Shown here piece after piece: positions 1 through 64,000 of a DNA stretch of 64,000 nucleotides. Position 1 is the stretch's first letter, and the number at the start of each line of letters is the position of its first letter. Origin of the DNA: Aquimarina sp. ERC-38 (GTDB lineage Bacteria; Bacteroidota; Bacteroidia; Flavobacteriales; Flavobacteriaceae); the NCBI RefSeq assembly GCF_026222555.1, contig NZ_CP098511.1:3019501-3083500 (forward strand), written 5' to 3'. The notes beneath the pieces are model-generated. The model was given only the letters and a program-made list of their open reading frames with translations, did not search any database and was not told the DNA's origin. A program made the translations under genes and the position numbers.

Positions 1-281
1 AAAACTGATAGAATGTATGAAAAGTAATCTAATTACTGTGCTGTCGTATTAGGTAATTTGTTTATGTTTAATTATTTAAAAATTAGCTTGTTACTTTTTT
101 CACTTTATCTAAAAACGATGAGATAAACCTTTAAGATAACCTCTTCAAAAATTTTTAAAGTTTAAATCAAGGCTTCAATTAGATTTTAAAAGAGAAATTA
201 TATCCCATTTGGTATACCAATTTTTCAACTTTTAAGTGCCATAATAAACACTCCGGAAGATTGAAGCTACAATAAAAAATA

Positions 282-302
282 AGATAAGGGATTGCCTTAT
301 CT
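282..302 (-). terminator. Orphan rho-independent terminator, minus strand
   Basis: The arms AGATAAGG (282-289) and CCTTATCT (295-302) pair perfectly over 8 bp around a 5-nt loop. On the minus strand the hairpin is followed by an A/T stretch with six T in a row. No minus-strand gene ends nearby, so it is either a relic or serves a transcript not recognised here. Confidence 0.5.
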
Positions 303-501
303 ATAAAAATGAATTACCTTTACTTATAAACCTATCTTTATATAATTGAATTGTTGGCGTCCGGTTAAAGTATATAATTGCTTATGAAGCATAGTAAAAT
401 ATGGCAATTCCAAACTTTAAAGTAGTTAGAGGTTGCTTTTTAAAAGTAATTTGTTTTTGGACATGGATAATTTTATAATATTGATTTTCAAAATTATAAT
501 A

Positions 502-552
502 ATTAGTCTTGATTCTTGATTCTAGAAGCGATAGCGATCCTGAATCTTTACC
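502..552 (+). repeat. Dispersed palindromic repeat, copy A (internally deleted)
   Basis: This is the shortest of three related copies in the window (others at 41326-41396 and, inverted, 43093-43163). It keeps the left part with GATTCTAGAAGCGATAGCGA and the right end GAATCTTTACC. It lacks the central GC-rich hairpin CCTGCCCGTCTGCAGGCGGG found in the fullest copy. All copies are intergenic. Confidence 0.75.
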
Positions 553-659
553 GGACATTAATGGAATTAAATATAAAGTGCATATAAGTTTTTTAACTGC
601 TCCATTGAAAAACTTTTATAATTCTTAAAACCTATAATATATTTTTAATTAAAGTTATT

Positions 660-1421
660 TTGAGCAGTGCCAGTACCTACAATATAAAATTATTTTTATT
701 TCTTCTTAGTATCTCCTGTACTCTTTTCAGTCAGAATGAAGTTGATGAAGCTTCATTGTACATACAACATGATGAAGTTGTAGGTGTAGAAAATACAAAT
801 TTGTATAAAGGTGTTTATTACATACAAAAATATGTAATGCAGGAAGATAACCATGCGTTTTTTAAATCCTATGATTTTTTTGACGGATCTGTTACTTATG
901 GAGGTCAAAAATATTATCATCAACAAATGAAGTACAACATTGTCGAAGGACAACTTGTTATTTCCTTAAAAACTTCGTCAGGCAGAAACATTTTAGTACT
1001 AAATGAAAATAGAATTTCAAAATTTACCTTAGGTCCCTACAGGTTTAAAAAATTAGATAATACAAACCTCCCTATAAATACTACAAAAGGAATTTTTGAG
1101 GTACTTCTGGAGAACAAGCATTTTTCCTTTTATAAAAGTTATAAAAAGACTGTATTCCGGAAAATAGAAAATAAAAGCGCCTTTATAAAATTTAGAGAAA
1201 AGACGAAGTTTATGTTGGAACATAATGGGATGTATTATGAAATTAAATCCAGAAAAAATATTCTTAATCTTTTTAAAGCGTATAAAAAAGAACTGAAATC
1301 TATTAAGAAAGGAAATTCTGAGTTATCGTCAAATCAAGAACTTTTTACGTACCTGCTAAATAGAGTAAAAGTATTGATAGACGAAGAAAATAAAAGCACA
1401 TATACCATTGAAAATAAGTAA
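660..1421 (+). CDS. Exported protein of unknown function, first gene of the receptor/DUF4249 operon
   Basis: 253 aa, family not recognised. The N-terminus is a typical Sec signal peptide with hydrophobic core LFLFLLSISCTLF and probable cleavage after FSQ, so the product is periplasmic or outer-membrane. The mature part is basic, rich in Lys/Tyr/Phe and predicted beta-rich. The TTG start at 660 is chosen because the signal peptide needs it; there is no in-frame ATG before the hydrophobic core. The last codons overlap the start of the TonB receptor gene by 14 bp, which implies co-translation and a role linked to that receptor. No clear Shine-Dalgarno sequence is visible. Confidence 0.7.
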   Translation: MSSASTYNIKLFLFLLSISCTLFSQNEVDEASLYIQHDEVVGVENTNLYKGVYYIQKYVMQEDNHAFFKSYDFFDGSVTYGGQKYYHQQMKYNIVEGQLVISLKTSSGRNILVLNENRISKFTLGPYRFKKLDNTNLPINTTKGIFEVLLENKHFSFYKSYKKTVFRKIENKSAFIKFREKTKFMLEHNGMYYEIKSRKNILNLFKAYKKELKSIKKGNSELSSNQELFTYLLNRVKVLIDEENKSTYTIENK

Positions 1422-4179
1422 AAAAATAAAAATTATTTTTACATTATTGATGATTTGCTCGATCATTTCATCGGCACAAGAAAAAATAAAAGATCAATTA
1501 TCGCTGAGTTATGAAGAATCAAGCATTCGGGAGGTACTCCTAGCTATAGAGTCTCAATCTTCTTATCGCTTTTACTTTTTGGATTCTTGGGTTGAAAAAA
1601 AAATAGCGGCAAGATCATATCAAAATGAAGCAGTAGATAATATTTTAAAAGATCTTTTAGAGGAAACAAGTCTAAACTATTACATTCAAGAAGATAATAT
1701 CTATATACTTCCTAATAGTATTGTATATGATAAACTTCCTAAAGGTTTTTTCGGTCAGGAAGAAGAAACTAATATAGTAAAGAAAAAGAAAACGGTAATT
1801 CCTATTTTTCAAAATACCGAAAAACAATCTAACCCTAGTAAAACTAAAATTGTAAAAATTGGAAAGGAAAATACATCAGAAAGTACATCAAGCGTTACTT
1901 TATCAGGGTACGTGAGGGATGTAAAAAATAATCAACCGGTTCGCGGATTAACGGTAACTGCTAATAATGGAGATATCGCCACTCAAACAGATGCAAATGG
2001 TTTTTATACCCTTAATCTTCAACGAGGGCTTAATGTAGTAGAAACTAAATCACTCCAATACGAAAAGCAAAAGGTAAATGTAGTTATGTATGGAACGGGT
2101 TCTTATAACCTAGAAGTATCAGAAAAAATAGAGTTGCTAGATGCAGTAGTATTGAGGGGCGGGGTTGTCGATAAGGTAGAAGAAGTTATTACGGGTACGG
2201 AAAATATTGATGTAGAGGAATCCAAAAACATACCGTTAGTATTAGGCGAAAGAGATGTTTTAAAGGTAGCTACTACCTTACCAGGTATATCTACTGCCGG
2301 AGAGGGATCTGGCGGAGTTAATGTGAGAGGAGGAAGAGCTGATCAAAACCTTATTATGCTCGATGAAGCGGTTATCTATAATTCACAACATTTTTTTGGT
2401 ATTTTCTCCGCAGTAAATCCTTATGTTTTAGGTGATTTCACGATTTATAAAGGCAATATACCCGCAGAATTCGGAGGTAGGTTATCCTCAGTATTTGATA
2501 TGAAAACAAAAAATGGCAATGTAAATAAGTTTGGCGGTGAAGGAGCTATTGGTCCGGTAACCGGTAACCTTAAACTGGATATTCCTATTGTCAAAGAAAA
2601 ATCCTCCCTGGTCATAGGGGGTAGAAGTGCTTATGCAAATTGGATTCTTAACTCTTTAGATGAACCTTCTATACAAAATAGTGAAGCCTCTTTTTATGAT
2701 GTTATTGCTAATTATACACATAAAATTAATGACAAAAATGATATAAAAGCCACTGCGTACTTTAGCAAAGATAATTTTAGTGTTTCTTCTGATTCGCTGT
2801 ACACTTATAGCAATGCATTAGGATCAATTAAATGGAATCATCGTTTTAATGATCAGAAAAAAGGAAGTGTTCTGTTCTCTTCAAGTCAATATGAATTTGA
2901 TATTGCTTTTGACGGAGAGGCTAATAATAATTTTGACCTGGGGTATAAGATTTTAGAAAGCGAATTAAAGTTGAAAATGGATCACTCCTGGAATGAATCT
3001 GGTGATTTTACGTACGGATTATCCAGTAAATTATATTCGGCAAATCCCGGTACTATTGAACCGAAAGGAGCCGAATCTGATATTGAAAGAATTGAAATTC
3101 CCAGGGAAAAAGCATTAGAATCTTCGGCATTTGTATCTTATAAATTTAGTATTAACGATAAATTAGAATTAGACACAGGAATTCGTTTTTCCGTATTTAA
3201 CGTATTAGGAAGAAGAACTCAGCGAATTTATCAGGAAGGTGTTCCCAGAAATGATAGTAGTGTTATTGAAGAAAGAGAATTTGGCAACAATGAAGTCGTA
3301 GAAACCTACGGTGGGCCGGAATTTAGGATTTCTGCCAGGTATTTATTAACTCCTGATCTATCGTTAAAGGCGGGGTTTAATAATTCTTATCAATATATAC
3401 ATCTACTATCCAATAATACGACTATTTCTCCCGTAGACACCTGGAAACTTTCTGATCTCAACATACAACCTCAACAGTCTCAACAATATTCGTTAGGTCT
3501 TTTTAGCAATCTAGGAAAAGGATACGAGGCAAGCATCGAAGGTTTTTATAAAAGTTCTCAGAATCTTCTGGATTTTAGAACTGGTGCGGATATTATTTTA
3601 CAGGAAAATATAGAGACCCAAACCTTGCAGGGAGACGGAAGGGCTTATGGGGTAGAGGTTTTATTTAGAAAACAAATAGGTAAACTAAACGGTTGGTTGG
3701 GATACACTTACTCGCGGTCAATGATTAAAGTAGATAGTGAGTTTAGAGAAGACCGGATAAATAACGGAGCGTTTTTTCCGACTAACTTTGATAAACCCCA
3801 TGACATTAGTATGGTGGCGAATTATAAATTTACTAAGAGGTTTAGTTTTTCGGCTAATTTTGTATATCAGACAGGAAGGCCGATTACGTATCCGGTTGGG
3901 CAGTTTGATTTTGGAAATTCCACTTTTACCGTCTTTAGTGAGCGTAATGAATTCAGAATCCCGGATTTTTATCGATTGGATTTAGGCTTTAATATTGAAG
4001 GAAACCATAAATTGAAAAAACTAGCCCATAGTTTCTGGAGTATTTCGGTTTATAATGTGTTGGGTAGAAACAATCCGTATTCTTTATTCTTTGTTACTGA
4101 GAATGGTGAAGTTAAAGCTTTACAAAGCTCAATTTTTGCCATACCTATCCCTACTATTACTTATAATTTTAAGTTTTAA
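1408..4179 (+). CDS. TonB-dependent outer-membrane receptor with STN and carboxypeptidase-regulatory domains
   Basis: 923 aa. The order is: signal peptide (about 1-23); an STN domain (about 30-105, with a sensor-type 'LLAIESQSSYRFYFLD' stretch); a linker; a carboxypeptidase-regulatory-like beta-sandwich (about 165-245, 'LSGYVRDVKNNQPVRGLTV'); a TonB plug (about 270-390, 'GVNVRGGRADQNLIMLDEA'); and a 22-strand-type barrel ending in aromatic YNFKF. It should bind a ligand at the surface and import it with TonB-ExbBD energy. The TTG start at 1408 gives a complete signal peptide; the next ATG would cut into it. STN domains often transmit to an anti-sigma factor, but no FecR/sigma pair is next to it. 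The first DUF4249 lipoprotein gene follows after 2 bp. Confidence 0.92.
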   Translation: MKISKKIKIIFTLLMICSIISSAQEKIKDQLSLSYEESSIREVLLAIESQSSYRFYFLDSWVEKKIAARSYQNEAVDNILKDLLEETSLNYYIQEDNIYILPNSIVYDKLPKGFFGQEEETNIVKKKKTVIPIFQNTEKQSNPSKTKIVKIGKENTSESTSSVTLSGYVRDVKNNQPVRGLTVTANNGDIATQTDANGFYTLNLQRGLNVVETKSLQYEKQKVNVVMYGTGSYNLEVSEKIELLDAVVLRGGVVDKVEEVITGTENIDVEESKNIPLVLGERDVLKVATTLPGISTAGEGSGGVNVRGGRADQNLIMLDEAVIYNSQHFFGIFSAVNPYVLGDFTIYKGNIPAEFGGRLSSVFDMKTKNGNVNKFGGEGAIGPVTGNLKLDIPIVKEKSSLVIGGRSAYANWILNSLDEPSIQNSEASFYDVIANYTHKINDKNDIKATAYFSKDNFSVSSDSLYTYSNALGSIKWNHRFNDQKKGSVLFSSSQYEFDIAFDGEANNNFDLGYKILESELKLKMDHSWNESGDFTYGLSSKLYSANPGTIEPKGAESDIERIEIPREKALESSAFVSYKFSINDKLELDTGIRFSVFNVLGRRTQRIYQEGVPRNDSSVIEEREFGNNEVVETYGGPEFRISARYLLTPDLSLKAGFNNSYQYIHLLSNNTTISPVDTWKLSDLNIQPQQSQQYSLGLFSNLGKGYEASIEGFYKSSQNLLDFRTGADIILQENIETQTLQGDGRAYGVEVLFRKQIGKLNGWLGYTYSRSMIKVDSEFREDRINNGAFFPTNFDKPHDISMVANYKFTKRFSFSANFVYQTGRPITYPVGQFDFGNSTFTVFSERNEFRIPDFYRLDLGFNIEGNHKLKKLAHSFWSISVYNVLGRNNPYSLFFVTENGEVKALQSSIFAIPIPTITYNFKF

Positions 4180-4181
4180 AG

Positions 4182-5507
4182 GTGAAAAAAACGGAAAGCA
4201 CACATATTATAATTACATACTGTGTTATAGCTATGCTCTCCTTATTTTTTAATGGATGTATCGAAACCGTTCCCCTGGAAACTGAAGGGTATGAAAACTT
4301 AATCGTGATAGAAGCTTTGCTAACAGATGAATTTAAAGAACAGGAGATACAAATATCCAGAAGTTATCGGTTTGAAGATTCTTTAGCCGTAAAAGAGACC
4401 GGTGCGGATGTCAAAGTAGTAGATGATGCCCAAGGTACTTTTACCTTTTTAGAAGTATCCCCGGGAATATATAAAAGCGAGGAAGCTTTTAGCCCTTTAC
4501 AAGACAGAACCTATCAATTGCAAATTAGCACTACAGACGGAAGGAGTTACCGTTCTGACTTTGTAAAACCAGAACCTCCGGCATCTCTAGAAAAAGTTTA
4601 TGCAGAAAGGACTGTTACAGATGATGGTTTTGAGGGGATTGGGATATTTGTAGATAGTGACGGTTTTTTGGATCAACCGGGCTACTTTAGGTATGAATAC
4701 GAAGAAACTTTTTTACTGGAATCTCCTTTTTGGAACCGTTCTTTAATTGTTCCTCCGGCAGAACTTCCATCGATTACTGAATTTGAAATATTATTGTATA
4801 ATTTTGAATTTGACCTAAAACCTAAAGATTTTGAAGACAGGATATGTTATCGGACAGAAGTATCTAATAGCTTGATTTTTACAGATACTGAGAATCAGGC
4901 TAATAATAGGGTTAAAGGCTTCAGAACCCGATTTATAGAGAAGAGGGATTACAGGTTAAGAGATAGGTATAGTATTAACGTAACTCAAATATCACAATCA
5001 AGGGACACCCATAGATTTTACGAATTACTAGATAAGTTCTCAGAATCCGAGAACATCTTTTCTCAAATACAAACGGGATTTATAGAAGGTAATATAGATG
5101 CTGATACTGATTCTAATGAGCAGGTTTTAGGACTATTTTCTATTTCTTCAGTTAGTAGCAAACGAATTTTTTTAGATTTTAAAGATTTTTTTCCGGAAGC
5201 ACCTTTGCCGGATTATATTGGTGGCTGTATACGCAACATTAACTACAACCCTAATTTGGCAGCAATTCGCGAAGAAATCGAAGAAAATCAACTAGATGCA
5301 GGTAGAATAATAGCTTTTATGGTAGTAAGAACGCAAAAGGATATGAGAGATACGGAGCTTAGGTACTTTTTTACTTCAAGCCTGACTGGTCAGTTAGAGT
5401 CCGGAACAAGATATCTTATAAATAATATACCTATCATGGTTCCTAATCGATGTGCGGATTGCCGGATCTTTGGTTCCACTATAAAACCGGATTTTTGGGA
5501 AGATTAG
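4182..5507 (+). CDS. DUF4249 family lipoprotein, tandem copy 1
   Basis: 441 aa. The lipobox-type N-terminus (LSLFFNGC, lipid-bearing Cys at 26) is followed by the hallmark start of these paralogues, CIETVPLETEGY. DUF4249 proteins are found next to TonB receptors in Bacteroidota and are presumed to be accessory lipoproteins of the receptor; no biochemical function is established. GTG start at 4182, 2 bp after the receptor stop. It differs from copy 2 at roughly 20 positions after the signal peptide, and the last 85 or so residues are identical. The C-terminus has a conserved CADCRIFG motif with two cysteines, shared by all four copies. Confidence 0.9.
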   Translation: MKKTESTHIIITYCVIAMLSLFFNGCIETVPLETEGYENLIVIEALLTDEFKEQEIQISRSYRFEDSLAVKETGADVKVVDDAQGTFTFLEVSPGIYKSEEAFSPLQDRTYQLQISTTDGRSYRSDFVKPEPPASLEKVYAERTVTDDGFEGIGIFVDSDGFLDQPGYFRYEYEETFLLESPFWNRSLIVPPAELPSITEFEILLYNFEFDLKPKDFEDRICYRTEVSNSLIFTDTENQANNRVKGFRTRFIEKRDYRLRDRYSINVTQISQSRDTHRFYELLDKFSESENIFSQIQTGFIEGNIDADTDSNEQVLGLFSISSVSSKRIFLDFKDFFPEAPLPDYIGGCIRNINYNPNLAAIREEIEENQLDAGRIIAFMVVRTQKDMRDTELRYFFTSSLTGQLESGTRYLINNIPIMVPNRCADCRIFGSTIKPDFWED

Positions 5508-5529
5508 CTTATAGTTTTAAGTTTTAAAA

Positions 5530-6855
5530 ATGAAAAAGATAAAAAGAATACATATTATATTTAGATACAGTGTTATAACGCTTTTATCTTTTTTTCTGAA
5601 GGGATGTATTGAAACAGTTCCCTTGGAAACTGAAGGATATGAAGATATTATTGTTATAGAAGCATTGCTAACCGATGAGTTTAAAGAACAGGAGATACAA
5701 ATATCCAGAAGCTATCGGTTTGAAGATTCTTTAGCCGTAAAAGAAACCGGGGCAGAGGTAAGAGTAGTTGATGATGCCCAACGTACTTTTACCTTTTTAG
5801 AAGCATCCCCGGGAATATATAAAAGTGAAGAAGCCTTTAGCCCTTCACAAGATAGAACCTACCAATTGCAAATTAGCACTACAGACGGAAGGAGTTACCG
5901 TTCTGACTTTGTAAAACCGGAACCTCCGGCATCTCTAGAAAAGGTGTATGCAGAAAGAACTGTTACAGATGATGGCTTTGAGGGAATTGGAATATTTGTA
6001 GATAGTGACGGTTTTTCGGATCAACCGGGCTACTTTAGGTATGAATACGAAGAAACTTTTTTATTGGAATCTCCTTTTTGGAACCGTTCTTTAATTGTTC
6101 CGCCAGGAGAACTTCCATCAATTACTGAATTTGAAATATTATTGTATAATTTTGAATTTGACCTAAAACCTAAAGATTTTGAAGACAGAATATGTTATCG
6201 GACAGAAGTATCTAATAGCTTGATTTTTACAGATACTGAGAATCAGTTCAATAATAAAGTTAGGGGGTTTAGAGTACGATTTGTAGAGATGGGAGATTAC
6301 AGGTTAAGAGATAGGTATAGTATTAACGTAACTCAAATATCACAATCCAGGGACACCCATAGATTTTACGAATTACTAGATAAGTTCTCAGAATCCGAGA
6401 ACATCTTTTCTCAAATACAAACTGGGTTTATAGAAGGTAATATAGATGCTGATACTGATTCTAATGAGCAGGTTTTAGGACTATTTTCTATTTCTTCAAT
6501 TAGTAAGAAACGAATTTTTTTAGATTTTGAAGATTTTTTTCCGGAAGCACCTTTGCCGGATTATATAGGTGTTTGTGTACGCAACATTAACTATAACCCT
6601 AATTTGGCAGCGATTCGCGAAGAAATTGAAGAAAATCAACTAGATGCAGGTAGAATAATAGCTTTTATGGTAGTAAGAACGCAAAAGGATATGAGAGATA
6701 CAGAGCTTAGGTACTTTTTTACTTCAAGCCTAACTGGTCAGTTAGAGTCCGGAACAAGATATCTTATAAATAATATACCTATCATGGTTCCTAATCGATG
6801 TGCGGATTGCCGGATTTTTGGTTCCACTATAAAACCGGATTTTTGGGAAGATTAG
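5530..6855 (+). CDS. DUF4249 family lipoprotein, tandem copy 2
   Basis: 441 aa. Signal peptide with lipobox LSFFLKGC (Cys 26). It is close to copy 1 across the whole mature length and nearly identical to copy 3 in the first 125 or so residues, including at DNA level. The ATG start is preceded by a short spacer ending AAGTTTTAAA, the same sequence as the end of the receptor gene. This suggests the spacer came along when the gene was duplicated. It probably works as an alternative or additional surface partner of the receptor encoded upstream; that is inferred from context only. Confidence 0.9.
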   Translation: MKKIKRIHIIFRYSVITLLSFFLKGCIETVPLETEGYEDIIVIEALLTDEFKEQEIQISRSYRFEDSLAVKETGAEVRVVDDAQRTFTFLEASPGIYKSEEAFSPSQDRTYQLQISTTDGRSYRSDFVKPEPPASLEKVYAERTVTDDGFEGIGIFVDSDGFSDQPGYFRYEYEETFLLESPFWNRSLIVPPGELPSITEFEILLYNFEFDLKPKDFEDRICYRTEVSNSLIFTDTENQFNNKVRGFRVRFVEMGDYRLRDRYSINVTQISQSRDTHRFYELLDKFSESENIFSQIQTGFIEGNIDADTDSNEQVLGLFSISSISKKRIFLDFEDFFPEAPLPDYIGVCVRNINYNPNLAAIREEIEENQLDAGRIIAFMVVRTQKDMRDTELRYFFTSSLTGQLESGTRYLINNIPIMVPNRCADCRIFGSTIKPDFWED

Positions 6856-6877
6856 CTTATAGTTTTAAGTTTTAAAA

Positions 6878-8194
6878 ATGAAAAAGATAAAAAGAATACA
6901 TATTATATTTAGATACAGTGTTATGACGCTTTTATCCATTTTTCTGAAGGGATGTATTGAAACGGTTCCCTTGGAAACCGAAGGATATGAAGATATTATT
7001 GTTATAGAAGCATTGCTAACCGATGAGTTTAAAGAACAGGAGATACAAATATCCAGAAGCTATCGGTTTGAAGATTCTTTAGCCGTAAAAGAAACCGGGG
7101 CAGAGGTAAGAGTAGTTGATGATGCCCAGCGTACTTTTACCTTTTTAGAAGCATCCCCGGGAATATATAAAAGTACAGAAGCTTTTAGTCCTTCACAAGA
7201 CAGGACTTACCAATTGCAAATTAGCACTACGGACGGACGGAGTTACCGTTCTGACTTTGTAAACGTAGAACCTCCGGCATCTCTAGAAAGAGTGTATGCC
7301 GAAAGAACTATTACCGATAACGATTTTGAGGGGATTGGGATATTTGTAGATAGCGAAGGTTTTTCAGACCAACCGGGATACTTTAGGTATGAATACGAAG
7401 AAACCTTTGTCCTGGAGTCTCCTTTTTGGAGCCGTTTTTTAATTGTTCCCCCTAATGAACCTAGTATTGATATAAGTAAAAAGGTACAAAGTATTGAATT
7501 TGATCTGAAACCTAAAGATTTTGAAGATCGAATATGTTACCGCACCGAGGCATCCAATAGTCTTATACTTACGGATACGGAAAATCAGACTAATAATAAT
7601 GTTGAAGGCTTCAGGGTACGCTTTGTAGAGATGGGGGATTATAGGCTGAGAGATAGGTTTAGCATAAACGTAACCCAGATCTCACAATCCAGAGATACGT
7701 ATAGGTTTTACGAATTACTAAACAATTTTTCAGCATCTGAAAATATTTTCTCTCAAATACAACCCGGGTTTATAGAAGGTAATATAGTTTCTGATTCTAA
7801 TTCGGATGAACAGGTGTTGGGACTTTTTACTATTTCTTCGGTCAGTAGCAAACGAATTTTTCTAAATTTTAAGGATTTTTTTCCGGAAGCACCCTTACCG
7901 GATTATATTGCCAGTTGTACTCCTGATACTAATTATCGTCCTAATTTACCGGTAATTAGTATGGAAATTGAAGAAACCCCATCTGATTTAGACAATCTTC
8001 TAACCGCTATACTAGGCAATATAGAATTTTTTATGAGAAGTACAGAGCTTAGATACTTTTTTACTTCTGCCTTAGTTGACGAACAACCTATGCCAAGATT
8101 TGTGATAAGTAATATACCTATCATGGTTCCTAATGAATGTGCGGATTGTAGGATATTTGGTTCCAATATAAGACCGGATTTTTGGGAAGATTAA
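6878..8194 (+). CDS. DUF4249 family lipoprotein, tandem copy 3 (mosaic)
   Basis: 438 aa. Signal peptide with lipobox LSIFLKGC. The first 125 or so residues follow copy 2 almost exactly. From the 'VNVEPPASLERVY' stretch onward it follows copy 4 instead (ITDNDFEGIGIFVDSEGF, then ETFVLESPFWS). This looks like a recombination product of the two flanking types. The region before the conserved C-terminal IPIMVPN-CADC block is the most variable among the copies. The spacer before its ATG again carries the receptor-derived AAGTTTTAAA. Confidence 0.9.
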   Translation: MKKIKRIHIIFRYSVMTLLSIFLKGCIETVPLETEGYEDIIVIEALLTDEFKEQEIQISRSYRFEDSLAVKETGAEVRVVDDAQRTFTFLEASPGIYKSTEAFSPSQDRTYQLQISTTDGRSYRSDFVNVEPPASLERVYAERTITDNDFEGIGIFVDSEGFSDQPGYFRYEYEETFVLESPFWSRFLIVPPNEPSIDISKKVQSIEFDLKPKDFEDRICYRTEASNSLILTDTENQTNNNVEGFRVRFVEMGDYRLRDRFSINVTQISQSRDTYRFYELLNNFSASENIFSQIQPGFIEGNIVSDSNSDEQVLGLFTISSVSSKRIFLNFKDFFPEAPLPDYIASCTPDTNYRPNLPVISMEIEETPSDLDNLLTAILGNIEFFMRSTELRYFFTSALVDEQPMPRFVISNIPIMVPNECADCRIFGSNIRPDFWED

Positions 8195-8222
8195 TGAAGA
8201 ATTTGTAGTATAAGCTATAACA

Positions 8223-9527
8223 ATGAAGAGGATAAAAAAAATATGTATAAAATATAAATATATCTTGATAGTTCTTTTATCTTTTATCCTAAAAGGATGT
8301 ATAGAAACCATTCCTCTGGAAACCGAAGGATACGAAGATCTTATAGTTATAGAGGCATTACTAACTGATGAGATGAAAGAACAGGAGATACGAATATCCA
8401 GAAGTTATCGTTTTGAAGATTCTCTGGCAGTAAAAGAAGTAGGAGCTGATGTAAAAGTAGTAGACGATTCGCAGCGTGCTTTTACCTTTTTAGAAGCATC
8501 CCCGGGAATATATAAAAGTGAAGAAGCCTTTAGTCCTTCACAAGACAGGACCTACCAACTGCAAATTAGCACTACGGACGGAAGGAGTTACCGTTCTGAC
8601 TTTGTAAACGTAGAACCTCCAGCATCTCTGGAAAGAGTATATTCAGAAAGAACTATTACCGATAACGATTTTGAGGGGATTGGGATATTTGTAGATAGCG
8701 AAGGTTTTTCAGACCAACCCGGATACTTTAGGTATGAATACGAAGAAACCTTTGTCCTGGAGTCTCCTTTCTGGAGTAATTCTTTAATTATCCCTCCGGG
8801 AGAACCCCGTATTAACATAAATCAGAAGATTCAAGGGATTGAATTTGATCTAAAACCTAAAGATTTTGAAGATCGAATATGTTACCGGACAGAAGTATCA
8901 AATAGTATTATTCTTACGGATACGGAAAATCAGATTAACAATAAGGTTGAAGGGTTCAGAGTACGGTTTGTAGAGATGGGGGATTATAGGCTAAGAGATA
9001 GGTATAGCATAAATGTGATCCAGATCTCACAATCCAGGGATACCCATAGGTTTTATGAATTGATCAATAAATTCTCAGAATCTGAAAATATATTTTCTCA
9101 AATACAACCCGGATTTATAGAAGGTAATATAGTTTCTGATGTTAATTCGGATGAACAGGTGTTAGGACTATTTACTATTTCTTCGGTCAATAGTAAACGG
9201 ATTTATATAAACTTTAAGGACTTCTTTCCGGAAGAACCTTTACCGGATTATATTACTAGTTGCACCCCTAATATTAACTATAATCCTAATTTAGAAGTAT
9301 TCCGTACTGAAATTGAAGAGAATCCCACACGAATTTGTAATATAATACCAGCATTACTATCCAACATAGAAAATTTTATGCGAAGCACAGAGCTCAGATA
9401 TTTTCGTTCGTCTAGTTTGGTTGGTGACGGATATAATATAAATCAAATACCTATCATGGTTCCTAATAGATGTGCGGATTGTAGGATATTTGGTTCCAAT
9501 ATAAGACCGGATTTTTGGGAAGATTAG
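8223..9527 (+). CDS. DUF4249 family lipoprotein, tandem copy 4
   Basis: 434 aa. Signal peptide with lipobox LSFILKGC. Same architecture as the other copies but the most diverged at DNA level and slightly shorter in the variable region before the conserved end. Its upstream spacer (8195-8222) does not contain the receptor-derived sequence seen before copies 2 and 3, so it probably belongs to an older duplication. ATG start at 8223 with AACA upstream and no strong Shine-Dalgarno. It is followed after 23 bp by the MG2-type protein gene. Confidence 0.9.
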   Translation: MKRIKKICIKYKYILIVLLSFILKGCIETIPLETEGYEDLIVIEALLTDEMKEQEIRISRSYRFEDSLAVKEVGADVKVVDDSQRAFTFLEASPGIYKSEEAFSPSQDRTYQLQISTTDGRSYRSDFVNVEPPASLERVYSERTITDNDFEGIGIFVDSEGFSDQPGYFRYEYEETFVLESPFWSNSLIIPPGEPRININQKIQGIEFDLKPKDFEDRICYRTEVSNSIILTDTENQINNKVEGFRVRFVEMGDYRLRDRYSINVIQISQSRDTHRFYELINKFSESENIFSQIQPGFIEGNIVSDVNSDEQVLGLFTISSVNSKRIYINFKDFFPEEPLPDYITSCTPNINYNPNLEVFRTEIEENPTRICNIIPALLSNIENFMRSTELRYFRSSSLVGDGYNINQIPIMVPNRCADCRIFGSNIRPDFWED

Positions 9528-9550
9528 TTAATAGTCAATCAGTTATAAAA

Positions 9551-11359
9551 ATGAAACAAAATATAAATGTAATATTGTGCGGTTTAATAGTTCTTTTGTG
9601 CAACAAATTTTGTTATGCACAACAAATAAATACTTCACATACAAACACAGAAGATATTGATATTCCTGCAGAGCGTATTTTTATGCATGTAAACAGTACT
9701 TTTTTTCTTCCTGGAGAAACGATATACTACAAGATGTATTGTTTAAGTAATCAAACCAAAAAATTAAGTTCTCTTAGTAAAATAGCCTATGTAGAATTAA
9801 TAAATGAAGATAAAAGTATACTATTTACCCAAAAAATTAAAATGAATAACGGAGTAGGACAGGGAGATTATTTTATTCCTACTTCCATACCTTCGGGAAA
9901 TTATAAAATTATCGGTTTTACACAGCTTTCTAAAAATTTTGGAATGGATTTTTTATTTCAAAATGATATTACGATTATAAATCCCTATCAGGGGAATCAA
10001 AACAGTTTGATTGCAAAGGACAGAGATACGCTGAATACCCCTATAATTAAAGGTGAATCTTCGACTTCCAAAGAATTACCGATTAATTATATAACTTCCG
10101 AAAATTCATACGCATCCTTACAAATTTCAGATAGTACTTTTTCAAAAAGAGAAAAAGTACTTCTAAAACTGAATAGTGAAATTGACGATTTTCAAAAAGG
10201 AAACTATTCTATCTCTGTTCGTAAAATAGACACCGTTCTAACTGCTTCAAAACCTTCTGCTTCCTTATGGTATTCTACGATAAAAAAGGAAAAAAATCTG
10301 ACCTCCTGGCAATCTGATATGATTATACCGGAGTTAAGAGGAAACTTGATAAGTGGTAAGATTATAAGTAAAGATGCGAATGTAAAAAGTTTAGATAAAA
10401 AACATATTGCTGTTTCCCTTCCGGGCAAAGCTTATGAACTAAAAATCGTAAATACTGACGAAAAAGGTTCATTTTGGGTAAATATCGAAAATAAATATGA
10501 TCAAGATGAAATTATTACGCAAGTAATGGGACCTGAAAAGAAGTCATTTGAGGTAGCTATGCAGTTCTATCCTAAGCCTAAGGTGAATTATGATTCCTTG
10601 CAATTCAATCAGTTTTATTTAAATGCTGATATGGAGCAAATGATCTTAGATCGAAGTACGCAAAATCAGATAAAAAACGGATATTTTTCAGTAAAAAGGG
10701 ATACGATACAGGTAAATCCAATAGATGTTTCTCCCCTTGACGGAATATATGATATAGAATATGTTCTGGATGATTTTACCAGATTTCCTTCAGTACCTGA
10801 AACTATGATAGAAATTATAGATAACGTATGGATAGGTAAAGATAATTCCGGCAATAAATCATTTAAAATTAGGTCAAAAGATGGTGTGAATAATTTTAAC
10901 TCGTTTCCTACATTGGTCGTTGTAGATGGTTTATTACTTCAGGATCATGAATTATTAATGGAGTATCCTGCCTCAAAGATTAATAAAGTGAATATAATCA
11001 GAGAAAAATTTATGGTAGGATCAGAAATTTTTTCTGGTGTGTTGGAAATTGAGACTTTTAAAGCAGATTTTTTTAAGTCTATCAATGCGGATTATGTATA
11101 TACAGCTGAAATAGCAAAGCCCTTACAAGACAAAAAATATTTCAGGCAGCAATATCCGGATTCATTAAAAAGGACAACGGATAGAATTCCTGATTTTAGA
11201 AATCAGCTTTTATGGGATCCTTCTGTTTCATTGACTGAAAAAGAAAATACAATTTGGTTTTATACCTCAGATAATGAAGGTATGTTTGAAGTAGATCTTT
11301 CCGGATTCACAGCAACCGGAAAACCAATTAGTATTCAAGAAGTATTCAGGGTGCGCTAA
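9551..11359 (+). CDS. Secreted MG2-domain (alpha-2-macroglobulin N-terminal-like) protein
   Basis: 602 aa from the ATG at 9551; the frame is open 36 bases upstream, but only this start places the signal peptide (MKQNINVILCGLIVLLCNKF...) at the N-terminus. The region after the signal peptide, 'IPAERIFMHVNSTFFLPGETIYY', matches the MG2 beta-sandwich of bacterial macroglobulin-like proteins, in which a surface 'life-time guarantee' style sentence (P-G-E-T-I-Y) is typical. There is no thioester motif and no bait region, and the protein is far shorter than a full macroglobulin. A plug-like stretch occurs near residues 450-510 ('TLVVVDGLLLQDHELLMEYP'). Such proteins are common last genes of receptor/DUF4249 operons in Bacteroidota; the function is unknown. 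Confidence 0.8.
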   Translation: MKQNINVILCGLIVLLCNKFCYAQQINTSHTNTEDIDIPAERIFMHVNSTFFLPGETIYYKMYCLSNQTKKLSSLSKIAYVELINEDKSILFTQKIKMNNGVGQGDYFIPTSIPSGNYKIIGFTQLSKNFGMDFLFQNDITIINPYQGNQNSLIAKDRDTLNTPIIKGESSTSKELPINYITSENSYASLQISDSTFSKREKVLLKLNSEIDDFQKGNYSISVRKIDTVLTASKPSASLWYSTIKKEKNLTSWQSDMIIPELRGNLISGKIISKDANVKSLDKKHIAVSLPGKAYELKIVNTDEKGSFWVNIENKYDQDEIITQVMGPEKKSFEVAMQFYPKPKVNYDSLQFNQFYLNADMEQMILDRSTQNQIKNGYFSVKRDTIQVNPIDVSPLDGIYDIEYVLDDFTRFPSVPETMIEIIDNVWIGKDNSGNKSFKIRSKDGVNNFNSFPTLVVVDGLLLQDHELLMEYPASKINKVNIIREKFMVGSEIFSGVLEIETFKADFFKSINADYVYTAEIAKPLQDKKYFRQQYPDSLKRTTDRIPDFRNQLLWDPSVSLTEKENTIWFYTSDNEGMFEVDLSGFTATGKPISIQEVFRVR

Positions 11360-11408
11360 GTTTCGTTATAAATCTAAAATTTAATTAGTAAAACTTTAAC
11401 ATATTATT

Positions 11409-11416
11409 TACTTTTG
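11409..11416 (+). promoter_or_regulatory. Candidate -7 box of the yifB/comM promoter
   Basis: TACTTTTG matches the Bacteroidota -7 consensus TAnnTTTG and lies 17 bp before the ATG. No good TTG -33 element is found at the usual 17-23 bp spacing, so this rests on the -7 box only. Confidence 0.3.
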
Positions 11417-11433
11417 ACGAAAAGTAAGAACGT

Positions 11434-12972
11434 ATGCTTATTAAGGTTTTTGGAAGTGCCGTCTTTGGCGTAGAAGCAACTACGATAACTGTTGAGGTTA
11501 ATATTGATAAAGGGATAGGATATCACTTAGTGGGATTACCAGATAATGCTATTAAAGAAAGTAGTTTCCGTATTGCAGCTGCATTACAAAACAATGGTTA
11601 TAAACTGCCAGGGAAGAAAATTACTATTAATATGGCACCAGCGGACCTCCGTAAAGAAGGTTCTGCTTATGATCTTACCTTAGCCGTTGGAATTCTCGCT
11701 GCAAGTTCGCAAATCAAAGGAGTTTGTATTGAAGATTACCTCATTATGGGAGAGTTATCCCTGGATGGTAGCTTACAACCTATTAAGGGGGCGTTACCTA
11801 TTGCTATTAAAGCTAGAGAAGAAGGATTTAAAGGTTTTATCTTACCCAAACAAAATGCAAAAGAAGCCGCTATTGTAGATGGTATTGAAGTATATGGAGT
11901 AGAAACTATTAAAGAAGTAATTGACTTCTTTGATGAAAAAGATAAACTAAATCCTACTATTGTAAATACAAGGGAAGAATTCTATAAAGAATTAGCACAT
12001 CCTGAATTTGATTTCGCGGATGTAAAGGGGCAGGAAAGTATCAAACGCTGTATGGAGATTGCAGCAGCAGGTGGTCATAATATTATTCTGGTAGGACCCC
12101 CAGGTAGCGGAAAAACTATGATTAGTAAACGACTACCTAGCATTTTGCCCCCTATGTCCTTGCATGAAGCTTTGGAAACGACTAAAATTCATAGTGTTGT
12201 TGGACGGATTAAAGAAAATGTAGGCTTAATGGCACAACGGCCTTTCCGGTCACCCCACCATACGATTTCTGATGTAGCTCTGGTAGGAGGGGGTGCTTAT
12301 CCCCAACCCGGTGAAATCTCACTTTCTCATAACGGAGTCTTGTTTCTGGACGAATTACCGGAATTTAAAAGAAGTGTACTGGAAGTAATGCGCCAACCTC
12401 TGGAAGATAGAGAAGTAACCATAAGCAGGGCAAAATTTACGGTCACCTATCCTTCCAGTTTTATGTTGGTTGCCAGTATGAACCCCAGTCCGGGAGGCTA
12501 TTTTAATGATCCGGATGCTCCAGTTACTTCCTCACCTGCCGAGATGCAACGGTATTTAAGCAAAATTTCAGGTCCGTTGTTAGATCGTATTGACATTCAT
12601 ATTGAAGTCACTCCCGTACCATTTGATAAATTAAGCGAAGAACGAAAGGGAGAGAGTAGTGTGGATATTAGAAAGCGAGTGATTAAAGCCCGGGATATTC
12701 AAACCAAGCGTTTTGAACAATTACCAAAAATTCATTACAATGCGCAAATGGGGGTAAAACAAATCAGAGAATATTGTGAGTTAGATACGGCTTCTAAGAA
12801 CTTATTAAAAAATGCTATGGAACAATTAAATCTCTCTGCCCGCGCATACGACCGAATTTTAAAAGTTTCCCGAACTATCGCTGATATTGAAGGAAGTGAA
12901 CACATCCAGGGCAATCATATCTCCGAAGCTATTCAATATCGAAGTTTGGATCGGGATGGTTGGTTAGGGTAA
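11434..12972 (+). CDS. comM: YifB/ComM family Mg-chelatase-like AAA+ ATPase
   Basis: 512 aa, the usual length of the family. An N-terminal Lon-protease-like ChlI domain (about 20-140) is followed by an AAA+ module with Walker A GPPGSGKT (221-228) and Walker [11 protein letters not shown] (302-311), then a C-terminal Mg_chelatase_C helical domain (about 405-500). In Gram-negatives ComM is a hexameric helicase that promotes branch migration during natural transformation; the role in Bacteroidota is less well tested. It is monocistronic by position, with a 75-bp gap to the preceding gene and a long gap after it. Confidence 0.93.
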
Positions 12973-13171
12973 TTTTTAGATATGAGACTGATTCACCGTT
13001 AGATGTTAGATCATTCTCTACTCACTGTTAAAAAATAGATCGTTCGTTTTACATGCTGTTAGGAGTTGGATAGCTTAGTTTGCTTATTGTTAGAGAGTAG
13101 ATTCGTTTGCTTTGCTCAACGTTTGATATTTGGACTAGTTTGCTTTACTCATTATTTTGAAGTTCATCTAG

Positions 13172-13290
13172 TCAGTTATCTTCAAATTTTAAATCCCAAT
13201 CAATTAGAGATATTCTTTCTTTAATAAAGATTAAAGTGTGTAGTAATTCTGCTTTATTAGGAAACGAGCCATAAACTAAGTTTTTAAATT
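13172..13290 (-). pseudogene. 3' remnant of a probable AbiEii-type toxin gene
   Basis: On the minus strand this stretch reads FKNLVYGSFPNKAELLHTL, then IFIKERISLIDWDLKFEDN and a stop at 13172-13174. It has the composition of a real protein C-terminus and no start codon. It lies directly downstream, in transcription order, of the DUF6088-like antitoxin fragment, which is where an AbiEii nucleotidyltransferase toxin would be. The assignment rests mainly on that context; the fragment itself is too short for certainty. Confidence 0.5.
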
Positions 13291-13430
13291 TTACTTGAAT
13301 TCACCATACGATTTAAAGCTTTAATAACAGCTTCTTTTTTATTCACATCAATACTTAAATCATCATAGGTGAAAACATATCCCTTTGGTAGTCGATCCAT
13401 GGTATCCTTTATTCTATCAGTTACTTTCAA
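13284..13430 (-). pseudogene. 5' remnant of a DUF6088/AbiEi-like antitoxin gene
   Basis: A 48-codon minus-strand frame beginning with TTG at 13428-13430 reads MKVTDRIKDTMDRLPKGYVF, continues TYDDLSIDVNKKEAVIKALN and then RMVNSSKI before a stop at 13284-13286. This resembles the N-terminal winged helix of DUF6088 (type IV antitoxin AbiEi-like) proteins, where 'RLPKGYVFTYDDL' and 'KKEAVIKALNRMV' are typical. Full-length members are around 200 aa, so three quarters are missing. The stop falls where the family normally continues with a K-L-S-K-G-K-Y-type strand. Confidence 0.65.
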
Positions 13431-13555
13431 GCTTTCTATTTATTCAAATATAATAAAAATGTCCAGTTTTTTAACTAATAAACTGGACAAAACAATTTGT
13501 CTGGATAGTATCAATACCTTACTTTCTAAAAATTATATTTAAACAACATACAACA

Positions 13556-13634
13556 AACCAGAGGGCTGAGGCTCTCGAAGCTAACCGGAGGGCTGAGGAT
13601 CTCGAACAAACCGGAGGGCTGAGGCTCTCGAAGC
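13556..13634. repeat. Three-unit GC-rich tandem repeat (26-27 bp)
   Basis: Three units, starting at 13556, 13583 and 13609, share AACCGGAGGGCTGAGG and then CTCTCGAA with single-base changes (unit 1 AACCAGAGG, unit 2 GAGGATCTC). The last unit runs into AGCCCT, giving the inverted pair AGGGCT/AGCCCT around it. The GC content stands out sharply from the AT-rich surroundings. It lies about 90 bp before the pcrA start, so it may be in its leader RNA. Confidence 0.8.
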
Positions 13635-13722
13635 CCTGAACAATTTTGTTTAAAAATTATCTTTTTATGTTTTTGAATACCGTCCATAATCCTTATTTTT
13701 CAACTGAAAAAGAATACATGAT

Positions 13723-16053
13723 TTGGAAGATTATATTCAGGAATTAAATGATGCACAACGGGCACCCGTTCTTCAAAAAGACGGTCCTATGATTGTAATT
13801 GCAGGTGCAGGTTCGGGTAAAACCCGGGTGTTAACCTATCGCATTGCACATTTAATGCACCAGGGGGTAGACCCCTTTAATATCTTAGCACTTACATTTA
13901 CGAATAAAGCAGCTCGTGAAATGAAAAAGCGGATTGCTGCCATAGCTGGTGCCAGTGAAACTAAAAATCTTTGGATGGGTACGTTTCACTCTGTTTTTGC
14001 TAAAATTTTACGAATCGAAGCAGATCGGTTGGGGTATCCTTCTAATTTTACAATTTATGATACACAAGATTCCCAGCGTTTAATTTCTTCCATTATTAAA
14101 GAAATGGGTTTGGACAAAGATGTGTATAAATACAAGCAGGTATATTCCAGAATATCTTCTTATAAGAACAGCTTGATCACGGTTAAAGCCTATTTCCAGA
14201 ATGGAGAATTGATGGAGGCAGATGCGATGGCAAAACGGCCTCGGATGGGAGATATTTATCAAAATTACGTAGACCGTTGTTTTAAGGCGGGTGCTATGGA
14301 TTTTGATGATTTATTATTAAAAACGAATGAGCTATTAAACCGTTTTCCGGAAGTACTGGCTAAATATCAAAATCGATTCCGATATATCCTGGTAGATGAG
14401 TACCAGGATACCAATCATTCTCAATATTTAATCGTCAGAGCATTATCCGATAAATTCCAAAACATCTGCGTAGTAGGTGATGATGCACAAAGTATTTATG
14501 CCTTTAGAGGTGCAAATATTAATAATATTCTGAATTTTCAAAAGGACTACGATAATGTACAACAGTACCGTCTCGAACAGAATTACCGATCTACTAAAAA
14601 TATTGTAAAAGCAGCTAATTCAATTATTGATAAGAATAAAACCAAACTGGATAAGGTAGTTTGGACGGCCAATGACGACGGACCCAAGATTATTGTCAAT
14701 CGATTACTAACAGATGGTGATGAAGGAAGGTTTGTGGCTAGTTCTATTTTTGATAATCAGATGCAACACCAACTGACGAGTGGTAATTTTGCAATTTTAT
14801 ACCGGACAAATGCACAATCACGTGCAATGGAAGACGCACTTCGGAAAAGGGATATTAAATACCGGATTTTCGGCGGATTGTCCTTTTACCAACGTAAAGA
14901 AATTAAAGATGTATTGGCATACTTACGATTGATTATTAACCCAAAGGATGAAGAAGCTTTAAAACGGGTGATCAATTATCCTGCCCGGGGAATAGGAGCT
15001 ACCACCATAGATAAACTGGTAGTTGCAGCCAACCATTACAACCGTTCCATTTTTGAAGTAATGGAAAACTTGGATAAGATTGATCTTAAAATCAATAGTG
15101 GCACAAAAAATCGGCTGGAAAATTTTGTGACTATGATTAAAAGTTTTCAGGTTACTAATCAATCTGTAGATGCCTTTACACTAGCGGAAACAGTGGCAAA
15201 ACAAACCGGTTTGCTACAGGAATTAAAGAAAGACGGTACACCTGAAGGAATTGCTCGGATTGAAAATATTGAAGAATTATTAAACGGTATCCGTGATTTT
15301 GTAGAGGGACAAAAAGAAATTGTGGATGCAACCGGTAATTTAGCCGAATTTCTGGAGGATGTAGCCTTAGCTACTGATATGGATCAGGACACCGGAGATG
15401 ATGATCGGGTAGCATTGATGACCATCCATTTAGCAAAAGGTCTGGAATTTCCGTTTGTATATATTGTTGGAATGGAAGAAGATCTTTTTCCCTCCGGAAT
15501 GAGTATGAATACCCGTGCCGAATTGGAAGAAGAACGGCGTTTATTCTATGTAGCCCTTACCCGGGCAGAAAAACAAGCTTATCTAACTTATACACAATCC
15601 CGATATCGTTGGGGAAAATTAATTGATGCGGAGCCCAGCCGATTTATCGAAGAAATTAACCCGGAATATATTGATTATCTGACACCCGTAGAAGAATATC
15701 GTTATAAACCTCTCATGGACACAGATATTTTTGGAGAAGTTGATAAAAGTAAATTGCGTTTAAAGAAACCGGTTTCCAGTTCGCCTCCCAGTAGTTTTAA
15801 ACCTTCTGAAGAGCAACTTCGTAAATTACGTAAAATCCGCCCGGAACATAGTTCTTCGAGTCCAACCCGGGGAGCTATTACGCTGGACGAAAACTTAAAA
15901 GAAGGAGCTACAGTAGAACATGTTCGTTTCGGTAGAGGAAAAATCATAAAAGTTGAAGGGGTAGGACAAGACAAAAAAGCAGAAATTAATTTTGATACTG
16001 GGGGTATTAAAAAGTTATTGTTACGATTCGCCAAATTAAAACTGATAGAATAA
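13723..16053 (+). CDS. pcrA: UvrD/PcrA superfamily 1 DNA helicase
   Basis: 776 aa. Motif I GAGSGKT (28-34), motif II LVDEYQDTNHSQY (about 223-235), the QNYRST motif, and C-terminal motifs MTIHLAKGLEF and RRLFYVALTRAEK are all intact, as is a Tudor-like C-terminal domain (ATVEHVRFGRGKI...). It is a 3'-5' ATP-dependent helicase acting in nucleotide-excision and replication repair. The TTG start at 13723 gives the family-typical N-terminus (MEDYIQELNDAQRAPV); the ATG at 13718 is out of frame. It stands alone, with no overlap with neighbours. Confidence 0.95.
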   Translation: MEDYIQELNDAQRAPVLQKDGPMIVIAGAGSGKTRVLTYRIAHLMHQGVDPFNILALTFTNKAAREMKKRIAAIAGASETKNLWMGTFHSVFAKILRIEADRLGYPSNFTIYDTQDSQRLISSIIKEMGLDKDVYKYKQVYSRISSYKNSLITVKAYFQNGELMEADAMAKRPRMGDIYQNYVDRCFKAGAMDFDDLLLKTNELLNRFPEVLAKYQNRFRYILVDEYQDTNHSQYLIVRALSDKFQNICVVGDDAQSIYAFRGANINNILNFQKDYDNVQQYRLEQNYRSTKNIVKAANSIIDKNKTKLDKVVWTANDDGPKIIVNRLLTDGDEGRFVASSIFDNQMQHQLTSGNFAILYRTNAQSRAMEDALRKRDIKYRIFGGLSFYQRKEIKDVLAYLRLIINPKDEEALKRVINYPARGIGATTIDKLVVAANHYNRSIFEVMENLDKIDLKINSGTKNRLENFVTMIKSFQVTNQSVDAFTLAETVAKQTGLLQELKKDGTPEGIARIENIEELLNGIRDFVEGQKEIVDATGNLAEFLEDVALATDMDQDTGDDDRVALMTIHLAKGLEFPFVYIVGMEEDLFPSGMSMNTRAELEEERRLFYVALTRAEKQAYLTYTQSRYRWGKLIDAEPSRFIEEINPEYIDYLTPVEEYRYKPLMDTDIFGEVDKSKLRLKKPVSSSPPSSFKPSEEQLRKLRKIRPEHSSSSPTRGAITLDENLKEGATVEHVRFGRGKIIKVEGVGQDKKAEINFDTGGIKKLLLRFAKLKLIE

Positions 16054-16210
16054 AGTAGAGTGGATAAAATTAAATAACCAACTATTTATGTATTTAGAAA
16101 AGAGCTTTGAACTACCCTAAAAAGAGAAGGCTCAATAGTTATCTAATAAGAATTATAACGGTAGATAATGATTCAACTATATCCAGTTGTTTTAAAAAGA
16201 ACTTATTTTT

Positions 16211-16669
16211 ATGAAATCAGAAAATGATATACGTTGGGAACAGCGTTTTTCCAATTATAAAAATGCTCTACAAAATTTAGAAGATGCAGCTTTATTTTAT
16301 CATAATACCTTTACTTTAAAATCTGAAGCCTCTGCCGATAAGAAGGCGACTACCCATAAAAATATTGTGAAACAAGGCATTATTCAAAGTTTTGAATATA
16401 CCTATGAACTGGCATGGAACGTCATGCGAGATTATGCGGAATATCAAGGAAGTCCGAATATACCCGGATCAAGATCGGCAATTAGGGAAGCCTTGCAGAT
16501 GGGAATTATCAAAGAAGGAAAAACGTGGATGGATATGGTGGAAAGCCGGGTTCGAACTACACATACGTACCATAAAGATACCGCAGATGCAATATTTTCA
16601 AAAATCATGAAAGATTATTTACCTTTATTTAAAGACTTTAAGGAAGAAATGGAGTTGAATAAAGGATGA
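16211..16669 (+). CDS. HI0074-family HEPN protein (nucleotidyltransferase substrate-binding)
   Basis: 152 aa, an all-helical HEPN fold of the HI0074 type. The family signature appears as 'SRVRTTHTYHKDTA': R113 and H118 form the R-x4-H RNase-type motif, but the usual Asn after the Arg is Val114. In the HEPN/MNT (type VII-like) toxin-antitoxin pairs the HEPN partner is the toxin and is silenced by AMPylation from the MNT partner. HI0074-type members are also called substrate-binding subunits, and toxicity has not been shown for all of them. The MNT gene follows after 22 bp. Confidence 0.85.
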   Translation: MKSENDIRWEQRFSNYKNALQNLEDAALFYHNTFTLKSEASADKKATTHKNIVKQGIIQSFEYTYELAWNVMRDYAEYQGSPNIPGSRSAIREALQMGIIKEGKTWMDMVESRVRTTHTYHKDTADAIFSKIMKDYLPLFKDFKEEMELNKG

Positions 16670-16691
16670 ATTAACAACCTACTTACAAAAT

Positions 16692-16994
16692 ATGTACGGA
16701 TTAGACGAAGAGGATATACAGCGGATTATTAGTGTAATAAAACCATTTAAAACTATTGAACAGGTAGTACTTTATGGTTCAAGAGCTAAAGGAAACTTCA
16801 AACCCTATTCTGATATTGATTTGACGCTAAAAGGAAATAAAGTCTCTCCGGATACTGAACTAACTATTGCCGGCCGACTTGATGATTTACTACTCCCATA
16901 CAAAATTGATCTTTCTATTTATCATCTTATTCGTAATAAAGATTTAGTTGACCACATTAATCGTATAGGAATCAGTCTTTATAAAAGGAATTAA
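16692..16994 (+). CDS. MNT-type minimal nucleotidyltransferase, partner of the HEPN protein
   Basis: 100 aa. The nucleotidyltransferase signature GSRAKG (30-34 region) followed by D41-x-D43 (SDIDLTL) and a third acidic residue D73 (KIDLSIY) are all present, so the enzyme should be active. It is expected to transfer AMP from ATP to its HEPN partner and act as antitoxin. The ATG at 16692 is preceded by an AT-rich spacer. The order HEPN then MNT matches HI0074/HI0073 homologues elsewhere. It ends 6 bp from the convergent esterase gene. Confidence 0.87.
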   Translation: MYGLDEEDIQRIISVIKPFKTIEQVVLYGSRAKGNFKPYSDIDLTLKGNKVSPDTELTIAGRLDDLLLPYKIDLSIYHLIRNKDLVDHINRIGISLYKRN

Positions 16995-17000
16995 AAAATG

Positions 17001-17864
17001 TTACTTTAAAAACTCCGTTAAAAATGCATTCAGTTTAGCATCAAGGTCTAGAAAACTACTTGCATCCCAATTACCATGTCCACCGTTATATACAGTTAAT
17101 TCATTGATCACTCCTTTAGTGTCCAAAGCCAATTTTAAACTTTCATGTTGTGAATTAGGAATTAACGAATCCTGATTTCCGTAAAATAAAAGAGTAGGAG
17201 GGGAGTTTTTAGTTACCTGAAAGCTTGGACTAATCTGTTGTAAAAGTGCTACATTTTCAGGATTAAAATCGGCTACTAAAAAAGGAAAAGCGTTCACGTA
17301 TAGGGGTTCATTTAAATAATTAGGGTCTGTAAAATCCGCAGGACCTACGACACTACAAACTGCTTTTACTTTACTATCCGTATCAAACGAGTAACTATAG
17401 AGCATAGATAAATGTGCCCCGGCGCTTACGCCTACAAAAGCAAATTCGGGTGTTATTTTATAAGCAGTTGCATTGTCAGTAAGATGAGTAACCGCTTTTA
17501 CTAAATCATTCACCTGGTTTGGAAAAGCTTTAGTCATACTATCAGCCAGTACATAATTGATATTAGCAATAGCAAAATTATTGTTTTTACCTTGTATCAA
17601 TTGTTGAATAGGAGCCATATCAGCCTTATCCCCAGTTGTCCAACCTCCCCCATGTACTAAAACCACTACTTTAGCTGGAGTTTTAAAACGTTCTTCTGGT
17701 AAAAACAGATCGTAAGTCTGAAGCGAATGGTCGCCGTAAGCTATATTGGTAATCACTGAATCTTTAGCGATTTCTTTCTCCGTATTAGTTATATTTGAAG
17801 TATCATCGGTACTACAAGAATAGCCACTAATAATTAGTGTAATTAAGAAAAGAAAAGTTTTCAT
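17001..17864 (-). CDS. Alpha/beta-hydrolase (esterase/lipase-like) lipoprotein
   Basis: 287 aa. Lipoprotein signal with Cys17 (ISGYSCSTDD), then the HSL-type oxyanion motif HGGGW (71-75) and nucleophile elbow GVSAGA (145-150, Ser147). The likely Asp lies in 'YGNQDSLIP' and the His in 'YNGGHGNW'. The substrate is probably a short acyl ester, hydrolysed at the periplasmic face of a membrane; nothing in the context specifies it. It is transcribed toward the HEPN/MNT pair. Confidence 0.87.
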   Translation of the reverse strand: MKTFLFLITLIISGYSCSTDDTSNITNTEKEIAKDSVITNIAYGDHSLQTYDLFLPEERFKTPAKVVVLVHGGGWTTGDKADMAPIQQLIQGKNNNFAIANINYVLADSMTKAFPNQVNDLVKAVTHLTDNATAYKITPEFAFVGVSAGAHLSMLYSYSFDTDSKVKAVCSVVGPADFTDPNYLNEPLYVNAFPFLVADFNPENVALLQQISPSFQVTKNSPPTLLFYGNQDSLIPNSQHESLKLALDTKGVINELTVYNGGHGNWDASSFLDLDAKLNAFLTEFLK

Positions 17865-18016
17865 GTAAGCAATTTTGTAATTTTTATATAATTCCTTACA
17901 AAAATTCTTCCGAAATTAAAATAGAAACCTATTTTCACAAAAAATTTAAATGGTAAAGCATAACTTTTTTGGTTTAGTTATTCAAAAAGTTTAGTGATAC
18001 AAAGCAAATAGTCTTT

Positions 18017-18640
18017 ATGTCTGAGTTTATCAAAATTTACGAAGAAAACCCAAATCCCAAGCAAATTAAGAAAGTAGTAGAAACATTACGTAAGGGCGGG
18101 CTAGTTATTTATCCTACGGATACAGTATATGGATTGGGATGCGATATCACTAATAACAAGGCTTTGGAACGAATTGCACAAATCAAGGGAATTAAATTGG
18201 CTAAGGCAAATTTCTCTTTTATCTGTAAAGATTTAAGTAACCTCTCAGATTATGTGAAACAAATAGATAATCAAACTTTTAAAATTTTAAAAAGGGCTTT
18301 GCCCGGACCTTTCACTTTTATCTTACCAGGAAATAATCAATTGCCAACTATTTTTAAAAAGAAAAAAACTGTAGGTATCCGGGTGCCGGATAATGAAATC
18401 TGTAGAACTATTGTAGAAGAACTGGGGAATCCGATCATAGCCACATCCATCTATGATGAAGATGAAATAATCGAATACACCACTGATCCGGAATTAATTT
18501 ATGAAAAATGGAACAAATTAGTAGATGTAGTCATTGACGGTGGATATGGCGGTAACATCGCTTCAACAGTCGTAGACCTCACGGAAACCGAACCTAAAAT
18601 TATGAGGGAAGGAAAAGGAGCGCTCCATAATATCTTGTAG
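18017..18640 (+). CDS. L-threonylcarbamoyladenylate synthase family protein (Sua5/YciO/YrdC)
   Basis: 207 aa, a single YrdC-like domain with no Sua5 C-terminal extension. The nucleotide-binding region 'GGLVIYPTDTVYGLGCDI' and the later 'KTVGIRVPDNEIC' and 'NPIIATSI' motifs fit. TsaC/Sua5 makes threonylcarbamoyl-AMP from Thr, bicarbonate and ATP for the t6A37 tRNA modification. YciO paralogues share the fold with weaker activity, and at this length and with the 'LAKANFSFICKDL' variant it could be YciO. The 3' end almost touches the convergent AraC gene. Confidence 0.85.
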   Translation: MSEFIKIYEENPNPKQIKKVVETLRKGGLVIYPTDTVYGLGCDITNNKALERIAQIKGIKLAKANFSFICKDLSNLSDYVKQIDNQTFKILKRALPGPFTFILPGNNQLPTIFKKKKTVGIRVPDNEICRTIVEELGNPIIATSIYDEDEIIEYTTDPELIYEKWNKLVDVVIDGGYGGNIASTVVDLTETEPKIMREGKGALHNIL

Positions 18641-18642
18641 CT

Positions 18643-19527
18643 TTAAGAAATAACATACATTAATTCGTTACGATATGCACTGGGGGTTCTCCCTGAAAAC
18701 TTTTTAAAGAGTTTGGTAAAATGAGAGAAATTGCTAAAACCGCTCTCATAGCAAATATCAGTAATGCTTATCTGCTTCTCATGCAATAATTTGGCAGCAT
18801 GTACCAGTCGGTATTCATTGAGAAATTGCACAAAGGTTTTACCAGTCATTCCTTTAAAGTAACGACAAAACCCAGGAACACTCATACTCACCATGCTGGC
18901 AATCTCCTCAAGGGTGATAGGACGAGTAAATTCTTCCTGGACAAAATTAAATACAATATTAATACGATTGGTGTCTTGTAACGAGGTTTCCATGGTAAAG
19001 CCTTTAGCATTTAGTACCGTATAATCCTTAGCAGCTTCCATTTCTTTAAGCGCTTTTAATAAACCCATCAACCGGGCAAAAGGGGCTAAGAGACCTAAAG
19101 ATTCTATACGGGCTCCAATACGTCTTTTAGTATCACCGTGAAAAACAATTCCTTTTTTAGCTTTTTCTAATAAAGCAGGAATACCTTTCATTTCAGGAAT
19201 GTGAAAAAACTGTTCGCCTAAAAAATCCGGTAGCATCTGTAGAATCGTTTCGGATTTATTACCCGTATGATGGTCGGTAAATCCGCAATGAGGTAGGTTA
19301 GACCCTATTAGCATCAAAGAACCGTTACGGTAGTAAGACATATGACTCCCCATTTGTATCTTACCACTACCTCCTTTTACATATACAATTTCAATTTCCG
19401 GATGATAGTGCCAGACAGGGGATTTATTTTTATTTTCCTTAGAGAAATTTTCGTAGTAAAAAGAGTTACCAAACTCGGGAATAATTTTTTCTAGGGTTGG
19501 TTTATTTGAAAAATCTATATTTTCCAT
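18643..19527 (-). CDS. AraC family transcriptional regulator
   Basis: 294 aa. An N-terminal cupin-like sensor domain (about 30-110, 'WHYHPEIEIVYVKGGSGKIQMG') precedes a C-terminal double HTH (about 190-290) ending with the AraC signature 'ITDICYESGFSNFSHFTKLFKKFSGRTPSAYR'-type block. The cupin half suggests sugar or small-ligand sensing. No target operon is adjacent on its own strand; the divergent gene at 19714 is 190 bp away and might share its promoter region. Confidence 0.92.
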   Translation of the reverse strand: MENIDFSNKPTLEKIIPEFGNSFYYENFSKENKNKSPVWHYHPEIEIVYVKGGSGKIQMGSHMSYYRNGSLMLIGSNLPHCGFTDHHTGNKSETILQMLPDFLGEQFFHIPEMKGIPALLEKAKKGIVFHGDTKRRIGARIESLGLLAPFARLMGLLKALKEMEAAKDYTVLNAKGFTMETSLQDTNRINIVFNFVQEEFTRPITLEEIASMVSMSVPGFCRYFKGMTGKTFVQFLNEYRLVHAAKLLHEKQISITDICYESGFSNFSHFTKLFKKFSGRTPSAYRNELMYVIS

Positions 19528-19674
19528 AATAAGGGATATTTTAATATGACTAAAAGTACAACTTAAAGTAAATATTTCTTCAAATTAACGTGAAGATAGT
19601 GTTAAGGTTGTTTTATTGCAAATATTGAACACATTTATGTAAAAATTGATGTGCTGGCAGACAGTAATCAGGAT

Positions 19675-19682
19675 TACATTTG
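19675..19682 (+). promoter_or_regulatory. Candidate -7 box for the small exported protein at 19714
   Basis: TACATTTG fits the Bacteroidota -7 consensus exactly and lies 32 bp before the ATG. The nearest TTG (19646-19648) is 26 bp away, slightly longer than the usual spacing. Confidence 0.35.
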
Positions 19683-19713
19683 TATAAAATTACTAACTAA
19701 AAATTTCGGTATT

Positions 19714-20298
19714 ATGAAAAACTGGATTAAAAATGTAGGCGTGCTAGTTCTTTTATTTGCATCTATGGCAATGAAAGCAGATGATGGTTTATCGATTGAA
19801 ATTAACAACATTTCTTTTGTAAATGTGTCATTGACAAATGTTGAAAAAGGAGACAAGTTAATTTTAACGGATCAGTCCGATGTAGTTTTGTACAACATTA
19901 CTTTGGAAGCTTCTAATCAGTTTAGAAAGTATTTTAATCTTCATAATGTACCTAACGGAACATATTATGTAGAGATTGAGAACCAAAAGTATATTAAAAA
20001 GACTCCTATTATTAAGACGGATAATGGAGTTTCCTTACAAGAAGGTTCAGAAGTAACAGTTTTTAAACCTCAAATAGAAGTAGCAGATAAAGTATTAAAA
20101 GTACTTTTTGTAAATACGGAATTAAAACCTTTTACTTTAAGTGTTTACGATAAAAGCGGAATATTATTATCTACTTCAAAAATAAATGAAAAAGAAGTAT
20201 TAACTAAGACTTTTGACTTTACTACAATGCCTAAGGGAGTTTACAGTGTAAACGTAGATGTAGATGACAAAAGTTTTTCAAAGAGCTTTTCAATTTAA
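19714..20298 (+). CDS. Small exported protein with beta-sandwich repeats, possibly T9SS-related
   Basis: 194 aa from the ATG at 19714; the frame extends 21 codons upstream, but those codons overlap the candidate promoter and would bury the signal peptide. The signal peptide (MKNWIKNVGVLVLLFASMAM) is followed by about 170 residues of beta-strand-rich sequence. The last 80 residues ('LSVYDKSGILLSTSKINE...GVYSVNVDVDDKSFSKSF') resemble the Por-secretion C-terminal fold, but without the NP-type start. It may be a DUF3244-like protein. A strong terminator follows. Confidence 0.75.
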   Translation: MKNWIKNVGVLVLLFASMAMKADDGLSIEINNISFVNVSLTNVEKGDKLILTDQSDVVLYNITLEASNQFRKYFNLHNVPNGTYYVEIENQKYIKKTPIIKTDNGVSLQEGSEVTVFKPQIEVADKVLKVLFVNTELKPFTLSVYDKSGILLSTSKINEKEVLTKTFDFTTMPKGVYSVNVDVDDKSFSKSFSI

Positions 20299-20350
20299 GT
20301 AAATTAGAACGTAACTAATTAATTGTAAAGGGTAATATTTAAAGTGTGAA

Positions 20351-20387
20351 AAAGCCACTCTGACAACCGGTTAGAGTGGCTTTTTTT
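20351..20387 (+). terminator. Rho-independent terminator
   Basis: The arms AAAGCCACTCT and AGAGTGGCTTT pair over 11 bp around an 11-nt loop and are followed by a T-rich tail. It is placed 52 bp after the stop of the gene at 19714. Confidence 0.9.
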
Positions 20388-20716
20388 ATTTCGTACATTT
20401 TGTCCTATTGATTGATATGTTTGATTGGAACCAGTTAAGGTTATAGTATTTCTACGTAAATAAATGTAAGTTATATAGTAGTGTATTCATATAAGATATG
20501 TATACGCGCCTTGAATACAATAGCTTTATTTGGGTAACCTATAAATTGTAAATAGTAAAATCTAAAGGATTACTTATCATTTATAAATTCAAATAGGATG
20601 ACAATATTTCGGCCTTTATCCTTAATTAATACTACATTTCCTTATATAATATGTATCCTCTAATCACCTTTACAAGCTTGAATTATAAATAATTTTAAAA
20701 AAAGCTAAATTCGTCC

Positions 20717-20862
20717 GATCAAGAGGTGTACGACAAATTTCCGGTTTCGCTATTAACTTGATTTTTTCAGAAACAAAAACTCAGTAAAATCAAGAAATTT
20801 TGGAAATTAAAAAATTATAAAAATCTCTATTTACGGAAATTTGTCGTACACCCTGATCAAGA
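20717..20862. mobile_element. MITE-like element with terminal inverted repeats and flanking GATCAAGA duplication
   Basis: A 19-bp perfect terminal inverted repeat (GGTGTACGACAAATTTCCG at 20725-20743 and its complement at 20834-20852) encloses 90 bp with no coding capacity. A second 9-bp inverted pair (CTTGATTTT 20757-20765, AAAATCAAG 20786-20794) lies inside. The same 8-mer GATCAAGA flanks it on both sides (20717-20724 and 20855-20862), as expected of a target-site duplication. No transposase is nearby, so it would be non-autonomous and mobilised in trans. The parent IS family is not identified. Confidence 0.8.
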
Positions 20863-20986
20863 TGGGTTGACTCTATTTTTCCCATATGTGAAGGAGGTTA
20901 TATTAATGCGAACGTTACCAGTTGAAGGCAGTCCTACGCTAACTTTTATTCTTACTTAGTAGAGAAAAGTGTTTTAAAATAAAAAA

Positions 20987-21016
20987 CCGTCTAAAGATAG
21001 ATGGATCTTTAGACGG
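20987..21016 (-). terminator. Terminator of the OmpA-family lipoprotein gene
   Basis: A 12-bp perfect stem (CCGTCTAAAGAT at 20987-20998 and ATCTTTAGACGG at 21005-21016) is followed on the minus strand by six T. It lies just after the minus-strand stop at 21070. Confidence 0.9.
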
Positions 21017-21069
21017 CTTGTTTTTATAAGAAATAGGAAATTTTTAAACCCTTTCTTTTATTGAAAAGT

Positions 21070-21936
21070 TTATTGTCCTTTTTCGGACGCTTCTTTCATA
21101 CCTTCTTCAATCATGTTGTAAAACTGATCTAATTTAGGTAAAACTACAATTCGTGTTCTTCGGTTTTTAGCTCTGTTTTCTGCGGTAGAGTTATCGGCGA
21201 TAGGCACGTAATAGCTTCGTCCCGCAGCAGTCATACGTTTTGGCTCCACACCAAATTCGTCTTGCAATACCCGTACTACGGATGTAGCTCTCTTTACACT
21301 TAAATCCCAGTTATCTACTAATCCTTTATTACTAAAAGGTACATTATCCGTATGTCCTTCTACTAAGAATTCGATATCCGGCTTGTCATTTACTACTTTA
21401 GCTACTTTACCTAATACTTCTTTAGCCCGACTGGAAACATTATAACTGCCGCTTCTAAATAATAATTTGTCAGAAATAGAAACATACACCACTCCTTTTT
21501 CTACATTGATCTCAATATCTTCATCAGCAAGATTACCCAAAGCACCTTTTAGACTGGTAACTAAAGCTAGCGTAACCGAGTCTTTTTTGTTTAATGCGTC
21601 GTTCATCGTTTTTATTTGCAGATCTTTCTCTTTAATACTTTCTAAAGAACGCTCTAGATTTTCAGCTTCTTTAGTAGATAAGGTTGCTAAATTACCTACA
21701 TTATTTAATAAAGCAGCATTGGTGTTCTTTAGTGTTCCTACCTGATCCCTTAAAACTTTCAATTCACTGGTAGTACTCGCTTTTTCATCAAGACACTCGT
21801 TTAATTTTACGGTTGCTGTATTTAAAAGATCCTGTGTTTTCTTGTTTTTGGCTTCCATATCCGCATATTTCTTCTTTGATACACAAGAAGAACACATAAT
21901 CGCTAAGGAAGCTCCGATAATCATCAATTTTTTCAT
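21070..21936 (-). CDS. OmpA/MotB-family peptidoglycan-associated lipoprotein
   Basis: 288 aa from the ATG at 21936; 27 further codons upstream are open but precede the lipoprotein signal (MKKLMIIGASLAIMCSSC, Cys 18) and are not used. A long coiled coil (about 25-130) links the lipid anchor to a C-terminal OmpA domain (about 165-270) with the peptidoglycan-binding signature 'LVEGHTDNVPF...NWDLSVKRATSVVRVL...AAGRSYYVPIADN..AENRAKNRRTRI'. It tethers the outer membrane to the wall. A paralogue with the same layout is at 43353-44186. Confidence 0.92.
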   Translation of the reverse strand: MKKLMIIGASLAIMCSSCVSKKKYADMEAKNKKTQDLLNTATVKLNECLDEKASTTSELKVLRDQVGTLKNTNAALLNNVGNLATLSTKEAENLERSLESIKEKDLQIKTMNDALNKKDSVTLALVTSLKGALGNLADEDIEINVEKGVVYVSISDKLLFRSGSYNVSSRAKEVLGKVAKVVNDKPDIEFLVEGHTDNVPFSNKGLVDNWDLSVKRATSVVRVLQDEFGVEPKRMTAAGRSYYVPIADNSTAENRAKNRRTRIVVLPKLDQFYNMIEEGMKEASEKGQ

Positions 21937-21984
21937 TCGAAAATATATTTTAGTTTTGTTCTGGTTATTAAAACTCAAAATTAT

Positions 21985-22008
21985 CAAAAAAGTGACGGTA
22001 GCACCGTC
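21985..22008 (-). terminator. Terminator of the glycosyltransferase gene
   Basis: The stem GACGGT/ACCGTC (21994-21999 with 22003-22008) has a 3-nt loop and is followed on the minus strand by ACTTTTTTG. It sits 13 bp beyond the glycosyltransferase stop. Confidence 0.8.
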
Positions 22009-22021
22009 GATTAACAATAAT

Positions 22022-23029
22022 TTAAAGGTTTATTCCTTTTATTTTGTTATAGGTTTTTCGTCCTAAAACATAATACTGCCATACAACGGAATTGATTTGG
22101 TAATATTTTATTTTTTGTGAAGCCTTACTACGTTTTTTAACAAATTTTGGAAAATTTTTGTAAAAAGAGCCATGTGCTTTCAGAATAGCCCACATATGCG
22201 AACCCTGTCCTGAAAAAAGAAATTTAATTCCGGCAATACCATCAAGTACCATCCGTATTAGGATAATAAATGGATATACGTGAGAAGGTCCGTTTTTTAC
22301 CAGAAGGTATAAGTTGTTTCTAAAATTTAAATAAGTTTTTCTGGGATCTTGAGTTGATAAAGTAGCACCACCTACGTGATAAACACAACTATCTGCTTCA
22401 TAAAAAATTGAATAGCCTTTATTAAATAGCCGCCAACAAAGGTCAATTTCTTCTTGATGTGCAAAAAAATCTTCGTCAAATCCGTCCATTTTTAAAAAAT
22501 CGGCTTTTTTGATAAAAAAACAAGAGCCACTTGCCCAAAATATCGAACCCGATTGGTCGTACTGTCCGTAATCTTTTTCGGTAGTTTCAAAAATACGTCC
22601 CCGGCAATACGGATATCCCAAGCGGTCAATAAATCCTCCGGCTGCTCCGGCATACTCAAACCTATTTTTTGATTTATAGTCCAAAATCTTTGGTTGTACT
22701 ACACTTATACGTTTGTCTTTATTATATAAGCTAATAATAGGCTTTAACCAATTTTTAGTTACTTCAATATCACTATTTAATAAACAAATAATTTCGGCAT
22801 CAATTTTTAAAATACCTTTATTATAACCTTCTGCATATCCGCCATTTTCTTGGTTTTGTACAATAGTTACTTCCGGGTAGTTAACAGCAATAAAATCGAC
22901 AGAATCATCGGTTGAAGCATTATCAATAACATACACAGAAGCATCAGGAGAATATTGTACGACCCTAGGTAAAAACTTTTTTAGTAAATTTTTACCATTC
23001 CAATTAAGTATAGCTACTGCAATCCTCAT
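22022..23029 (-). CDS. Family 2 glycosyltransferase (rhamnosyltransferase-like)
   Basis: 335 aa. A GT-A fold with the nucleotide-sugar-binding opening 'AVAILNWNGKNLLKKFLP', 'VYVIDNASTDDSV', a metal-binding SDIEV in place of DXD (about residue 87), 'WASGSCFFIKKADF' and the acidic 'DEDFFAHQEEIDLCWRL' motif. It should transfer a sugar from a nucleotide donor to a glycan or lipid acceptor at the inner face of the membrane. A C-terminal hydrophobic patch suggests membrane association. It follows the HsdR-N gene by 9 bp, so the two are probably cotranscribed. Confidence 0.92.
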   Translation of the reverse strand: MRIAVAILNWNGKNLLKKFLPRVVQYSPDASVYVIDNASTDDSVDFIAVNYPEVTIVQNQENGGYAEGYNKGILKIDAEIICLLNSDIEVTKNWLKPIISLYNKDKRISVVQPKILDYKSKNRFEYAGAAGGFIDRLGYPYCRGRIFETTEKDYGQYDQSGSIFWASGSCFFIKKADFLKMDGFDEDFFAHQEEIDLCWRLFNKGYSIFYEADSCVYHVGGATLSTQDPRKTYLNFRNNLYLLVKNGPSHVYPFIILIRMVLDGIAGIKFLFSGQGSHMWAILKAHGSFYKNFPKFVKKRSKASQKIKYYQINSVVWQYYVLGRKTYNKIKGINL

Positions 23030-23038
23030 AGGTTAATA

Positions 23039-23482
23039 TCATTGAAACTTAGGCAATTCTTTTAAAAAATAGTATTGCTCTTCAGCATAATCCATTTGAC
23101 AATAGTAATGTTGTAAACCGTTTGAAATCATTAAATATTCAGCTTGAAGTGCCATATTATAACGTGCAATCTGATCAAAGGTCTGTTGGTTAATCGTGAT
23201 TTCCGGTGCTTTACATTCTACCATGGTAAAAATGCTTCCGTTAGGATAAAATACCACAACATCGTATCGTTTGCTAAGACCGTTTATTTTTATTTGTTTC
23301 TCTACATTAATCAAGTTTATGGGTACTTCTTTCTCTTCGATTAAGTAACAAATAACGTGTTGGCGCACCCATTCTTCGGGAGTAACCACCACAAACTTTT
23401 TCCGAATCCGGTCAAAGACAGAAACTTTATTTTCGCTACTTTTGAAACGAAATGAATATCCGGGAAAGTTAAGGTCCTGCAT
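23039..23482 (-). CDS. Stand-alone type I restriction HsdR N-terminal domain protein
   Basis: 147 aa. Only the PD-(D/E)xK nuclease-type domain of HsdR is present: D74 (KRYDVVVF) and E89-C-K91 (MVECKAPEI) form the catalytic pair. There is no helicase part, HsdM or HsdS. The small size and its place divergent from holA are typical of flavobacterial genomes, so it is likely a housekeeping or repair-related nuclease-like protein rather than a restriction enzyme. It is separated from holA by 26 bp. Confidence 0.85.
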   Translation of the reverse strand: MQDLNFPGYSFRFKSSENKVSVFDRIRKKFVVVTPEEWVRQHVICYLIEEKEVPINLINVEKQIKINGLSKRYDVVVFYPNGSIFTMVECKAPEITINQQTFDQIARYNMALQAEYLMISNGLQHYYCQMDYAEEQYYFLKELPKFQ

Positions 23483-23508
23483 GGTACAAAAGTGAGCATT
23501 TTTTTTAA

Positions 23509-24513
23509 ATGAATGAAGTTTTACAAATATTAGATTCCATAAAAAAAAGATCGTATCATCCTGTATATTTTCTGATGGGCGATGAAGGTTATTTTATTGA
23601 TAAGATTTCCAAAACCTTAGAACAAAATGTTTTAGCTCCTGAAGAAAAGGATTTTAACCAAACCATTCTATATGGGAGAGATGTTAGCGTAGAAGATATT
23701 ATAGGTACTGCCAAACGCTTTCCTATGATGGCAGAAAAACAGGTAGTTATTGTAAAAGAAGCACAGGAACTATCCCGAACGATAGAAAAGCTGGTTTCCT
23801 ATGTGGAACATCCCCTAGATACCACCTTATTAGTTATCTGTTACAAATACAAAAAGATTGATAAGAGGAAAAAACTGTATAAAGCTGTTCAAAAAAAGGG
23901 GCTTATTTTTGATAGTAAAAAGTTGTATGAGAACCAGGTGTCAGATTGGATACGATCTGTTTTAGGAGATAATTCATATAAAATTGAAGCTAAAGCTACA
24001 CAAATGTTGGTTGAATATCTGGGTACTGACCTGGGTAAAATTAATAATGAGCTGGATAAGTTAAAGTTAATTATTCCTGGTAATACTACAATTACTCCTG
24101 CTCACATAGAAGAACATATTGGTATTAGTAAGGACTTTAATAATTTTGAACTTCGGAAAGCTATTGGTAAAAGAGATATGACCAAAGCTTTTAAAATTAT
24201 CACCTATTTTTCTCAAAACCCTAAAGACAATCCTATTGTAGTCACTATTTCTTTATTATTTTCTTTTTTCTCACAATTGATGCAATACCATGGTCTTGCT
24301 GATAAGTCTAAAAAAAATGTAGCCTCCGTCTTACGAATAAATCCCTATTTTGTAACTGATTTTACAGAAGCTTCTCAAAACTATCCTATGAAAAAAGTAA
24401 GTCAGGTAATTCATTCTTTACGAAAAGCCGATATGCAGAGTAAGGGGGTAGAGGCTAACAGTCTCCCTCAAAATGATATTCTTAAAGAATTACTGGTAGC
24501 TATTATGTGCTAA
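23509..24513 (+). CDS. holA: DNA polymerase III delta subunit
   Basis: 334 aa, the usual length. The N-terminal 'YHPVYFLMGDEGYFIDKI' and the central 'FNNFELRKAIGKRDMTKAF' blocks are characteristic; as in all HolA proteins the AAA+ fold lacks a functional P-loop. Delta is the wrench subunit of the clamp loader that opens the beta clamp. A TACTTTTG box (23437-23444) upstream could serve as -7 element. It is divergent from the HsdR-N gene. Confidence 0.93.
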   Translation: MNEVLQILDSIKKRSYHPVYFLMGDEGYFIDKISKTLEQNVLAPEEKDFNQTILYGRDVSVEDIIGTAKRFPMMAEKQVVIVKEAQELSRTIEKLVSYVEHPLDTTLLVICYKYKKIDKRKKLYKAVQKKGLIFDSKKLYENQVSDWIRSVLGDNSYKIEAKATQMLVEYLGTDLGKINNELDKLKLIIPGNTTITPAHIEEHIGISKDFNNFELRKAIGKRDMTKAFKIITYFSQNPKDNPIVVTISLLFSFFSQLMQYHGLADKSKKNVASVLRINPYFVTDFTEASQNYPMKKVSQVIHSLRKADMQSKGVEANSLPQNDILKELLVAIMC

Positions 24514-24607
24514 TTACATATGATCCGTAAATATTATATCGAACTGAGGACAGTAAGTACGTAGTAAAATGGTAAACTTTGATGTAATGAAGGCTGACCA
24601 ATTATTT

Positions 24608-25213
24608 TTAATAACAACCACAGCGCGTATCATCCAGGAACTTATAGATGACTCCTATATTTACCTGCAAATAATTACTACCATCAATTCTATTATCAAG
24701 GGTAATTTTAGCTAGTCCCTGACCCTGGAACCACCAGTTATCTGATAAATAAATATTGACACCGGGCCCAATAAAAAAGTTAGGGCTACTATCCCCATCC
24801 AGAAAGGTTAAACTTATACCTCCGGTTCCGAAAAGTTCATAGTTAGTTCTTTCGGGATTTGTCCATAGGTTAGATGGATAAAACCGAAGTCCCAGATCGG
24901 CTGCAAAAAATCTAATATCTTCATCTACAATTCTATTATTAATGATCTTACCTTCCAGATACCGATTATTATTTAATCCAAGGTTTAAACCTAGTAAAGT
25001 ATTAAACTTTTTCTCTATAGATAGGGAGAATGGCATATGATAATGATATCGGTCACTGAAGTCTAATAGTCCGTTACCACCCTCAACAGAGTCGTTAATT
25101 AAATTTACTCCAAAACCCATAATCCAGGGATTTTTAGGTTGGCTGAACTGCGCATTCATGGTGGTTGAAGCAAAGCCTGTTAGAATTACAAAAATTGTAA
25201 AAAATTTAAACAT
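24608..25213 (-). CDS. Outer-membrane beta-barrel protein (OmpA/porin-like 8-strand type)
   Basis: 201 aa from the ATG at 25213; an upstream in-frame start at 25264 would put 17 charged/polar residues before the signal peptide and is not favoured. The signal peptide (MFKFFTIFVILTGFASTTMNAQ) is followed by repeated amphipathic strands ('NPWIMGFGVNLIN', 'FFAADLGLRFYP', 'WWFQGQGLAKITLD', 'YLQVNIGVIYKF') ending in DTRCGCY. The size suits an eight-stranded barrel. The ligand is unknown. Confidence 0.8.
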   Translation of the reverse strand: MFKFFTIFVILTGFASTTMNAQFSQPKNPWIMGFGVNLINDSVEGGNGLLDFSDRYHYHMPFSLSIEKKFNTLLGLNLGLNNNRYLEGKIINNRIVDEDIRFFAADLGLRFYPSNLWTNPERTNYELFGTGGISLTFLDGDSSPNFFIGPGVNIYLSDNWWFQGQGLAKITLDNRIDGSNYLQVNIGVIYKFLDDTRCGCY

Positions 25214-25922
25214 TTTATTTTGGTTTTTAACAAAAATATAAGTTTCAAAAGTACTTAAATACATTTATTAATGATGGTGCTTCTTGATTTTATCCGTATA
25301 TTTTACGAATGCAGTTCTAAGTTTTAGGGTTTGTGGCAAAAACAGTAGCCTAGGCAATAAAACCTCGATTCTTTATTTCTCAACATACTTTTATAATATG
25401 TGTGATTTCAATACCTCTCAATTTAGTTTTTTTCGGTTTCATTGTCTTCGGTTAAGATCATAGGTTGTTTTTAATTGTTGTAATTGGTTAACTTCTAAAT
25501 TTTAAAATCTACGGATAATACTTACTAAACTTATTTCTTTTCTCTTTTAGTATATTCCCAATACTAAAATAATAATAAGAAATAATATCATACAGGTGAA
25601 AATAGTCATCCCGAAAGTAGTAACTAAAGATTTAATTCATAACACAATGAAGTATTGACCAAATCTTTTTTTGCTTACATAGAATTGCCAAATCAATAAT
25701 AAATTTTATTAGTTAATAAGAAGTCCTGGTTCCTTGAACCATACTTAATATAGGTCCTGGTACTTAAACTGATCGTCAATTCTAAGCTTTACTATAAAAT
25801 TTTAGCTTTAGGTATAAAATTCAAATAAGAACTATGGTGTATGTATCTGGTTATTGATTGCATGTTATGAGTTAACATAAAAAGCATCAAGGACTTACTT
25901 TTATCCAAATAAAATAAACAGC
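25214..25922. other. Long AT-rich intergenic stretch
   Basis: No reading frame with protein-like composition is seen on either strand. A short sequence near 25711-25740 (GTCCTGGTTCCTTGAACC) resembles the left edge of the dispersed repeat at 43093-43163 but is too short to call. The promoters of the two divergent neighbours must lie within it. Confidence 0.55.
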
Positions 25923-26630
25923 ATGGCAGAAATTAGAATTGAAAAGAAACGAACCTTGTGGCCCTGGCTTTTAGGAGCTTTAATAGTAGCAGGCCTTATC
26001 TATTTTATTGTTCTATTAACCAATACTTCATCCAACGAAGTTTCGGAATTATCTGAAATTGAAACGATCAGTCCGGCACCCCCGCTGGTTGAAGATTTAA
26101 CTGCTGCAAAGGCGGATATAGCATCAGTACCTGTTTCCGATATTTCTGGCGAGGAAGTAATTACAGATACTTCTGAGCCTTTAATTGAAACTGAAGAAAT
26201 CACTTTAATAAAAGAAAGAGGGGTTGCAAAGTATGTAGCTTTTACCACTAACCAGGGTGAAATGGATTTGGATCATGAATATAGTAGTCAGTCGCTATTA
26301 TTGCTGATCGATGCGGTTAAAGAAGTTGCGGACGCTAAAAAGATGGACCTTTCCGTTGATTTGAATGAAGCCAAAAAGAGTGCCAAAGTTATAACTAAAG
26401 ATCCTTATGCACTGAACCATGCGGATCATATAAAGAAGGCAGCAACCTTACTTACAAAAGCTTTAGAAACTGTTCAAAAGAAATCTTTTATTTCTCTTGA
26501 TAATGATATTGCTTTGTTAAAAAATAAAGTTGAAGCGATCCAATCAGACGAAGAAACGCTTGATCAAAAACTTACGGTAAAAAATTATTTTAACCAGGCA
26601 GCCATTGTATTAACCAAAATGCAATTATAA
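25923..26630 (+). CDS. Inner-membrane-anchored helical protein, partner of the PRC-barrel protein
   Basis: 235 aa, family not recognised. A short basic cytoplasmic N-terminus, one transmembrane helix (LWPWLLGALIVAGLIYFIVLL, about 13-33) and an acidic, Ser/Thr/Glu-rich linker lead to a helical C-terminal part of about 150 residues with regularly spaced Lys/Ala/Leu. The stop codon overlaps the ATG of the next gene by one base (TAATG), so the two are translationally coupled. A periplasmic or envelope-stress role is possible but only inferred. Confidence 0.75.
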   Translation: MAEIRIEKKRTLWPWLLGALIVAGLIYFIVLLTNTSSNEVSELSEIETISPAPPLVEDLTAAKADIASVPVSDISGEEVITDTSEPLIETEEITLIKERGVAKYVAFTTNQGEMDLDHEYSSQSLLLLIDAVKEVADAKKMDLSVDLNEAKKSAKVITKDPYALNHADHIKKAATLLTKALETVQKKSFISLDNDIALLKNKVEAIQSDEETLDQKLTVKNYFNQAAIVLTKMQL

Positions 26631-27136
26631 TGATTGAAATTAAAGAAAAAAACCTGTATTATTTGGAAGAATTACCAGATTATCAAGTAGCTAGTGACGA
26701 CTCTGATGTGAGAGGGTGGCAAGTTTTTGATAGAGATTCAAAAAGTATAGGAACTGTTACGAATTTATTGGTTAATATTAATACGGAGAAAGTAGTATAC
26801 TTAGATGTTGAAGTAGATCCTACCATTATAGAAGCTAATCATAAACCTTATGCCACACCATCTTCAGAAGGAGTACATGAATTTTTAAATAAAGATGGCG
26901 AAAATCATATTATCATTCCAATAGGGATGGCAGATTTGGATACAAAAAGCGAATTGGTGAAGTGTAATTATATCACACATCATACATTTGCTGAAACTAA
27001 AAGAAAAACAAAAACCGAAACGGTTTATCGGGATTACGAAATAGCCGTGATGGACACTTATAAAAAAGAAAATCCCATCAGCTCTCATCCTTTAGATGAT
27101 GATTTTTACGAACAGGAAGCTTTTAAATTTGATTAA
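26630..27136 (+). CDS. PRC-barrel domain protein
   Basis: 168 aa. The first 90 residues form a PRC-barrel ('DVRGWQVFDRDSKSIGTVTNLLVNINTEKVVYLDVEVD'-type block), a small beta-barrel used for protein or RNA binding in photosystem-associated and RimM-like proteins. The C-terminal half is charged and may be flexible. It carries no signal peptide. The one-base overlap with the upstream membrane protein gene argues that the two act together. A bidirectional terminator follows about 100 bp downstream. Confidence 0.82.
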   Translation: MIEIKEKNLYYLEELPDYQVASDDSDVRGWQVFDRDSKSIGTVTNLLVNINTEKVVYLDVEVDPTIIEANHKPYATPSSEGVHEFLNKDGENHIIIPIGMADLDTKSELVKCNYITHHTFAETKRKTKTETVYRDYEIAVMDTYKKENPISSHPLDDDFYEQEAFKFD

Positions 27137-27236
27137 TTTTTTACAAATAAAGAAGTTAAACTTCAGAAATACTTACCTTTTGATAAAGTAATGGAATTGA
27201 ATCCTAAAAGATAAAAAATTCAACATAAAAAACTAA

Positions 27237-27272
27237 AAAAGCCGTTTCAAAATTCTATGAAACGGCTTTTTA
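27237..27272. terminator. Bidirectional terminator between PRC-barrel gene and fumC
   Basis: GCCGTTTCA (27241-27249) pairs with TGAAACGGC (27258-27266), with A6 before and T5 after, so it can stop transcription from both sides. A near-identical hairpin at 29081-29113 lies beyond the other end of fumC. Confidence 0.9.
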
Positions 27273-27309
27273 ATTATTATTGCTACACTTCTTTTAAAAA
27301 TAAAAAAGT

Positions 27310-28707
27310 TTAATGCATACTTCCTACCATATCTTCCGGACGAACCCACTGGTCAAATTCTTCTTCTGTGACATATCCTAGATTTACTGCTTCATGTTTT
27401 AACGTAGTACCGTTTTTATGAGCCGTATTAGCAATTTCAGCAGCTTTGTAATACCCAATTTTAGTATTTAAAGCAGTTACCAGCATCAATGAATTGTTTA
27501 ACAATTCAGTAATACGTTCCTGATTGGGTTGAATACCCTGTGCACAATGCTCATCAAAAGATACGGCTGCATCTCCCAGAATTTGAGCACTTTGTAAAAG
27601 ATTGGAGGCCATAACCGGTTTAAAGACGTTTAATTCAAAATGACCTTGCATACCTCCTACGGAAATAGCCATATCATTACCTATAACCTGAGCGCAAACC
27701 ATAGTTAGTGCTTCGCATTGCGTAGGATTCACTTTACCGGGCATGATAGAGCTACCAGGTTCATTAGCAGGAATAACCAGTTCGCCGATACCACTTCTGG
27801 GTCCGGAAGCTAACATCCTGATATCATTTCCAATTTTATTTAAAGAAACCGCCAGTTGTTTTAAGGCTCCGTGGGTTTCTACAAACGCATCGTGAGCGGC
27901 TAAGGCTTCAAATTTATTTTCGGCAGTTACAAAAGGTAATCCGGTAAATTGAGCAATAAATTCCGAAACCCGTTTAGCGTATCCGCGAGGCGTGTTTAAT
28001 CCGGTACCAACTGCGGTACCACCTAAAGCCAATTCGGCTAAATGCGGAAGGGTATTTTCCAAAGCTTTGATACCATGATCCAATTGGGAAACATATCCAG
28101 ATAATTCCTGACCAATGGTAAGGGGAGTGGCATCCATAAAATGCGTACGTCCTATTTTAACCACTTCTTTAAATGCATCCGACTTTTTCTTTAGAGTATC
28201 CCTTAGTTGTACGATACTGGGAATGGTGTTTTCCACTATTTTTTTATAAGCGGCAATATGCATTCCGGTAGGAAAAGTATCATTTGAGGATTGTGATTTG
28301 TTTACATCATCATTAGGTTGTAAGGTTTTTTCTCCTTCACCTACCTTTTTTCCAGTCAGTTGATGTGCCCGGTTTGCAATGACCTCATTAACGTTCATAT
28401 TACTTTGTGTACCCGAACCGGTTTGCCAGATTACTAATGGGAATTGGTCATCATGTTTACCATCCAAAATTTCATCGCATACCTGTGCAATTAAATCCCT
28501 TTTTTCAATATCCAAAACTCCCAGTTCGCAATTTGTAAAAGCCGCCGCTTTTTTTAAATAGGCAAAACCATAAATTATTTCCAATGGCATGGACCCGGGA
28601 CTTCCAATTTTAAAATTATTACGCGAACGTTCAGTTTGTGCTCCCCATAACTTCTCGGTAGGTACGCGTACCTCACCCATTGTATCTTTTTCTATTCTAA
28701 ATTCCAT
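27310..28707 (-). CDS. fumC: Class II fumarate hydratase
   Basis: 465 aa. The aspartase/fumarase signature [13 protein letters not shown] lies at 318-330 and the catalytic-region [10 protein letters not shown] at 186-195; '[15 protein letters not shown]' (95-109) is the third substrate-binding segment. It interconverts fumarate and malate in the TCA cycle without an iron-sulfur cluster, in the cytoplasm, as a homotetramer. The N-terminal [16 protein letters not shown] is standard. It stands alone between two similar terminators. Confidence 0.97.
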
Positions 28708-28842
28708 TTTCCGGATGATTTGTTTTCAAGTTGGCAAATTTAAACATTTACAAGAGTTGTATTGAGGAAAGCTTTTCCTTTTTTGGGTTTAAATTTCTTT
28801 AAAAATAGTGAGTCGTAATTATGACATTTATATTACACTTCT

Positions 28843-28850
28843 TATCTTTG
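28843..28850 (+). promoter_or_regulatory. Candidate -7 box of the 57-aa membrane peptide gene
   Basis: TATCTTTG fits TAnnTTTG and lies 27 bp upstream of the ATG at 28878. No convincing -33 element accompanies it. Confidence 0.35.
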
Positions 28851-28877
28851 GCAAATATTGAAAATAAAAGGTAATTC

Positions 28878-29051
28878 ATGGAATTTGATCAGTACTTAGG
28901 ATTTCTAGCATTTTTAACCATTTTGACTATAGGTTTTTGGTTAATGATCTTTTTATTAACCTTTGTGATTCCCTATTGGTTATTCGGATCAGCAATTGAA
29001 AATTTTAAGTTGAAACGTGAAGCAAAACGAAAAGAAAGAGAAGTTGTTTAA
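28878..29051 (+). CDS. 57-aa single-span membrane protein
   Basis: The frame encodes MEFDQYLGFLAFLTILTIGF, continues WLMIFLLTFVIPYWLFG and ends in a strongly basic tail (KLKREAKRKEREVV). One long hydrophobic helix with positive residues after it predicts an N-out, C-in orientation. A TATCTTTG box upstream and a terminator 30 bp downstream frame it as a separate transcription unit. The family is not recognised; small membrane peptides of this type are easily missed by gene callers. Confidence 0.75.
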   Translation: MEFDQYLGFLAFLTILTIGFWLMIFLLTFVIPYWLFGSAIENFKLKREAKRKEREVV

Positions 29052-29080
29052 GATTACAGCTTAAAAATATAAATAGAAAA

Positions 29081-29113
29081 AGCCGTGTCATTATTTTATG
29101 AAACGGCTTTTTT
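29081..29113. terminator. Bidirectional terminator between the 57-aa gene and the Rrf2 gene
   Basis: AGCCGTGTCAT (29081-29091) pairs with ATGAAACGGCT (29098-29108) with one mismatch and is flanked by A and T runs. The stem is almost the same as that at 27241-27266. Confidence 0.85.
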
Positions 29114-29139
29114 AGTTTTTCTTTCGTAAGTTATATATA

Positions 29140-29550
29140 TTAAAACTGGTTTTTAAATTCTTCCAGGGTTTGTCCTTGTAATTCAGAACTTACTGCTTGA
29201 TCGATCGTAATAAAGACAGCACTTAACTTAGTATTAATTTGTTTACCCACTTTACAATTGGGATTAGGCTTATTTTTAAGGAGTGAGAGTACTGTATCAG
29301 AACCTTTTACCAAATTAAAGATATCTGATAAGTAAATAGTGTTGGCATCTTTTAATAAACGTATTCCTCCGTTTTTACCTTCTTTGCTCTCAACCATTTC
29401 ACCCTTTTTCAGTGTTGCTAATTCTTTTCTTACTAAAACAGGATTCATATTTAAACTACTGGCAATGGTACCGGAGGTGAGCCAGTCTTCTTTATACATG
29501 GCAAGTAGTGTTAAGATATGTAATGCTATAGAAAACCTTGTTTTTACCAA
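29140..29550 (-). CDS. Rrf2 family transcriptional regulator
   Basis: 136 aa. The N-terminal winged helix 'RFSIALHILTLLAMYKEDWLTSGTIASSLNMNPVLVRKELATLKKGEMVESKEG'-type block and the wing 'NGGIRLLKD' are typical. The three-cysteine Fe-S cluster of IscR/NsrR is absent; only one Cys (NPNCKVG) occurs, so it is the YwnA-like, cluster-free type. The TTG start at 29550 gives the normal Rrf2 N-terminus. No obvious target gene is adjacent. Confidence 0.9.
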   Translation of the reverse strand: MVKTRFSIALHILTLLAMYKEDWLTSGTIASSLNMNPVLVRKELATLKKGEMVESKEGKNGGIRLLKDANTIYLSDIFNLVKGSDTVLSLLKNKPNPNCKVGKQINTKLSAVFITIDQAVSSELQGQTLEEFKNQF

Positions 29551-29659
29551 TCCAACTGTCTTTTTTCTTATTACAGTAGGAATATACTAATTTATCTACT
29601 TAATAATAGTCCTAATTTTAATAAATCTAGAGGTAATGATCTGGTAAAAGAATTAAAAT

Positions 29660-30565
29660 TTATTCTTTTATAATCCTTTTTGTAATACTACGGCCATCAA
29701 AATTAAACTGTATAAAATAGTGACCGGGTACTAGGGATTGCAAATCTATTGTTTTCACCTTAATTTCCGAAAATTCCAATTTAGCCGCACCTAACATGTC
29801 ATAAACAATGATAGAACCCATAGAACTCAAATTGCCTTCAATATTTACTATTCCGGAAGTAGGATTAGGATAGATGTTTATATCTGAACTTGTTGTTTCT
29901 ACAAAAATATCTTGAGTATTTAACGTAGGATTGCAAGAGTTATATATAAATCGCTGATTATATTGACAGTTTCCGTTAATATTACCATCGTATCTAAACT
30001 CGTATACTTGATTAGGTTTAATCATAGTCGAAGAAAACGCTCCGGTACCAAGAGATACTTGAGTAACCAGGGTAAATGAACCATCCGCATTAACTTCATA
30101 TAAACCCACAGTAGAAGTGGCAATTAATGAGGTATTATTAGTTGTAAATTGGAGTAAGGCCTCGGTATCAGTAATACAATCTGCCTCACCTTCTAATTGG
30201 AATACCAGGGGTATGGCATTTATCCTTACAAATTGTGAAGTTTCACAACCTGCATTATCAGTAACTTTAAATTGATAGTCACCTGCCGGAACCTCAAAAT
30301 TTGCGGTAGTCACCTGAAGATCACTTGTTCCTAATGACCTGTTATTACCCATATTATCAAGTCTTACGCTGAAAGGTGCTATTCCTTTATTAATTTCAAG
30401 TGTCAATAAGCCTATACCGCATTTATTAGTACCAGAAGTAGTTAAATCATATTCTACGGAATTTAACGTACAAGTAGTTTGAGCGAATATGGTGGTGGTT
30501 ATAAAAAGTATAGCTATTTGTAAAGGTGTTTTAAAGTATCGCTTTAAAAGAATAAAAAAGTTCAT
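29660..30565 (-). CDS. T9SS-exported protein with type A sorting domain
   Basis: 301 aa. Signal peptide (about 1-28, ending TTIFAQ), then about 180 residues of beta-sandwich with paired cysteines resembling SprB-like modules ('GIGLLTLEINKGIAPFSVRLDN', 'FKVTDNAGCETS'). A C-terminal Por-type sorting domain runs over the last 75 residues ('INIYPNPTSGIVNIEGNL...HYFIQFNFDGRSITKRIIKE'). It should cross the outer membrane through the type IX system and be anchored or released there. It is a single gene between terminator-like regions. Confidence 0.85.
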   Translation of the reverse strand: MNFFILLKRYFKTPLQIAILFITTTIFAQTTCTLNSVEYDLTTSGTNKCGIGLLTLEINKGIAPFSVRLDNMGNNRSLGTSDLQVTTANFEVPAGDYQFKVTDNAGCETSQFVRINAIPLVFQLEGEADCITDTEALLQFTTNNTSLIATSTVGLYEVNADGSFTLVTQVSLGTGAFSSTMIKPNQVYEFRYDGNINGNCQYNQRFIYNSCNPTLNTQDIFVETTSSDINIYPNPTSGIVNIEGNLSSMGSIIVYDMLGAAKLEFSEIKVKTIDLQSLVPGHYFIQFNFDGRSITKRIIKE

Positions 30566-30800
30566 ATGCCTATTTGTGTTAGTTAAAAGTTGTGGCTTTT
30601 CAGGATATAGAACACTTCATAAGTAAAGTACCCTACCTAAATAAACTTTTTTAACTTTTTATTAACAATTTGTAAGACTTTGCAAATACGCTATAAGACA
30701 GATTTTTACCCTCAATATGTTTACCTATTTTCTATTTAGACACTAAGTAAAATCTGTTGATGTATAAATAAATAACGTCACATAAGGCGGAAACAGAAAA

Positions 30801-30827
30801 GCCTTGAGTAATTCCTCAAGGCTTTTT
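30801..30827 (-). terminator. Terminator of the 1194-aa T9SS cargo gene
   Basis: GCCTTGAG (30801-30808) pairs with CTCAAGGC (30815-30822). The minus-strand tail is TTTTCTGTTT and the plus-strand tail is T5, so it may act on both strands. Confidence 0.85.
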
Positions 30828-30863
30828 AATGGTATTTAATAATTTTAACTATACTTTAATTGC

Positions 30864-33800
30864 TTACTTTTTTAAAAATTTAAGTACAGCACCGGTATCA
30901 GACTTCAAGAAATAAATTCCGGAAGTTAAACTTTCAACATTGATACGATCATTTGTTTTAGCCGATAAAATTAATTGTCCGGAAATATTATAGATACTAA
31001 AGATAGCCATCTCCGAATTACTGATAAATAGATTTTCTGCTACCGGATTAGGGTAAATAGCTAATTTCTTATTTTCTATTTCTACAGAAGGGGTAGCGAG
31101 CGTTTGATTATCTGTAACATTTACATCAACAAATTGCAAAAGTCGCTGAGCCTGACCCGCACTATCCGTATAATTTACCCGAATACGCATCCTGTACTTT
31201 TGGTTACTAGGTAAGTCCCTGGAAAGTATCATGTTGGATGGTATAGTATATTGAAAACTTACGTTATCTGCCTGTTTTGGCGAACCAAGTGTTGCTACTG
31301 CAATTTGAGGAAGTTGTTCACTAATAAAAATATTGTCAGTAGACGTTATAACTAATCCGAATTGAACTAATTCCAATTCTTCATCATCCATAATTCGATA
31401 AGAAACTGCCTGCGTAGTTTCTACACCCCTCTGTTGATCTCTTTTAAAAGTTTCCCATCGTACTAAGTTACCACCCGCTTCTACTACGGTTACATCGGTA
31501 AAACTTATGGTAATGACTACATTTCCAGCGGCATCCCTAGTTTGTAAACGGGTACGTAAGGTATATTTCTCACCTGCACTCAAATCACTACTTAAATCAA
31601 TACCTGGTGGGGTAGTATATTCAAAAACCTGAGTACCTGAATTCGAACCGGCAGGAATTGGAACTGAAGTTTGTGGAATTATTTCTCTTAAAAAGAAATT
31701 ATTTGCTACATCACGAACAATAAATCCAAACTGAATAAATTCAAAGGTTTGATCAGGTTGAAAAAAGTAAGACACTTGTTGTTCTCTGGTCACACCTAAC
31801 TCAAATTGGGTATTATTCCTTGTATCCCATATAATTGTATTAGGAACTGTAATAGTTACCGGAGTAATTTCAGAGGTAAATTTATCCGCACCGCTGGCGT
31901 CCTGAGTTCCTAAAATTACCCGGATTGCATAACGTTGTCCCGCCGGTAGTTCTGCTGATGGTAAAATGTTATCAGCCACCGTATAGCTAAAGGTTTTGGT
32001 TTCCCGTTGCTGAATATTCGTAGCCGTAGATGGAAAAATCTGTGGATCTATCGCAGAAACAACACTATTATCTGCAGTATTTACAATAAATAACCCAAAT
32101 TGAGTAAAAATAGGAGTTTCAGTAGATAATACGTCATGGCTTATCGTTTGTTGTGAGGTTGAACCTAATGGAAATTCGGTAACAGAATCACTATCCCAGG
32201 TTATTTCAGACTCCGTAATATTTCGGAAGATCGAGACAGGTAGTTGAATTTCTTCTACGATATCAGGACCGGTTCCGTTTACTTTAGTGATAAGTCGTAA
32301 ACGTACAGCATAAAACTGATCGTTAGGTAACCTGTTTGAAGCCTCTATACCAGCCGGGATGGTATAATCAAAACTTACGGTATCTGCATTAGAATCACCT
32401 GCGGTTGCAACGGGGGCAAGCGGTAATACTTCTTCTACAATGGTATCAGTTGAAGAATCAACGACTACCAGTCCGAAATCAACAGATTGAAGCACTTCGT
32501 CTGTTTTTCTAACTCCATATGAAATTTCCTGGGTAGTAACTTCACCTAGTAAAAATTCACGTGTTGCACTGGTATTCCAGGATACATAATTATCGGTAAC
32601 AGGTCGGAAAGACCACATAGCATCAGCTTCTAAATCGACTGGAATACGGGCAAAACTATTTGGTGCTTTTTGTCTGGCAGCAACCAGATTAACCACATCT
32701 GTAGGAGTAGCTGCAATAGCTGACTGTAATTCGTTTCCACCCGGAAAAATTACATATTGATCTCCGTTTTTACGAAACGCCCAAAACGGTAGTCTGTTTA
32801 CCAAACTTGGTGTAAATCCGTCAAAGGTATTTTTGGCAAAAGGAAAAAGATCTGGTAAATTATTTGGGTTACCTATAATGTTACTTTCTGTAAAAGGAAT
32901 ATCAAGTTCTAAGTATTCATTAGTTGCCACATTCTGAATGGTATAAGTAAATGGAGGTATAAAAGTTATGCTCCACTGGGCAGTATCATCAAAAGTGTTT
33001 GAAGTCATGAGAAGGTCAGAACCACTATTAGGAATCATATTCTTAGTGGTATTTTTGTTTACGATCTCATAAACCCCATCACTAAGCAATTGTTTAGGTT
33101 GTTCAAAATTATTAATAACGGTTCTACTAACAGGAAAATCACTACTAAAACCGGTATTACCCGTGGGCAAGTTTACAGTTAATACACCCCTATTTTCGTC
33201 AGCTACTCCCGTGTTACCGGAAATAGTTAAGCCATTAGTAACAAATTCTCCTGGAAGATCCGGATCAGATCCGGGGGCTATAGGTTCTTCACCGGCATTT
33301 TCATAAAAAATTAAATTAACCCATGCGGATCCAACGTTGGTATTTCCATTTGTAAAATCATTATTGGTAATGGTTAAATTATTAGGTGCATAGGCTGCTA
33401 TAAAATACCTGTAAAAACCGGTAACTGTATTTCCGCTAACGGTAATATCGCTAACTCCCTGTAACTCTCTATCAAAGGTGATAATATTAGTTTGTGAGTT
33501 ATTACAATTAAAAAGGTTATTAGTAATGGCAAAGTCACTGGAAAATTCTTCAACTCTTACAAGTTCAACAATACCCTGGGTGTCGTTAAATTCATTGTTA
33601 TTAACAATTACATTAGTTCCTCTGGAAGATGCTCCAATACCTGTATCCAGAAACAGGCACTTTTCAACAGTAGAGTCATTGTGATCCCATACAATCGGAT
33701 ACGAAGTATTTCCACCGTCAAAGGAAATACCACGATCATTAAAATTAATATCACTACCTCTTTCTACCGGAGTTCCTGCCGAATTTACTTCATTTCTTGG

Positions 33801-34448
33801 CCTAAAGGTACAATTTGTAAAATCAACTCTGGAATGTTCGTTTACATTTCCAATTCGGTTGAACCATACTCCGATCACATTGAAGTTTACAATAGAAACG
33901 TTGTTAAAGCTTCCTCCAAAACCGTTTCCGGCCCTTACCGCATAACCCCCTCCTACAATTCTAACGTTATCAAGTTCTATCCCGGTAAACTCGCCATTAG
34001 TATCAAGATCTTGATCATTGTAAGTTGGATGCGCCAGGTTAAAAAAGATATTAAACTGAGGTCCGGTAGTTTTTTCAAACTCCAAACCTTCAATTCTAAT
34101 ATTATTAGATCTGAAGGTGATAATATTACAATTAATAAACTTGGTTTGAATGTTGCTATTATCCGCACCTCTTCCGGAAAGATCGATAGTAACATTAGGA
34201 TCAGTTATACCTTTTAAGGTAATTTCCGTTGGAATATTCAGGCCTTTATTATCCAGATCATATACCGGAGATTTAAATTCAATAATGGCACCCGGATTGG
34301 TCCGAATAATTCGCTGTATTTCGGTATTTAATTGAGCAGTAGGATCTCTTACCGCATCAAAATCAATAACCGTTTGCGCTTGAAAGCTAAAAATGCTGAA
34401 CAATATAAAAATTGTACTCAGCATTTTTTGAAAGGAATTTAGTTTCAT
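30864..34448 (-). CDS. Large T9SS cargo: parallel beta-helix, ricin-like domain, four repeats, sorting domain
   Basis: 1194 aa. Signal peptide 1-25 (FSFQAQ). Residues about 30-440 are a right-handed beta-helix of the pectate-lyase type, with recurring short Asn-rich turns (ITNNLFN, VSGNTVTG, ITNNDFTN, ISGNTG). Residues about 455-600 look like a ricin-B/RICIN carbohydrate-binding module (DGVYEIVNKNT..., YTIQNVATNEYLEL). Four repeats of about 120 aa follow at 619-742, 748-868, 870-990 and 995-1112, each starting near a 'W-[DEN]-[ST]' and containing '[QV]FG[LF]-V'. A type A sorting domain ends the protein (1126-1194, LAIYPNPVAENLF). It is probably a surface glycan-binding or -degrading protein; the enzymatic residues cannot be assigned. 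Confidence 0.85.
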   Translation of the reverse strand: MKLNSFQKMLSTIFILFSIFSFQAQTVIDFDAVRDPTAQLNTEIQRIIRTNPGAIIEFKSPVYDLDNKGLNIPTEITLKGITDPNVTIDLSGRGADNSNIQTKFINCNIITFRSNNIRIEGLEFEKTTGPQFNIFFNLAHPTYNDQDLDTNGEFTGIELDNVRIVGGGYAVRAGNGFGGSFNNVSIVNFNVIGVWFNRIGNVNEHSRVDFTNCTFRPRNEVNSAGTPVERGSDINFNDRGISFDGGNTSYPIVWDHNDSTVEKCLFLDTGIGASSRGTNVIVNNNEFNDTQGIVELVRVEEFSSDFAITNNLFNCNNSQTNIITFDRELQGVSDITVSGNTVTGFYRYFIAAYAPNNLTITNNDFTNGNTNVGSAWVNLIFYENAGEEPIAPGSDPDLPGEFVTNGLTISGNTGVADENRGVLTVNLPTGNTGFSSDFPVSRTVINNFEQPKQLLSDGVYEIVNKNTTKNMIPNSGSDLLMTSNTFDDTAQWSITFIPPFTYTIQNVATNEYLELDIPFTESNIIGNPNNLPDLFPFAKNTFDGFTPSLVNRLPFWAFRKNGDQYVIFPGGNELQSAIAATPTDVVNLVAARQKAPNSFARIPVDLEADAMWSFRPVTDNYVSWNTSATREFLLGEVTTQEISYGVRKTDEVLQSVDFGLVVVDSSTDTIVEEVLPLAPVATAGDSNADTVSFDYTIPAGIEASNRLPNDQFYAVRLRLITKVNGTGPDIVEEIQLPVSIFRNITESEITWDSDSVTEFPLGSTSQQTISHDVLSTETPIFTQFGLFIVNTADNSVVSAIDPQIFPSTATNIQQRETKTFSYTVADNILPSAELPAGQRYAIRVILGTQDASGADKFTSEITPVTITVPNTIIWDTRNNTQFELGVTREQQVSYFFQPDQTFEFIQFGFIVRDVANNFFLREIIPQTSVPIPAGSNSGTQVFEYTTPPGIDLSSDLSAGEKYTLRTRLQTRDAAGNVVITISFTDVTVVEAGGNLVRWETFKRDQQRGVETTQAVSYRIMDDEELELVQFGLVITSTDNIFISEQLPQIAVATLGSPKQADNVSFQYTIPSNMILSRDLPSNQKYRMRIRVNYTDSAGQAQRLLQFVDVNVTDNQTLATPSVEIENKKLAIYPNPVAENLFISNSEMAIFSIYNISGQLILSAKTNDRINVESLTSGIYFLKSDTGAVLKFLKK

Positions 34449-34937
34449 AAATAATGTATTAAATATAATTGAGTGTTAACGTTTCTTTTTTAAGAATTAT
34501 CATATTGATAGTTCAGTCTAATTTTTTAACGAATCATTTCAAAATTCTGTACTAAATCTAAGAATTAGACATTCGTCGTATTTTTTTAATCATACCAGCC
34601 CTTTAACGAAAACGAATATTCGTTTTATATAGAATACTGTTTAACCTAAATGTGAAAGTTTAACTAATTATAAATCAATTAGTTGAAAGTGAAACGTGAC
34701 GTGATACTGAGTTTGAATACGAATAATTTGGTTCTTAAGAGTTATTACTATGTTAAATTATATTCAAAAGACGGTAAAAAATGGCAGATATGCTAATTAT
34801 ATGCCATTAAAATAGGATAGAATTGCGCAAATAATTAATAGTATGATAAAAATTAGACCATAAAATTATTATAATTCCCGTTATTAAGCTAAATAAATGC
34901 GGAATATTTAGTTTTATATATTTTGAAATTTCCCGGT
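34449..34937. other. Upstream region of the 1194-aa gene
   Basis: No gene seen. The only clear structure is the 18-bp palindrome listed above. The rest is very AT-rich. Confidence 0.6.
34609..34626. promoter_or_regulatory. Perfect 18-bp palindrome, candidate operator
   Basis: AAAACGAATATTCGTTTT is identical to its reverse complement. It lies 161 bp upstream of the start of the 1194-aa gene, in its presumed promoter region, and would suit a dimeric HTH regulator. Confidence 0.45.
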
Positions 34938-35153
34938 TTAGTTGATAAGTATTTTTTTTCTAACCGTAGTTTTTCTAACTATGTAATTACAAAACCTGTG
35001 TACTTTATATCTAATTTTATGTTCGGATAAAAGTTGCGCAATTAATGCTCTTGTTTCTTCTTCATTTAGTCCTAACTTTTCTCCAAGGTCAATTTCATTT
35101 AGTGATCCATTATGGTTGATTAGAGCTTTTAAATAGCGATCTTTATTTTCCAT
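34938..35153 (-). CDS. Small winged-helix-like protein, coupled to the methyltransferase
   Basis: 71 aa from the ATG at 35153; a TTG two codons upstream (35159) is possible but less likely. The sequence 'KDRYLKALINHNGSLNEIDLGEKLGLNEEETRALIAQLL' reads as a winged-helix DNA-binding fold, with a basic C-terminal wing (RKTTVRKKILIN). The start overlaps the 3' end of the methyltransferase gene by 11 bp, so the two are translated together. It may regulate its own operon, but that is inferred. Confidence 0.7.
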   Translation of the reverse strand: MENKDRYLKALINHNGSLNEIDLGEKLGLNEEETRALIAQLLSEHKIRYKVHRFCNYIVRKTTVRKKILIN

Positions 35154-35982
35154 ATGCAATTTGTTTTTTTACAGCTATCATCATGTGCGGACTAAAAGAC
35201 AAAAGATGGCTGTCATTCTCTGTAATTTTTATAAGTTCCATTAATTTACTTCTCTTTGTATCATTTTGCATATTAGTAAAGTAAGCTTTGTCTAACCAAG
35301 CCATACCTTCAATTGCATAAGTATTGAGATAGGTTAGATTCTGTGCTCCAAACTCTTCTTTTAGTTGTCCCGGGTTGTGATAATAAGCTTCGGCTAAAAG
35401 CCAGGGAAAACCATCTGGTGGATTGTGTATTCCTGTAGTTAATTCTTCTTTACACATTTGAAAATAGGTTTCTTCATGAAAAAGTCCGTTTAAAAGACCA
35501 ACCAGAGTGGACGCGGTACGGTTGATAGCAAAACCTAAGATAATTCCGCCATTTTTAAGAATTCGTTTTGCTTCACGAATACTTTGATCTCGATCCTTCC
35601 GGTTTTGAAGATGATATAACGGTCCGTGTAAGATGATTAAGTCGGCAAAGTTGCTTTGAAATTTTAAATTCCTGGATTCCCCCAGTTCAATTGAAAATTT
35701 ATTTTTTAGTTTATTTGATCTTTTTTGCGCTAGCTTTACATGTTTGTAAACAGGATCTACTAAACAAACTTGATGTCCTTTTCTTGCCAACCACTCCGAA
35801 TATTTTCCGGTTCCGCCACCAATATCGATTATTTTTGAATTTGGAAACGGTATATATTTTTCTATCAGTTCTTTAACTCTTTCAAACTCAAATATTCCCA
35901 TTCCATTATTAAGTCTGGTTTCTTCGGAAGCTTTGTTGTAAAATAGTTCTATGTTTTTACTTATTAGTTGTTTATTATTCAT
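35143..35982 (-). CDS. Class I SAM-dependent methyltransferase
   Basis: 279 aa. Motif I 'IIDIGGGTGKYSEWLARKGHQVCLVDP' (about 50-76) and the later 'ADLIILHGPLYHLQNRKDRDQSIREAKRILKNGGIILG'-type post-I/II blocks place it among Methyltransf_11/25 small-molecule methyltransferases. The substrate is not identifiable. The last codons overlap the next gene. An unusual predicted four-way RNA/DNA fold lies about 117 bp upstream of its start (36099-36180), where the leader of the transcript should be. Confidence 0.88.
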   Translation of the reverse strand: MNNKQLISKNIELFYNKASEETRLNNGMGIFEFERVKELIEKYIPFPNSKIIDIGGGTGKYSEWLARKGHQVCLVDPVYKHVKLAQKRSNKLKNKFSIELGESRNLKFQSNFADLIILHGPLYHLQNRKDRDQSIREAKRILKNGGIILGFAINRTASTLVGLLNGLFHEETYFQMCKEELTTGIHNPPDGFPWLLAEAYYHNPGQLKEEFGAQNLTYLNTYAIEGMAWLDKAYFTNMQNDTKRSKLMELIKITENDSHLLSFSPHMMIAVKKQIAYGK

Positions 35983-36098
35983 ATTAACACTTGAATTATG
36001 TACCCTCTATCACAATACAGAACGCATGGTAACAGAGTGAATTAATTTTTTAATAATCAATTGAATTGATTAAAAATTTTATAAAATGGAGTACGTAT

Positions 36099-36180
36099 GT
36101 ATCTGCGCGTTAAAAAGAGGATTTTACGCATTTACGGTTTAATTACCGTAGATTGTCTTTTAGGCAAAAGACACAGATAC
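36099..36180. other. 82-nt four-way-junction (cloverleaf-like) structured element
   Basis: The ends GTATCTG (36099-36105) and CAGATAC (36174-36180) pair over 7 bp. Inside are three consecutive hairpins: GCGT(T)AAAA/TTTTACGC (36107-36115 with 36122-36129, one bulged T); TTTACGGT/ACCGTAGA (36131-36138 with 36145-36152, one G-T wobble); and TGTCTTTT/AAAAGACA (36154-36161 with 36166-36173, perfect). Only zero or one unpaired base lies between helices. It is not a tRNA: arm lengths and loops are wrong and no GGTTC/TTC loop exists. It could be a cis-acting leader RNA for the methyltransferase, a small RNA, or a cruciform DNA site. Confidence 0.6.
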
Positions 36181-36291
36181 TATGTGAATCAATAAAACAG
36201 ATGGTAAATATAAAAAATTCACCTTAATCCTTCCGTAAGCAATCTTTAAATTAATAAGGAAAAATTCTTTATTTCGGTAACCCTGGGTTGA

Positions 36292-36444
36292 GTACGTACT
36301 AAGGTTAAATTAGAAGGTTTACTATTTACTTTTATAGAAGATAAAAATAGTAAAGGCAAACGTAAGTATTATCAAAGTAGATTTGCAATAAGCAGAGGAA
36401 AAATAACAATTACATTGGATCATAAAATTATTCAAAGGCTTTAG
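36292..36444 (+). pseudogene. Possible start-less gene remnant
   Basis: A frame of 50 codons between stops reads ...KLEGLLFTFIEDKNSKGK, then RKYYQSRFAISRGKITITLD and HKIIQRL. The alternation of charged and beta-forming residues looks protein-like rather than random for such AT-rich DNA, but there is no ATG, GTG or TTG to open it and no family is recognised. Confidence 0.3.
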
Positions 36445-36452
36445 AAAAGTAA

Positions 36453-36475
36453 AAAGCACCCTAATAGAGTGCTTT
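36453..36475 (-). terminator. Terminator of the lipoprotein pair
   Basis: AAAGCAC (36453-36459) pairs with GTGCTTT (36469-36475); on the minus strand the hairpin runs into TTTTTACTTTT. It sits 34 bp beyond the stop of the 172-aa lipoprotein. Confidence 0.8.
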
Positions 36476-36508
36476 GTAAATTATCTAAAGTTGTGTAATA
36501 CAACTTGT

Positions 36509-37027
36509 CTATTCAAAACCATTTATATTCAGATGTAACTTATTGTAAACATCCTTAATATCACTAAAATCAATATCTAAGTCCTGACTAATTATATTTG
36601 CTGGTACTGTTACTATTTGAAATACTTGGTTTCGAGTAAATTCAGCACTTAAGGCTGAAGGATCGAGACTTTCAATTAAAATATCTACATCCCTAAAAGT
36701 ATAATTAAATCTATATTGAAGAGAATTATCAATAATTCCATCATTATTTTCATCAAAATTAAACATTGCGGTAGGCAAAGGCTCCCAAACTTCATCTCCA
36801 TTAACTACATTTTCAAGGCGATACACTAAAACCACATCACCTGCTATTAATTCAAAATCAGTTGGTAACGGGAATCCAATTGCAAAATTATTAGATTCAT
36901 TAAATTCTACATTTTCAATTAAGAAATTATTACCAATAGTGTCTGTATCCTCAAAGTCATCATCGCTGGAACAAGAAGTAATAAAGAAGCTTAAACCTAA
37001 TAGTAGTATTCCAAATTTTTTCATCAT
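36509..37027 (-). CDS. Lipoprotein, paralogue of the collagen-like neighbour
   Basis: 172 aa. Lipobox FFITSC with the Cys at 19, followed by an acidic SSDDDFEDTD linker. The mature domain (about 35-150) matches its upstream neighbour closely in sequence order: 'VVLVYRLENVVNGDEVWEPLPTA', 'FDENNDGIIDNSLQYRFNYTFRDVDILIES'. The family is not recognised. The acidic 'DENNDGIID' stretch resembles a calcium-binding loop. An acidic tail with 'DLDIDFSDIKDVYNKLHL' ends the protein. Both genes run in the same direction 33 bp apart, a clear tandem duplication. Confidence 0.82.
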   Translation of the reverse strand: MMKKFGILLLGLSFFITSCSSDDDFEDTDTIGNNFLIENVEFNESNNFAIGFPLPTDFELIAGDVVLVYRLENVVNGDEVWEPLPTAMFNFDENNDGIIDNSLQYRFNYTFRDVDILIESLDPSALSAEFTRNQVFQIVTVPANIISQDLDIDFSDIKDVYNKLHLNINGFE

Positions 37028-37060
37028 TTTATTTTTAAGTTAAGTAAAAGTATTTTGTTT

Positions 37061-37657
37061 TTAGTAAAGTGCTTTTTTAATAATATCTTTCTCTGCAATG
37101 CTATACAACTTCATAAGTTCCTCTAAAGAAGTGGTTTTAGTATTCTTAGTACTTCCAAAAACAGCAGGAACTACAGCAATTCTAAAAACCTGATCATTTG
37201 TAAACTCTTCACCTAAAGCTATGGGATCATCACTTTCAATAAGTATATCTACATCATCAAAGGTAAAATTATATCGATATTGTAAAAAACCATCGTCAAT
37301 GCCGTCATTATTATCATCAAAGTAGATAGTGGCGGTTGGTAGGGGCTCCCAAACAGCTTTTCCATCAATAACATCCTCTAGCCTATACACAAAAACAATA
37401 TCTGTCTCAGGCACAGCTTGTGGAAATGCAAAATTAATTCCAAAGTTATTTGCTTCGTCAAAATTTACCGATTCGATTTCGTATATCTGAGTCAAGGTAT
37501 CTCCGTCTCTTCCATCTTGTCCGTCCTGACCATCTCTTCCATTTTGACCGTCTCTTCCATCAAAACCATCTCTTCCGGGTAAACCCTCCGGTCCTTCACA
37601 AGACCAGTTTCCTATGACGAGCAAGGAAATAAACAATAATTGCATTAATTTTCTCAT
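37061..37657 (-). CDS. Lipoprotein with collagen-like Gly-X-Y stretch
   Basis: 198 aa. The lipobox is IGNWSC; right after the Cys come about ten Gly-X-Y triplets (GPEGLPGRDGFDGRDGQNG, then RDGQDGQDGRDG) that should form a short collagen-like or flexible stalk. The mature domain matches the neighbour at 36509: 'DIVFVYRLEDVIDGKAVWEPLPTA', 'DDNNDGIDDGFLQYRYNFTFDDVDILIESDDP'. The collagen segment is missing in the neighbour, so it was gained or lost after duplication. It is probably displayed on an outer membrane face. Confidence 0.85.
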   Translation of the reverse strand: MRKLMQLLFISLLVIGNWSCEGPEGLPGRDGFDGRDGQNGRDGQDGQDGRDGDTLTQIYEIESVNFDEANNFGINFAFPQAVPETDIVFVYRLEDVIDGKAVWEPLPTATIYFDDNNDGIDDGFLQYRYNFTFDDVDILIESDDPIALGEEFTNDQVFRIAVVPAVFGSTKNTKTTSLEELMKLYSIAEKDIIKKALY

Positions 37658-37729
37658 AATTCAAAATTTTATAGTGAGTCAACAAGTGTTAAACAATTAC
37701 TGTTCCATAATTATTTTTACTCCTAATAA

Positions 37730-38125
37730 CTATTCGTTTTTAAAATCAATACTCACTGAATTTACACAGTAGCGTTGTCCGGTTTCCGTAGGTCCATCGT
37801 CAAAAACATGACCAATATGACTTCCGCAGTTCGCACATAAAATTTCAGTTCTGATCATTCCCAGAGTGGTATCCCTGATATATTCGATGGAACCTTCTAC
37901 GGATTTATCAAAGCTAGGCCACCCGCAACCGGAATCAAACTTTGAAGTACTGTCAAACAATACGGAATCACAAGCTTTACATTTATAAGCACCGTCTTCT
38001 TTATGTAAATTATATTTACCGGTAAAGGGTCGCTCCGTTCCTTTTTGCCTTAACACCCGATATTCTTCTTCAGAAAGTTTCTCTTTCCATTCTTTTTCGC
38101 TCAGCTTATACTTATAGCTACTCAT
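37730..38125 (-). CDS. msrB: Peptide methionine-R-sulfoxide reductase, cytosolic
   Basis: 131 aa, no signal peptide. The zinc Cys pairs C49/C52 and C97/C100, catalytic C120 (QRYCVNS) and the resolving C67 (SGCGWPSF) are all in place. It reduces methionine-R-sulfoxide in proteins using thioredoxin. It is followed, 5 bp upstream in transcription order, by a second MsrB with a signal peptide, so the two were probably made by duplication and act in two compartments. Confidence 0.95.
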
Positions 38126-38130
38126 ACTAA

Positions 38131-38622
38131 TTATTCTGTTTCTGGTTTAAAATGAAGGGCATCCCCATTAATACAATGTCTCTTTCCAGTTGTTTCTCTA
38201 GGTCCATCGCTAAAAACATGTCCTAAATGACCCCCACAGGTGGCACAAAGCAGTTCTGTACGGGCATAGCCTAGTTTATGGTCTACATCTGTGATCACTG
38301 CGTCTTCTACGGGCCGGTCAAAACTAGGCCATCCGGTACCGCTATCAAATTTATATTTGGTTTTATACAAAGGGGACTGGCATCCGGCACAAACAAAGGT
38401 TCCGGCTTCTTTAATATTATTAAGGGGGCTACTAAACGGCACTTCGGTTCCGGCCTGACGTAGAATATAAAATTCCCTATTGGTCAAAACCTCTTTCCAC
38501 TCTTCGGTTGTTTTTTCTACTTTAAACGTACGTGCTTCTTTATTTTTCTCACTACCCTTTTGGGCAATACCATTACAACTGATAAATAAGAGGAGCAAGG
38601 TACCTGCTAGTATATGTTTCAT
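38131..38622 (-). CDS. msrB: Exported peptide methionine-R-sulfoxide reductase
   Basis: 163 aa. An N-terminal export signal ([21 protein letters not shown]; Cys16 could be lipidated) precedes the MsrB domain. Zinc cysteines C78/C81 and C126/C129 and catalytic C150 (KRHCING) are kept, but the usual resolving Cys in SGCGWPSF is Thr96 (SGTGWPSF). It must therefore recycle by another Cys or an external reductant. The envelope location suits repair of periplasmic or surface proteins. It is the first gene of the msrB pair. Confidence 0.93.
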
Positions 38623-38653
38623 ATATAAAATTTTAAAAATCGAAATGCAATAA

Positions 38654-39547
38654 TCAGACCGTATTAACTTTTACAGTCTCTTCTTCTTTTATAAAATTAA
38701 GGATTGCATCAATAACGGAAGGATTTCCTAGGATTTTACGATGTCCCAGTCTCTCAGTAAGGATTAATTGACTATTTGTAAGGGCGGCATGAATAGAAGT
38801 AGCTGCTTCGTAAGACACATCAACGTCATCCTTGTCATGAATGACTAAGGTAGGGATCGATACCTTTGTAGCGGATACGGCACCAGAATAGTTGTTTAAA
38901 TCTTCACCGAATTTCCGGTCAAAATATTTTTTCATTCGTACTCCGGTACTGTATTGCAATTGCATGTTTTTAGCAAAATCATTAGTAATCTCCGTAATAC
39001 TATCCGCCGTTCCGATAATGACCAATTTCCGTAAAGTAAGGTCTTCTCCTCCAGCTTTTAGAAGCGACATTCCGCCAAGCGAATGACCGATCGCGATATC
39101 AAACGGACCGTATTGTTTTTGTAATTGATGAATACTTTCAATAAAAAAAGGCATCATACTTATTTTCCCCGGAGCCTCTCCATGTGCCGGAGCATCAAAA
39201 CTAACTACGCCATACCCTTCTTTGACTAATACATCTGCAATTTTAGCTAGTTGGGTGCCGGTACCTGACCAGCCATGTACCAATAGTGCTTTTTTACCCC
39301 TTTGTAGATTACCGTATTGATATACTTTAATCTGCTGATTTATTTTTGGTACCGCTATAAGTTCTTTTTTACTTTTGCTGTACATTTTTTCCTCCCGTTT
39401 TGGCCTTTTATATTTAAAAGGGGTAAGAAATAAACGAGCAGCAAAGCGTGTAGCCAGAAATGGGGAAATACGTTCTAACAGTTTTCCTAGTTTTACCAAT
39501 CTTTTGGGAATCAAAAGGCTTTGTACCGGGATTTTACTGTTTTTCAT
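38654..39547 (-). CDS. Alpha/beta-hydrolase family protein
   Basis: 297 aa. Nucleophile elbow GHSLGG (154-159, Ser156), oxyanion segment LLVHGWSGTG (88-97), acidic residue in 'HDKDDVDV' and His in 'RLGHRKIL' complete the triad. A short basic/hydrophobic N-terminus (ARLFLTPFKYKRPKREEKM) could associate with membrane. The substrate is unknown; the fold fits esterases or hydrolases of small esters. It runs in the same direction as the msrB pair, 31 bp upstream of it. Confidence 0.88.
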   Translation of the reverse strand: MKNSKIPVQSLLIPKRLVKLGKLLERISPFLATRFAARLFLTPFKYKRPKREEKMYSKSKKELIAVPKINQQIKVYQYGNLQRGKKALLVHGWSGTGTQLAKIADVLVKEGYGVVSFDAPAHGEAPGKISMMPFFIESIHQLQKQYGPFDIAIGHSLGGMSLLKAGGEDLTLRKLVIIGTADSITEITNDFAKNMQLQYSTGVRMKKYFDRKFGEDLNNYSGAVSATKVSIPTLVIHDKDDVDVSYEAATSIHAALTNSQLILTERLGHRKILGNPSVIDAILNFIKEEETVKVNTV

Positions 39548-39734
39548 AAGTTTTACTACATCTTAATTAAGTAAAATTAAAAATTACAAAATAGGGCAAT
39601 ACTACATTTATGATATATTAACAGTTTTTCCGGAAATTGTGAATTAATGTCGTTGTCACAAGACAAAAACCTAACGAAAGCTTCAGTTTTTATATTTTAA
39701 CGATAATTTCCATGTAAAACCTTTTTAAAGTCCG

Positions 39735-39742
39735 TAAGTTTG
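39735..39742 (+). promoter_or_regulatory. Candidate -7 box of the DEAH helicase gene
   Basis: TAAGTTTG fits TAnnTTTG and lies 25 bp before the ATG at 39768. No -33 TTG is found at suitable spacing. Confidence 0.3.
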
Positions 39743-39767
39743 TAGCTTGCTTTTTAACCGAAGATGC

Positions 39768-41285
39768 ATGGCAACACTACCAACCCAAATTGACAATTAC
39801 AAAGAAGAAAAGGTACTCTACGACTACCAGGAACGGGATATCGAAAAGATATTCAGTCGGCTGGAAGAGTTTAAGGAAGACTATAATTTATTGTATCAAC
39901 TACCTACCGGAGGGGGAAAAACAGTTATTTTCTCTGAAATTGTACGACGTTATATCAAACAATCCAATAAGAAGGTGGTTGTATTGACGCATCGTATTGA
40001 ATTGTGTGGGCAGACCTCGCGAATGCTTACCGAATTTAATGTTAAAAATAAGATTATTAGCAGTAGTGTAAAAACACTAGAAGATCAAGGGGAATACATG
40101 TGTTTTGTAGCCATGGTAGAAACCTTGAATAATCGCCTGAATGAAGATCAGCTGGAATTAAATGATATCGGGATGGTAATTATTGATGAGGCGCATTACA
40201 ATTCCTTCCGTAAGTTATTTAAGTTTTTTAAAAACTGTTTTATCCTGGGCGTTACTGCGACTCCACTTAGTTCCAATATGAAAATGCCGATGAAGGATAA
40301 TTACCAGGAACTTATTGTGGGTGATACTATCCTGGCACTGATTAAAAAAGGATTTTTAGCCAAACCGGTTACCTATACCTATGATGTAGGATTAGGTTCG
40401 TTAAAAATAGGGATGAATGGGGACTATACGGTAAAATCTTCTGAAGATTTGTATACCAATGCACTGATGCAGACTAAGCTGTTAGCTGCTTATGAAGAAC
40501 GGGCTAAAGGGAAAAAAACCTTAATATTTAATAACGGTATCAATACGTCCATCCAGGTTTATGATACGTTTAAAAGAGCTGGTTATCCGGTCAGGCATTT
40601 GGATAATACCAATAGTAAGCAAGAACGGGCTAGTATTCTGGAATGGTTTCATAAAACCAAAGATGCCGTTTTATCTTCGGTAAGTATATTGACCACCGGA
40701 TTTGACGAACCCTCTGTAGAAACCGTTATTTTAAATCGGGCAACCAAGTCGTTAACCCTTTATTTTCAAATGATTGGTAGGGGATCACGTATTTTTAAAG
40801 GGAAAGAAGAATTCTCTATTATCGATATGGGTAATAATACGGCCAGGTTCGGGTTATGGAGTGGAGAAATTGATTGGCAATCTATCTTTAGGTCTCCCGA
40901 TTTTTATTATGATAACCTGGTAAGTGATGATGAAATCGAACGTAATTTTAAGTACGTAATGCCCGATGAGATTAGAAAAGAATTTGCAAACTCAACAGAT
41001 ATTAGTTTTGATATCGAATCTGCTTATTCGGATACTAAAAAATACAATTTGCGTAGTAAAAGCGTACTTGAAAAATCTATTGAACAGCATGCACGCATGT
41101 GTGTTGAAAATAGCGAAGATGTATTTGACGCCCGGATATTAAGTAAATTATTAGATAAAGATATTGAATACCGGGTACGGCGTTATTCGTATTGTATTAG
41201 TAAGAGTACTAAAAATTACAGGGATTGGTTAGAAGAAGACTATAACCGTAAATTGCGTTCTAAAATCAACGAATTATTCCGTTAA
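39768..41285 (+). CDS. DEAD/DEAH-box helicase (SSL2-like superfamily 2)
   Basis: 505 aa from the ATG at 39768; a TTG seven codons upstream is possible but lies in the promoter region. Motif I PTGGGKT (46-52), motif II DEAH (140-143), motif III GVTATP and motif VI MIGRGSR are intact. The C-terminal 130 residues are specific to this group. The architecture resembles the XPB/RecG-related 'SSL2' helicases of Bacteroidota with unknown nucleic-acid substrate. It is alone, with a dispersed repeat in the next gap. Confidence 0.9.
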   Translation: MATLPTQIDNYKEEKVLYDYQERDIEKIFSRLEEFKEDYNLLYQLPTGGGKTVIFSEIVRRYIKQSNKKVVVLTHRIELCGQTSRMLTEFNVKNKIISSSVKTLEDQGEYMCFVAMVETLNNRLNEDQLELNDIGMVIIDEAHYNSFRKLFKFFKNCFILGVTATPLSSNMKMPMKDNYQELIVGDTILALIKKGFLAKPVTYTYDVGLGSLKIGMNGDYTVKSSEDLYTNALMQTKLLAAYEERAKGKKTLIFNNGINTSIQVYDTFKRAGYPVRHLDNTNSKQERASILEWFHKTKDAVLSSVSILTTGFDEPSVETVILNRATKSLTLYFQMIGRGSRIFKGKEEFSIIDMGNNTARFGLWSGEIDWQSIFRSPDFYYDNLVSDDEIERNFKYVMPDEIRKEFANSTDISFDIESAYSDTKKYNLRSKSVLEKSIEQHARMCVENSEDVFDARILSKLLDKDIEYRVRRYSYCISKSTKNYRDWLEEDYNRKLRSKINELFR

Positions 41286-41325
41286 AAAGCTTTTGGTCAT
41301 TTTTACGGTGACATCTTGCATAATA

Positions 41326-41396
41326 ATTGGTCTTGAATCTTAATTCTGGAAGCGATAGCGACCTGCCCGTCTTAAGCGGGTCTAGAATCTTTACTC
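41326..41396 (+). repeat. Dispersed palindromic repeat, copy B
   Basis: Close to the fullest form: left part with AATTCTGGAAGCGATAGCGA, central GC hairpin CCTGCCCGTCTTAAGCGGG, right part TCTAGAATCTTTACTC. The outer arms around GATTCTAGA/TCTAGAATC are partly degenerate here. It is oriented opposite to copy C (43093-43163) and lies on the other side of the RlmI-like gene. Confidence 0.85.
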
Positions 41397-41487
41397 AGGC
41401 CTAATGTTATTATATAATTGTTCCAAATTGACCCAATGCCGTATTCGGTACCTATTCTATAATTTAATTTATTAATACCAGAAAGGT

Positions 41488-42708
41488 ATGATTCTATTAC
41501 CGGAAATTGAAACTAATACAATCGCGGTAAAGATTACCAATAAAGCTGAAAAAAAGGTTCGACAGCGACATCCCTGGATTTTTGACGGAAGTATTACCAA
41601 ACAGAATAGGGAAGGAGTATCGGGAGATTTGGCTATCCTTTATAGTCAAAAGTCTAAAAAATTACTCGCTGTTGGTCTTTGGGATCAGGAAAGTCCGATA
41701 CGAATTAAATTGATCGAATTTTTAAAACCGGTTCGCCTTACTAAAGAATGGTTCCGAAATACGGTAGCTAAAGCTTTTAAAAAAAGAGAAGAATTATTAC
41801 AAACAGATACCAATGCGTATCGACTGCTATTTGGTGAAAATGATCAAATGCCGGGTTTTATTGCGGATGTATATAATAGAGTTATTGTTATCAAATTATA
41901 TTCGGCTTGCTGGTTTCCTTATCTAAAAGATATTCTTGAAGTTTTACAGGAAATCCCAAACGTTCAAACCGGGGTGCTCCGACTTAGCCGTAAATTACAA
42001 TCTTACTCTCAGAAAAACTACGGTTTAATAGATGGCACTATTCTATTTGGAATCCTTGACAATCCTACTATCATTTTTAAAGAACATGGCATTCAATTTT
42101 CAGCAAATGTTATTGACGGACATAAAACCGGATATTTTCTGGATCATCGGGAAAACCGAAGGAAGGTGGGTATACTATCTCAGAATAAATCGGTACTGGA
42201 CGTTTTCTCGTATGCAGGAGGTTTCTCCGTACATGCTTTAGCCGGGGGAGCTGCCTCGGTTATCAGTATAGATATTAGTAAACAGGCCTTACTACTTGCT
42301 GAACAAAATGCAAGTCTAAATCAACACCAGGGTACACATACCACTATCGCTAAAGATGCTTTTGTAGCCTTAGCATCCCTAAAAAAAGAACAACGACAAT
42401 TTGATATCGTAGTCATTGACCCACCGGCATTTGCAAAAAAAGAAAGTGAGGTAATCAAAGCCATACAAATGTACCGCCGATTAACAAAATTAGGAGCTGC
42501 TTTAGTTAAGAAAAACGGGATTCTAGTAATGGCTTCTTGTTCTTCAAGAGTTACTAGAGAAGTCTTTTATACCGAAGTAGAGAATACTTTAATACATTCA
42601 GGTTATACCTTTACAATTCTAGAAAAAACAGCTCATGACACGGATCATCCCATCACTTTCCCTGAAGGGGCTTACCTTAAAACTGGCTATTATCGGATCG
42701 ATTCTTAA
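41488..42708 (+). CDS. RlmI-like class I rRNA (cytosine-C5) methyltransferase
   Basis: 406 aa. An N-terminal PUA domain (about 10-85, 'AEKKVRQRHPWIFDGSI') and a C-terminal Rossmann methyltransferase ('VLDVFSYAGGFSVHALAGGAASVISIDI', 'DIVVIDPPAFAK', catalytic-type 'MASCSSRV') match the RlmI family that methylates 23S rRNA C1962. Identity to the E. coli enzyme cannot be judged here, so the exact target base is uncertain. It stands alone between inverted copies of the dispersed repeat. Confidence 0.9.
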   Translation: MILLPEIETNTIAVKITNKAEKKVRQRHPWIFDGSITKQNREGVSGDLAILYSQKSKKLLAVGLWDQESPIRIKLIEFLKPVRLTKEWFRNTVAKAFKKREELLQTDTNAYRLLFGENDQMPGFIADVYNRVIVIKLYSACWFPYLKDILEVLQEIPNVQTGVLRLSRKLQSYSQKNYGLIDGTILFGILDNPTIIFKEHGIQFSANVIDGHKTGYFLDHRENRRKVGILSQNKSVLDVFSYAGGFSVHALAGGAASVISIDISKQALLLAEQNASLNQHQGTHTTIAKDAFVALASLKKEQRQFDIVVIDPPAFAKKESEVIKAIQMYRRLTKLGAALVKKNGILVMASCSSRVTREVFYTEVENTLIHSGYTFTILEKTAHDTDHPITFPEGAYLKTGYYRIDS

Positions 42709-42821
42709 TTCAAGGCATTACAAAATGTGAATAACCTTTTAATAACCTGTAGGTATAGCATACCATAGCTGTATTCTAAAAGTATATTTTTAAGCTTATA
42801 AACCAAACGGGTAAAAATAGT

Positions 42822-43040
42822 TTGAGAACTACTGCTACTATAGAAGAGATGACGTCTGCTTATGTACTTTTTACAGATACGGAGACGTATGTCGTAGAGT
42901 ATCTTCTAGGAGAATTGATACTCTCCAATAGTATTAGCGAAGCCCTGGTTTTTACGAATGAATTACAGGCTTTACGCTTTAAACAGTTATTGTTTCAGGA
43001 ATGTCAACTGACTACAAGTGTAAATACATATATTGGGTAA
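42822..43040 (+). CDS. Small protein of unknown function
   Basis: 72 aa from the TTG at 42822 or 63 aa from an ATG at 42849; neither has a good ribosome site. The sequence (EEMTSAYVLFTDTETYVVEY, later EALVFTNELQALRFKQLL) predicts a helix-strand mixture with a helical C-terminal half. It is not recognised and could be a conserved flavobacterial small protein. Confidence 0.5.
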   Translation: MRTTATIEEMTSAYVLFTDTETYVVEYLLGELILSNSISEALVFTNELQALRFKQLLFQECQLTTSVNTYIG

Positions 43041-43092
43041 AAACTTCTTTCTACAATACGTTAGCAGGAATGTTCTAAAATTGTTAATATCA

Positions 43093-43163
43093 GGTAAAGA
43101 TTCTAGACCCGCCTGCAGACGGGCAGGTCGCTATCACTTCTAGAACCAAGAACCAGGACTAAT
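43093..43163 (-). repeat. Dispersed palindromic repeat, copy C (inverted)
   Basis: Read on the minus strand it gives the clearest full form: left ATTAGTCCTGGTTCTTGG then TTCTAGAAGTGATAGCGA, central hairpin CCTGCCCGTCTGCAGGCGGG and right TCTAGAATCTTTACC. It is the best template for searching further copies genome-wide. Confidence 0.85.
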
Positions 43164-43304
43164 TTATTATACTATTGAAAATTAATTACTTTAGAAAGTT
43201 AAAAAAGTAGTTTCTAAAATTTTAAAGTTTGGGACTCCTTATTTTAATTTTACTATACTTTATAAATTTTCATTTATTAACTGACCTACTAATGTTTTAA
43301 ATAA

Positions 43305-43332
43305 AAAAGAACGGCTATCTGCCGTTCTTTTT
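43305..43332 (-). terminator. Terminator of the second OmpA-family lipoprotein gene
   Basis: AAAAAGAACGGC pairs with GCCGTTCTTTTT over 12 bp around the 5-nt loop TATCT. It is placed 21 bp beyond the minus-strand stop and, with runs on both sides, may act both ways. Confidence 0.9.
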
Positions 43333-43352
43333 ACTAGATATTTTATAAGAAA

Positions 43353-44186
43353 TTATTCATTAGCTCCAATCATGGCAAAGAACTTATCCAAGTCCGGTAA
43401 CAAAACAATTCGGGTTCTACGATTAGCAGCCATATTTTCTTTATTATCATTAGGCACTAAAGGTTTATAACTACTTCTTCCGGAAGCAATTAATTTTGCA
43501 GGGTCCACATCATATTTATTTTGTAATAAACGAGCAATAGAAGTAGCTCTTTTTACGCTTAAATCCCAATTATCTCGTAAATCAGGTGTGTTGATGGTTT
43601 TAGAATCCGTATGACCTTCAATCATTACCTCCAGACTAGGCTCGGAATTAATTACGCTAGCTAATTTTTCTAATAACTCAGAAGCTTTATTACTTACTCT
43701 ATAACTTCCGCTATTGAATAAAAGTTTATCAGAGATTGATAACATAACCACAGTTTCATCAATATCTACTGAGATATCTTCATCATCTTTAATGCTTGCA
43801 TCTAGCGAATTCATGAGATTTTGAGAAACTGCAACATTCATAGAGTCTTTTAAAGTTTGCGCGCCCTCCAGTTTAGCCGGATCTACATTAGCTAAAGCAG
43901 CACTCATTCTGTCCTTCTGATTTTTAGAAATGACCAGATTGTCTACTTTTACTAATTTTTCATTATTAGAATCAGTCAGCGTATTGATTTTATTATTGTA
44001 TTCTTCAACACGTGCTTCGATGGCAGCAAACTTGGTTTCTAATTCTTCTTTTTCTACGGTAGTCTTTTGTAGATTACTTCTTGTATTATTAAGATCAGTC
44101 TCTAAGGCTACATACTTTTTCTTAGAAACACAGGAGGTCATCAACAATGATCCTGATACTACTAATACGGTGATTACTTTTTTCAT
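43353..44186 (-). CDS. OmpA/MotB-family lipoprotein, second copy
   Basis: 277 aa. Lipobox VSGSLLMTSC with the Cys at 19 and the same VSKKKY start of the mature part as the paralogue at 21070. A coiled coil (about 25-110) leads to the OmpA domain (about 155-260, 'LEVMIEGHTDSKTINTPDLRDNWDLSVKRATSIARLL...ASGRSSYKPLVPNDN...NRRTRIVL'). It should tie the outer membrane to peptidoglycan. A TAGTTTTG -7-like box lies 28-35 bp upstream on the minus strand. Confidence 0.92.
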   Translation of the reverse strand: MKKVITVLVVSGSLLMTSCVSKKKYVALETDLNNTRSNLQKTTVEKEELETKFAAIEARVEEYNNKINTLTDSNNEKLVKVDNLVISKNQKDRMSAALANVDPAKLEGAQTLKDSMNVAVSQNLMNSLDASIKDDEDISVDIDETVVMLSISDKLLFNSGSYRVSNKASELLEKLASVINSEPSLEVMIEGHTDSKTINTPDLRDNWDLSVKRATSIARLLQNKYDVDPAKLIASGRSSYKPLVPNDNKENMAANRRTRIVLLPDLDKFFAMIGANE

Positions 44187-44401
44187 GGTTACTTAATTAC
44201 ATTTATACTACATCAAAACTACAATAACCTTATTTTTATTATAATTTTACCTACTAAACTTTTCAATACAAAAAGTTAAAATATGTTAATTAATTAAAAA
44301 TACCATGCAATATTATTGGTGATTTTTTTTAAAATTCAATGTAAAAAATACCTGGAAAATCGACGAGGAGCCATAATAAACTAATAAAATTACGTAAAAT
44401 A

Positions 44402-45646
44402 TCAGCTTACCAGCATTGGTTCTCGCTGTAGTTGTTTATGTACTATTTCAATCAATAGATTTCGATCATAAGGTTTTAATATATAATCATTAAACCCTGC
44501 TCCGATGATCTGTCGGTTAAGTTGGGTCACATCAACAGCAGTAAGAGCTATAATGGGAGTATCTTTATCAAATTCTCTTATTCTCTTGGTAGTTCCGATT
44601 CCATTAAGTTTTGGCATATTGATATCCATAAGGACTAGATCATACTTATTTTCTTTAACTAGACTGATAGCATCAAAACCATTATCAATTGTAGTACAAA
44701 CAAAACCTTCTGAAGCCATAATTTTTTCGGCAACTAATAAATTTAACCTATTATCATCTACGATTAAAACTTTTGAACTGCGATTGGTTAAGTCTGTTAT
44801 TTGTCTGGGTTCTGCTTCTAAAGCTTCCATAGGGACTATAAAAGCATATTCAGAACCGGAGATTTCATCTTGGTTCACCATAATTTCGCCATTCAATGTA
44901 TCTACTAGTTTATTGACAATAGTAGCATTCAGTCCGGTTCCCAGGTAGGCATATTTAGCCGTATCTAAATCCGAAAATTCTTCATAAAGCGTTTTTTCTG
45001 CTTCTTTGCTTAAATCATTTCCGTCATGACTGACTTTAAATACTAAGGTATACGTACTATTTTCTTGTTTGGCATTTTCAACATGAATATATACATTTCC
45101 ATTTCGGGTAAAGCGTAAAGCATTATTGATGAGATTCATAAGTACCTGACTTATCATAGACTTATCAGTAATCAAATGTTCCGGTAGACTAGGGTCGATC
45201 TCGAGGTGAATAGTATTGTTTTTAGTAACACCAACATAATTAAAAGAATTAACAATTTCGTGAATAACTTCTTTGATAGGCGTTGATTTTTTATTGAGTT
45301 CAATCTTATTTGAATTCAAAAAGTTTACGTGTAAAACGTTGTTAATTAGATTAAACAGATAAGAACTTGTAAATTTGAGTGATTTTAAATGTTTTGAATG
45401 AGCCATAGCTTCTGACTGTTCAGATAGTAAATTAGTCAAACCCATAATACCGTATAAGGGTGTTCGCAATTCCTGACTTACCTGTGCTATAAATTCCTGG
45501 CTTAACTGGAACTCTTTGTTAGTAGACTTAATAGTTGTACTTAATTGGTTGTTTTTTAATTTTAGTTTTTTAAAAGCCATAAAAAGTATAGCCAACACCA
45601 TAAAAAGTAAGAAAATAACTACATATAAATAAATTTCTAAGGCCAT
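44402..45646 (-). CDS. Hybrid sensor kinase/response regulator with an inactive-looking kinase core
   Basis: 414 aa. One N-terminal transmembrane helix (about 5-24), a HisKA-type dimerisation helix pair, a HATPase_c-like domain (about 160-275) and a receiver domain (about 292-405). In the H-box the phospho-accepting His is Gln58 (QVSQELRTPLYGIMG). The ATP lid is also altered: the usual DxGxG of G1 is 'VSHDGN' (205-210) and the G2 box reads GTGLNATI rather than GTGLGL. The receiver keeps Asp297/298, the phospho-acceptor Asp341, Thr369 and Lys391. This predicts a pseudokinase that scaffolds or is phosphorylated by another kinase, not a normal autophosphorylating hybrid. Confidence 0.85.
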   Translation of the reverse strand: MALEIYLYVVIFLLFMVLAILFMAFKKLKLKNNQLSTTIKSTNKEFQLSQEFIAQVSQELRTPLYGIMGLTNLLSEQSEAMAHSKHLKSLKFTSSYLFNLINNVLHVNFLNSNKIELNKKSTPIKEVIHEIVNSFNYVGVTKNNTIHLEIDPSLPEHLITDKSMISQVLMNLINNALRFTRNGNVYIHVENAKQENSTYTLVFKVSHDGNDLSKEAEKTLYEEFSDLDTAKYAYLGTGLNATIVNKLVDTLNGEIMVNQDEISGSEYAFIVPMEALEAEPRQITDLTNRSSKVLIVDDNRLNLLVAEKIMASEGFVCTTIDNGFDAISLVKENKYDLVLMDINMPKLNGIGTTKRIREFDKDTPIIALTAVDVTQLNRQIIGAGFNDYILKPYDRNLLIEIVHKQLQREPMLVS

Positions 45647-46177
45647 TTTAATATTTTTATCGAAGATAAGTTATGATTAACGATTTTCAAAATGATTTTT
45701 TGATTTTTACCGAAAATTCTCTCAATTATATATTTATTTCGTTTACCCAATTTTAAATCAGGAAGTAGTATTTATGGTTGAGCATAAATATCCTATTGAA
45801 ATCATCATAATTTAAATTACGATGTCGTATGGGAATGGTTATTGTAAGGATAGATTTATAAGTTAAAGCTTTAGTTTGAAATAGCGTTGATAATTCTAAT
45901 TCATATAAATTCATCCCATCCCCAGCCCTTCCCAAAGGGAAGGTAGCTAAAGGTCCTTTCCTTTGAAAAGGATTTAGGATAGGATAGATAGCTGTAAATA
46001 AAATAGTTGGGTTCAATTTTGATACACAAATGCTATTGTAAACTAAAGCCTAAGTAAAAAGATATAAATTTCTAAATTTTATGTGATAACTCTTAGTTTA
46101 TTTATAATTGACTAAGGGGTTAGTTAAACTACTTTAATTTTATAAATTGTACTTATATAGTAATAGTTCATATACTC
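45647..46177. other. Intergenic stretch with the palindromic repeat
   Basis: No gene is supported. A minus-strand frame over the repeat (45753-46016) has low-complexity composition from the repeat itself and is rejected. The rest is AT-rich. Confidence 0.6.
45915..45985. repeat. Palindromic intergenic repeat of the CCTTCCCAAAGGGAAGG type
   Basis: CCTTCCCAAAGGGAAGG (45927-45943) is a perfect inverted repeat with 3-nt loop, followed by a second imperfect one around CCTTTGAAAAGG (45960-45971) and ATTTAGGATAGG. GC-richer than its surroundings. Motifs of this form are scattered between genes in many Bacteroidota genomes; no function is established. Confidence 0.7.
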
Positions 46178-46876
46178 ATGCATAATAAAAATATAATTCC
46201 CCACTCAATAAGTTGTTGGTTAGTACTTCTCTTATTTACTGGAATACAGTTATGTGCTCAGGTAGAAGGGAATCAATCAAGTAAAAATATCAATTCTTCT
46301 GGGTTAAGTAAAAGCGGATTGGATTATCAATTCGGAAAAATTGAAGATCCTAAAATCAATAATTTTACACTAGAAGAAGATAAAAAAAAGGAATCCAAAT
46401 ATTTAAAAGAACCAGTTCGTACCTATGATATGCATTTATCTGACGGATTATTAAAACCTGATTTTGACGGAACGCCTAAGCGATTTAAAAAGGATAAAAG
46501 CAAGGGTGCTATAAGAGGAAATCAAGACTTAGGTTCATTTGAGGTAGATTCAAAAATTGTACAGTTGGTATATAGAGATCATATGGCGGTTGACGGTGAT
46601 GTCATACGTATTTTTATCAATGATGATGTAATTCGAGGTAAAGTAGTATTAGGAGGAAGTTATCAAGGGTTTGCTGTATATCTGGCAGATGGCCTGAATA
46701 AAATAGAAATCCAAGCATTAAACCAGGGCGATTCAGGACCTAATACGGCTCAATTCAAGTTGTATGATCAGGAAGGTACATTAATAACTTCTAATATTTG
46801 GAATTTATTGACCGGAGGTACTGCAACCTTATTAATTACTAAAACAGACGAAGAAAAGTTGATTTTAACTAAATAA
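46178..46876 (+). CDS. Exported protein of unknown function
   Basis: 232 aa. Signal peptide with the core ISCWLVLLLFTGIQLCAQ and cleavage near AQ-V. The mature N-terminal 90 residues are Lys/Asp/Ser-rich and look unstructured; the C-terminal 120 residues form a beta-rich domain ('RDHMAVDGDVIRIFINDDVIRGKVVLGGSYQGFAVYLADGLNKIEIQALNQGDSGPNTAQFKLYD' read in sections) reminiscent of secreted adhesin-like domains. No family is recognised. It converges on the DUF2147 gene 5 bp away. Confidence 0.75.
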   Translation: MHNKNIIPHSISCWLVLLLFTGIQLCAQVEGNQSSKNINSSGLSKSGLDYQFGKIEDPKINNFTLEEDKKKESKYLKEPVRTYDMHLSDGLLKPDFDGTPKRFKKDKSKGAIRGNQDLGSFEVDSKIVQLVYRDHMAVDGDVIRIFINDDVIRGKVVLGGSYQGFAVYLADGLNKIEIQALNQGDSGPNTAQFKLYDQEGTLITSNIWNLLTGGTATLLITKTDEEKLILTK

Positions 46877-46880
46877 AATT

Positions 46881-47306
46881 TTAATCACTTGGGTCAAACC
46901 GTTTGGCTTCAAAAGTTTTAAATAGGAACGCCTTATACGCTCGAATATAGCAAAGGTTTTTATTTTCTTCTTCAATCCATAGTTTGACATCATAAGTTTT
47001 TCCACTATCTGCATTATAAATAGTACCTCCTTCCAATTCTTTTTCTTTAAAGGATAAGTTTGAGATAATATCGCAACCTACTAATTTACGCCCCCTTAAG
47101 CCTTTATCCGGATTTTTGTTATCCAGTCCGTTCAGATTTGACAATGGTTTAGCAGCACGCTTAATAATCTTACCATAGTACAGGTTGCTTTTTTTATAAA
47201 TTTCAATCACGGAGCCACCTTCTATCTGCCATTGTCCTAAATAGGTCTCAGGGGTAACCTGAGCGTAAGAAAAACCTATACATATTATGAATAAAAGGTA
47301 GTGCAT
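46881..47306 (-). CDS. DUF2147 domain protein
   Basis: 141 aa. A short signal peptide (MHYLLFIICIGFSYAQ) precedes a beta-sandwich typical of DUF2147 ('YLGQWQIEGGSVIEIYKKSNLYYGKI', 'GGTIYNADSGKTYDVKLWIEEENKNLCYIRAYKAFLFKTFEAKRF'-type strands). The function is unknown; members occur across Bacteroidota and Proteobacteria and resemble lipocalin-like small-molecule binders. Converges with the gene at 46178. Confidence 0.85.
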   Translation of the reverse strand: MHYLLFIICIGFSYAQVTPETYLGQWQIEGGSVIEIYKKSNLYYGKIIKRAAKPLSNLNGLDNKNPDKGLRGRKLVGCDIISNLSFKEKELEGGTIYNADSGKTYDVKLWIEEENKNLCYIRAYKAFLFKTFEAKRFDPSD

Positions 47307-47648
47307 AGGTCTAAGATACTATAATTTAACTTGACTGACAGGGGTACATGAATTACCGATCTCTAATTCCCTTGTTTTAGTTGTAATTAAATACAACAAT
47401 TAGCGTCTGTTATATGAGAAATTTAATATTAAAAAATTTATATTATTGAAAAGACTGTGTTAATTAATGTTTAACTATTTCAATTAATAATTAAACATTT
47501 TGTAAATTTGATTAAATAAAAGGTTATAATTAGAATATTATTACTATTTATGCCGCCATTTGTATAAAAACTAACGTATTTACAGGCTGTTTATAGTAAA
47601 GTCTTCAAAACTGAAATTATAACGGATAGGTACCCTAAAAAAAGTGAA
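47307..47648. other. AT-rich intergenic region
   Basis: No gene. TAAATTTG near 47502-47509 fits the -7 consensus and could serve the gene at 47649, though it lies about 140 bp before the start. No structure beyond that is visible. Confidence 0.4.
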
Positions 47649-47870
47649 ATGGATATTGTTGCGAGAGCTTTAGAATTTGAAACTAAAAAAACTTCTTTTC
47701 CCAGTACTAATGAACGTATTCAGGCCTCTCGTGAGGTGAAGGAATTGATTCTTGGTGTGAACGAAGTTTATAAAGAAAATAAAGATCCAGAATTAATGGA
47801 CCTTATGAAACGATTGACGGTTATTAAAAAGAAGATCGAAAAACGTATTAAAGGTGTACCTAAAGTTTAG
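47649..47870 (+). CDS. Small helical protein, partner of DUF2237 gene
   Basis: 73 aa. Almost entirely helical by composition (RIQASREVKELILGVNEVYK, then DPELMDLMKRLTVIKKKIEKRIKG), highly charged, no signal peptide. The ATG at 47649 is followed 6 bp after its stop by the DUF2237 gene's GTG start, so the two are cotranscribed. The family is not recognised. Confidence 0.75.
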   Translation: MDIVARALEFETKKTSFPSTNERIQASREVKELILGVNEVYKENKDPELMDLMKRLTVIKKKIEKRIKGVPKV

Positions 47871-47876
47871 CATACC

Positions 47877-48242
47877 GTGTCCCTATTAAATGTTTTAGGT
47901 ACTGAATTAAAACCTTGTTGTTTTAATCCGTTAACCGGATATTTTAGAGATGGATTTTGTAAAACCATTGAAGAAGATACTGGTACCCACATACTTTGTG
48001 CAGTGGTTGATAAAGAATTTTTAGCATTTACTAAATCAAAGGGGAACGATCTTTCTACACCTATACCGTATTACAATTTTCCTGGTTTACAACCTGGCGA
48101 TAAATGGTGTCTATGTATTTCAAGGTGGTTACAAGCTCTTAAAGAAAACAAAGCACCACGTTTGTTTTTAGAAGCATGTCATAAGGACGCCTTGCAATAT
48201 ACTACCCTGGAAATTTTAAAGAAATATGCTTTTGTTGAGTAA
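47877..48242 (+). CDS. DUF2237 family protein
   Basis: 121 aa. The family's conserved block 'LGTELKPCCFNPLTGYFRDGFCKTI' and 'TGTHILCAVVDKEFLAFTKSKGNDLSTPIP'-type stretch plus 'PGDKWCLCISRWLQA' are clear. Function unknown; several invariant cysteines suggest metal binding. GTG start at 47877 fits the family N-terminus. It ends 8 bp before the convergent oxidoreductase gene. Confidence 0.9.
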   Translation: MSLLNVLGTELKPCCFNPLTGYFRDGFCKTIEEDTGTHILCAVVDKEFLAFTKSKGNDLSTPIPYYNFPGLQPGDKWCLCISRWLQALKENKAPRLFLEACHKDALQYTTLEILKKYAFVE

Positions 48243-48249
48243 TATGTAT

Positions 48250-49530
48250 TTAGGTAAATTCCGAAGTAAATTCTTCTACAACTAACCCATCTTCTAAAGA
48301 TTTAATAATTCCTAATGCAGCTCTTTCTCCTGAAATCATTGCCGCGTTTAAAGAAGGATTTAATAAATAATCTCCAGCTAAAAAAATAGTATTATTTAAT
48401 CGGGTTTCCGTAGGGTCTAATTCATATTGCTGCGAAGATAGTACGGGTAGTGCATTCTTGATAATAAAACGTTTTAAAAAACTTACTTGATCCAGGTTAT
48501 AATAAGTATTTAATTCATCTATTACTTTTTGTATCAATTCTTCTTCAGATAAATCGTGTTTTTTTACGATAGTAACCGATACAACTTCTTTAGTGCCTTT
48601 AGATTTATTGGGTATACTGGTAGGATAAAAAATATTATTGACTAGCCCTTCTTTGTATCCCTTTAATCCAATGATAGGTTTTTGTATCCTTCTTTGATTC
48701 GTAGTAAAATATAAAGTATCGCAATAGTTCCAGGATATTTTTTGATTTTTTAAATTCGTAATCAACGTCCCGGGATCAGTAGCCACAATGGTAAAATGAC
48801 TTTTCATCTCGGATTTATCCTTAAGAATAAGTAGACCTTCTTCAATTCGTTTAACTTTAGTTTGAAATAAAAATTGGGTATTTTTTAAATTACTTTTGAG
48901 TTGTATTGGAATAGCTTCGATGCCATCCTTCGGAATAGTGGCACTTCCTTCAGTAAACATTTTAAAAACAAACTCAAACATACGGCTGGAGGTAGCCAAT
49001 TGATCCTCCAGGTAAATTCCGGCAAAAAAAGGAGTAAAAAATTGAGTAATAATTTGCTCTGAAAATGCAAGATTGCGTAGATATTGTAAAGTAGTGGTTT
49101 CTTTATGATTAAAAATATCTTCTACTCTTGTCTTTTTTAAATGAAGGGCAAGTTTTAAAATTTTAAATTTATCTGAAAACGTAGCAGACTTGGCCAATAC
49201 GGTAGAAAAAAACAAAGAAGGTTCACGTAAAGGATCACCTATTTTTTCCGTATGATTTTCAGAAAATAGTAATGCCCCCGGTGTTAATTTTTGAAGGTTT
49301 AGTTTCTTATAATCTAAATATTTCTTCGCAGCCGGATATGCATCCAAAAGTACCTGAAAACCTACATCCAACACGTACCCATTAACTGTTTCCGAACGAA
49401 CTCGACCACCTACCCGATCAGAAGCTTCGACAATCACCGGATGATATCCGTAATTTTCTAAGACCTGTGCTGCAATCAAGCCACTGATACCCGCACCTAC
49501 AATATGTATTTTATAATCTGATTTATTCAT
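48250..49530 (-). CDS. FAD/NAD(P)-dependent oxidoreductase (amine-oxidase/phytoene-desaturase type)
   Basis: 426 aa. The N-terminal Rossmann FAD site G12-x-G-x-x-G17 (IVGAGISGL) with E35 and the following SDRVGGR define the NAD(P)/FAD amine-oxidoreductase group. A C-terminal 'FLAGDYLLNPSLNAAMISGERAALGI'-type segment closes the FAD pocket. The substrate is unknown; family members oxidise amines or desaturate polyenes. It is not next to carotenoid genes. Confidence 0.88.
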   Translation of the reverse strand: MNKSDYKIHIVGAGISGLIAAQVLENYGYHPVIVEASDRVGGRVRSETVNGYVLDVGFQVLLDAYPAAKKYLDYKKLNLQKLTPGALLFSENHTEKIGDPLREPSLFFSTVLAKSATFSDKFKILKLALHLKKTRVEDIFNHKETTTLQYLRNLAFSEQIITQFFTPFFAGIYLEDQLATSSRMFEFVFKMFTEGSATIPKDGIEAIPIQLKSNLKNTQFLFQTKVKRIEEGLLILKDKSEMKSHFTIVATDPGTLITNLKNQKISWNYCDTLYFTTNQRRIQKPIIGLKGYKEGLVNNIFYPTSIPNKSKGTKEVVSVTIVKKHDLSEEELIQKVIDELNTYYNLDQVSFLKRFIIKNALPVLSSQQYELDPTETRLNNTIFLAGDYLLNPSLNAAMISGERAALGIIKSLEDGLVVEEFTSEFT

Positions 49531-49658
49531 TACACCTTACGATCATCGCTGTAAACGCTAATTAAATAAAAATCGAAGAGAGAACCCTTTTTTTGTTTAA
49601 TGTTTAACACTTCTTAATAAACATTATTATTAGCTTTATCTAAACATTAAAACAAATT

Positions 49659-50072
49659 ATGTATAAAACGGCTATTATTCGGAAAGAGCATTTCAATGCC
49701 GCGCATCGCCTCCATAATCCGGCATGGGATGCACAAAAGAATAAAAATGTTTTTGGAAAATGTAACAATCCCCATTATCACGGTCATAATTACGATCTGG
49801 AAGTAAAGATTATTGGAATACCTAATAAAGATACCGGGTACGTAATGGATGCCAAAGTATTATCAGATTTAATAAAAAATCAGGTTTTAGATCGTTTTGA
49901 TCATAAAAACTTAAATATTGAAGTAGAAGAATTTAAAAACCTCAATCCAACGGCAGAAAATATCGCCCGTGTCATTTACGATTTGCTTCGACCTTATATC
50001 AGCGATGATTTTGAATTACGAATTAAACTTTTTGAAACTCAACGAAATATCGTAGAGTATCCTTATCTATAA
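49659..50072 (+). CDS. queD: 6-carboxytetrahydropterin/6-pyruvoyltetrahydropterin synthase
   Basis: 137 aa. Zinc ligands H16 (NAAHRL), H41 and H43 (YHGHNY) and the catalytic C35 (GKCNNP) are present, with the late Glu in 'LFETQRNIVEY'. The GKCNNPHYHGHNY block is the PTPS-like form. It converts dihydroneopterin triphosphate to 6-carboxytetrahydropterin in queuosine synthesis, or to pyruvoyltetrahydropterin in pterin pathways; no other que gene is near. A 1-bp gap separates it from the membrane protein gene. Confidence 0.9.
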   Translation: MYKTAIIRKEHFNAAHRLHNPAWDAQKNKNVFGKCNNPHYHGHNYDLEVKIIGIPNKDTGYVMDAKVLSDLIKNQVLDRFDHKNLNIEVEEFKNLNPTAENIARVIYDLLRPYISDDFELRIKLFETQRNIVEYPYL

Positions 50073-50073
50073 G

Positions 50074-50511
50074 ATGAATACCTTGCTAAGTTTGTTAGAT
50101 CTAAGTCGTCTTATCGTTGATACCGGATTATTTGTATTAATTTGGATGGTACAATTGATTATTTACCCCGGTTTTTCTTTTTATGAAGTGTCTGATCTGG
50201 TAAAATGGCATCAACAGTACACACCTAGGATTACATATATTGTAGCCCCTTTGATGCTCCTTCAAGTTACTTTAGTATTCATACAATTATTTCAAATACG
50301 ATCATTTTATACTATGGTAAGTACCATAGTTGTAATACTACTTTGGGGAATTACCTTCTTTTATTTTGTGCCCAATCATGGTAAAATTGCTAATAATCAG
50401 GCTACTCTACAAATGATACATCAAATGATTGCAATAAATTGGATACGAACTGTATTATGGACCTTTTTGTTTTTGTGTTCCCTAGTGCATTTTTATAGAA
50501 CCTTCTACTGA
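50074..50511 (+). CDS. Four-helix membrane protein of unknown function
   Basis: 145 aa with four predicted transmembrane helices (about 17-35, 57-75, 81-100, 123-142). A charged loop with 'VKWHQQYTPRITY' lies between helices 1 and 2 and 'VPNHGKIANNQATLQMIHQMIAINWIRT'-type residues before helix 4. Proteins of this kind are found next to queD in flavobacteria but have no known role. Starts 1 bp after queD stops, so cotranscribed. Confidence 0.8.
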   Translation: MNTLLSLLDLSRLIVDTGLFVLIWMVQLIIYPGFSFYEVSDLVKWHQQYTPRITYIVAPLMLLQVTLVFIQLFQIRSFYTMVSTIVVILLWGITFFYFVPNHGKIANNQATLQMIHQMIAINWIRTVLWTFLFLCSLVHFYRTFY

Positions 50512-50805
50512 TTACCTTAGTGGAATATTTTGTTTCTGTTACTTCAATTCTTCCTTTTGTTCATTAATTTTCGTAATTACACTAAAACAATTAGTAATTG
50601 TTCATTTTTTGAAAACCTTATATAGAATCACCTTTTTTTTAGATTTTAACAACATAAGATATACCCATATTAAAATAATTCCATCCAATCTAAATAGTTA
50701 ATACGGTAAAACCATAATATTTATAAGGTTATGAAAATTTTACTGTTAATTAATTCTTAAATTAATTTTTATTTTATAGTATTGTAGTCCCAAAATAACC
50801 TATTT

Positions 50806-53800
50806 ATGGTAAAATTATTACGCTTTACCCTTATATTTTTATGGATTTCCTATGCGTCTTTAGCAAATACTATCACAAAAGATAGTATCCATAATAATTT
50901 AGAATACAACAAGTTAAACTTAAAAAAAGGGTCTAAAACATTAATAGCTTCGTTAAAAACAAATTTAAATTTAAAGGTTAAGACTTCAAGAACTTTTAAG
51001 GAATTTACCAACTTAGATATTTCTGAAAAAAATGTTAACAATTTTCAAAAAAAACAAATTGAAGAAGGTTTTAATTTTAAAGCCGCTGATTCCAGCTTAA
51101 ATAAGAAATGGTTGCAAATAGCAAAAAATACATTTGCTACCATTGAACAAAGTCAAAATTATATCGACCTTCTTACTGAAGATGATCTTTCATCCCTTCC
51201 TGTAGCTACTAGACCCAAAGAAATTAGTAATATAAAGTATACTATGGGAGTAGCCAAAGCGGTCTTCAAGCCAGCTTTTACAGAACTCATTGTTTTTCTT
51301 AAAGTCGAAACTCCAAAAGGTACGCTATATCTCGGAGCAAAAGATATTAAACTATCACATGAGGGCGGGATTATCGGTGAAGCCAAACTAAGCCTTATCT
51401 CTCAATTTACTATGAAAATTGACGATGGTAAGGCTATAGTGATCTTAAAAGGAAGTTTTCAGCAACCTTTCACATATGCACTTATTGACTGTTCCGGGTT
51501 TAACGAACTAAGTGTCGATGCGGATGTATTATTTTCACAAGGTCTGATTCACCCAGTTGATAAAGATGGGAACAAAATTGGTGGATATGTGCAATCCAGT
51601 TTTCGAACGGTCATCACCGATTGGAACGATTTAGTAGTTAACATCTCCTTACCAGAGTTTGGGATCAATGGATTGAAAGGTACTACCTTCCGATTGAACA
51701 GTGCTGTGTTAGATTTTAGTGATATTCGTAATGACCCACTAATGCCTGGTGCTTACCTGTCTAAATATTACAATAATAATCCGAATCTATGGCGTGGGGT
51801 GTATATCAACTCCCTTCAGGTGGTTTTGCCTAAAGCTTTTAAAAAGAAAAATCAAGATAAAAGAATTTCTTTTGGGGCTACCAACTTAATTATTGATTCG
51901 CAAGGGATTACCGGAACCTTTATTGGGGAAGACATATTTTCAATTGATGAAGGTTCTGCATCCAAATGGAAATTTTCTCTGGATCGATTTGCCCTAGGCA
52001 TTGAAGCTAATACCTTAACAATGGGAGAATTTAATGGGGAACTAGTGCTTCCGGTATCAAAAGTAGAACGCTTGCAGTACAATGCCATAATTGGTCCGGA
52101 CGAATATACATTACAGGTGTCGAGTACTAATGCTATACAATTTGATGTTTGGAACGCTGAGGTGACCTTAAACCCAGAATCATATATTGAAATGAAGGTC
52201 AAAGACGGAAAATTTTTACCGAAGGCTAACCTTCACGGAACAGTTAATTTGGCTTCTGGTCTCGGAGATAATAGCAATCAACAATCCGAAAATAAAACCG
52301 TAAACTTTCAAGGGATAAAATTTGAAAACATGCTTTTACAAACCGAAGGACAAAAGTTTTCTGTTGAGTACTTTGGATATAAAGGCAATCTTAAATTAGC
52401 AGGTTTTCCATTAACTATTAATGAAATTGGATTGCAAACCCCCCAAGGGTCTAATCGGGCAAACCTGATTTTTGATTTTAATATAAACCTTACTTCTGAA
52501 AGCGACGGGGGTAATGGTGCCGGAAGTAAACTAATATTTGCCGGAAAGCTTGAAGATGACAATGGAAGAGATCAATGGAAGTTCGATAGGGTAGAACTGG
52601 AACGTATGATGCTGGCCATGGAGGTAGGCGGTACTAAATTAGCAGGAGCTATTTTTATCTTTGATGACGACCCTACTTATGGAACCGGATTTGCGGGGTC
52701 GGTAAGTGCCAAATTTGGTGCGGGACTAAATTTGGAAGTTCAGGCTAAAGCTTTATTTGGGCGAACTCAGGAATTTCGTTATTGGTTTGCAGACGCTCAA
52801 GCGGTTATTCCCGGTGGTGTGCCTATTTTCACTGGCTTTGCTCTCAATACTTTTGGCGGTGGGATATATAATAGAATGAAAATGGCAGGGGTCTCTAATG
52901 ACCCCAATGCCGCTATGAATCATATTGGTGCTTCTTCTTCGGGAGTAATTTACGAACCATCCTCATCGAGCGGATTAGGGATGAAAGCTATGGTTGGGAT
53001 AGCTACACAGAATTCAGAAGATTTATTTCATGCCACCTTAGAATTCGGGATGACCTTCGCTAAATCAGGAAAAATCAATGATATTTATTTCAGAGGTCGT
53101 GGGGAATTGCTTTCTCCACCTACAGGTAACTTTGCTGAATCTGTGCTGGAAAAACTCGCCAAAATTGCTTTGGAAGAAACAGTAAGCTTTCCATCAACCC
53201 CACCTTCGGGAGCTATGAGCGCAGATGTGTTTATCAGCTTTGATTTTGCGAATGATATTTTTCACGCTACTTCTGATGTTTTCGTCAATTTTGGTGTATT
53301 AAAAGGCTACGGTAATTACGGTCGAGCCGGGTGGTTGGATTTTTATGCTTCTCCAGATGAATGGCATATGTTAATTGGAACTCCGGAAGATCCTATTGGG
53401 ATTGTCCTAAATATTGGCATCTTAAAAATAGAAACTACTTCTTATTTTATGACTGGAGAAAATCTGCCAAATAGCCCTCCACCGTCGCCTATGGTGTCAG
53501 AAATCTTAGGGATTGATGCAGCAAAACTTGATTATACTCGCGATTTGGGTCAATTAAAATCCGGATTGGGACTCGCTTTTGGAGCAAATGTAAGTGTAGA
53601 TACCGGTGACCTTAAATTTTTAATTTTTTATGCACGTTTTCAGGCAGGATTAGGTTTTGATGTAATGATTAAAGATTACGGAGAGGCTCGATGTAAAGGT
53701 TCTTCCGGACCTATTGGACTTAACGGGTGGTACGCTAACGGACAAGCCTATGCTTACTTGCAGGGAGAGTTAGGCTTATTTTTTAAACTCTTCGGAAGTA

Positions 53801-55422
53801 AGAAGCGAATCCCAATAATCAAAGGAGGGGGTGCCGTGATTGTACAGGCACGTCTACCGAACCCAGCCTGGTTCCAGGGGTATATGGGAGGACATTATAA
53901 TCTACTGGGTGGTTTAATTAAAGGAAAATTCCGTTTTAAACTGGAAATTGGTGAAAAATGCGAAATCGTAGGAGGAAGCCCTATTGAAGGTATTGTAGCC
54001 ATAGGGGATATGAGTCCAAAGGATAATAAGAAGGATGTAGATGTTTTTGCCTCTCCCCAGGTAGTCTTTAATATGCAACTGAATAAAGTATTTGAAATTC
54101 CGGATGAGACGGGTGACCGTAAATATCGGATTATGTTAGATCATTTTAAAGTAACCAAAGATGGACAACTGATTAAAGGTGAAATTAAATGGAGTGATCA
54201 GAATGACGTTGCCATCTTTCAATCTCATGAAATTCTTCCTCCAAAGTCGAATATAACCAGTGCGGTTCAATTACACTTTGAGGAGTTCAAAAATGGGCGT
54301 TGGGAAGTAATTAAGGAAGATGGAAAAGTATCTCTGGAAAGCAAAGAGGTCACCTTTACCACCGGAGAAGCTCCTAAAACTATTCCTAAAGAAAATATTG
54401 TTTATATGTACCCAGTCATCGAACAACAGAATTTCTTTATTAAAGAATATAATTTGGGTTATATCAAATTAGAAAAAGGACAGGAATATTTATTTCAACC
54501 TGTCCCAAATTGGAAGAAAACTTTAATAATGAAGGGGTCAGACGGGCAGGAGTTAGAAACTACTTTTAGCTACAACGCTTCTAAAAAACAAGTGGCCTTT
54601 CCCTTACCCAAAGGAATGAATAGATCAACAGCTTATGAGGTTAAAGTAGTTCTTATTCCTCCTAAAAATGATATGCAATCAAATGTGACCACAACCGAAG
54701 TTCGAAAGGATCTTAATGAAGATACAAATATTACGGTACGCTCCCGAAAAGCAGAAGGTGTGGTAATTTCCGGAGAAGAAAGGGAATTACTTACTTATAC
54801 TTTTAAGACTAGTGAATTTAACACGTTCCAAAAAAGAATAAACGCCATGCGAGAAAACAAGGAGCTTTACTATTATCTGACCTATCCTTATGGTTTGGCA
54901 TTGGTCTCTTCAGTAGATGATATGGAAGCTTTTGATCTGGCTGAATTGGTAGGTAACGAGTATACGGGGAACCAACCTCTGATTCGTGTTAAAGCGGTAT
55001 TAGACAATCCGTATTACTTACAGAATATTTATCCTTTACTTTATAAAGGCTATCCGTTCCGTGAAGATTTAACCATAGACCGCAAAACTGATAAAATCAG
55101 TATTCCTCCCGTAGAAGGGGTAGAACCTATGTCCTGGTATCTGGATTATCTCGAAAATAATTATACCGGAGAAACTAGACAGTACAACCCGTACCGCTAT
55201 AATCTTACCTATTATTTCCATCAGGATTATGAAGCCATTCGTTATAAGTTAGTCAATTCCGGGCAATATGATACTCCGGGGATTCCAAGAAAGCTTGTAA
55301 CTGATCCTTTTCCGTTGATGCGAAATGGAAAATATAAAACCGAACTTAAATACGTACTTCCCGGACAGGTGAATACCGGTAGGTCACAACAAATTAAATA
55401 TACCAATCCGCTTTATGAATAA
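50806..55422 (+). CDS. Giant exported protein, first gene of the surface operon; no known domain
   Basis: 1538 aa. Signal peptide (LLRFTLIFLWISYASLANT), then a repetitive beta-rich central region with Gly-rich amphipathic strands ('GSVSAKFGAGLNLEVQAKALFGRTQEFRYW', 'FHATLEFGMTFAKSGKINDIYF', 'GLGFDVMIKDYGEA') and a C-terminal 350-residue part with adhesin- or plug-like strands. It ends in IKYTNPLYE with no T9SS domain. The repeating long hydrophobic-polar strands look like a big barrel or beta-solenoid, but I cannot tell which. The 3' end overlaps the next gene by 8 bp. Unknown family. Confidence 0.8.
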   Translation: MVKLLRFTLIFLWISYASLANTITKDSIHNNLEYNKLNLKKGSKTLIASLKTNLNLKVKTSRTFKEFTNLDISEKNVNNFQKKQIEEGFNFKAADSSLNKKWLQIAKNTFATIEQSQNYIDLLTEDDLSSLPVATRPKEISNIKYTMGVAKAVFKPAFTELIVFLKVETPKGTLYLGAKDIKLSHEGGIIGEAKLSLISQFTMKIDDGKAIVILKGSFQQPFTYALIDCSGFNELSVDADVLFSQGLIHPVDKDGNKIGGYVQSSFRTVITDWNDLVVNISLPEFGINGLKGTTFRLNSAVLDFSDIRNDPLMPGAYLSKYYNNNPNLWRGVYINSLQVVLPKAFKKKNQDKRISFGATNLIIDSQGITGTFIGEDIFSIDEGSASKWKFSLDRFALGIEANTLTMGEFNGELVLPVSKVERLQYNAIIGPDEYTLQVSSTNAIQFDVWNAEVTLNPESYIEMKVKDGKFLPKANLHGTVNLASGLGDNSNQQSENKTVNFQGIKFENMLLQTEGQKFSVEYFGYKGNLKLAGFPLTINEIGLQTPQGSNRANLIFDFNINLTSESDGGNGAGSKLIFAGKLEDDNGRDQWKFDRVELERMMLAMEVGGTKLAGAIFIFDDDPTYGTGFAGSVSAKFGAGLNLEVQAKALFGRTQEFRYWFADAQAVIPGGVPIFTGFALNTFGGGIYNRMKMAGVSNDPNAAMNHIGASSSGVIYEPSSSSGLGMKAMVGIATQNSEDLFHATLEFGMTFAKSGKINDIYFRGRGELLSPPTGNFAESVLEKLAKIALEETVSFPSTPPSGAMSADVFISFDFANDIFHATSDVFVNFGVLKGYGNYGRAGWLDFYASPDEWHMLIGTPEDPIGIVLNIGILKIETTSYFMTGENLPNSPPPSPMVSEILGIDAAKLDYTRDLGQLKSGLGLAFGANVSVDTGDLKFLIFYARFQAGLGFDVMIKDYGEARCKGSSGPIGLNGWYANGQAYAYLQGELGLFFKLFGSKKRIPIIKGGGAVIVQARLPNPAWFQGYMGGHYNLLGGLIKGKFRFKLEIGEKCEIVGGSPIEGIVAIGDMSPKDNKKDVDVFASPQVVFNMQLNKVFEIPDETGDRKYRIMLDHFKVTKDGQLIKGEIKWSDQNDVAIFQSHEILPPKSNITSAVQLHFEEFKNGRWEVIKEDGKVSLESKEVTFTTGEAPKTIPKENIVYMYPVIEQQNFFIKEYNLGYIKLEKGQEYLFQPVPNWKKTLIMKGSDGQELETTFSYNASKKQVAFPLPKGMNRSTAYEVKVVLIPPKNDMQSNVTTTEVRKDLNEDTNITVRSRKAEGVVISGEERELLTYTFKTSEFNTFQKRINAMRENKELYYYLTYPYGLALVSSVDDMEAFDLAELVGNEYTGNQPLIRVKAVLDNPYYLQNIYPLLYKGYPFREDLTIDRKTDKISIPPVEGVEPMSWYLDYLENNYTGETRQYNPYRYNLTYYFHQDYEAIRYKLVNSGQYDTPGIPRKLVTDPFPLMRNGKYKTELKYVLPGQVNTGRSQQIKYTNPLYE

Positions 55423-57520
55423 CCAACGGTATACATATCAAAAATGCCTGCTATGGATAACGGTCCTTTTAATAGCAGGTAAAGTGCAGTCACAAGAACC
55501 TATCGGAGACCTTCTTCCGGAAGTAAAGGTAATTGGTAAGGCTACTAAAAACAGTATTTTGCTACGTTGGGGGGTAACTACTCCGACCAGCTGGAAATAT
55601 GCTAATGATTATGGCTACATTATCGAGCGAAAAACAATTACCCGAGGTGGTGAGATCTTAAAAGATTCGGAGGTTACGCTATTAACAGAGCAACCTATTA
55701 AACCACAACCCATGATAAAATGGGAGGAGTTTACTGAGAAAAACAAAAATGCTGCTATTGTTGCTCAGGCACTTTATGGTGAAAGCTTTGAAGTGGACCT
55801 AGAAGGTGGTGGTAATGCCATGGTGAGCATCGTTAACCAGGCTTCTGCTCTGGAACAACGATTTTCGTTTGCTTTATTTGCGGCAGATCAGGATTTTGAA
55901 GTAGCTAAGTTTTCAGGACTGGGATTTGTGGACGCATCGGTACTTCCCGGAGAGCAGTACTTATATACTATTAAAACTGCCATTACAGAAGAAAAACTAT
56001 CCGTAAAACCAGGGGGAGTATATTTAGGGCTTCAGGATTTTCAGCCTTTACCAGAACCTCTGGATGTGAACGGGATATTTAAAGACCAGAGTGTAGCATT
56101 AAGCTGGAACTATGTGCTTCTTAAAAGGCAATATAACAATTACATGGTAGAACGCTCAACTGATGGCGGAGTTACATTTGACAGGTTAGATCATATACCG
56201 GTAGCTAATTTAAGTGAAAAAGTAAAAAATCCTTCTGACCGGATGTTCTACCTGGATAGCCTTCCACAAAACGGGAAAGAATATCAGTATAGAGTTAAAG
56301 GTATTTCTCCTTTTGGAGAAGTTGGTCCCCCTTCGGATATCGTAAAAGGTCAAGGTGTTAAAGCCTTAGGGTTTACTCCGGGAATTGCTTCGGTAAAACT
56401 ATCTGAAACCGAAGATACGGTTCTGTTAATATGGGAATTTCCGGAAGAAGGAATGGAGCAGTTGTCCCATTTTGAACTCAACCGATCTGATAAAGTAAGA
56501 GGCGGTTATCAAGTACATACTCCTAATATTTCAAAAGCGCAACGGCAAATAGAAGTAGGAAACCTGCAAGCTATCAATTATTTTAACATTACTGCCGTAG
56601 GAGTAGACGGGTCAAAAAGAGGATCTTTTCCTAAAATGGTGCAACTTGATGATAGTACCCCACCGGCAATACCTATAGCAATTACAGGAACCATAGATTC
56701 TACCGGAGTGGTACAGTTACAATGGCAACAAAACCTGGAAAATGACTTTTTAGGCTACCGGGTGTTCCGTGCAAATATGGAAAATGAGGAGTTCACCCAG
56801 GTGACCGTAGAACCTATTTCAAAAAGTTCATTTACAGATACTGTTAGTGTCCGACTCCTTAATAATACCATTTATTACAAAGTCCAGGCCTTTGACAAAC
56901 GCTATAATCCTTCTGAATTTTCTGAAGTTGCTGCTATTAAAAAACCGGATATAATTCCTCCTACCCAACCGGTGTTTGGTTCTTTTCTGGTTGAAGAAGG
57001 AAAAGTCATTTTAAAATGGATTGCAAGTAGTAGCGAGGATGCTTTAAAAACCCTGGTATATAGAAAGGAAAAAGGAAAAGAAGATATCTGGGAGCTAGTT
57101 GCGGAAAAAGCAATTGCTGAGACTAAATTTGAAGATACTTCCATAGTTCCGGCTACCACATATCTCTATACCATTCTTACTATGGATTCTTCAGGATTAG
57201 AATCAGAACCAGTAGTTCCCCTAAGCATCACTACAACTAAAACATCGATCAAAGCGGTTGATCGATTCCAAGCTGTGGTCAATGTTGAAGCTCAAAATAT
57301 TAAGATCACCTGGAAATACACCGGTGGGGAGGTTGTAGAATATTCGCTTTTTAAAGCCGGAGAAGAAGAACCACTTACTTTATATAAAGTATTTAAAGAA
57401 GGGCATAAAGATTTTATTGATAGCAATTTAAAGATTAATACCAACTATACTTATGGGATACAGGCCTTACTTCGAAATGGTGCTAAATCCCCGGTAAAAA
57501 CAATCAACGTAGCATATTAA
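55415..57520 (+). CDS. Exported multi-fibronectin-III protein
   Basis: 701 aa. Signal peptide ending KVQSQ, then a Greek-key start domain ('VIGKATKNSILLRWGVTTPTSWKYANDYGYIIER') and about four to five fibronectin type III repeats with the recurrent 'VxLxWxxxxxxxxxxYxVxR' pattern ('VALSWNYVLLKRQYNNYMVERS', 'VQLQWQQNLENDFLGYRVFRA', 'VILKWIASSSEDALKTLVYRK'). There is no T9SS domain, so it probably stays as a periplasmic or outer-membrane-bound partner. Starts inside the last 8 bp of the previous gene and stops 2 bp before the next GTG. Confidence 0.88.
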   Translation: MNNQRYTYQKCLLWITVLLIAGKVQSQEPIGDLLPEVKVIGKATKNSILLRWGVTTPTSWKYANDYGYIIERKTITRGGEILKDSEVTLLTEQPIKPQPMIKWEEFTEKNKNAAIVAQALYGESFEVDLEGGGNAMVSIVNQASALEQRFSFALFAADQDFEVAKFSGLGFVDASVLPGEQYLYTIKTAITEEKLSVKPGGVYLGLQDFQPLPEPLDVNGIFKDQSVALSWNYVLLKRQYNNYMVERSTDGGVTFDRLDHIPVANLSEKVKNPSDRMFYLDSLPQNGKEYQYRVKGISPFGEVGPPSDIVKGQGVKALGFTPGIASVKLSETEDTVLLIWEFPEEGMEQLSHFELNRSDKVRGGYQVHTPNISKAQRQIEVGNLQAINYFNITAVGVDGSKRGSFPKMVQLDDSTPPAIPIAITGTIDSTGVVQLQWQQNLENDFLGYRVFRANMENEEFTQVTVEPISKSSFTDTVSVRLLNNTIYYKVQAFDKRYNPSEFSEVAAIKKPDIIPPTQPVFGSFLVEEGKVILKWIASSSEDALKTLVYRKEKGKEDIWELVAEKAIAETKFEDTSIVPATTYLYTILTMDSSGLESEPVVPLSITTTKTSIKAVDRFQAVVNVEAQNIKITWKYTGGEVVEYSLFKAGEEEPLTLYKVFKEGHKDFIDSNLKINTNYTYGIQALLRNGAKSPVKTINVAY

Positions 57521-57531
57521 AAGTGGGAATT

Positions 57532-60500
57532 ATGAAGAGATTATTATTGTTACTAGGGATGTTATTAGGTATGCATTATACTTATGGACAAATATATAAT
57601 ATCAAATATGAACTGAAGGTAGCCCCTGGACATGGAAGTTATGGAGGGGGATGTAGAAATGATATCAGGGTACGTGTTTTTTATAGAGTTAACAATGGTC
57701 GAGAACAATTTAGGGACCTTAATAATGGGAGATATCTGGATTTAAATGGAGGCTCGACAGATCCTGACCCTTTTTCTGAGAGATTTGAAATAAGGGGGGG
57801 TACGGTAAAATTCACCAAATTAGAGACCTGGGCTTCCCGAAACTGGCGTAGGAAAGCGGGAGGATGTGGAGGAAGCGTAGCTTTTAATACTGAAAAGGAA
57901 ACACATCCTATAAATTCAAACTGTACTACTATAGTAACTGATATTACAAAATGGTGGAGAGCTTCACTGTCGATAACTATAGAACCAGAATTAAGTATTA
58001 CCAAACCGGGTAACAGAAAATCCGTAATTGCATGTGTTGGTGAAGACCATCTTTTACAAGCTACACCAGGGTTTACTCCAAAGGGTAATATATATGTATG
58101 GGAGTTTTTGGATAAAATTAATAGAGAGGGTACAAAAACTCCCGGATATCAGGCAGTAATAGATTATGCCGCAAAAAAACATATTGAATTAGAAGCTTGC
58201 AATACAAGTACAGATCCTGATAAATGTCAAGGGGAACTAAAGGCCTTTACAGATGCTATGGTAGAATCATTCAATTATAGTCCGAAATATACCTATAGTG
58301 ATGTCTGGAGGCCTATAAGAAATATCACAAGAGATGCATCTTCCCAAGTTTCCTTACGTGATATTTATCCGTTAGATATATATTATCAAAGGGCAATAGG
58401 AACACCAATTGATATTCGTATTAAAACAAGCTGTGATAAAATTGTTCATGGTTACCAAGTAACCTTTTTACCTGAACCTCCGAAAGCCATAGGTACTCCC
58501 GACATTATTGAACCTACCTGTTCGTATACGGATGATGCGAGATTTACGCTATTTTTTGATCGGCAGATAAATAGGAACGAAAAAATAAATATTGCACTAC
58601 GTAAAAAGTTTAAGAATGGAACTTATGAGACTTTTGATAGTAATGACAATATTCGATATTTTGATTTTGTAGATGGTAGAAAATGGTCATATACTTGGAA
58701 AACTAAACCTAATATAGGCAAGGAATTAGTAGCCGGTGATTATGAGTTCTTAGTAGCAGGAGTTGAAAGAAATGCAGGGTCGAATGCTACTCCTACATGT
58801 GATCCGCTAAAAGGTTATTTTACGATTGAACCCACTGATCGTGTTCAATTTAACGCTACTAAACTACAAGATGAAACCTGTTTTAACCTTAATAATGGGC
58901 AGATTGAACTTACCGCATCAGGGGGTTCAGAAACGTATTCTTATATTCTGAATGGCACTAATTGGGTTGGATCTAAAACCTTTACTCAAGCGCAATCACC
59001 ATTTCTACTCAGGAACCTGCCCCCTGGAACTTATAATATTCAGGTTCGGGATTCTAATGCATGTTATGATAAAGAAAGTAGTGGCGACACTAATAAAGTA
59101 GTAACTATACGGATCGAAGAAAAACAAGAACTACGGCATCAAATTATTACCAGTACGACGAATCCACAAAATCCCGGGGCACCCGGATTAAGAGATGGAG
59201 TGATCAATATCACTTCGGTTTCCGGGGGTAGCCCCAAAAAGGAGAACGGAAAGGACTATTATGACTATGTAGTATTGCTAAATGGATCTTCTGTAAATAC
59301 ACTTACGGGCAGAGGGTATGCAAATGGTTTTCGAATAGATGGTCTGGGCGAAGGGAACCATCGAATCCGATATACCGACGCCAATGGGTGTTCAGTAACT
59401 TCTGATTTACCCCAAATTCGGGATCCGCAACCTATTACCTATACCCTCACTAAAAGCGATCCAAGTTGTGCCGATGCTAATGACGGAGAACTTAAGGTTT
59501 CAAATATTCAGGGTGGATATCCTAATTATGTTGTACGCTGGACTCGTAACGGAGTTCCCATCCCCGGTAATATAACTTCCATTACCGGTAGCGATGCCAC
59601 CTATACCCTTACTATTACCGATCAACGCTCCGGTCGAGCCTATCAAGATAATATACGATTTGACAACGTACCGCTTCCAATTATATTTACTCAAAATATA
59701 GCTCTAATTCAGTGTTATGGTGAAAAAGCAGCGGTTACAATTACCGCCCGCGGTGGAAAACCACCTTATCAATATGGTGTATGGTCAGGAACTCAAGTGA
59801 CCTGGTATAATTCTAACCGGATTGAACTTCCGGCTTCTACAGGTGCCGGATATCGATTCCAGGTGCGCGAACGGTATCATACAGGCTGTGATTCGCCTAT
59901 CTCTCGGTATTACCCCATACGAGATGTTTCCCAGATCCTCATTGATGACAGTACTATTGTCGATAACAAAATATTTGGGGATAATAAAGGAAGTATTAAG
60001 ATTACTGTAACCGGTGGCAAACCACCTTATACCATCCGCTGGAGTAAAGAAGGAGATACTGGTTTTATAGCAAATGGAAATACAATTACGGGATTAACTT
60101 ACGGATACTATATCCCAACAATTACCGATAATACCGGAAGTTGTACCGTAATAGGCGATCGTATCTTAGTTGACCAACCTGATGAACTTATAGTAACCCT
60201 GGATGTGCTTTCTGATCCAATCCGGTGTTTTGAAGAATCCGGAACGATTACAGCAACCGTAACCGGAGGTTCTGAGAATTATGCTTACACCTGGTATTTG
60301 GACGGAATTAAGATTTCCGGTGAAAATGGAAATCAATTGGAAAATAGTAGTACCGGAAATTATAGTATCTTAATTGATGATGGCTATACCACTACTACAG
60401 AGGCTGTCACCTTTACCCAACCGGATCAATTAGGTTTTACCATTGCAGGTAAAGACGTACTATGTTATGATGGCTCTGATGGTGAGATTCATATTAATGC

Positions 60501-63500
60501 TACCGGGGGAACCCTTCCTTATTACTATTCCATCGATAATAAGCAAACTTATACTTCTTTTAACTTGACTGCCGATCATCATCTTACTAATTTGATTGCC
60601 GGAACCTATGAGGTTTGGTTAAAAGACGCTAATGATTGTGAACCGGATTCGTCACAAACCATTGAAATTAACCAACCCGGGGAAGTTCGAATTACTTTAG
60701 ATACGTTATTTGACGTAACCCGAAGAGGAACAAACGATGGGTTTATCGAAGTGTCCATTACCGGTGTCGATGGACCATATACCGTAGAATGGACTCGGGC
60801 AGAAGATCCAAGCTTTTTAGAAACCTCAGAAGACCTTAAAGATGTATATTTTGGAACCTATACCCTTAGCATCTTAGATCAGAAAAACTGTGGTTTTACA
60901 CAAACCTATACCGTACGAGAACCTTTACCTATGCAGGTAGCCTTAACTATAGAAACCCCGGTTTTATGTTATGGAGATCAACTGGGCGAATTATTGGCAA
61001 ATGTAACCGGTGGTTTCCCCATTGAATCAACCCCGGAAGATTTTAGTTATCAATGGTTCCAATTAGAAGGAGCAAACGAGATAGCGCTAAATACGGATAC
61101 ATCCCTATATACACTTTCTAACTTACCAGCCGGATGGTATAAACTCATAGCTACGGATGCTAAAGGGGTGGTTGCGGAAAATACTATTGAAATTACACAA
61201 CCTGATGACCTAATCGTTACACTTATGGATACCACTAATGTTTTATGTTACGGAGAAGCTACAGGAAGTATCAAAATTTTGGTAGAAGGTGGACCTAAAA
61301 ATCCTCAAACCAATACTTATTTACCTTACACCTATCAATGGACAAAGGAAGAAGATCCGGGTTATACGGCAACTACAGCAAACCTGGACAATATCACCGC
61401 TGGTACGTATAACTTACTGATTTTTGATGATAACCTTTGTACTACTACTTTAAAAGATATAGTCATCGACCAACCTAAAGCTCCGCTAGAGGTTACTAAT
61501 GTAGTCGCTACAAACTTAACCGGGTTTCAAACAGGTAACGGTAGTATTTCGATGGAAGTTATAGGGGGAACTCCTCCGTATACCTATCAATGGACAAATG
61601 CAGATGATGCTTCTTATCAAGCATCTACTTTAAATATTCAAAATCTTTCCATTGGAAATTATACCCTCGTAGTGACTGATACCGCAAACTGTAGCCTTAC
61701 TTTTAAACAACAAATTACCGAACCGGATAAATTAATTAGTACTATCAATCCGCTTACTATTGCAGAAAGCGTACAATGTCATGGAGGTAATACGATACAA
61801 CCCTTAGTAACTAGAACCACCGGGGGATTCGGGGCCTATAGCTATGCCTGGTACGAACAAGGTGACCTATCTACTATTTTATATACCGGGGCAGATACTC
61901 CCGTAGTCCCGGCAGGAACGTACAAGGTAATTGTTACTGATGAAAACGGAAATATTGCTGAAGATGTTTATAGGGTAGAAGAACCGGATGCTTTAGAAAT
62001 AACCGAGAAAGTAACTCACCTTAAATGTAATAATGATACGGACGGGCGTATTGACGTTACGGTTTCCGGAGGTGTTGCCCCTTATACGTATGTTTGGAGT
62101 AACGGTACAATACAAGAAGATTTAGATAATTTAAGAGCTGGTAGTTATACGTTGCGTATTAAAGATGCAAACGGATGTATTTTATCTAAAGTTATCGAAG
62201 TTGTTCAGCCGGGAGCTTTATTTGCCAATATCACCAGAACTTACCCTTCTTCAAAAGGAGCTAATGACGGAAATATTCATATAGAAATGATTGGAGGGAC
62301 TCCTCCCTTTACTTATAACTGGAAAATGAGTAACGGTTCCTCCCTAACCGAAAGCGGAAATATTCTAAATAATACCAGTGCCGGAAAGTATGCTGTTACC
62401 ATCACGGATGTTAATAATTGTATGTTGGTCATTGATGATGTTGATCTATTTGAGCCCCCGGCCTTAGAAGTAACGGTAGCACAGAATAACGTAATTTCAT
62501 GCTTTGGGAATACCACCACCGGAAGTTTAATTGCTGTAGTGGAAGGAGGCGTACCATACAATGCAATCAAACAATTCGAATACCAGTGGTATGATGCAAC
62601 TACCAATGTATTTCTCGGTAGCGATGCAGCAGTTCTATCAAATATTAGTGCAGGAGATTATTACGTACGGGTAACGGATGCCGTAGGTACTTCAGCCACA
62701 AGTAAGGTATTTACAATAACGGAACCCGAGGAGCTGGTTGTGACTATAGATACTGACTTTATCAATTGCGGAGACCAGGAGGACTGGCATTTAATTCCTA
62801 TAGTACAAGGTGGAACTCCACCTTACAAATACCAATGGAATACCGGGGATACAAAAGTGGAACTATATAACCGCTTGGCCGGAACCTATAAGGTAGACCT
62901 TATCGATCAACGCGGATGTACTGCAACGACTCAGGTAACTTTGGTTCCGCCACCAAACTTACAGGCTAGTCATACTTTTACCATTCCTACTTGTTATCAA
63001 GGTTGTGATGCTTCTATTGATCTAGAAGTTATTGGGGGAACGCCTCCTTATCAATATAACTGGAGTAATCAAACAAAAAGGAAGAATCTAACCGAGGTTT
63101 GTGTGGGTACTTATTCTGTCACTGTAACAGACTTTAAGGGTTGCCAGATGGATTATACTATAGAAATTCCAAACCAGGAACCAATAGTTGTGGACTTGGG
63201 TGAAGATGTTACTTTATGTAAAGATCAGTTTGAGAAGTTGGATGCTAGCATTGCTGATACTAAAGCAACTTATCAATGGACCGCAACTAACGGATTTACG
63301 GCAACAACCGCACAAATAGAGGTGGATAAGAGTGGTACATATACTGTGATTGCAACAAATAGTAATGGCTGTACGGCAACCGATACTATTGAAATACAAA
63401 CTACTACTAATGAAATCTACACTAATTTTATTGCAAATTCTCAAGTTTATGTAGATGAAGTTTTTGTTCTGGTTGATATTAGCGAACCGAATCCGGATAC

Positions 63501-63957
63501 CCTACTTTGGGAATTCCCTTTAGAAGCTGATGTACTGTATCAAGATAATGACTATGCAGAACTGTCTTTTGACCGTCCCGGGGAATATGAAGTAAGCATT
63601 CAAACCAGTTTCGGGTTGTGTACTGAGGTACATTCTAAAACCATTTTTGTTGTAGAAAAAGAATTTGGCCCTAATACCGAAGAAACGAACCTACCGGAAG
63701 AACAAATTGAATTTATGATGTATCCAAATCCGACTCTTGACGGAAAGTTTACAGTAGCTATTGAGCTTCCATACAGGCAAGCGGTAAGTTGTAAGATGTA
63801 CGGAATTGCCAATAACACCTTATTAGCGGTACAAAAAGGAACTGATAAAAATAAATACGAATTTAAATTTGATATGGATCATTTACCTAGTGGAACCTAT
63901 TTTATGTTGTTTGAAACTTCATCAGGTAGCCAGGTACACAAACTAATATTGGAATAA
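57532..63957 (+). CDS. Giant T9SS cargo with 17 SprB-type repeats (adhesin-like)
   Basis: 2141 aa from the ATG at 57532; a GTG three codons earlier (57523) is also in frame. Signal peptide MKRLLLLLGMLLGMHYTYG, an N-terminal Cys-containing domain (about 20-150), a second region to about 430, then 17 SprB-type repeats (about 437-1880). These follow the family pattern 'C-x-G-x-x-x-G-x-I-x-x-x-V-x-G-G-x-x-P-Y-x-Y-x-W'. An Ig-like domain (about 1885-1960), a PKD-like one (about 1965-2040) and a T9SS type A domain (about 2062-2141, MYPNPTLDGKFTVAIELP) follow. SprB is the mobile gliding adhesin in Flavobacterium johnsoniae; this protein has the same repeat family but a different layout. Confidence 0.9.
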   Translation: MKRLLLLLGMLLGMHYTYGQIYNIKYELKVAPGHGSYGGGCRNDIRVRVFYRVNNGREQFRDLNNGRYLDLNGGSTDPDPFSERFEIRGGTVKFTKLETWASRNWRRKAGGCGGSVAFNTEKETHPINSNCTTIVTDITKWWRASLSITIEPELSITKPGNRKSVIACVGEDHLLQATPGFTPKGNIYVWEFLDKINREGTKTPGYQAVIDYAAKKHIELEACNTSTDPDKCQGELKAFTDAMVESFNYSPKYTYSDVWRPIRNITRDASSQVSLRDIYPLDIYYQRAIGTPIDIRIKTSCDKIVHGYQVTFLPEPPKAIGTPDIIEPTCSYTDDARFTLFFDRQINRNEKINIALRKKFKNGTYETFDSNDNIRYFDFVDGRKWSYTWKTKPNIGKELVAGDYEFLVAGVERNAGSNATPTCDPLKGYFTIEPTDRVQFNATKLQDETCFNLNNGQIELTASGGSETYSYILNGTNWVGSKTFTQAQSPFLLRNLPPGTYNIQVRDSNACYDKESSGDTNKVVTIRIEEKQELRHQIITSTTNPQNPGAPGLRDGVINITSVSGGSPKKENGKDYYDYVVLLNGSSVNTLTGRGYANGFRIDGLGEGNHRIRYTDANGCSVTSDLPQIRDPQPITYTLTKSDPSCADANDGELKVSNIQGGYPNYVVRWTRNGVPIPGNITSITGSDATYTLTITDQRSGRAYQDNIRFDNVPLPIIFTQNIALIQCYGEKAAVTITARGGKPPYQYGVWSGTQVTWYNSNRIELPASTGAGYRFQVRERYHTGCDSPISRYYPIRDVSQILIDDSTIVDNKIFGDNKGSIKITVTGGKPPYTIRWSKEGDTGFIANGNTITGLTYGYYIPTITDNTGSCTVIGDRILVDQPDELIVTLDVLSDPIRCFEESGTITATVTGGSENYAYTWYLDGIKISGENGNQLENSSTGNYSILIDDGYTTTTEAVTFTQPDQLGFTIAGKDVLCYDGSDGEIHINATGGTLPYYYSIDNKQTYTSFNLTADHHLTNLIAGTYEVWLKDANDCEPDSSQTIEINQPGEVRITLDTLFDVTRRGTNDGFIEVSITGVDGPYTVEWTRAEDPSFLETSEDLKDVYFGTYTLSILDQKNCGFTQTYTVREPLPMQVALTIETPVLCYGDQLGELLANVTGGFPIESTPEDFSYQWFQLEGANEIALNTDTSLYTLSNLPAGWYKLIATDAKGVVAENTIEITQPDDLIVTLMDTTNVLCYGEATGSIKILVEGGPKNPQTNTYLPYTYQWTKEEDPGYTATTANLDNITAGTYNLLIFDDNLCTTTLKDIVIDQPKAPLEVTNVVATNLTGFQTGNGSISMEVIGGTPPYTYQWTNADDASYQASTLNIQNLSIGNYTLVVTDTANCSLTFKQQITEPDKLISTINPLTIAESVQCHGGNTIQPLVTRTTGGFGAYSYAWYEQGDLSTILYTGADTPVVPAGTYKVIVTDENGNIAEDVYRVEEPDALEITEKVTHLKCNNDTDGRIDVTVSGGVAPYTYVWSNGTIQEDLDNLRAGSYTLRIKDANGCILSKVIEVVQPGALFANITRTYPSSKGANDGNIHIEMIGGTPPFTYNWKMSNGSSLTESGNILNNTSAGKYAVTITDVNNCMLVIDDVDLFEPPALEVTVAQNNVISCFGNTTTGSLIAVVEGGVPYNAIKQFEYQWYDATTNVFLGSDAAVLSNISAGDYYVRVTDAVGTSATSKVFTITEPEELVVTIDTDFINCGDQEDWHLIPIVQGGTPPYKYQWNTGDTKVELYNRLAGTYKVDLIDQRGCTATTQVTLVPPPNLQASHTFTIPTCYQGCDASIDLEVIGGTPPYQYNWSNQTKRKNLTEVCVGTYSVTVTDFKGCQMDYTIEIPNQEPIVVDLGEDVTLCKDQFEKLDASIADTKATYQWTATNGFTATTAQIEVDKSGTYTVIATNSNGCTATDTIEIQTTTNEIYTNFIANSQVYVDEVFVLVDISEPNPDTLLWEFPLEADVLYQDNDYAELSFDRPGEYEVSIQTSFGLCTEVHSKTIFVVEKEFGPNTEETNLPEEQIEFMMYPNPTLDGKFTVAIELPYRQAVSCKMYGIANNTLLAVQKGTDKNKYEFKFDMDHLPSGTYFMLFETSSGSQVHKLILE

Positions 63958-64000
63958 AGTAAAGAGCCCCATAAAGCAATGCCCCAAATAAACGCTTTAT

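Follow-up and report, generated by a model that had tools for sequence, protein, structure and literature searches.

A 2020 paper by Jana, Salomon, and Bosis reported TANFOR toxins whose genes neighbor those of SprB/CTD and Fn3 proteins (PMC7073777). In the available part of that paper, the TANFOR neighbors were found through known domains, TANFOR proteins are proposed as T9SS substrates, and the way these toxins leave the cell is left open (PMC7073777). Literature searches returned no later work on TANFOR toxin exit from the cell. A gene cluster of Aquimarina sp. ERC-38 extends this picture; it is best read as a T9SS-linked toxin-delivery platform on the cell surface with two exchangeable modules, a recognition head and a toxin, a reading to which we assign a probability of about 0.6.

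The cluster begins in a 64,000-nucleotide window of the genome with three adjacent plus-strand genes, which were confirmed as co-directional open reading frames and are kept as a set. G1 (50806..55422, + strand) encodes a giant, secreted, mostly beta protein of 1538 aa; G2 (55415..57520, +), immediately 3' of G1, encodes a secreted Fn3 protein of 701 aa; and G3 (57532..63957, +) encodes a 2141-aa protein with SprB repeats and a T9SS type A sorting domain. The preliminary description of the block gave its junctions as an 8-bp overlap and a 2-bp gap; the G1/G2 overlap is indeed 8 bp, but the 2-bp gap between G2 and G3 is true only of an alternative GTG start at 57523 (product of 2144 aa), the gap being 11 bp for the ATG start of the 2141-aa form. 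As also described, a signal-peptide-like N-terminus is seen in G1, G2, and G3 (judged by eye), and Pfam and NCBIfam place a T9SS sorting domain in the third gene only. The expected promoter site for the block is the 294-bp intergenic stretch 5' of G1 (50512..50805, +). The consensus for the promoter box is TAnnTTTG, and no exact copy is present in this stretch. The block runs past window position 64000: G4 starts 21 bp after the end of G3, with its first 22 bases at 63979..64000 (+) and the rest beyond the window (genome 3083479-3085968; 829 aa).

At E<=0.1 neither Pfam nor NCBIfam yields a match for G1, and literature searches returned no description either of this giant protein or of the G4 product, a predicted outer-membrane barrel; the earlier view of the first gene as an unknown protein stands, and G1 represents an undescribed family. 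Its relatives number 566 proteins at E<=0.001, the window's own included, among 7986 candidates scored. G2 lies immediately after G1 in 75 of 80 relatives' loci, which together with the 566 matches makes the gene block more than chance, and a SprB/CTD gene is found in 68 of the 80; the three families are kept together. In 71 of those 75 loci G1 and G2 overlap or are separated by <=30 bp, the overlaps being upper bounds because open reading frames begin at the first possible start codon. In a structure model of G1, residues 607-1035 (52624..53910, +) form a long, porin-like antiparallel beta meander of low global confidence (rmsd 12.6), and residues 1061-1189 (53986..54372, +) form an Ig-like domain. 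One relative of G4 was also modeled and compared; pTM is 0.45 for both models. For G4, predicted to be a large outer-membrane beta-barrel, neither Pfam nor NCBIfam has a family that scores above cut-off.

The reading of the third gene as a T9SS-sorted surface protein of SprB type is borne out by its domains. The C-terminal type A sorting domain (residues 2063-2139; 63718..63948, +) matches PF18962 with 40.4 bits (cut-off 27) and TIGR04183 with 24.2 bits (cut-off 23); G3 thus combines a signal peptide (by eye) with a type A sorting domain, as T9SS type A substrates do, and it is the only cluster gene scanned that carries the sorting signal. The stalk (about residues 450-1950; 58879..63381, +) belongs to a protein with 11 SprB-repeat stretches. 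The head (about residues 20-440; 57589..58851, +) differs more among relatives than any other part of G3, with a median identity of 57% versus 91-93% for G1, G2, and the barrel over 15 disjoint close-relative pairs. The head is likely a specificity module; escape from phages or predators is another possible source of its variability.

The preliminary description expected the sequence past 64 kb to be decisive, and there the cluster continues on the same strand with G4, a lipoprotein gene, a TANFOR polymorphic-toxin-type gene, three small immunity-like genes immediately 3' of it, and an orphan second TANFOR copy. The block is therefore real and conserved as a set, but it is the front part of a larger cluster and not the stand-alone surface system that had been proposed. 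The genome's own TANFOR copies score 14.4, 17.2, and 19 bits against TIGR02542 (cut-off 67); they are strongly homologous to the TANFOR N-termini of relatives, of which 6/10 match this model at E<=0.01 and 0/10 above cut-off, the best scores being 41.6 bits for Pedobacter L074 (E=1e-10, positions 9-140 of 145) and 33.6 bits for L088. As in TANFOR toxin loci, the C-termini are polymorphic: median identity over 13 pairs is 24% for the last 250 aa versus 93% for the first 500, and nuclease or ADP-ribosyltransferase domains occur at the C-terminus in three of ten scanned relatives, the remaining seven having no toxin match above cut-off. For the C-termini of both TANFOR copies in the G1-G4 locus, neither the Pfam toxin families nor solved structures give a match (structure E 0.3 and 0.83), and no Pfam match is found for the small downstream genes, either among the immunity candidates of relatives (0/10) or in this locus (0/4). 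The neighbors also agree with a TANFOR locus, with Fn3 (G2) and SprB/CTD (G3) genes in the window and SprA in genome G000.

Variation is greatest in the G3 head and the TANFOR C-terminus, each of which varies independently of the other, against a conserved remainder. On the platform reading, G3, brought to the surface by T9SS, would act as a stalk and may bind the target cell through its variable head; G1 with G2 would tether the TANFOR carrier to the G4 barrel, a putative outer-membrane anchor or conduit; contact with the target would release or transfer the TANFOR toxin; and the small downstream genes would shield the producer, with the orphan TANFOR copy a possible store for toxin exchange. 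Transcription of the cluster, secretion of its products, and their use in killing are inferred. Against this reading, two of nine pairs have heads that resemble each other more than the tails do, and in two of six profiles the stalk of G3 has additional variable patches. With head and toxin split in this way, the cluster would lend itself, as a natural two-cassette system, to studies of how bacteria redirect their weapons.

G1 had been taken for a helper of the adhesin, but in 10 of 14 distant loci TANFOR is fused to it, and in nine distant loci the two form a single polypeptide between the barrel and Fn3 genes; this physical link suggests that G1 more likely pairs with the TANFOR toxin carrier than merely helps the adhesin. 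G1 occurs in 27 of 247 Bacteroidota genomes, 22 of which have TANFOR and 25 the barrel, with TANFOR undetected in 5/27 G1 genomes and G1 undetected in 11/33 TANFOR genomes. The fusion, this strong co-occurrence, and the polymorphic C-termini with toxin domains in the same loci make it rather improbable that G1, G2, and G4 serve a SprB-type adhesin or attachment complex only, with toxin genes as passengers in a variable locus. That explanation draws on the 34 of 80 loci with no TANFOR in the examined stretch (among them all 12 titled Flavobacterium), on separate head-like secreted proteins in 15 Flavobacterium-, Tenacibaculum-, and Polaribacter-type loci, and on the fused TANFOR-G1 proteins, none of which (0/5 scanned) matches Pfam, toxin domains included; the original unit may hence not have been a toxin system. 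An RHS-linked adhesin export unit, in which G1 and G2 would be the periplasmic or outer-membrane partners, would likewise account for the conserved gene set, and a second, broken copy of the cluster elsewhere in this genome, which holds the genome's third TANFOR copy, also encodes a protein that by eye is RHS-like and ends in a GIY-YIG-like part. This protein lies inside a 28-kb insertion that splits the G1 paralog, and the recurring neighbor is TANFOR, with an RHS-like fragment seen by eye in one of 80 relatives' stretches (L069); such a unit is very improbable, and the cargo is a TANFOR polymorphic-toxin-type protein in place of the RHS type first proposed beside the set, for which these two cases were noted on inspection by eye. 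An RHS/YD-repeat toxin as delivery protein was rejected, as G1-G4 and the locus's two TANFOR proteins match no RHS family.

How the toxin would cross the outer membrane can be explained in two further ways. TANFOR, G1, and G2, which lack sorting domains, might cross in complex with the CTD-bearing G3 via the SprA translocon, with G4 as anchor only; this idea builds on the proposal, in the part of the 2020 paper available, that TANFOR proteins are T9SS substrates (PMC7073777). The type A CTD of G3, the frequent SprB/CTD gene in G1 loci, and SprA in 38/38 carriers are in its favor, the SprA link being confounded by ancestry because 17 of 20 listed SprA-less genomes belong to one family (37 further SprA-less genomes are outside the list). 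We nevertheless consider it unlikely, since fused TANFOR-G1 units show an adjoining barrel gene but no CTD-bearing gene, as searched with our own narrow CTD profile and with Pfam on nine neighboring ORFs in six loci. Somewhat less doubtful, though tentative, is the idea of a distinct toxin-delivery machine in Bacteroidota: an ancient complex for export or launch, made up of the large-bore G4 barrel, the TANFOR-G1 carrier, and the Fn3 protein, would later have acquired exchangeable toxins and become coupled to a T9SS-displayed fiber whose exchangeable head picks the victim; if so, recognition and killing would be swapped independently.

Among known systems, the platform shares with TANFOR toxins a secreted TANFOR-type N-terminus, a variable C-terminus as the putative toxin, a downstream immunity or immunity-like gene, SprB/CTD and Fn3 neighbors, and a T9SS genome (PMC7073777). 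The label "undescribed" is true only in part, because that neighborhood was reported in 2020; the G1 and barrel families (without Pfam match), the fused TANFOR-G1 protein, and the variability of the adhesin head are additions, not mentioned in the available part of that paper (PMC7073777), and G1 and the G4 barrel are previously unmodeled parts missing from the TANFOR picture. As far as the accessible parts of the sources describe it, SprB of Flavobacterium johnsoniae and its sprB-C-D-F operon share with the cluster SprB repeats, a T9SS-sorted surface protein, and co-encoded envelope proteins; the CTD of SprB is of type B and its shuttle belongs to PorP/SprF (PMC12618676, PMC9870892, PMC12635249), whereas the CTD of G3 is of type A, G4 is without a Pfam family above cut-off, and the cluster is linked in the genome to toxins and not to gliding. 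A SprB/SprF gliding adhesin pair was set aside, with the G3 CTD matching the type A model and G4 no Pfam or NCBIfam family above cut-off. CdiA/CdiB comprises a surface stick with a variable receptor-binding part, an exchangeable C-terminal toxin, an immunity gene, an outer-membrane partner, and orphan toxin modules. The cluster is alike in outline but differs in having head and toxin on separate proteins, in using a T9SS signal, and in matching no filamentous hemagglutinin or TpsB-type domain; CDI/two-partner secretion was rejected as a candidate, no Pfam domain of TpsA-type hemagglutinin or POTRA-bearing TpsB being found at E<=0.1 in G1-G4 or the locus's two TANFOR proteins. Streptomyces umbrella toxins, compared by description only and from partial accounts, are Gram-positive proteins secreted as particles, unlike the cluster, but like it they have a conserved scaffold that bears polymorphic toxins together with recognition subunits that can be exchanged (PMC11062931, PMC13274773).

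The gene block formed by G1 (window 50806..55422, 1538 aa), G2 (55415..57520, 701 aa) and G3 (57532..63957), all on the forward strand of a 4.43-Mb single-contig genome (window at 3019501-3083500), continues past the end of the window. G1 has no match in Pfam or NCBIfam; the same scan finds Fn3 in G2, and a type A sorting domain with 11 SprB-repeat stretches in G3. ORF limits and spacing agree with the preliminary description, except that the 2-bp gap before G3 fits a GTG start (2144 aa), not ATG; the ATG start (2141 aa) leaves 11 bp between G2 and G3. A 145-aa ORF at window 50074-50511, flanked by a PTPS-family gene and G1, is likewise without Pfam or NCBIfam match.

The region 3' of position 64000, where further secreted or RHS-type genes had been suspected, continues the same-strand run with G4, a predicted outer-membrane beta-barrel (829 aa, from window 63979, 21 bp after G3); g5 (516 aa, gap 8 bp, lipoprotein signal by eye); and g6 (1025 aa, gap 29 bp), which carries at its N-terminal start a domain of the TANFOR type (TIGR02542, a polymorphic-toxin-type family). 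Small same-strand genes follow (153, 229, and 207 aa; gaps 3, -1, and -10 bp), and after them lie another g6-like copy (1123-aa ORF) and a gene for 144 aa. The score of g6 against TIGR02542 is weak; it aligns with TANFOR-type proteins of relatives at 69% down to 33% identity, and six of ten such relatives match the model, none of the ten above the curated cut-off (best, Pedobacter L074, E=1e-10 across almost the full model). The second TANFOR copy (genome 3092522-3095989; L005:9123-12590) is an orphan toxin-type module: its DNA is 94.4% identical to the first over 1600 bp, it begins right behind the signal-peptide region and lacks a signal peptide itself, and its C-terminus differs. A third scrap of the domain lies near genome 3096736-3096927.

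The genes are kept together among relatives; the preliminary description would have counted their separation as a refutation. A G1 profile search of genome contigs gave 440 relatives, and G2 follows G1 in 75 of the best 80, which carry titles from Aquimarina, Tenacibaculum, Flavobacterium, Flagellimonas/Allomuricauda, Flavivirga, and Polaribacter to Chitinophaga, Pedobacter, Ohtaekwangia, Tannerella, and others. Among the exceptions, L057 and L060 stop at a contig end, L085 has a small intervening ORF, L089 has a permuted gene order, and L083 looks similar, without G2 in its short stretch. Because the stretches extend no more than 10 kb on either side, counts of the other neighbors in these best 80 loci are lower bounds: SprB/CTD (T9SS sorting domain) genes in at least 68, TANFOR in at least 46, and the barrel in at least 44, with no TANFOR seen within these stretches in the 12 Flavobacterium-titled loci. 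By eye, Aquimarina and Tenacibaculum loci mostly run barrel, TANFOR gene, small gene(s), G1, G2, SprB-CTD. A PKD-like lipoprotein (~450 aa) lies 3' of the SprB gene in part of the Chitinophaga, Flagellimonas, Tannerella, and other loci; in 11/80 loci (L048, L054, L056, L058, L061, L079, L083, L085, L086, L087, L089), one cut by a contig end, it stands alone, and it is a further recurring member where the locus title is not Aquimarina.

Association also holds genome-wide. Among 247 Bacteroidota genomes (the same draw for each family as far as listed), G1 occurs in 27, TANFOR in 33, the barrel in 48, and all three in 20; the pairs G1+TANFOR (22), G1+barrel (25), and TANFOR+barrel (29) give one-sided Fisher p values of 8e-19 to 7e-21, uncorrected for shared ancestry. 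A same-strand TANFOR match lies within 30 kb of 24/31 G1 frames. The T9SS component SprA is present in 190/247 genomes and in all 38 with G1 and/or TANFOR; the random-draw chance of the latter is 1.8e-5, to be read against the SprA-less genomes, where 17 of the 20 listed belong to one family and 37 more are unlisted.

In 10 of 14 distant loci examined for TANFOR, G1, G2, barrel, and CTD, a single uninterrupted ORF encodes a TANFOR domain close to the N-terminus, followed by G1. Of the ten fusions, nine also matched in the genome-wide TANFOR search, all between barrel and G2 genes; that of L105 is a partial TANFOR match in the distant-locus search alone, and in L097 the G1 end runs on in an overlapping ORF. 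In L104, L106 (cut by the stretch end), and L108, G1 follows ~580-650 residues with no TANFOR profile match, and L107 has TANFOR without G1. The 13 G1-bearing loci share the gene run (G2 in 13/13, barrel in 12/13; the barrel of L104 shows only weakly, in the barrel search). Such single polypeptides give a Rosetta-stone argument that TANFOR and G1 function together. A Pfam scan of five fused proteins gave no match, and no CTD gene was found in the distant units by our own narrow profile or, for nine neighboring ORFs of six loci, by Pfam; the TANFOR-G1 core may therefore be older than its toxin use.

Two parts of the set vary. Fifteen disjoint pairs (G1 identity 70-99.5%, closest first) were drawn from the 80 loci, each with complete G1, G2, and a nearby SprB/CTD gene; the rule excluded L086/L087 (100% identical) and any locus where at least two split heads occur. 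Median identity is 93% for G1, 92% for G2, 91% for the barrel (9 pairs), and 93% for the first 500 aa of TANFOR (13 pairs), and in the SprB protein 81% for the tail (9 pairs) versus 57% for the N-terminal head (15 pairs); the last 250 aa of TANFOR fall to 24% (13 pairs). The head is below G2 in 15/15 pairs and below the tail in 7/9; the toxin end is below the TANFOR N-terminus in 12/13. Six identity profiles place the variable part in the first 200-500 residues of the SprB protein, with extra stalk patches in two (L024/L035, L032/L043). The head of G3 is 27-28% identical to the heads in the window's five nearest relatives, with G1 there at 61-64%. Nuclease ends differ between L012 and L038 at 96% G1 identity, and head and toxin vary independently (L019/L035, L018/L019, L032/L043). 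This pattern agrees with one part serving as recognition tip and the other as warhead, and we infer that the head binds a target.

In 15 loci of Flavobacterium, Tenacibaculum, Polaribacter, and one titled [Flexibacter] (L051, L059, L061-L063, L065, L066, L068-L070, L072, L077, L078, L082, L084), the interval from G2 to SprB encodes between one and four stand-alone secreted proteins (384-625 aa), whose N-termini vary and which have an SprB-like end motif in common (by eye); the long SprB protein there opens more immediately with a repeat-like domain (by eye). This suggests that heads are separate subunits in these loci, possibly adhesin heads that dock on the stalk.

Elsewhere the genome carries the whole cluster a second time in damaged form (1476506-1522709; L007, L008, L009, L109): its barrel gene is broken, and it has a paralogue of G1 (37% identity), G2 (43%), a G3-like gene, and a 1654-aa TANFOR protein. 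A 28-kb insertion splits the G1 paralogue from its C-terminal remnant and contains genes resembling transposases and integrases as well as an RHS-like protein with a GIY-YIG-like end (names by eye); the RHS-type neighbor named in the preliminary description has this RHS-like counterpart inside the insertion. A third, broken barrel copy (933233-935604; L110) adjoins transposase-like genes (by eye).

The only work that a literature search found directly on the subject is PMC7073777, which showed that one TANFOR toxin end, BaCT, has DNase activity and is bound by its immunity protein, reports SprB, CTD, and Fn3 domains enriched near TANFOR genes, and hypothesizes T9SS export for TANFOR. According to PMC12618676, PorV is the shuttle for type A CTDs, and SprB belongs to type B, with SprF. 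In the literature covered, preprints and most subscription papers lying outside its scope, neither G1 nor the barrel, the fusion, or the variable head was found described. The delivery steps of the cluster are predictions. The cluster is ordinary in the sense that it belongs, in divergent form, to the TANFOR toxin loci already known; its conserved chassis, however, is new and renders export and targeting open to test.
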